A DNA stretch of 23,418 nt from a virus. The position numbers and the translations under genes are program-made. This document shows, one piece after another, positions 1 through 23,418 of this stretch (the first letter of the stretch is position 1; each line of letters starts with the position of its first letter). A model generated the notes under the pieces. It was not told the origin of the DNA, ran no database searches, and worked only from the letters and a program-made list of their open reading frames with translations. The stretch is taken from the IMG/VR virus record IMGVR_UViG_3300013102_000778, positions 1 to 23,418 of that record, one strand, 5' to 3'.

Positions 1-1611
1 ATGATAGTACCAGTAAAAATAGACACTACTAGTTTGCTTACCATACTAAGTGTTATAGTCGCTGTATGGGCACTAATTACTCCAACAACTAGGCTACGCC
101 TTCGTTTTTGTATGACTTGGTTAGATTGGTGTATCGTTGGAGCTATTTTCGTTTTCAGTAATTATTTGGTATTTGCACCGACCCTAATAGCGCTTGGCTG
201 GTATTACAGCTTGGGGACGTGGAAATGGGGATTAGATAGTTCTAGCGTTGTATATCTACTGCTTCTTTCTGTCGCCACATACCTATATTTCCGATTAAAA
301 TCTCCGACACTTGCCCGAGGAAAAACAAAGGTCTTCCTTGAGCTTATTGAGAGTTTAAATCTTACAAAAAAATATGACGAATTGGCACTTTTGGTCGAAC
401 CTCAACTCAAGAAACTAATTTCCCTAGTTGATAAACCCCCTTTACTTGTGCAACTGATTGATAAAGTCTATCAACCCAGAATTGATAGGAATAGCCTTAT
501 ACGTGGTGTAATACCTAGACAACATAATTCTTGGCGAAAAAATTTATATAACCGACTACAACCGTTACGAAATTGGCTATCAAACCGAGATAAAGCAAGC
601 GATTATGCTCGCGAAGTACTGTTAAATATTTTAACAACCCCTGAACTTACTAAGCATTTAGCACTGGCACACCCTCACCTATGTCTAAAATTCATTGAAG
701 CTGACAACGTCATCAGAACAGATTTTGTTGATAAATTTATTTATGCATTACTAGATGCACCTGGTAGCCGTATTTATGTTGAACTCAAAAACAACCAAAA
801 CACTAATCGCGGAAATCGCCTACTTATACCGGAAACTAACTGCTTAATTCACTTCTTTTTCGCTAATGCAGAATACGCGAGAAAACTCGCTTTATACAGG
901 TCCATTGGTGAAGTTTTGTTTTGGCGCTTAGACGAAGACAGCAAATTGGCCGAAAATCTTAATAAACCACTTGGATCTTATTATGAGATTAAAAGATTCA
1001 GTTGCCCAATTAGTTCAGGCATTACACTATTTGAAATTATGGTTCACGAGGGTATTCATCAAGGATTACAGGATCACCTATGGTTACATTATTTCGCATA
1101 TTTTGCTGATAAAATTTTAAAGCAAATGGAAGTCCAGGATAATGAGAGTATTAATGAATGGCAGACACCTTTTCATTATCTTTTATGCCGATTATTTAGT
1201 ATTGCTACAGATTGGGCTGAACAATGCCAATACATTAGGAGTGTTGATATTCCTCAGGAAACCATAGAGTCAGATAATTTCGATGGGCACTATATATCTA
1301 AAGAGGCTACGAAAGTACTTGGCGCTATGCTTGAACATGTCATTCCCAGCATGAAACTTTCAAAAAGTACAAAAGTAGCTTTGCTTGAAATAGTTGTTCG
1401 TTGCTATATTAGAATTGAGGAAAATAAAATCCTTAACGACGTTGCTAGTTCGTTGTTGAAAAATTCAACCATGGGTGATTTAAATTCTACGAGTGCATCA
1501 TATCGTCGGGAATTACAAAAAATATTTAATAAAATGGATACTCACTTACAAGGCAGCGCTAAGAAGTTTGAACAACATATTGAGCAAGCAATTTCATTAA
1601 AAACTAATTGA
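1..1611 (+). CDS. Membrane-anchored accessory protein, function unknown
   Basis: I do not recognise this 536-residue protein. Three hydrophobic segments are visible near the N-terminus, at about residues 11-27, 44-69 and 82-97. They are followed by a long, mostly helical soluble part of about 430 residues. An H-E-G-I-H sequence (residues 349-353) fits the HExxH zinc-metalloprotease pattern, but nothing else supports a protease and it may be chance. The gene is AT-rich compared with the phage core and reads away from where the integrase would be expected. This makes it look like horizontally gained cargo, possibly lysogenic conversion or phage defence. The ATG is the first base of the window, so the true start could lie upstream. 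Confidence 0.6.
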   Translation: MIVPVKIDTTSLLTILSVIVAVWALITPTTRLRLRFCMTWLDWCIVGAIFVFSNYLVFAPTLIALGWYYSLGTWKWGLDSSSVVYLLLLSVATYLYFRLKSPTLARGKTKVFLELIESLNLTKKYDELALLVEPQLKKLISLVDKPPLLVQLIDKVYQPRIDRNSLIRGVIPRQHNSWRKNLYNRLQPLRNWLSNRDKASDYAREVLLNILTTPELTKHLALAHPHLCLKFIEADNVIRTDFVDKFIYALLDAPGSRIYVELKNNQNTNRGNRLLIPETNCLIHFFFANAEYARKLALYRSIGEVLFWRLDEDSKLAENLNKPLGSYYEIKRFSCPISSGITLFEIMVHEGIHQGLQDHLWLHYFAYFADKILKQMEVQDNESINEWQTPFHYLLCRLFSIATDWAEQCQYIRSVDIPQETIESDNFDGHYISKEATKVLGAMLEHVIPSMKLSKSTKVALLEIVVRCYIRIEENKILNDVASSLLKNSTMGDLNSTSASYRRELQKIFNKMDTHLQGSAKKFEQHIEQAISLKTN

Positions 1612-1770
1612 TTAGTTTAGTTTAGTTAATCTGTAAAAAGTGGAAGGAGGACCTTTTAATTCCTAGAATAAAAGAGTACCGCAATAATGCTAAGAAGCAG
1701 TTTGACGACTTTAATTAATACACTTTACATAAATCGTTAGGTGATCTTTTTCGAATCTAAAGGAGAAAAA

Positions 1771-2484
1771 ATGTCTACAATATTTGCATTCGTGAAGCTT
1801 TTTGAACGTAAGGAATATGCAGAGGATTTTCTGAAGGGTAAGCTTTTCATGAATACTATCCGCTCATTCAAAGAATACAAAGATGATAATGGTGAATTAC
1901 GTGGTGACGAATACGAAGGGATCATCGCTCTCTACCAACCTGAAAAATTGGGTGAATTGAAAATTGGTGGCACTACAATTCCAGCATCAGAACTTGCGGC
2001 ACCAATCGTCCTTCATGCGGATGATTTGTTAAGTCACAATGTTTTTTGCATATACTCATTGAATAGTCGAGGATATAGTTCAGTTTCAGCTGAAACTTTA
2101 TCTGATTTTAAGCGTACTCTTGAACTTCATGAGTCTTGTTTTGGATTGGGAAAATATTGTGTAGTAGTTTTAAATGCTTCAAAATTTATCGAACGCTGTC
2201 AAACTGCCATTCTTAAAAACAACTTTAATGGCAAGCTTGGACTGGTCGATTACTTTAATGAGCATGAGTACCACGGAAATATGGCAGATGATAATCTTGG
2301 GTTTCAAAAAAGAAGTCTTTTCGCGCATCAGCGCCAGTACAGAGTGAAAATTGAAACTAATAATAAAAAACCTGGACCCTATGTGTTAGATGTTGGGGAT
2401 TTAAGTGACATTGTTTCCATAATGACACCCAAAGAATTTAATGAGAAGTTGGAATTACAATTACCTGATGGTAGTCGTGTATAA
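1771..2484 (+). CDS. Accessory protein of unknown function
   Basis: The product is 237 residues from the ATG at 1771, which has a strong AAAGGAG ribosome binding site a few bases upstream. A longer reading from a GTG at 1741 lacks such a site, so I prefer 1771. No membrane segment or catalytic motif stands out. The N-terminus has a FLKGKLFMNT segment followed by a short charged R-G-D-E-Y-E-G sequence at about residues 48-54, a pattern I associate with small uncharacterised bacterial proteins, possibly DUF2971-like. The gene is AT-rich and follows the membrane protein at 1-1611 on the same strand after a 160-base gap. It ends at a strong terminator before the convergent repressor gene, so it is probably part of a small cargo unit. 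Its function cannot be deduced. Confidence 0.65.
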   Translation: MSTIFAFVKLFERKEYAEDFLKGKLFMNTIRSFKEYKDDNGELRGDEYEGIIALYQPEKLGELKIGGTTIPASELAAPIVLHADDLLSHNVFCIYSLNSRGYSSVSAETLSDFKRTLELHESCFGLGKYCVVVLNASKFIERCQTAILKNNFNGKLGLVDYFNEHEYHGNMADDNLGFQKRSLFAHQRQYRVKIETNNKKPGPYVLDVGDLSDIVSIMTPKEFNEKLELQLPDGSRV

Positions 2485-2493
2485 TATTTTATA

Positions 2494-2525
2494 AAAAAGA
2501 ACATTTGACTATTGGTGTTCTTTTT
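2494..2525. terminator. Bidirectional rho-independent terminator
   Basis: A 10-bp perfect inverted repeat, AAAAAGAACA (2494-2503) and TGTTCTTTTT (2516-2525), encloses a 12-base loop and is flanked by A and T runs. It lies between the convergent accessory gene ending at 2484 and the repressor gene ending at 2634. It can therefore stop transcription from either side. Confidence 0.8.
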
Positions 2526-2633
2526 ATTTATTCCTTAGATCCGGTCCTCATTTAAACCTACCTGTCAACTTACTTTATAACTGAAACCTTTTTAACATTG
2601 ATATAGGCAAAAACTATTCAATACGCTGATATT

Positions 2634-3500
2634 CTATATAGAATTACTCAATATTACTACAACTAACCCTTTTGCTGTCACTTCGTTTATTAAACATTCA
2701 AACTCACCATCTTGACCAATAATCCGTAGCTTATTCCCTGGGCGCTTAGATACTTCGTAAACATCTAAAGTGCCATCTATATCTAAAAGCCATGAGCCAT
2801 TTGATAACTCATTGACACCCATTGCAATCAGCCAGGATGATTTGCCACTACGCACAAAGTTCAAGCTTTTAAGATTGACGCCATCAGGGACAAATGACTT
2901 ATCGATGTAGCAAAAACCATCATCATCTAGTTTTCCACCTATAAGTATTTTCTTATTGATCATCGGTATTTCTGGGACAAAAGCACTCTTGTGTGAAGAA
3001 ATGCTCATTTCGCCAGTAGCCAGCCATTCAAGTGAAGCACCGGTATCTAATGCGCAGGTAATCACTACGTCGCCAGGAAAATATTCTCTTCTGACCCACG
3101 TACTGATCGTACCTGATGATATGTTCAAATGCTCACCAAGTTCTTTTTGCGTCTTGAAACCATAGGCTTCAATAATTCTATTCAAAACAGCTCGGCCGCC
3201 AGACGAAAGCATTTTCTGCAGAAGAGCGTGACCAGAAGATGAAGTGACTCTTTTTGTGATTTTATGCCATTCATTTTTTGAAAATGCAAACTCACCAGTA
3301 ACTAACCATTTCAAGTCAGCTCCTGTGTCCAATGCGCATTTGATGATTGCATTCCCAGGAACACTCTTGCGTTGAACCCAGGCACTTACATTATTTGAAG
3401 GAACATCCAGACAGCTGGCTAAAGCTCGTTGAGAAGTCACCCCATAAGATGAGGAAAGGCGTTCAACGATATGCGCAGCACTGTCTTTAGTTTCAGGCAT
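2634..3500 (-). CDS. cI: CI-type phage repressor with two tandem HTH domains
   Basis: This is the lysogeny repressor of the 186 type. From the ATG at 3500 (GGTGG upstream) it is 288 residues, against 192 for 186 CI. Residues about 10-71 and 107-164 are two copies of the CI helix-turn-helix domain. The copies share the pattern ...VSAWV/ISTWV..., a PG dipeptide, CALDTGA(D/S)L(K/E)W and L(V/A)TGE. The rest, about 180-288, resembles the 186-type CI C-terminal oligomerisation domain. The gene is leftward and divergent from cox, with probable operators in between. A longer reading to 3569 exists but would run through the operator region. The extra DNA-binding domain is the oddity: one chain could contact two half sites. 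Repressor identity is firm; the consequence of the duplication is inference. Confidence 0.9.
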   Translation of the reverse strand: MPETKDSAAHIVERLSSSYGVTSQRALASCLDVPSNNVSAWVQRKSVPGNAIIKCALDTGADLKWLVTGEFAFSKNEWHKITKRVTSSSGHALLQKMLSSGGRAVLNRIIEAYGFKTQKELGEHLNISSGTISTWVRREYFPGDVVITCALDTGASLEWLATGEMSISSHKSAFVPEIPMINKKILIGGKLDDDGFCYIDKSFVPDGVNLKSLNFVRSGKSSWLIAMGVNELSNGSWLLDIDGTLDVYEVSKRPGNKLRIIGQDGEFECLINEVTAKGLVVVILSNSI

Positions 3501-3511
3501 AGATCCACCAG

Positions 3512-3558
3512 GTGAGCACGAAAGTGATTTACATGAGCACATTTGTGATCTAAAGTGA
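3512..3558. promoter_or_regulatory. Probable CI/Cox operator region with phased direct repeats
   Basis: A composite element TGAGCAC-N4-GTGAT occurs twice, at 3513-3528 and 3534-3549. The two copies are exactly 21 bases apart, about two helical turns, so both lie on the same face of the DNA. A third AAAGTGA follows at 3552. On the leftward strand a TTTAGA and TAAATC pair with 17-base spacing could be the cI promoter, though this is weak. The position between divergent cI and cox is where 186-type operators lie. Confidence 0.5.
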
Positions 3559-3615
3559 AAACACACCACATGTTACACAGTAGAACTCAAACTGCTTAAA
3601 AGGAGATTTTGCTTT

Positions 3616-4032
3616 ATGTCTGAACAGAATGCAATTCAAGTAGCCGTTGATAAGACAGCCGTTTCCAAGGAATTGTTAAACTCTGTAGTATCCCAGTTGC
3701 TACCGGCTTTAGAATCAGCCCTGTCTGCAACTATTGTGAACTCAATAAGTTTGCAACTGACCACACTAGCTAACTCCCCTACAATCTCTAAAAAAGATTT
3801 TGCTTCAATTAACGGCATCAGTTCCGCTGTCCTCGAAAAGTGGATCGCGAACGGTGTTGTACTCCTTGCCCCAACCCCTTCAACCACAATCACCCAGCAG
3901 CGCAAAAACCGTAAAACAGGTCAAATGCAAACTGTGGTTATGGAACGTCATGGCAATGCCCTGATCAATCTTGAGGCCTGGCGTGAGAAAAACCGTCAGC
4001 AAGCCATCAAGTGCCGCTACATAAATCGTTGA
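3616..4032 (+). CDS. cox: Cox/Apl-type regulator and probable excisionase
   Basis: A 138-residue protein, the first gene divergent from the repressor, with an AAAAGGAGA ribosome binding site. The C-terminal half reads KKDFASINGISSAVLEKWIANG, then a polar segment, then INLEAWREKNRQQA. This is the winged-helix arrangement of P2 Cox, which represses the lysogenic promoter and directs excision. The first 60 residues are extra compared with the roughly 90-residue P2 Cox and may form a helical multimerisation region. Apl holds this position in 186. The assignment rests on position and the helix pattern; sequence similarity to P2 Cox is low by eye. Confidence 0.7.
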   Translation: MSEQNAIQVAVDKTAVSKELLNSVVSQLLPALESALSATIVNSISLQLTTLANSPTISKKDFASINGISSAVLEKWIANGVVLLAPTPSTTITQQRKNRKTGQMQTVVMERHGNALINLEAWREKNRQQAIKCRYINR

Positions 4033-4063
4033 GTCAGATTATTCAAACTAACAGGGACTAACA

Positions 4064-4570
4064 ATGTTTGATTATCGCGTTTCCAAACACGCTCACTTTG
4101 ACGATGCATGTAAGGCATTTGTGAATCGTCATAACCTTACCGAACTTGCCGCACTGATGGGGACTAAACCCCAAATTCTGCGTAATAAGTTCAACCCTGA
4201 ACAACCTCATAAACTTACCTGTGAGGAAGTACTTTCAATCACTGACCTGACTGAGGACGCGACACTTCTCGATGGCATGCTGGCACAAATATATTGCCTG
4301 CCGTCAGTACCGGTCAATGAAATTGCTACTTCTAATCTTTCAACCTACGCACTACAGGCAACTGCCGCCGTAGGTTCTATTGCAGCTGATGCAGTGAAAG
4401 GTGGTGCGGTCAGTTCTCAGCGTCGAATGTCATTACTCGAAGGTGTTAATGCCGGTATTCGCCATCTGTCACTGATCGGTTTAGTTGTTCAAGGCCGAGT
4501 ACAGGCATCCCCAGCGCTGGCATCCGCAGTTGGTGCTATTGCTAGCGTCACTACAAATGGGCTGATGTGA
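4064..4570 (+). CDS. cII: CII-type regulatory protein
   Basis: At 168 residues it matches the length of 186 CII, which activates the promoter that establishes lysogeny. The N-terminal part (residues 8-80) has FVNRHNLTELAALMGTKPQILRNKFNPE followed by LTCEEVLSITDLTEDATLL. That is the HTH signature of the phage CII / CP76 family in 186-like phages. The C-terminal part is alanine-rich and helical, as expected for oligomerisation. It follows cox by 31 bases and starts at an ATG preceded by AGGGA. Its presence marks the prophage as 186-like in its switch, since P2 itself has no cII. Confidence 0.85.
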   Translation: MFDYRVSKHAHFDDACKAFVNRHNLTELAALMGTKPQILRNKFNPEQPHKLTCEEVLSITDLTEDATLLDGMLAQIYCLPSVPVNEIATSNLSTYALQATAAVGSIAADAVKGGAVSSQRRMSLLEGVNAGIRHLSLIGLVVQGRVQASPALASAVGAIASVTTNGLM

Positions 4571-4572
4571 AT

Positions 4573-4743
4573 ATGGCTGTTTCTATCGCTCCATTTTTAA
4601 AACAGCAAAGTCCTTCTCGCCATTTCGGCCATGGTTGCATCGAATTGCCTAGTGGAAAGCGTTGGAACCCTTCAATGTCACAAGCCACTGCCCCGCAGGC
4701 CGTGAGAAATTCAAAACCGCTTTTAAAGCGTCTGTTTAGTTGA
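4573..4743 (+). CDS. fil: Small Fil-like (filamentation protein family) early protein
   Basis: A 56-residue reading frame starts at the ATG at 4573, two bases after the cII stop. The N-terminus reads MAVSIAPFLKQQSPSRHFGH and continues with a G-C-I-E-L-P-S-G-K-R-W pattern. I recognise this from the phage filamentation protein Fil family (DUF2724) of 186-like phages, where it follows cII and can disturb host cell division. The protein is basic and ends in KPLLKRLFS. The next gene begins eight bases downstream. Family assignment is from memory of the motif and position; activity in this prophage is inference. Confidence 0.7.
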   Translation: MAVSIAPFLKQQSPSRHFGHGCIELPSGKRWNPSMSQATAPQAVRNSKPLLKRLFS

Positions 4744-4750
4744 GGTGATT

Positions 4751-5053
4751 ATGTCTTTAGTGAATGAAGAACATATTCAAATAGGCAAGAAACATCTTTC
4801 CAGAATTAAAGAGATGTTTGAATTTAGAAAGAACGTAGCGCAGGAAACATTTGATACTCAGCCGCTGCATATGCGTAGAACAATCTGTTTTCATGCTGGC
4901 TTATCTCGTCGCCATCTTGAGATGAAGTTTGCTGAATTAACGCCGACGGAAAGGCATCAAGTAGTTGCGGCGCTAAATTCTTTGCTTGGTTTAACTGAAT
5001 CACTGCCGAAATTTATCAGTGATGATGATTGCAAGATAAATATTAAACACTAA
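4751..5053 (+). CDS. Small conserved early-region protein of unknown function
   Basis: The product is 100 residues. I choose the ATG at 4751 over a GTG at 4745 because a TGAGGTG ribosome binding site sits at 4741-4747, overlapping the stop of the previous gene. The middle is basic and reads MRRTICFHAGLSRRHLEMKF followed by TPTERHQVVAALNSLL, a compact helical pattern. No enzyme motif is visible. It lies in the early operon between Fil and the DUF2732 protein, where 186-like phages carry several small unstudied genes. It may be a host-takeover protein, but I cannot assign a function. Confidence 0.7.
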   Translation: MSLVNEEHIQIGKKHLSRIKEMFEFRKNVAQETFDTQPLHMRRTICFHAGLSRRHLEMKFAELTPTERHQVVAALNSLLGLTESLPKFISDDDCKINIKH

Positions 5054-5118
5054 CCCGTATTCAAACTAATTGGCGTCAACTCGCCGGGCATTCGTTTGCC
5101 CAAAAACAGGAGTTCTGC

Positions 5119-5397
5119 ATGAAAAATATGATTAATAACACCCGTCAGAATATTGTTGGTTTGCCAGTTATGGGCATTGATTTAGCTTCACCAGAACTCG
5201 ATTACACATCAGTTCTTGATTTGTCGTTGATGCTAGACACTGCTCGGAATGAAGAACGCGCTAATAGAGCGGTGGTGTTTGCCGGTCGCCTTGAAGCGAT
5301 TGCCAGTTTCATTCTCAAACGTGAAATGACAGGAATTGAGGCTGCTGAAGCACTCCGCATTGAAGCTAACCGAATCCAAAGTGAAGCGGAGGCGTAA
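5119..5397 (+). CDS. DUF2732-family early phage protein
   Basis: A 92-residue, mainly helical, acidic protein. The segment LDLSLMLDTARNEERANRAVVFAGRLEAIA, then LKREMTGIEAAEALRIEANRI, fits DUF2732, a family found in P2/186-like early regions just before the TraR-type gene. The ATG at 5119 follows AACAGGAGT, a good ribosome binding site, and the stop is two bases before the next start. A 65-base gap separates it from the gene upstream. The family's function is unknown. Confidence 0.75.
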   Translation: MKNMINNTRQNIVGLPVMGIDLASPELDYTSVLDLSLMLDTARNEERANRAVVFAGRLEAIASFILKREMTGIEAAEALRIEANRIQSEAEA

Positions 5398-5399
5398 CA

Positions 5400-5624
5400 A
5401 TGGCTGATGTAATTGACACCGCCCAGGAGCGCGCTGATCTCGTCCTTTCCGCCCAAATCCAAGCCGCCCGCGCAACTGTTGCAGGCGTTTCCGCAATGTT
5501 CTGCATCGAGTGTAATCGTCCGATACCAGAGGAACGCCGTGCAGCTCTTCCAGGTGTTGAGCTTTGTGTCTACTGCAAAGAACTCGCCGAGTTGAACGCC
5601 AGACATTACAGAGGAAACAAGTGA
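5400..5624 (+). CDS. TraR/DksA-type C4 zinc finger protein
   Basis: A 74-residue protein with an N-terminal helix and a four-cysteine zinc finger: C35-x2-C38 and C56-x2-C59, with the family's P-I-P-E-x-R-R-A-A-L-P-G between them. It belongs to the TraR/DksA group and corresponds to the P2 early zinc-finger ORF. TraR-like proteins bind the secondary channel of RNA polymerase and mimic DksA with ppGpp, so it may retune host transcription during lytic growth. It starts two bases after the DUF2732 stop, and its own stop overlaps the GTG of the next small frame. Family assignment is secure; the polymerase role is by family. Confidence 0.88.
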   Translation: MADVIDTAQERADLVLSAQIQAARATVAGVSAMFCIECNRPIPEERRAALPGVELCVYCKELAELNARHYRGNK

Positions 5625-5704
5625 TCGTTTTCTCAGTGGCATTACTCATCCTGGCCGGTATTAACGCTGGCTATCTGGTCATTGATATCAAAGACGGTAT
5701 GTAA
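5621..5704 (+). CDS. 27-residue hydrophobic peptide coupled to gene A
   Basis: A GTG at 5621 has a GAGGAAAC ribosome binding site and overlaps the TraR-type stop (GTGA). Its TAA overlaps the ATG of gene A (TAATG). The peptide is one membrane helix, about residues 2-21 (IVFSVALLILAGINAGYLVI), with a short D-I-K-D-G-M tail. Overlap at both ends suggests translational coupling, which would feed ribosomes to gene A. It might act as a small membrane protein, or the translation itself may be the point. It is too short for usual gene finders. Confidence is moderate because short hydrophobic frames can occur by chance. Confidence 0.55.
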   Translation: MIVFSVALLILAGINAGYLVIDIKDGM

Positions 5705-7953
5705 TGGAGACCAGCCGTTTTACCCCTCAGATTAAAACGCCCGAAGTCTGGGCGTTTCCCTGGAATAAACCACGCCAGCCCGTTTCTGGCCTCGAAAGAC
5801 CGCTTACCCGTGATGAATACAATCAGGGGCAAGCTGTTTTAATCAGAGTAAAAGCCCTCTCTACCGACCTGCGAGAAATTTTCACAGGTCGCCATGCGTA
5901 TCTGCTGAAAACGCAGGGCATTCACGCCGCCAATAAATACCTGATTTATACCCTTGGTCGCAGCATCCTTCCCCGCGTTGAAGCGGTCAATGCCGCTCAC
6001 GCAATGAATGTTAAAGCCTCGATGAAATTCATGTCTGAGGCAGACACCTATCACAGCCTGCCGAGCATGAGCGATAAACCGTTGCGTCGGTACGCTCAGG
6101 ACATCGCCGGACAACTCAAAGAAATCTATGAAGACCGTTGTGATCAGCTGCTTGCTCAATACAACGGGGATAATTCGATTCTTTTTGAGAGTGATACCCA
6201 GTGCGAGCTGTACAGCGAAATCGCAGGTATGGCGCAGGCTTTTAATGTCACGCCGATGTATTGGACAAGGTACTGCAAAGGCAAGCTGGATGCCTTTTCC
6301 GCTATCGCTGCCATGTCCCGCCTGGTTAATCCGGACTGGTGGTTACGCCAGTTGAAAGGTCAGCGCACCCGCTGGCGTGAATCTTTGCTGATCGCTATCG
6401 GCAAGGTTAACCGCGACGCTTCCCCGTATGCCAGTAAGCAGGCTATCCGTGAAGTACGTGCGCGCCGTCTGTCGAATCTCGACTACCTGAAAAGCTGCGA
6501 CCTGGAAAACATCGAAACCGGCGAGCGTTTCAGTCTGATCGACAAAGTTATGGTGAGTATTTCAAACCCTGAAATTCGCCGCATGGAGTTGATGAGCACG
6601 ATCTCCGGCACAGAAAAGTATGCAGCCGCAAATGGCGACGTCGGGATGTTTCTGACCATCACCACGCCTTCCAAATATCACCCGACCCGCATGGTGGGTA
6701 AGGGTGATAAAAAGCGCGTTCAGCGAAATCACGCCTGGGACAAAGAAGCCTATACCCCGAAAGACGCACAGCGTTATCTGTGCGGGATCTGGAGCAAAAT
6801 GCGCACCGCGTTCAAAGATAGTGGCCTGTCCGTTTACGGGATGCGTGTTGTAGAGCCTCACCACGACGCGACGCCACATTGGCACATGATGCTATTCACC
6901 AAGCCCGCCATGCGTCAGCGGGTGATCGATATCATGCGCAAATACGCCATGAAAGAAGACGGTGATGAGCGCGGTGCGGCAAAGAACCGCTTTGACTGTA
7001 AACACCTGAACCGTGGCGGCGCGGCTGGATATATTGCTAAATACATTGCAAAGAACATCGACGGTTATGCACTGGAAGGCGAGCGCGACCACGAAACCGG
7101 CGAATTGCTTACTGACTCCGCGGCTGCGGTTACTGCCTGGGCTGCTACCTGGCGTATACCGCAGTTTCATCCTATCGGCCTGCCTACCATGGGTTCATAC
7201 CGTGAGTGCCGCCGCATCCGTTCCATCAGTCTGGCTGAAACCTTTGACGAAGAAGTGGAAGCTGTCCGCGCTGCTGCTGATGCCGGTGATTTTATGGCGT
7301 ACATGTCAGCCCAGGGCGGCGCAAATGTGCCTCGCGACGATCAGACTGTGCGCGTAGCCCGCCGCGTAGCTGACGAGCTGAACGCATACGATGAAGAAGT
7401 GAAAAAGGTTGTGGGCATTTTCGCGCCTCACCTTGGCGACTCCCGCGTTTATGAAACCCGTACAACTCAATGGCGCATCGTTTCTTCCGTCGTTGACGTT
7501 GAGGTTTTGACCTTAAAAAGCACCTCCGGCGCGCCTCGGAGTCCTGTCAATAACTGTGGGTTAGGTGGAAAGGAACAGGCTACAAATTGGCTTGATAGTC
7601 AGGCTGGGAGCGCGCCTACAGCGTCTAATTCTGACAACCTGCGAGTTATTGACTGGACAGACACAGCCGCCGTGAGGGCGATTGTGGCGCGTATACGAGA
7701 GGAAACACCGAGAGTTAGCAAGGCGCAGCGAAGTTTTGACCCAACAAAGGGGCGCGATGTTGCCCCATCAGCAAGATTGACGCCTGAAGAACGGGCGCGA
7801 TTGCCTCAGATTGAACAGGAATTGCTTAAAAACGATATCAAAGCTCAAAGATGGGAGCTGGTAGCATTAACCCGGGGAGCCAAAATCAGTTTTGGTGATG
7901 TTGTGATCCATTATCCCCGTCTTATGGACTGGCAGGAATTTTATGACGACTAG
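5704..7953 (+). CDS. A: Replication initiator gpA, HUH endonuclease
   Basis: A 749-residue P2 gpA-family protein that nicks one strand at the origin to start rolling-circle replication, acting in cis. The HUH motif is at residues 392-394 (H-W-H) in the block VEPHHDATPHWHMMLF. The catalytic tyrosine pair is Y443 and Y447 in AGYIAKYIAKN, spaced as the Y450/Y454 pair of P2. The length is close to P2 gpA (761). The start at 5704 overlaps the stop of the small peptide. The C-terminal part after about residue 600 is more variable and contains the nick site in its coding DNA. Gene A closes the early operon; no terminator is obvious right after it. Confidence 0.96.
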   Translation: METSRFTPQIKTPEVWAFPWNKPRQPVSGLERPLTRDEYNQGQAVLIRVKALSTDLREIFTGRHAYLLKTQGIHAANKYLIYTLGRSILPRVEAVNAAHAMNVKASMKFMSEADTYHSLPSMSDKPLRRYAQDIAGQLKEIYEDRCDQLLAQYNGDNSILFESDTQCELYSEIAGMAQAFNVTPMYWTRYCKGKLDAFSAIAAMSRLVNPDWWLRQLKGQRTRWRESLLIAIGKVNRDASPYASKQAIREVRARRLSNLDYLKSCDLENIETGERFSLIDKVMVSISNPEIRRMELMSTISGTEKYAAANGDVGMFLTITTPSKYHPTRMVGKGDKKRVQRNHAWDKEAYTPKDAQRYLCGIWSKMRTAFKDSGLSVYGMRVVEPHHDATPHWHMMLFTKPAMRQRVIDIMRKYAMKEDGDERGAAKNRFDCKHLNRGGAAGYIAKYIAKNIDGYALEGERDHETGELLTDSAAAVTAWAATWRIPQFHPIGLPTMGSYRECRRIRSISLAETFDEEVEAVRAAADAGDFMAYMSAQGGANVPRDDQTVRVARRVADELNAYDEEVKKVVGIFAPHLGDSRVYETRTTQWRIVSSVVDVEVLTLKSTSGAPRSPVNNCGLGGKEQATNWLDSQAGSAPTASNSDNLRVIDWTDTAAVRAIVARIREETPRVSKAQRSFDPTKGRDVAPSARLTPEERARLPQIEQELLKNDIKAQRWELVALTRGAKISFGDVVIHYPRLMDWQEFYDD
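7531..7550 (+). other. ori: P2-type replication origin (gpA nick site)
   Basis: The sequence GCGCCTCGGAGTCCTGTCAA inside gene A matches the P2 origin as I recall it, where gpA cuts within CTCGGAGTCC. It lies in the 3' third of the gene, as in P2, so the protein nicks its own coding sequence. Confidence 0.85.
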
Positions 7954-8036
7954 GACTGTTTAAACATTCATCTAAGCTATTGGTTAAAAAGTAACATTCA
8001 GTTTTTATTGGAATTTGTTAAGGAATGGTAATATTA

Positions 8037-8056
8037 TACTGTATAAATAACCAGTG
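8037..8056 (+). promoter_or_regulatory. LexA (SOS) box upstream of the 8071 gene
   Basis: TACTGTATAAATAACCAGTG contains CTG-N10-CAG and agrees with the LexA consensus TACTGTATATATATACAGTA at 16 of 20 positions. It overlaps TATACT and TATAAA, both possible -10 elements, and ends 14 bases before the ATG at 8071. LexA bound here would block transcription until DNA damage. In phage 186 the tum gene lies in the same place, between A and cos, under LexA control. Confidence 0.85.
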
Positions 8057-8070
8057 CATTGGAGTGAGTA

Positions 8071-8262
8071 ATGGAATCCTCTCATGAGCTAAAAATGGCT
8101 TTGACTAAAATCCGGCTAATGGCTGACATCGCACAGTCAGCCCAGTGCAGAAATGATGAGTACGCACTGGTTATGGAAATGATCTCTGATATGGCTGATC
8201 AGGTATTGGATGAAGAGGAAGCCACCTATCCGCCCTTCACGGTTTACGACGACGAAGAATAG
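8071..8262 (+). CDS. Small acidic SOS-controlled protein at the tum position
   Basis: A 63-residue acidic protein starting at the ATG at 8071 with GGAG six bases upstream. It is predicted helical for about 48 residues (LKMALTKIRLMADIAQSAQ, then a block rich in D, E and M) and ends in a very acidic tail, P-P-F-T-V-Y-D-D-E-E. It lies directly behind a near-consensus LexA box, after gene A and before cos. In 186 this place holds tum, the LexA-controlled antirepressor that inactivates CI. I see no clear homology to Tum (about 146 residues) or DinI, so a role in induction rests on position and regulation. P2 has an unrelated small ORF here (orf91). Confidence 0.75.
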   Translation: MESSHELKMALTKIRLMADIAQSAQCRNDEYALVMEMISDMADQVLDEEEATYPPFTVYDDEE

Positions 8263-8420
8263 CCAGGAACATCGGGTGACCCCCTTTTAGCAGCTCTGCA
8301 TGCATTGAGTGCATGATTTCGCATGGTGATCGCCCAGCCCTTTTCTCCCCGCCAGACCAGTGCTGGCGTGGATCACACCGGATCGCGCAACTGCATCAAA
8401 AGCGACCTATAAAGCGGGCA
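8263..8420. other. Structured noncoding region between the SOS gene and cos
   Basis: I find no convincing gene here. The stretch holds a perfect CATGCA/TGCATG hairpin with a five-base loop (8299-8315), extended by one T-A pair. It also holds a GCCAG/CTGGC hairpin (8351-8367) and an 8-base arm, CCCCGCCA (8347-8354), that pairs with TGGCGGGG inside cos (8425-8432). These symmetric elements probably serve terminase binding around cos or end transcription of the SOS gene. Confidence 0.45.
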
Positions 8421-8439
8421 GGCGTGGCGGGGATAGCAT
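8421..8439 (+). other. cos: cos site, 19-base cohesive end
   Basis: GGCGTGGCGGGGATAGCAT differs at one base from the 186 cohesive end as I recall it (AAAGCAT in place of ATAGCAT) and is followed by TGCGCGC, as in P2. Terminase (P and M products) would cut here to leave 19-base 5' overhangs. It marks the ends of the virion genome. Gene A and the SOS gene are at the right end, and the retron and gene Q at the left. Confidence 0.9.
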
Positions 8440-8509
8440 TGCGCGCAAAGATAGTAATTCTGATCGCTTTAATTTATAAATGGAACATGTTTAATGGCTA
8501 AGGTCTTAC

Positions 8510-9034
8510 ATGGCTAATCTTTTTGATGTCGCGGAACACCTTTCTAAACAGGCAAAAAGCACTTTTGTTAAAGGTGAAGCCTCGTTTTCTTTAGCGGACG
8601 CTTACGGACGCTCTGCCTTTAATAGATACTACTATGCGAGCTTTTTAAGCGTTAGAGACTTGGTATCTTCTTTAGATGCCAAATGGGGACGCGTAACACA
8701 TGACGGAGTTCCAGAACTGTTACGAAAAGCTGTTTACAAAAAGATTAATGGTGAATTACTAAAAGCTGAAAAAAGTAACTTTCTGACGTCTCAACAATAT
8801 TTTTCAAAAAAAAGTCTTATTTTAACTTCTCTTGATACCATTGCCTCCATTATGGCTCAGGCTTATACCATAAGAGGAATAGTTGATTACGAGCCAGAGA
8901 TAAAAATTTCTTTTGAGAAAAACATTTTCAAAGTCAATACAACAACCGTTACTCATGCTCAAGGGTGGCTGAAAACAATTCATACGGAAAAGTCAAAAAT
9001 TATAGTAATCATGAAGGAGATTGGCCTTGTCTAG
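8510..9034 (+). CDS. HEPN-like protein of the retron cassette
   Basis: A 174-residue helical protein. Residues 34-52 (RSAFNRYYYASFLSVRDLV) match the core of HEPN-domain proteins, usually written as S-A-x-x-R-A-Y-Y-A-x-F-x-x-x-R. The R-x4-6-H motif of RNase-active HEPN proteins is not clear, so it may instead bind nucleic acid or nucleotide, or partner another subunit. The ATG at 8510 has AAGG six bases upstream. It is the first gene of an AT-rich cassette and its end overlaps the next gene by eight bases, so the two are translationally linked. It is likely a retron effector or part of one. HEPN assignment is probable; its activity is unknown. Confidence 0.75.
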   Translation: MANLFDVAEHLSKQAKSTFVKGEASFSLADAYGRSAFNRYYYASFLSVRDLVSSLDAKWGRVTHDGVPELLRKAVYKKINGELLKAEKSNFLTSQQYFSKKSLILTSLDTIASIMAQAYTIRGIVDYEPEIKISFEKNIFKVNTTTVTHAQGWLKTIHTEKSKIIVIMKEIGLV

Positions 9035-9761
9035 CAACGATTTTATAAATGACATCATTCAGCAATATAATATGCTGAATGTTTTTTCTATTAACGAATT
9101 TACTTCAACCATGTTAATTGAAGTGCCTTTAGATAAAGTCAAACCTACAGTGATGCCTGGCTATATATCAAAAAGACAGTTGAATAATATTATAAAGAAA
9201 ATTGAAAATGAATTACATTGTAAAGTTCTAGTTAGTTACCAACCAACTGAAAATAAAGATAACATTCAAGCAGGCCTTCTCGCAATCACGAAGGCTCAAC
9301 TGAAGAACAAAATTGTGAGCGTTAATATTTCCTTTTTAGATTCTAAAAATGCAACAGTTTACGTATTTAGTAAAAATATAACTTTAGAGCAAAGAGAGAA
9401 AATAGATTCATTAATATGTGAATACCTGCATAGTACAAATATCAATACAAATTCCATAGAGCATCATACTGTACAACATCCCGAACCTAGCCTAATGATT
9501 TTATTAAGAACTATTAAAGTAAATTATCCTATTGAACTTGAATCCTTACGGGAAACTCTGGAGAAAAATGGAAATTATATTCCTTCGAAAGATTGGCTGA
9601 ACAGTAAAGTGGATGCTCTAAGAAAACGTAAACTGCTTACGAGAGATCAAGCTGGTAATTATAGACTCACGCAAAGTGGGCTGGAGCAAGTGCCCATAAC
9701 AAAATCACGCAATAGTTCAGATATCGAACGAATTCTCTCTCTTGCGAAAAAACATCTGTAA
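9027..9761 (+). CDS. Winged-helix-like retron-associated protein
   Basis: A 244-residue protein from a TTG at 9027, chosen because AGGAG at 9015-9019 sits seven bases upstream; the TTG at 9021 is too close to that site. It overlaps the HEPN-like gene. Residues about 35-135 form an alpha/beta domain that I do not recognise. Residues about 150-220 (SLMILLRTIK, SKDWLNSKVDALRKRKLLTRDQAGNYRLTQSGLEQV) look like a winged helix with a typical recognition helix, wing and T-x-S-G-L ending. The msr-msd RNA begins 13 bases after its stop. It probably works with the HEPN-like protein and the msDNA as sensor, antitoxin or DNA-binding subunit, but this is inference. Confidence 0.7.
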   Translation: MSSNDFINDIIQQYNMLNVFSINEFTSTMLIEVPLDKVKPTVMPGYISKRQLNNIIKKIENELHCKVLVSYQPTENKDNIQAGLLAITKAQLKNKIVSVNISFLDSKNATVYVFSKNITLEQREKIDSLICEYLHSTNINTNSIEHHTVQHPEPSLMILLRTIKVNYPIELESLRETLEKNGNYIPSKDWLNSKVDALRKRKLLTRDQAGNYRLTQSGLEQVPITKSRNSSDIERILSLAKKHL

Positions 9762-9773
9762 TGTTACCTTTAT

Positions 9774-9952
9774 AGTGGTAGTGGCGCTCACGAGAGTGTG
9801 AATCATGCTCATTTGTGAAGGTCGCGTACAGAATGTGCGCCTGTAAAACAGCAGGCGCTCCTTCGAATCGCCTGCTGTTTCACAGGCGTCATCAACGAAA
9901 GTTTTCATCAGCTTTGCTTAAGGATTGACCTTATGAAAACGCCACTACCACT
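9774..9952 (+). ncRNA. Retron msr-msd RNA
   Basis: This region sits directly before a retron-type RT and has the parts of a retron RNA. The a1/a2 ends are a perfect 13-bp inverted repeat, AGTGGTAGTGGCG (9774-9786) and CGCCACTACCACT (9940-9952). Just after a1, in the msr part, is a small hairpin with a GAGA loop at 9792-9795. An alternative hairpin, GCGTAC/GTGCGC, lies at 9824-9840. The msd part contains a long hairpin: CGCCTGT (9838-9844) pairs with ACAGGCG (9882-9888). After one mismatch, AAACAGCAGGCG (9846-9857) pairs with CGCCTGCTGTTT (9869-9880) around an 11-base loop. Reverse transcription would start next to a2 and run leftward through this hairpin. The branching G should lie at or near the end of a1. 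Confidence 0.85.
9774..9952. repeat. Retron a1/a2 inverted repeat (arms 9774-9786 and 9940-9952)
   Basis: The arms are 13 of 13 complementary and 153 bases apart. The right arm lies within codons 3 to 7 of the RT gene that starts at 9933. Such a match by chance within a 180-base stretch is very unlikely. Confidence 0.85.
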
Positions 9953-10913
9953 TTTCTTTTCCTATGACTCATCTGATCAGCTTTTAGAGGCTTTGTCTGA
10001 GCCACTACAACAAAAATATAAAGACGAAATTAAGAGATTAGAAGCATGTAATCTACCTCCTTTTGTTTCTTACGCTGTGTTATCAACATCAATGGGTGTC
10101 AGCGTAACATTGATTAATGCCATAGTTAAAAATAAGAAAAATTACTATCGAACATTTACTATTAGCAAAGGTAAAAATAAGAAAAAACGAGTTATTGAGG
10201 CGCCTAAAGTTGCCTTAAAAATAATGCAAAGCTGGTTCGCTTATCACCTTAGCAGAAGCAATAATATTAATATAAGCAATTCAGCATTTGGTTTTTTGCC
10301 AGGTGTTAATGGTATTTATGAAGCAGCCAAAAAACACTGTGGTTCAAAATGGATTTTTAGCATTGATCTTAAAGATTTCTTCCATAGTATTGATAAAGAG
10401 AAAACTGCTTCGGCATTATCAATTATTGGTTACACTGCTCAGCAAGCTAATAAAATCTCTGAGATAATAACCTATAACAATCACCTTCCTCAAGGCGCTC
10501 CAAGTAGCCCTGTCATTTCCAACATTGCTTTTAAGGAAACTGACATGGAAATAGAAAACGCCATAGATGGAATGAATATTAATTACACCCGTTATGCAGA
10601 TGACCTTACTTTTTCAGGTTCGGATGCCAATTTCGACATTGAAAAATTAAAGACAACGATTATAGAAATAATTGAAAGAAACAATTGGACTATCGCACCT
10701 GATAAGACGAGGATATCTCGCCATCCAAATAGATTAAAAGTGCATGGTTTTTTAGTCCATGAAGAAAAACCTAGATTAACAAAAGGCTATAGAAACAAGC
10801 TAAGAACTTATAAACATCTAGCATCCGTTGATAAAATAAATACTGAAGACAAAGACAAAATAAATGGTCATATAAACTACGGAAACTACATAGATAGATT
10901 AAACTCTGATTAA
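9933..10913 (+). CDS. ret: Retron reverse transcriptase
   Basis: A 326-residue retron-type RT that copies the msd RNA into multicopy single-stranded DNA. The catalytic aspartates are D145 (SIDLKDFF) and the YADD box at 221-224. SNSAFGFLPG at about 117-126 and LPQGAPSSP before YADD are the usual RT blocks. The region X signature NAxxH appears as A131-A-K-K-H135, and the region Y triplet VTG as V270-H-G272, both variants. No extra C-terminal domain is present. The N-terminus (LPPFVSYAVLSTSMGVS) resembles one retron RT subgroup, which supports the ATG at 9933 with AAGGA upstream. That Shine-Dalgarno can fold into a TAAGG/CCTTA hairpin that reaches the start codon. Only a short gap with no clear terminator separates it from the convergent portal gene. 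Confidence 0.93.
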   Translation: MKTPLPLFFSYDSSDQLLEALSEPLQQKYKDEIKRLEACNLPPFVSYAVLSTSMGVSVTLINAIVKNKKNYYRTFTISKGKNKKKRVIEAPKVALKIMQSWFAYHLSRSNNINISNSAFGFLPGVNGIYEAAKKHCGSKWIFSIDLKDFFHSIDKEKTASALSIIGYTAQQANKISEIITYNNHLPQGAPSSPVISNIAFKETDMEIENAIDGMNINYTRYADDLTFSGSDANFDIEKLKTTIIEIIERNNWTIAPDKTRISRHPNRLKVHGFLVHEEKPRLTKGYRNKLRTYKHLASVDKINTEDKDKINGHINYGNYIDRLNSD

Positions 10914-10967
10914 AATGATTAAGATTCATGAATAACTATCAGATGTATATAACGTCAGTTCCATCAC

Positions 10968-11990
10968 TTATAAAATTTGAAGATTATACGTCTTAAACTT
11001 TAGAGCATTTATTCCTCCCCATGTATTAACTTCCTCCATCCTTTCCTGCAGCGGCGTCAGCTCATTCCTAACGAACACCTGCGCCGCCTTCTCCACATCC
11101 CCAAACCCTCCGGCATTATCAGGTATGATCCCCATCATCTGCGGTGGAACGCGGTGAGCGCTCAGCAGGTCATCACGGCTTGATTTCTTGATATTGAAGA
11201 AATCATCCTTGGTGGCGACCTCACTTAGCGGCAGAATCTGGATGCCGTCCTTTTTGCCGTTCGGCGCATACATGAACAAGTTACGAAAGTTGCCCAGGCC
11301 TTTGGTGTCTCTCATTGCCTTACGCATTGAATCGATATCACTGCTGCTCTGGGCGGCGTCGGTCATATACAAGATGTAGCCGGCGTGTGCACCGTTTTGG
11401 TAATACTTCCGGCGGAACAGTGTTGCGGCCTCGTTGAGCCAGGCAGAGTTAAGCGCGCTCAGGTATTCCGGCAGGCCGTAAATCTCCTGGTTAATATCCG
11501 GTTCAATCAGATGAAAGATGCTGCCTGCTGCGAACTGGTGCGGTTCCTTCCAGCCTTGTACAAACCAATATGTCCCCTCTTCCACTCCGCGACGAACATA
11601 CTTAGCTGGCACAGCCTCAAATCGCAGCGGTTCGCCGAGCTGGTTGCGGATCAGTTCCAGATACGCATTCCCGAACACCAGATAATCCAGGGCGAATTTG
11701 CTGAACTCCTGCGGGCTCAGGAGCGGATGCGGGATAAATGTCGAAGCGAGGATATTGCGCTTCACGTAAATCGGGGAGCTGTGATGAACGGCGGCGCGCA
11801 GGCTGCGGGCAAGCCCGTCGAAACTGACAGGCGGCTCATACCAGCGGCCATTACCTGTGCACTCGATGTAATCCAGAATCTCGCGGCGGTCTAAAACCGG
11901 CATCGGATCACCGAAGCTGAATACCTCCGCGCCCTGCTGGCTTTCAGTGGTCGTGGTCTGTGTGGTTTTACGGTATTTGCGCTTGCTCAT
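10968..11990 (-). CDS. Q: Portal protein gpQ
   Basis: A 340-residue portal protein (P2 Q is 344), which forms the ring at one capsid vertex through which DNA enters and leaves. Recognisable blocks are DRREILDYIECTGNGRWYEPPVSFDGLAR near the N-terminus, YLVFGNAYLELIRN in the middle and HRVPPQMMGIIPDNAGGFGD in the C-terminal third. It starts directly at the stop of P (TAAATG), so the two are co-translated leftward. It is the last gene before the retron and cos. Confidence 0.96.
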   Translation of the reverse strand: MSKRKYRKTTQTTTTESQQGAEVFSFGDPMPVLDRREILDYIECTGNGRWYEPPVSFDGLARSLRAAVHHSSPIYVKRNILASTFIPHPLLSPQEFSKFALDYLVFGNAYLELIRNQLGEPLRFEAVPAKYVRRGVEEGTYWFVQGWKEPHQFAAGSIFHLIEPDINQEIYGLPEYLSALNSAWLNEAATLFRRKYYQNGAHAGYILYMTDAAQSSSDIDSMRKAMRDTKGLGNFRNLFMYAPNGKKDGIQILPLSEVATKDDFFNIKKSSRDDLLSAHRVPPQMMGIIPDNAGGFGDVEKAAQVFVRNELTPLQERMEEVNTWGGINALKFKTYNLQIL

Positions 11991-13754
11991 TTAGTAGAAC
12001 TCCAGAATGTTCGGGCTTTGTCCGCCGTTGGCGGCGGTCAGCGGTTCATTTAACAGGGCGTGCATGATTGCCCACGCGACGTCGGCGTGGCTGGCCTCTT
12101 CACTGCGGCTGGCTTCGTAGGTTGAACGGTTGCCGCTGGCGGTCATCGTTTTGCGGATCGCCATAAACGACGCAGTGATGTCTGTATGTCCGGTGTCATA
12201 TTCCAGGCGGCCGGAGCTGATGGTGTCTTTTGCTTTGAGTACCAGCGCGGTTTTCACTTCGGGGCTGTAACGGATCTCACGCGCCGCAGGAAAGAACTGC
12301 TGCACAAGCTGGAATACACCCTGCCCGATACCGGTGGCGTCGATGCCTATGTACTCAACGGCATAACGATTGGTGAGTTCCTCGATGCTTCTGGCCTGCG
12401 CGGCAAAGTCCATGCCCTTCCACTGGTGACGCTCGAGCACACGGAACTTGCCGCCAGACACTACCGGCGGAGCAATTACCGCGCAGCCTGCGCTGTCGCC
12501 GGTGTGCGACGGGTCGTAACCGATCCAGACGGGACGATAGGCAAACGGTCGTTTCAGGTACGGGTCGAAGTCTTCCCACTCGTCCAGGCTGTCCACCATG
12601 CATCCCTGCAACTCGGCGAACGGGAACACAGATGCCTGATCGTCCACGAACTCACACATCAGCAGGTTTTCATATTCGGCGGGGCTGTATTCCAGTTGCA
12701 GCTGTTCCAGGTCGAACAGGTTACAGCCGCCTGACAGCGCATCTTCCACCGTCACAATCTGCCGCCACTGGCCGTCATCGCATAGCACGCCCTTTGAAAG
12801 GTGCGCATGCGTCAGGTCCAGGTCAATCATGTCGGCTTTATTGCGACGCCCTTTGTTGAACAGTTCACCCGACCAGAACGGATAGGCGCTGTGTGCCAGA
12901 CTCGACGGCGTGGAGAAGTAGGTGCTTCGCCATTTTTTATGCAGTGACATACCGGAAGCCACTTTGCGCAGTTCCTGAAACTTGGGGATCCAGAAGTATT
13001 CGTCCAGATAGAGATTGCCGGTATAACTCTGCGCGGTGCGGACGTTGGTACCGAGGAAAATCAGCCGTGCGCCATTCGGCAACACAATCGGATCGCCTTT
13101 TAAATCGACGTCCACCTGTCTCGCAAAGTCGATAATGTAATTTTTAAAAACGTGCGCCTGCGCCTTACTGGCCGACAGGAAAATCTGATTGCGTCCGGTA
13201 GTTAGCGCGTCAATCAACGCTTCCCGGGCAAAGTAGAAGGTTGCACCAATCTGGCGGGACTTGAGGATGTTGCGGATACGGTGCTGAAGTCCGGCCTGAT
13301 GCCATCCGCGCTGATACTCAAACGACGTTTCAATGAAAATGTCGCCGAGTTTCTCAATGGCCTCATCGCTGAAAACATTCTTATCGGGTGTCTTTCGTTC
13401 GCCCTTGTTGCGGTTGGCGACGTTCGGGTTTAAATCAGCCTCGCTGCCGGTGTGGTTGTAACGGTTTACCCTTGCCAGGCGTTCAATCTGTCGGCCTAAC
13501 AGGTCGATCTCTTTGTAGTCCTTCCCCTCCTTCACATCTTTCATGACGAGCTGGATCAGCCGCGCTTCCATGCTCGTTTCCACGCGAGAAATGGGCGCAA
13601 TGGCCTCCCAGCGATCACGAGTTTTCCAGCTCTGCACGGTCGGCGTTTTTTGGCTCAGCATCTCCCCGATTTGCCGCACAGAAAAACCCTGCCAGTAAAG
13701 CAGTGCCGCCTGTCGGCGCGGGTCGCTGATGATGGTGGAGTTTGAAATATTCAT
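11991..13754 (-). CDS. P: Terminase large subunit gpP
   Basis: A 587-residue terminase ATPase and nuclease (P2 P is 590). The N-terminus carries a homeodomain-like HTH (QAALLYWQGFSVRQIGEMLS, TVQSWKTRDRW). The ATPase part has an SRQIGAT Walker A-type loop and LYLDEYFWI as Walker B. The nuclease part shows IGYDPSHTGDSAG, YIGIDATGIGQGV and ASHADVAWAIMHAL, each with an acidic residue for metal binding. It cuts at cos and drives DNA into the head with gpM and gpQ. It is divergent from O across a 142-base promoter region. Confidence 0.96.
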   Translation of the reverse strand: MNISNSTIISDPRRQAALLYWQGFSVRQIGEMLSQKTPTVQSWKTRDRWEAIAPISRVETSMEARLIQLVMKDVKEGKDYKEIDLLGRQIERLARVNRYNHTGSEADLNPNVANRNKGERKTPDKNVFSDEAIEKLGDIFIETSFEYQRGWHQAGLQHRIRNILKSRQIGATFYFAREALIDALTTGRNQIFLSASKAQAHVFKNYIIDFARQVDVDLKGDPIVLPNGARLIFLGTNVRTAQSYTGNLYLDEYFWIPKFQELRKVASGMSLHKKWRSTYFSTPSSLAHSAYPFWSGELFNKGRRNKADMIDLDLTHAHLSKGVLCDDGQWRQIVTVEDALSGGCNLFDLEQLQLEYSPAEYENLLMCEFVDDQASVFPFAELQGCMVDSLDEWEDFDPYLKRPFAYRPVWIGYDPSHTGDSAGCAVIAPPVVSGGKFRVLERHQWKGMDFAAQARSIEELTNRYAVEYIGIDATGIGQGVFQLVQQFFPAAREIRYSPEVKTALVLKAKDTISSGRLEYDTGHTDITASFMAIRKTMTASGNRSTYEASRSEEASHADVAWAIMHALLNEPLTAANGGQSPNILEFY

Positions 13755-13896
13755 GCTGCCACGTTACCGGCCAGACAACCGTTTTTCGCGCTGCCCATGT
13801 TGTGCCATCCGGCAACAACCCGCATCGGCTGGCGGCCTGCGGTGACTGTCTGGAAACTAACTCCCGTTCTTAACACTCATTACCGGAGTCAGTCAC
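13755..13896. promoter_or_regulatory. Divergent late promoters for P-Q and O-N-M-L, with Ogr-type site
   Basis: The P-O gap holds the dyad GTTGT-N11-ACAAC (13800-13819). It resembles the TGT-N12-ACA site bound by the P2 Ogr/Delta zinc-finger activators, though the spacing is one base short. Its centre at about 13809 is 88 bases before the O start, which fits binding near -55 and a short leader. A separate site for the P promoter is not obvious. Confidence 0.6.
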
Positions 13897-14745
13897 ATGG
13901 CAAAGAAAGTATCAAAATGGTTCCGCATCGGGGTCGAAGGCGACACCTGCGACGGCCGCGAAATTGATGCTAACGACATCAAGCAAATGGCGGAGACGTA
14001 CAGCGCGAAAGCCTACGGTGCCCGCGTCAATCTGGAGCATATCAAAGGCGTTTTACCGACCAGTGATTTCCGCCGCTATGGTGACGTGATCCAGCTGAAA
14101 GCCGAACAGATTGATGATGCGGCTGAACCTCTGCTACACGATAAATGGGCGCTGTACGCGATGATCAGCCCGACCGCGGATTTAACGCAGATGGTCGGCG
14201 ACGGGCAGAAGGTTTACACCTCGATGGAGATCAAACGTAACTTCGCCAACTCAAATAAATCCTACCTGGTCGGTCTGGCCGTCACCGACGACCCCGCAAG
14301 CCTCGGCACTGAAATGCTGGAGTTCAGCCGCAAAGCCAAACAGAACCCGCTCGCCGGTCGTAAATCCGATCCGGACAGCCTTTTCACGGTTGCCACCGAA
14401 GCCCTGATTGAGTTTGAAGATGCGCCGGAAACTGCCCCTTCTCTTTTCGCCCTGGTGAAACAAAAGCTTTCACGTAAACAGGCGTCAGACGATGCCCGCC
14501 TGGCTGATGTTCATGAAGCCGTCAGCGAAGTTGCTCAATACGCTCAGATTGAACTGGATAAGCATGAAACCAGCCTGACCGACCTGCTGAGCCGCGTCGA
14601 TACGCTAGAGAAAGCCACCGCTGCGGATCATGAAGCATTTGCCGCACTGAAGAACACGCTAACGCAGACACCGGCGCAGAAGTTCGGCCAGCGTCCGCAA
14701 GCCACCGGCGGCGCAGGCGTAGACGAGACGGTTACCGACTGCTGA
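13897..14745 (+). CDS. O: Capsid scaffold and protease gpO
   Basis: A 282-residue scaffolding protein with an N-terminal serine protease (P2 O is 284). The P2 catalytic residues Asp19 and His48 fall on D19 and H48 here. The serine is S109 in YTSMEI, close to Ser107 of P2. The C-terminal third (about 195-255) is a helical, coiled-coil-like scaffold segment. It guides gpN assembly, cleaves N, itself and other head proteins, and remains in the head as a fragment. It is the first gene of the rightward capsid operon. Confidence 0.96.
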   Translation: MAKKVSKWFRIGVEGDTCDGREIDANDIKQMAETYSAKAYGARVNLEHIKGVLPTSDFRRYGDVIQLKAEQIDDAAEPLLHDKWALYAMISPTADLTQMVGDGQKVYTSMEIKRNFANSNKSYLVGLAVTDDPASLGTEMLEFSRKAKQNPLAGRKSDPDSLFTVATEALIEFEDAPETAPSLFALVKQKLSRKQASDDARLADVHEAVSEVAQYAQIELDKHETSLTDLLSRVDTLEKATAADHEAFAALKNTLTQTPAQKFGQRPQATGGAGVDETVTDC

Positions 14746-14780
14746 TCCGACACCTTTAACTCATTCTCAGGAAACATCTC

Positions 14781-15920
14781 ATGAAAAAAGAAACGCGCTT
14801 TAAATTTAATGCGTTCCTCTCCCAGCTCGCCAAGCTCAACAACGTTGACGTAGGCACGCTGGATAAAAAATTTAACGTTGAGCCGTCCGTCACGCAGACG
14901 CTGATGACCCGATTGCAGGAATCCTCAGAGTTCCTGACCCGTATCAACATCATTCCGGTGGACGAAATGATGGGTGCGAAAGTGGGCGTCGGCGTGACCG
15001 GCACGATTGCCAGTACCACCAACACTGACGCGGGTGACGAGCGTGAAACCACTGATTTCACCAAGCTGGATCAGGAAGGCTATCACTGCACCAAAACCAA
15101 CTACGACTTCCACTGGATGTACAGCAAGCTGGATTTGTGGGCGCGCTACAATGATTTTCAGACCCGTCTTCGTGACGCCATTATCAAGCGTCAGGCGCTG
15201 GATCGCATCCTGGTCGGCTTTAACGGTGTTTCCCGCGCACCGACGTCTAACCGCGTTCAGAATCCGCTGTTGCAGGATGTCGGCGTGGGCTGGCTGCAAA
15301 AATACCGCCTGAATGCCCCGTCCAAAGTGATGGGCATGATTGTCGCCGAAGACGGTACCGTGACCAATGAGGCAGTGAAAGTCGGTGGCGAAGGTGATTA
15401 CAAAAACCTCGACGCGCTGGTCTTTGATGCGGTGAATGAACTGATCGACCCAATCTATCAGGACGACACCGAACTGGTGGTTATCTGCGGCCGCAAGCTG
15501 CTCGCGGATAAGTATTTCCCGCTGATCAACAAACAACAGCCGAACACGGAGGCAATGGCTGCCGACCTGATTGTCAGCCAGAAACGCATCGGCAATCTGC
15601 CCGCCGTGCGTGTGCCCGGCTTCCCTGCCAATGCCATGCTGATCACCCGTCTGGATAACCTGTCCATTTACTGGCAGGACGGCACGCACCGCCGCCACGT
15701 TGAGGAAGTACCAAAACGTGACCGCATCGAAAACTACGAATCCATTAACGAGGATTACGTGGTGGAAGATTACGGCTGCGGTTGTCTGATCGAGAACATC
15801 GAAGTGACCGCCGAAGAAGACGACACAGCTGAAAAAGCCGAACTCAGCAAATTCACCTCGGCGATCGTTGATGCCATCAAAACTGCATCCGGTACCACCG
15901 CACCGGCAGCTCAGGAGTAA
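14781..15920 (+). CDS. N: Major capsid protein gpN
   Basis: A 379-residue major capsid protein, about 20 residues longer than P2 N (357), with the extra length mainly in an acidic and alanine-rich C-terminus. The start KKETRFKFNAFLSQLAKLN, then EPSVTQTLM, GVTGTIASTTNTD and the block ADKYFPLINKQQPNTEAMAAD, are close to P2 N. It forms the T=7 shell after gpO cleaves its N-terminus. AGGAAAC precedes the ATG. Confidence 0.96.
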   Translation: MKKETRFKFNAFLSQLAKLNNVDVGTLDKKFNVEPSVTQTLMTRLQESSEFLTRINIIPVDEMMGAKVGVGVTGTIASTTNTDAGDERETTDFTKLDQEGYHCTKTNYDFHWMYSKLDLWARYNDFQTRLRDAIIKRQALDRILVGFNGVSRAPTSNRVQNPLLQDVGVGWLQKYRLNAPSKVMGMIVAEDGTVTNEAVKVGGEGDYKNLDALVFDAVNELIDPIYQDDTELVVICGRKLLADKYFPLINKQQPNTEAMAADLIVSQKRIGNLPAVRVPGFPANAMLITRLDNLSIYWQDGTHRRHVEEVPKRDRIENYESINEDYVVEDYGCGCLIENIEVTAEEDDTAEKAELSKFTSAIVDAIKTASGTTAPAAQE

Positions 15921-15923
15921 GCC

Positions 15924-16580
15924 ATGACCAGCCCTGCCCGACGTCATTTGTTGCGGCAGTCAGCTATCGAAGCCGCGCAGCAGGATACCAGCCTGCTGCG
16001 TCATGCCACCGGCTATGAACTGCTGCTGCAAAAGCTTAATGCTGACCAGAAAGCCCTGAAGAAAGCCTATTCCGCTGAGAAAAAGGCAGAACTCAAACGC
16101 AAGATGCTGCCCGAATATGCGCCGTGGGTGGCGGGCGTTCTCGCTGAGGGTAAAGGCGCTCAGGACGCCATCCTGATGACCATCATGATCTGGCGTATTG
16201 ATGCCGGTGACTACGCCGGTGCGCTGGAAATCGCCCGCTACGCGCTGCATTACAAGCTGGCAATGCCGTTCGGCAAACGCCCTGCCGGTTATGCACTGGC
16301 GGAGGAAATTGCCGATATGAGCACCCGCGCTCATGCTGCCGGTGAGCCGGTCAGTCTCGATGTACTCATGACCACGATGGAACTGACGGAAAGTCAGGAC
16401 ATGCCGGATCAGGTACGCGCCAAGCTGCACAAAATCACCGGCTACCTGTATCGCGATGCGGAGAAACTGCCGCTCGCCCTGCAACACCTGAAACGCGCCT
16501 TCCAGCTGAACAGCAACTGCGGCGTTAAAAAGGATATTGAGCGGTTGGAATCAGCCATCAAAAAGGCTGCCAGCAGCTAA
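15924..16580 (+). CDS. M: Terminase small subunit gpM
   Basis: A 218-residue terminase small subunit (P2 M is 247), the DNA-recognition partner of gpP at cos. It is nearly all helical. LNADQKALKKAYSAEKKAELKRKMLPEYAPWVAGVL followed by a hydrophobic MTIMIWRIDAGDY block is typical of the family. It starts three bases after the N stop, with an AGGAG overlapping the end of N. Confidence 0.94.
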   Translation: MTSPARRHLLRQSAIEAAQQDTSLLRHATGYELLLQKLNADQKALKKAYSAEKKAELKRKMLPEYAPWVAGVLAEGKGAQDAILMTIMIWRIDAGDYAGALEIARYALHYKLAMPFGKRPAGYALAEEIADMSTRAHAAGEPVSLDVLMTTMELTESQDMPDQVRAKLHKITGYLYRDAEKLPLALQHLKRAFQLNSNCGVKKDIERLESAIKKAASS

Positions 16581-16675
16581 ACAGAACGCGCCCCGCGCCG
16601 GACGGCACGCTAGCCGCGACAGGTCTGTGACCTCGTTCAACGCTGGCGTCCACCGCCCCCCATTCAGAGGTCATT

Positions 16676-17146
16676 ATGTCTCTTGTTGTACCTGCACCGA
16701 AACCGGACGCCGCGACGGAACCCGCGATTAAAAACACCCACTTTTGGCCTGATGTGGATCCGGTTGAGCTGCGCGACACCCTGCGGCTGGAGGGCAGCGT
16801 CACAGCAAAACGCCTGCGCGCCGCCGCAAAGTTTGCCATGACCGAAGTGAATGCCGAGCTGTTCAGCTTTCGTGATGCGCAGATTTCGCAGGGCTTTAAA
16901 CGCCTGGCTGATGTCCCGGCTGATCAGATTGATGACGAAAGTATCAAAGTCTGCGCCTACCTGCGGGCGGTTTCATCCATCACAGCTGCCATTCTGGCGG
17001 AACGATATCCGAACAGTGATACCACCGATGCTGGCAGTAAAAAGGCGGAGATTGTCGAAAGTACGGTTGATGAACTGTGGCGTGCTGGCCGCAATGCGAT
17101 CAGCGATGTCGCTGGCGTGTCGCACTGTGTGATCGGGCTGCTCTGA
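16676..17146 (+). CDS. L: Head completion protein gpL
   Basis: A 156-residue head completion/stabilisation protein (P2 L is 169) that plugs the filled head before tail joining. LRLEGSVTAKRLRAAAKFAMTEVNAEL and YLRAVSSITAAILAERYP are family features. GAGGT precedes the ATG at 16676. A 95-base gap from M holds no convincing gene. Its stop overlaps the X start (TGATG). Confidence 0.92.
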   Translation: MSLVVPAPKPDAATEPAIKNTHFWPDVDPVELRDTLRLEGSVTAKRLRAAAKFAMTEVNAELFSFRDAQISQGFKRLADVPADQIDDESIKVCAYLRAVSSITAAILAERYPNSDTTDAGSKKAEIVESTVDELWRAGRNAISDVAGVSHCVIGLL

Positions 17147-17349
17147 TGAAAGTCTATGCCGAACAGGGCGACACCGTGGATTCGCTCTGCTGGCGTTACT
17201 ACGGGCGCACCGAATCGGTGATGGAACAGGTTTACGCGGCTAACGCTGGCTTAGCCGCTCGCGGGGCAATTTTGCCCCATGGCTACGCGGTGGAGCTGCC
17301 GGATATTACTCAGGCCGCAGTCAGCGAAACCGTCTCACTTTGGGACTGA
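17146..17349 (+). CDS. X: Tail protein gpX, LysM-like
   Basis: A 67-residue protein, the same length as P2 X. It is a small LysM-like domain: MKVYAEQGDTVDSLCWRYYGRT followed by VYAANAGLAARGAILPHGYAVELP. Proteins of this type sit in the tail and may bind other tail parts or peptidoglycan. The ATG at 17146 overlaps the L stop, and the stop overlaps the holin ATG, which implies tight translational coupling. Confidence 0.93.
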   Translation: MKVYAEQGDTVDSLCWRYYGRTESVMEQVYAANAGLAARGAILPHGYAVELPDITQAAVSETVSLWD

Positions 17350-17564
17350 TGACCATGGAGCGCATCACCTCGTTTATCTGTTATTGCGTCGCGGCCTTTC
17401 TTGCCTGGCTCGGCGCAATGTCACCGCAGGATATCGCCTTTCTGGTGGGTGCCGCCGTCGGCGTCGCGACCTTCCTGGTGAACTGGTACTACCGGCGCAA
17501 AACTTACCGCCTGCTGAAAGCTATGGGCGTCAGAGGAGACATAAATGCAGCCATCAATCGTTAG
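17349..17564 (+). CDS. Class II holin, HP1 type
   Basis: A 71-residue protein with two membrane segments (about residues 5-22 and 27-46) and a basic tail, YYRRKTYRLLKAMG. The phrase SPQDIAFLVGAAVGVATFLVNWYYRRK resembles HP1-family class II holins more than P2 Y (93 residues, three helices), so the holin is an exchanged version in the P2 lysis slot. It would form the membrane lesion and depolarisation that release or activate the SAR endolysin. The start is the ATG at 17349; a second ATG at 17355 could give a dual-start pair as in some holin/antiholin genes. Confidence 0.85.
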   Translation: MTMERITSFICYCVAAFLAWLGAMSPQDIAFLVGAAVGVATFLVNWYYRRKTYRLLKAMGVRGDINAAINR

Positions 17565-18054
17565 ACGCTGCGCCGTCGCCGCAGTACTTGCGATTGCCGC
17601 GCTGCTGCCGCAAACGCAGACCCTGAAAACTTCCGCCGCCGGTCTGGCACTGATTGCCGATGCCGAAGGCTGCCGCCTGTCCGCCTATCAGTGCAGCGCG
17701 GGCGTCTGGACAAACGGCATCGGGCACACCGCAGGCGTGAAGCCGCAAACGCAAATCAGCGAACGTCAGGCCGCCGTTAACCTGGTGGAAGACGTGATGC
17801 GTGTGGAGAAAGGCATTGCGCGCTGTATGCCGGTTGCCATGCCGCAGCCGGTGTATGACGCCGTGGTGTCGTTCGCGTTCAACGTCGGCATGACGGCGGC
17901 CTGCAAATCAACGTTAGGGTTTTTCATCAACAAAGGGCGATGGCGTGACGCCTGCGAGCAGTTGCCGCGCTGGGTGTTTGTGAAGGGCGAGCGCGTCATC
18001 GGCCTGGAGCGCCGCCGCGCGAATGAGCTGGCCTACTGCCTGCGGGGTGTCTGA
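17545..18054 (+). CDS. K: SAR endolysin, GH24 lysozyme
   Basis: A 169-residue lysozyme that cuts the glycan strands of peptidoglycan. The N-terminus is a weakly hydrophobic, Ala/Leu-rich segment (residues 9-22), a signal-anchor-release helix that exports it in inactive form. The catalytic triad follows the E-8-D/C-5-T pattern: E41, C50 and T56, with GIGHT after it. Cysteine replaces the usual aspartate, as in one known subgroup of these enzymes. The ATG overlaps the end of the holin by 20 bases. The extra cysteines (C43, C50 and others) may take part in disulfide control of activity, which is inference. Confidence 0.94.
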   Translation: MQPSIVRRCAVAAVLAIAALLPQTQTLKTSAAGLALIADAEGCRLSAYQCSAGVWTNGIGHTAGVKPQTQISERQAAVNLVEDVMRVEKGIARCMPVAMPQPVYDAVVSFAFNVGMTAACKSTLGFFINKGRWRDACEQLPRWVFVKGERVIGLERRRANELAYCLRGV

Positions 18055-18479
18055 TGCGCATTTTAATTTTGGTACTGCTGGCAGCCTGCGCGCTGGCGGG
18101 GCTGCAAACCTGCCGTATCGCTGGCCTGACTGAAAATGCCAACCAGGCGCAGCGCATCATCGGCACGCTGTCCGCCGATATTGAAAGCCGAGACAACGTT
18201 ATTCATCGCCTGAATGATGATGCACTGAGGCGCGAACGCCAGGAGCAAAGCCTGCGCACCCAGCTCGCACGGGCAGGTCAGGAGGCGCGGGATCGTGAAG
18301 TTCATATTCAAAGGTTACTCAATGAAAATCAGGAAATGCGCGATTGGTATGCAGCTATTCTGCCTGATGGTATTAGCCGGATGCACGCACGTCCCGCCTT
18401 CGCCAGCGCCGCAGATTATTTACGTTGGCTGTCCGGCGGTAACGAGCTGCCCGATACCGGCAAGCTCACCGGTCACTAA
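18054..18479 (+). CDS. lysB: LysB, Rz-type inner-membrane spanin
   Basis: A 141-residue protein, the same length as P2 LysB. It has an N-terminal membrane segment (about residues 2-18) and then a long periplasmic coiled coil (about 25-90, rich in R, E, Q and L heptads). It is the i-spanin that pairs with the nested lipoprotein LysC to fuse inner and outer membranes at the end of lysis. The ATG overlaps the endolysin stop. Confidence 0.92.
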   Translation: MRILILVLLAACALAGLQTCRIAGLTENANQAQRIIGTLSADIESRDNVIHRLNDDALRRERQEQSLRTQLARAGQEARDREVHIQRLLNENQEMRDWYAAILPDGISRMHARPAFASAADYLRWLSGGNELPDTGKLTGH

Positions 18480-18612
18480 CGGCGATTTAAGCAGTGATGT
18501 CAGAAACCTGGAGGCCGCGCTGACCGCCTGCGGCCTCCAGGTGGAAGCGGTCAAACAATGCCAGGAGGAACACCGTGTTAAAGCCAGCCCAACTGAGAAA
18601 AGCGTTAACTGA
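18322..18612 (+). CDS. lysC: LysC, Rz1-type outer-membrane lipoprotein spanin
   Basis: A 96-residue lipoprotein that starts inside lysB in another frame, as in P2. The lipobox is L18-A19-G20-C21, giving a mature lipoprotein of 76 residues. The mature N-terminus is proline-rich (THVPPSPAP), typical of o-spanins. I use the ATG at 18322, not a start further upstream, because it gives a proper signal peptide. Its end overlaps the start of R. Confidence 0.9.
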   Translation: MKIRKCAIGMQLFCLMVLAGCTHVPPSPAPQIIYVGCPAVTSCPIPASSPVTNGDLSSDVRNLEAALTACGLQVEAVKQCQEEHRVKASPTEKSVN

Positions 18613-19042
18613 TGCCGTGCCGGTGCTGCAAACCAGCCCCGACACCCTGCGGATGTTTGTGGATAATGGTCGCATCGTTTCCACGTTAGCCAGTTCGCTG
18701 TCGTTTGAATACCAGTATCAGACCGAGCTGCTGATCACCAACTTTGCCCAGGACTGCGATCTGATCATTGTGCCCATTATGGCCTAGTTGCGTGAGAACC
18801 AGCCGGACATCATGGCGACACCGGAAAAACAGCAAACTGGCTTTAAATTCAAGGCCGATATGCTGGATGATGGTTCTTACGATATCGCGATTGACGTGCA
18901 GCTCACCGAGCGAGTGGTCGTCAAACAGATTGATGCCGGTCTGTACGTGGAGCATTTTCCGGAACCGCCCCTGCCGGAGCCGGTGGAAAGGCCGCGTGAA
19001 CTGTACCTGCACGGCGAGTTAGTGAGCCAGTGGAATGAGTGA
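18575..19042 (+). pseudogene. R: Tail completion gene R interrupted by an amber codon
   Basis: From the GTG at 18575 (AGGAGGAA upstream) to the stop at 19042 the frame is 156 codons, which equals the 155-residue P2 R protein. At 18785-18787 it is broken by TAG at codon 71. Before it the protein reads SLSFEYQYQTELLITNF and IIVPIMA. After it, in the same frame, it reads LRENQPDIM and continues to the end of an R-like protein. P2 R has a Trp at this place (LLAWVR), so a single TGG to TAG change explains it. Without suppression only 70 residues are made and tail completion should fail. A sequencing error is the main alternative. The S start overlaps the R end as usual. Confidence 0.88.
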
Positions 19043-19493
19043 GCTGTCAGCGTTTGATACCCGCCTGGCGGGGCTGATTGAGGCACTGTCTCCGCAGAGC
19101 CGTAAGGCCATGGCCGCCACCATAGCAAAGCGTCTGCGCAAACATCAGCAACAGCGTATTAAACAGCAGGTAACACCGGAGGGGCGGCCGTTCGCCCCGC
19201 GACGTCCGCAGCCGTTGCGGGCAAAGAAAGGCCGTATTAAGCGGGAGATGTTTGCCCGATTGCGAACTGCTAAATATATGAAAGCCAAAGGCACCGCTGA
19301 CGACGCGGTGGTGGAATTCACCGGACAGGTGCAACGGATGGCAAAAGTGCATCAGTACGGGCTGCGGGATCGCCCGTCTGTACGTGCAAAAGAAATGCAG
19401 TATCCGGCGCGCCCGTTGTTAGGACTGGACGGGGAAGATATGAAAATTGTGGAAGATGAATTGCTAAAACTTATTAGCCCACGCTTGAACTGA
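19035..19493 (+). CDS. S: Tail completion protein gpS
   Basis: A 152-residue protein (P2 S is 150) needed with R to complete the tail before head joining. It is very basic in the middle (AKKGRIKREMFARLRTAKYMKA) and contains FTGQVQRMAKVHQYGLRDRPS, a conserved S segment. The ATG overlaps the end of R. A diverged copy of its last third is fused to the start of V at 20273-20560. Confidence 0.93.
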   Translation: MSELSAFDTRLAGLIEALSPQSRKAMAATIAKRLRKHQQQRIKQQVTPEGRPFAPRRPQPLRAKKGRIKREMFARLRTAKYMKAKGTADDAVVEFTGQVQRMAKVHQYGLRDRPSVRAKEMQYPARPLLGLDGEDMKIVEDELLKLISPRLN

Positions 19494-19631
19494 AACAACT
19501 GCGGCACAGAGCCAAACCTAATCTTACGGGTAACTCAGTGCCACAAGCGGACATCTCGGACGCTACACGTTAGGTTAGAGATCTAAAAGTGCATAGTCCG
19601 CTTGGGTGGGATACTTACATAAAGAAGATTA
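19494..19631. other. Intergenic stretch with interleaved inverted repeats
   Basis: No gene is seen. Two perfect complementary pairs interleave: AACCTAA (19515-19521) with TTAGGTT (19570-19576), and CAAGCGGAC (19544-19552) with GTCCGCTTG (19596-19604). A third pair, GGCAC/GTGCC, is at 19503-19507 and 19538-19542. The order of the two long pairs is that of a pseudoknot. This may be a structured RNA or the worn end of an inserted element. Confidence 0.4.
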
Positions 19632-19925
19632 TTATATAGGTGTCCCATAATTATGTAACGGCTGAGAAGATGCTAGATAAAGCGCGGTTCCTTCAACATT
19701 GGTAAAAATGAACCCATGACCATCTTTATGCTTAAAGACTGAAGGGTCATGGTTAAAAGGTAGTATGGCGTTTATTCCTTGACCATTTGGGAGGTTACGT
19801 ATCCTCGCTCTGGCTTCTTCCCATTGCAGCATGACAGTCTTGTCAGACTCATAATCGCTCAACGGTGATGTCTCCAATACAGCAATAGCACCGTAATCTT
19901 TATTTGCAACTTTATATATCAGCAT
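19632..19925 (-). CDS. Small accessory protein of unknown function
   Basis: A 97-residue soluble protein, leftward, in the first insertion between S and V. The start ATG at 19925 is preceded by a G-rich sequence (ATGGGG) that may be the ribosome binding site. It has no membrane segment. GQGINAILPFNHDPSVFKHKDGHGFIFTNVEGTALYL suggests a compact beta-rich fold. I do not recognise a family. Opposite orientation to the late operon and lower GC are typical of cargo genes with their own promoter. Confidence 0.6.
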   Translation of the reverse strand: MLIYKVANKDYGAIAVLETSPLSDYESDKTVMLQWEEARARIRNLPNGQGINAILPFNHDPSVFKHKDGHGFIFTNVEGTALYLASSQPLHNYGTPI

Positions 19926-20272
19926 TTATTACCCCATTGCGAGATGATGCCACGAAACTAATCGGAGTATAGCGACACTTTTCGTTCATGCCAGCAAGGC
20001 TGGACTTTATTAGATGTAGGTCAACATTACGTGAACAGGGTTACAGGCCTAATGCTGCCTCGACAGCAATAATTGTCACCTTACTGGTTGATAAATTGGC
20101 TCTAAAGTCTGCTCGTCGCTCAAACCAGACTGTCAGATTTGATGATGTTCTCCCTACAGAATGTGTCAGATTAAGTTTGAGCTAATACTCGTCAGTGATC
20201 CCCACGTTGTGCCACCAACCATCAGCCCGCCTCAAATTGTATGCCGCCTGACAGGGCTGAATTCTCTTATGC
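19926..20272. other. Junction region with a degraded copy of the V upstream region
   Basis: I see no convincing gene; a 65-codon rightward frame at 19988 has no good ribosome binding site. The last 70 or so bases (about 20205-20272) align with the sequence before the real V gene, sharing TTGTxCCA, CA..CCCG, AATTGT and TCTT blocks. The Ogr-type site there has TGT at 20208-20210 but lacks the paired ACA, so the promoter copy is probably dead. Confidence 0.55.
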
Positions 20273-20560
20273 ATGAATACATCCATCCCAATCAACGACA
20301 TCTCTCGCCTGCTACGCAATCTGATCCGTATTCGCACCGTTGCCCAGGTAGACTTGATTGCGGGCATTTGTCGCGTAAACACAGGCGACGCGGTGACGCT
20401 ATTCACCGGCCAGGTTCAGCGCATGGCGAAGGTGCATCAGTACGGGCTGCGGGATCGGCCGTCCGTCCGTGCTAAAGAAATGCAGTATCCGGCGCGCCGG
20501 TTGTTAGGACTGGACGCGGAGGATATGAAACTGTGGAAGATGAATTTCAATGTATTATAG
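20273..20560 (+). pseudogene. Chimeric remnant: start of V fused to end of S
   Basis: The first 38 or so codons match the start of V (MNTSIPINDISRLLRNLIRI and onwards), at about 80 percent DNA identity by eye to 21860-21976. At about 20387 the sequence switches, still in frame, to the last third of S (FTGQVQRMAKVHQYGLRDRP and onwards), about 90 percent identical to 19317-19445. Near 20529 one base is missing compared with S, which shifts the frame and ends the protein early after LWKMNFNVL. Similarity to S stops near 20545. It is best read as a recombination scar between two accessory insertions and not as a working gene. Confidence 0.88.
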
Positions 20561-20608
20561 ACTCAATTAATACGTACGTTAGTTCAATAGTATTTATAAC
20601 AATTCTTA

Positions 20609-21748
20609 TTACTCCAGATGATTTTTAATATTTTTTAACTCGCAATTATATATCTCTTGAGCTTTTTTATATGTTTCACTAATATCTAAAGGGAATTTCT
20701 CATAGATAAATGTTGGACTGTGAGTTGAGATTATATGTGAATAAGTACCCTGAAACTCCTTTGAGCCAGCACTGCGGCTTTTCTTGCAAATTTCATATAA
20801 ACTTATGAGTTTCATCAATACGTCAAACTTATCTCGGTGGCATGACAAACCAAAATTATTATATCGCCGAGCATCATAAGGGCCGGAGAGTAAAGCTATC
20901 TTTGATATAGACTCAAAAATAACAGTCCCCCATGATGCATGGATTTTACTCTTCAACCTTTCATTACCTGAAAATGATAAAATGTCGCTTATCATATTGT
21001 GATACCGAACAAAAGAAACCCACGGAGTCAATGCATTGATGCCCAGGGAATTACCTCCGTATAAAAAGTCCCACTCCTGCGGTTTTTCACTACATTCGAA
21101 GCCCAGTTCATCATTGATAAACTTAATTTGAATTAGATATGTTAAAATATGGTCGTCATTATTACCTATTCCCCAATCAGATTCGAGTTTCATTAATTGC
21201 TCTAAAAACCTAGATTTTATAATATCAAGAAACGATGCTGGGTCTATATTTACCTTCATTTCAAAATGAAAGAAGTCATTTCTGGGAAATATTTTTTTGT
21301 AAAGAGAGTTTCTGTCTGTGAATTTAAAGCCCGCACTTGCCACTTCGATTTTATTTAGTACATCATCAAACATTTCCCGATGAAGTTTAAACATCTCAAA
21401 CTTCATCAAACTTCTCTCAGATTCAAGGTGTAAATCATTTTTATCTTGTATTTCCCCCTGAATCTGGAGCTGTTTTAACCGTTGTTGCTCGCTGTTTTTC
21501 TGTTGTTGTAACAGAAAAATTAATGTTGCTAATGAGGCTATTGCGCCTAGTAGAGTAAACACCCCTGATAAAAGGGAGCCAAAATCAGACCAATGGCCAG
21601 AGTCTTTAGAAAGACTTGCATTCACTCCTTTGGAAAAAAGGCTGAGAACTTCCCCTGTAACTGAATAATCGTATAGAAAAAGAATTATGACGGGTGGCAA
21701 TACACCAAAAATGGTTATTGCGATCCATAGCAACTTGCTTTTAAACAT
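20609..21748 (-). CDS. Two-helix membrane protein, putative abortive infection type
   Basis: A 379-residue protein with two N-terminal membrane helices (about residues 6-26 and 58-80) separated by a loop containing GHWSDFGSLLSGVF. They are followed by a Gln-rich coiled coil (81-115) and a 260-residue cytoplasmic helical domain. This layout resembles the putative phage abortive infection (putAbiC-like) family, in which a membrane-anchored protein arrests the infected cell. It is AT-rich, leftward and inserted 17 bases upstream of the probable late promoter of V, typical of a P2 cargo gene with its own promoter. Abi activity is inference from layout and position. Confidence 0.72.
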   Translation of the reverse strand: MFKSKLLWIAITIFGVLPPVIILFLYDYSVTGEVLSLFSKGVNASLSKDSGHWSDFGSLLSGVFTLLGAIASLATLIFLLQQQKNSEQQRLKQLQIQGEIQDKNDLHLESERSLMKFEMFKLHREMFDDVLNKIEVASAGFKFTDRNSLYKKIFPRNDFFHFEMKVNIDPASFLDIIKSRFLEQLMKLESDWGIGNNDDHILTYLIQIKFINDELGFECSEKPQEWDFLYGGNSLGINALTPWVSFVRYHNMISDILSFSGNERLKSKIHASWGTVIFESISKIALLSGPYDARRYNNFGLSCHRDKFDVLMKLISLYEICKKSRSAGSKEFQGTYSHIISTHSPTFIYEKFPLDISETYKKAQEIYNCELKNIKNHLE

Positions 21749-21793
21749 CCTGATCTCACTCGTTATATTTGTTATTGGTGATTTTATCTCTGT

Positions 21794-21811
21794 TGTACCA
21801 ACGATGCCACA
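21794..21811 (+). promoter_or_regulatory. Ogr/Delta-type activator site before V
   Basis: TGTACCAACGATGCCACA fits TGT-N12-ACA, the binding pattern of the P2 Ogr and P4 Delta activators. It lies 48 bases before the V start. If the activator binds near -55, as in P2, transcription would start almost at the ATG, so the leader must be very short or the spacing differs. Confidence 0.6.
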
Positions 21812-21859
21812 ATCCCGAACAATTGTCGGATTAACTGCACTACCGGCATCCTTTCTTCC

Positions 21860-22501
21860 ATGAATACATCTATCCCAAACAACGACATTCCGCGCCTGCT
21901 GCGCAATCTGATCCGCATTGGCACCGTTGCCGAGGTGGATTTAGAGGCGGCAACTTGTCGCGTGAACACCGGCGGCAACGTCACCGACTGGCTGCACTGG
22001 CTGACTTCCCGCGCAGGGCGCGCCCGTTCCTGGTGGGCACCGTCCATCGGTGAACAGGTTTTGCTGTTCTGCCTGAGTGGCGAACTTGACACCGCCTTTG
22101 TGATGCCCGCCGTTTTTTCTGATGAATTTCCTGCGCCGTCGGCGTCAGCCGATGCCATGCACGTCACTTTCCCTGATGGCGCGGTGATCGAATACGAACC
22201 CAAAACCGGCGCGATGCTGGCAACCGGCATTAAGTCTGCAACGGTGAACGCTGCCGATCAGGTGGCTGTCACCGCCCCACTAATCACCTGCACGGCGAAA
22301 ACGCGTATCACGCTCGACACGCCGGAAGTGGTCTGCACTAACAAACTCACCACCGGCAGTCTGGAGGTGAAACAAGGCGGCACGATGACCGGCAACCTCA
22401 CCCATTCCGGCGGCAGCCTGACGTCAAACGGCATTGTCGTTCATACCCATAAACACGGCGGCGTCCAGACGGGCGGCGGTCAGACGCAGGTGCCTTCATG
22501 A
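21860..22501 (+). CDS. V: Baseplate assembly protein gpV (tail spike)
   Basis: A 213-residue protein (P2 V is 211), the central tail spike that pierces the outer membrane. The N-terminal OB-like part is followed by DWLHWLTSRAGRARSWWAPSIGEQVLLFCLSGELDTAFVMP, very close to P2 V. A beta-helical stem with VVCTNKLTTGSLEVKQGGTMTG follows. The tip motif H-T-H-K-H, in which histidines bind iron in P2, is at about residues 195-199. No strong ribosome binding site precedes the ATG. The stop overlaps the W start. Confidence 0.95.
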   Translation: MNTSIPNNDIPRLLRNLIRIGTVAEVDLEAATCRVNTGGNVTDWLHWLTSRAGRARSWWAPSIGEQVLLFCLSGELDTAFVMPAVFSDEFPAPSASADAMHVTFPDGAVIEYEPKTGAMLATGIKSATVNAADQVAVTAPLITCTAKTRITLDTPEVVCTNKLTTGSLEVKQGGTMTGNLTHSGGSLTSNGIVVHTHKHGGVQTGGGQTQVPS

Positions 22502-22848
22502 CGAATGCCAAATACATCGGTCTGGCTCGCGCCACGGGGCGCAGCGTCGAAGACCTGGCGCACATTCAGCAGTCGGTCAGCGACATTCTGCGCACGCCCG
22601 TCGGTTCCCGCGTCATGCGCCGCGACTATGGTTCACTGCTATCGATGCTGACTGACCGCCCGCAGAATGCGGCGCTGCGCCTGCAAATCATGGCGGCCTG
22701 TTACAGCGCGATCCTGAAATGGGAGCCGCGCGTCAGCCTCACCGGCATCACCTTTGAAACGACGTTCGACGGGAAAGGCGTGGTGGAACTCACCGGCATC
22801 CGCAAAGACACCTCCGCCGCCATCTCCTTAACCCTTCCAGTGAGCTGA
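22498..22848 (+). CDS. W: Baseplate wedge protein gpW
   Basis: A 116-residue protein (P2 W is 115) related to T4 gp25. It carries the family segment SVSDILRTPVGSRVMRRDYGS, with the expected Arg-rich turn, and a downstream VELTGIRKDTSAAISL. It builds the baseplate wedge with J and I. It starts four bases inside the end of V. Confidence 0.95.
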   Translation: MTNAKYIGLARATGRSVEDLAHIQQSVSDILRTPVGSRVMRRDYGSLLSMLTDRPQNAALRLQIMAACYSAILKWEPRVSLTGITFETTFDGKGVVELTGIRKDTSAAISLTLPVS

Positions 22849-22851
22849 ATT

Positions 22852-23418
22852 ATGGCAACTATAGACCTGAGCCAGTTACCCGCCCCCGACGTGGTGGAGG
22901 TGCTGGATTATGAAATTCTGCTGGCGGGGCGCAAAGCCACGCTGGTCTCGCTGTACCCCGAAGACCAGCAGGCTGCTATTGCCCGCACACTGACCCTGGA
23001 GTCTGAGCCGATGGTGAAACTGCTGGAGGAGAACGCCTACCGCGAAGTGATCCTGCGTCAGCGGGTTAACGAGGCGGCGCAGGCGGTGATGCTGGCTTAT
23101 GCCTCCGGTAATGATCTCGACAATATCGCCGCCACGTTCAGCGTGGAACGCCTGACGATCACCCCTGCCGATACGGTCAGCGTGCCCGCCGTGGCGGCAG
23201 TAATGGAAAGCGATGCGGATTTACGTATCCGTGCGCAGCAGGCGTTTGAAGGGCTGAGCGTGGCCGGTCCGGTTGGCTCTTATGAGTATCACGGGCGCTC
23301 GGCTGACGGGCGTGTGGCGGATATTTCGGTGATCAGTCCGTCGCCTGCCTGCGTGACGATTTCCGTGCTGGCACAGACCGGCAACGGCACCGCGCCCGCC
23401 GACCTGCTGGCGAAAGTA
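22852..23418 (+). CDS. J: Baseplate protein gpJ (partial, cut by window end)
   Basis: The first 189 codons of the baseplate wedge gene J (P2 J is 302 residues). It starts at the ATG at 22852, three bases after the W stop, and reads MATIDLSQLPAPDVVEVLDY. ENAYREVILRQRVNEAAQAVMLAYASGNDLDNIAA is the family's helical block. The frame is open to the last base of the window, so the 3' end is outside. Confidence 0.95.
   Translation, partial: MATIDLSQLPAPDVVEVLDYEILLAGRKATLVSLYPEDQQAAIARTLTLESEPMVKLLEENAYREVILRQRVNEAAQAVMLAYASGNDLDNIAATFSVERLTITPADTVSVPAVAAVMESDADLRIRAQQAFEGLSVAGPVGSYEYHGRSADGRVADISVISPSPACVTISVLAQTGNGTAPADLLAKV

Follow-up and report, generated by a model that had tools for sequence, protein, structure and literature searches.

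Two cargos divided by a V-S scar in the S-V slot of a P2-like phage: the probable product of phage fusion

Between the phage genes S and V, in a slot that usually has one cargo, a 23,418-base viral record (the window, analysed here over its whole length) carries two. They are separated by a chimera, V'-'S, in which the start of V is joined to the end of S. We consider it probable, at roughly three chances in four, that this stack arose by the fusion of two loaded P2-like phages through one V-S crossover. The accessory slots of phages often contain more than one system, and how a second arrives without loss of the first is seldom visible. Here, a scar of the two anchor genes preserves a readable junction, recurs in three host genera, and is accompanied by identifiable parental arrangements; the V-S scar provides a concrete, testable path by which phages with a single cargo could come to carry several. 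Phage fusion of this sort seems to be a rare, recurrent means of stacking cargo.

Structure and decay of the V'-'S chimera

Repeat and profile searches of the window confirmed the order S, cargo 1, V'-'S chimera, cargo 2, V, which an earlier note on this DNA had proposed (Table 1). Exactly two direct repeats were found within positions 17000-23418: part of S (19301-19445) recurs at 20386-20530 with 88% identity, and 20261-20387 matches 21848-21974, at V, with 80% identity. Profile matches inside the S-V interval fall to V and then to S, and the reversed-sequence control for the V and S profile searches gave zero matches. The chimera, with a span of 20261-20560, consists of V nt 1-115, with ~170 nt of V-upstream flank, and of S sequence beginning at nt ~267; the two genes overlap by ~2 nt at the junction, which reads ...AACACAGGCG on the V side followed by ACGCGGTG... 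on the S side.

Table 1. Features around S and V in the window.
Feature	Position	Strand	Basis or match
S, intact (tail completion; left anchor)	19035..19493	+	Pfam Phage_tail_S E=1.4e-33
Cargo 1, 97-aa protein	19632..19925	-	no Pfam, PADLOC or PHROGs match
V-upstream flank of V' remnant, including decayed hairpin	20107..20272	+	V-upstream block of many relatives; hairpin comparison
V' = V nt 1-115	20273..20387	+	direct repeat; V_Rah 1-117, E=1e-28
'S = S nt ~267 to ~439, frameshift near end	20386..20560	+	direct repeat; S_Rah 263-439, E=1e-47
Cargo 2, 379-aa protein	20609..21748	-	homologue searches; N-terminal membrane segments predicted (by eye)
V, intact (baseplate spike; right anchor)	21860..22501	+	Pfam Phage_spike E=1.3e-25, Phage_base_V E=6.5e-18

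The 5' flank of V' is formed by the conserved V-upstream block and shares about 82-89% identity with that of many relatives. In the window chimera, the GCCGCC-TGACAGG-GCGGC hairpin of this flank is broken, whereas 55 of 80 Rahnella-type phages have it intact. The chimera is an open frame of 95 aa, in which the S part goes out of frame near its end (ATGAAAATTGTG to ATGAAACTGTG), so that 'S represents a non-functional S. The earlier description of the chimera as the start of V with its promoter joined to the end of S thus holds for the V start, the conserved upstream block (a putative promoter) and the S part, but has to be qualified by the broken hairpin and the frameshift.

The V gene of the window is nearest to the V of Rahnella prophages, which points to a Rahnella-type host for this P2-like phage. 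A W-like reading frame and then the start of a J-like one lie 3' of V, and the gene order around S-V agrees with that of phage Wphi, the genes upstream of S being read from ORFs.

V' is unusually far from all V genes, with a median identity of 83%, whereas V-V pairs have a median of 92%. The private branch of the window V' in the tree measures 0.15, where the median is 0.019, and V' carries 3 private residues, compared with a mean of 0.3. When nearest matches were ranked among 333 sequences, the own V of the window came 55th for V' and its own S came 32nd for 'S, which argues against a recent duplication within the phage. The closest sequences were those of L054, L043 and L020 for V' and of L233, L009 and L017 for 'S. 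The 80-90% identity of the copies had been taken to mean that they came from diverged phages and not from a recent duplication; these ranks favor that view, but the extra divergence of V', its private branch and residues, and the broken hairpin indicate that the figure mixes parental divergence with decay after fusion.

Sister scars and parental arrangements in relatives

We collected 332 distinct S-V intervals from relatives, counting those of <150 nt as empty. Full V'-'S scars were found in the window and in intervals L060 and L222 within this count, and in L224, which was not counted because the contig ends within its S. In L060, from a Rahnella-type phage, the cargos are a DUF4062 protein and then a 376-aa protein. 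L222, in Hafnia alvei, carries a PtuA/PtuB Septu pair (PtuA E=1e-141, PtuB E=1e-85), followed by a TIR-like protein, with a weak TIR match, and a membrane protein. L224, in Yersinia aldovae, likewise has a V'-'S scar between two cargos. In every scar, V' begins at the V start codon with its upstream flank, and 'S extends toward the S 3' end. The V' endpoints of the four scars lie at nt 115, ~121, 111 and ~146, all within nt 111-146, a clustering with a probability of about 8e-4 under a uniform model (calculated post hoc), and the S endpoints are spread widely (~267, ~230, ~155 and ~115).

The scar halves group with phages of their own host genus in trees built on 115-290 nt with low support. 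Grouping of each half with its own genus (Rahnella-type, Hafnia or Yersinia) suggests at least three separate origins, and the two Rahnella-type chimeras, in the window and L060, also part in the trees, with weak support. The idea of one ancestral chimera for all scars was dropped, as the trees place the halves by host genus. A search of 392 genomes with the composite V-S protein gave, among the matches listed, none that spans both halves at high identity.

Scars of S only were also present inside S-V intervals (L289, L340/L482, L299 and L205). L205 contains a near-complete second copy of S (interval nt 229-629). L429 has a frameshifted S and was rejected as a scar.

Parental arrangements were identified for two sister stacks. 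In L224, nt 645-2610 matches L326, a Yersinia relative, at 84% over 1,989 nt through V', and in L326 this first cargo directly precedes an intact V. The right part of L224 (nt 2853-7863; cargo B, V and beyond) matches L289, from a Yersinia P2-like phage, with 92.5% identity over 5,012 nt. L289 shares cargo B with L224 but has a different first cargo, and ahead of cargo B it carries an additional gene and, between the two cargos, a decayed S fragment (4457-4660); L289 is therefore itself a stack and not a clean single-cargo parent. In L060, nt 1-1124 of the interval matches the whole single-cargo interval L002 at 85.5%, and its first cargo also occurs in the single-cargo form S-A-V in L002, L003 and L126. 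A search for single-cargo relatives, suggested by the earlier note as a check, thus succeeded for the left parts of L060 and L224, whereas the right part of L224 was seen only in the stacked L289 and nothing was found for the window cargos. In L326, a transposase ORF (2934-4094, minus strand), IS30-type by eye, interrupts cargo gene A1.

Probable phage fusion and rival explanations

Illegitimate recombination is a source of phage mosaicism, and junctions with little homology are kept if both essential genes survive. Unlike general mosaicism, the crossover proposed for the window would join genes that do not match each other, and it would bring in a second cargo instead of swapping one. In the proposed course of events, co-infection, or the arrival of a phage in a lysogen, would bring together in one cell two related phages that each carried a cargo of their own in the S-V (orf30) slot. 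A single illegitimate crossover with an overlap of 2-3 nt would fuse the early part of V from phage A with an internal part of S from phage B. The product would retain the intact S and cargo 1 of A together with cargo 2 and the intact V of B, and with both anchor genes intact it would be viable and carry both cargos. The V'-'S junction would be left as a non-functional scar, which would then decay. S/'S and V'/V form direct repeats, through either of which one cargo could be lost, and such loss may explain the rarity of stacks.

The polarity of the scars is the one that a single V(A) x S(B) crossover would leave, and hence fits the fusion model. The earlier claim that two loaded phages recombined and that both cargos were kept gains support from this polarity and from the parental arrangements seen for the sister cases (L326, L289 and L002), but no single-cargo S-V version of either window cargo was found among the relatives searched. 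Also against the fusion model are the clean S-B-V right parent of L224, which was unseen, and the V' endpoint cluster, which random crossover does not predict.

An identical final order and scar would result if 'S-cargo-V' were duplicated in tandem within one phage and homologous recombination with another phage, via the S and V flanks, then replaced one of the cargos. Exchange of cargos within stacks is conceivable, given that in Yersinia the first cargo ahead of cargo B differs between L224 and L289 and the S 3' end that accompanies cargo B does not. However, this route requires two events, no unreplaced duplication occurs among the 332 intervals, and in the window and L060 neither half of the scar is closest to its own V or S, many other phages being closer; we therefore regard it as improbable, and a single crossover as the likelier course. 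The L224/L289 difference might instead be a swap within a two-slot array: after a V-S fusion, the scar would supply inner homology arms and each cargo could be exchanged separately, and the V' cluster would reflect preferential breakage around V codon 38. This extension of the fusion model is tentative and, in our estimate, unlikely.

The proximity of the V' ends in four scars of at least three origins could also be read as the mark of site-directed insertion, with V being targeted around codon 38 and linked to S by a recombinase or another directed mechanism. Against such targeting, the S endpoints differ widely, no common junction motif was evident by eye, no recombinase gene was noticed in these cargos, and the V start is intact in single-cargo intervals; we give it very little credence. 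It is harder still to believe that the chimera has a function of its own and is maintained as a gene or regulatory element. Its frame is open in the window, but the window copy has its private V' residues, broken flank hairpin and S frameshift, and the copies in L060, L222 and L224 carry stops or frameshifts. The earlier note had named an intact conserved chimera gene in relatives as evidence against its own reading, and these interrupted copies are what the relatives contained. The chimera as a working gene was dropped on the same grounds, and the scars, which also have long private branches in the trees, are decaying remnants and not genes.

The S-V slot, its cargos and known accessory sites

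Among the 332 intervals, 239 are occupied and 93 empty, the longest being 4625 nt; occupancy is 76 of 80 in Rahnella-type phages. The cargos form 193 families at 35% identity. Some of the 106 cargo representatives that were scanned match defence families (PtuA, Old, KwaB, AIPR, reverse transcriptase or DUF4062), and others match non-defence families (ArsB, ArsC and GGDEF). These matches indicate that S-V is a general accessory slot, partly defensive.

S-V corresponds to the P2 orf30 accessory ('moron') site, which, in the accessible parts of published descriptions (PMC3091744, PMC6823313), lies between S and V and holds variable, horizontally acquired genes. Cargo in the S-V slot of the relatives is likewise variable and is absent in some of them. 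Those parts describe a single insert, in contrast to the two cargos of the window split by a V'-'S scar. A defence hotspot of P2-like phages between A and Q, by cos, has many loci with more than one system (Rousset et al. 2022, PMC9122126). As far as the accessible text of that study goes, the A-Q hotspot resembles S-V in its small size (1-5 kb), its place between conserved genes and its high turnover, and differs from it in being another site and in that anchor-gene scars between systems are not described. No published account of stacking with a V'-'S scar was found in the literature searched, most subscription papers lying outside its reach. The S-V site is known, and the V-S stacking route appears to be new.

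Neither window cargo gave a relevant Pfam, PADLOC or NCBIfam match, and known defence families were unmatched. Over 468 nt, the block around cargo 1 (19532-19996) shares 86.5% identity with DNA that adjoins an integrase in a different bacterial genome from the sampled family group. Homologues of cargo 2, 64% identical, occur in two other genomes, one of them the Hafnia alvei genome, and neither is in an S-V slot. HMMER homologues of each window cargo sit in islands, and none lies between S and V. Seeded searches found neither cargo in viral contigs nor cargo 2 in genome contigs. For cargo 2, there was no match in the phage collection, a single weak plasmid match in Vibrio, and no solved structure found to resemble it. 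The earlier suggestion that such phages stack defence genes is therefore borne out in Hafnia L222 only, with its Septu PtuAB and TIR-like/membrane pairs, and not for the window.

A type IX-like retron trio of HEPN, HTH and reverse transcriptase genes (PADLOC E 1e-51, 1.7e-61 and 1.1e-127) was found at 8510-10913 of the window, plus strand. It lies between a replication gene and a portal gene, which is the A-Q slot beside cos, so that both of these known cargo sites are loaded in the window phage. A CI-type repressor at 2634-3569 (minus strand) has two Phage_CI_repr stretches and one C-terminal domain, its DNA-binding domain being apparently duplicated.
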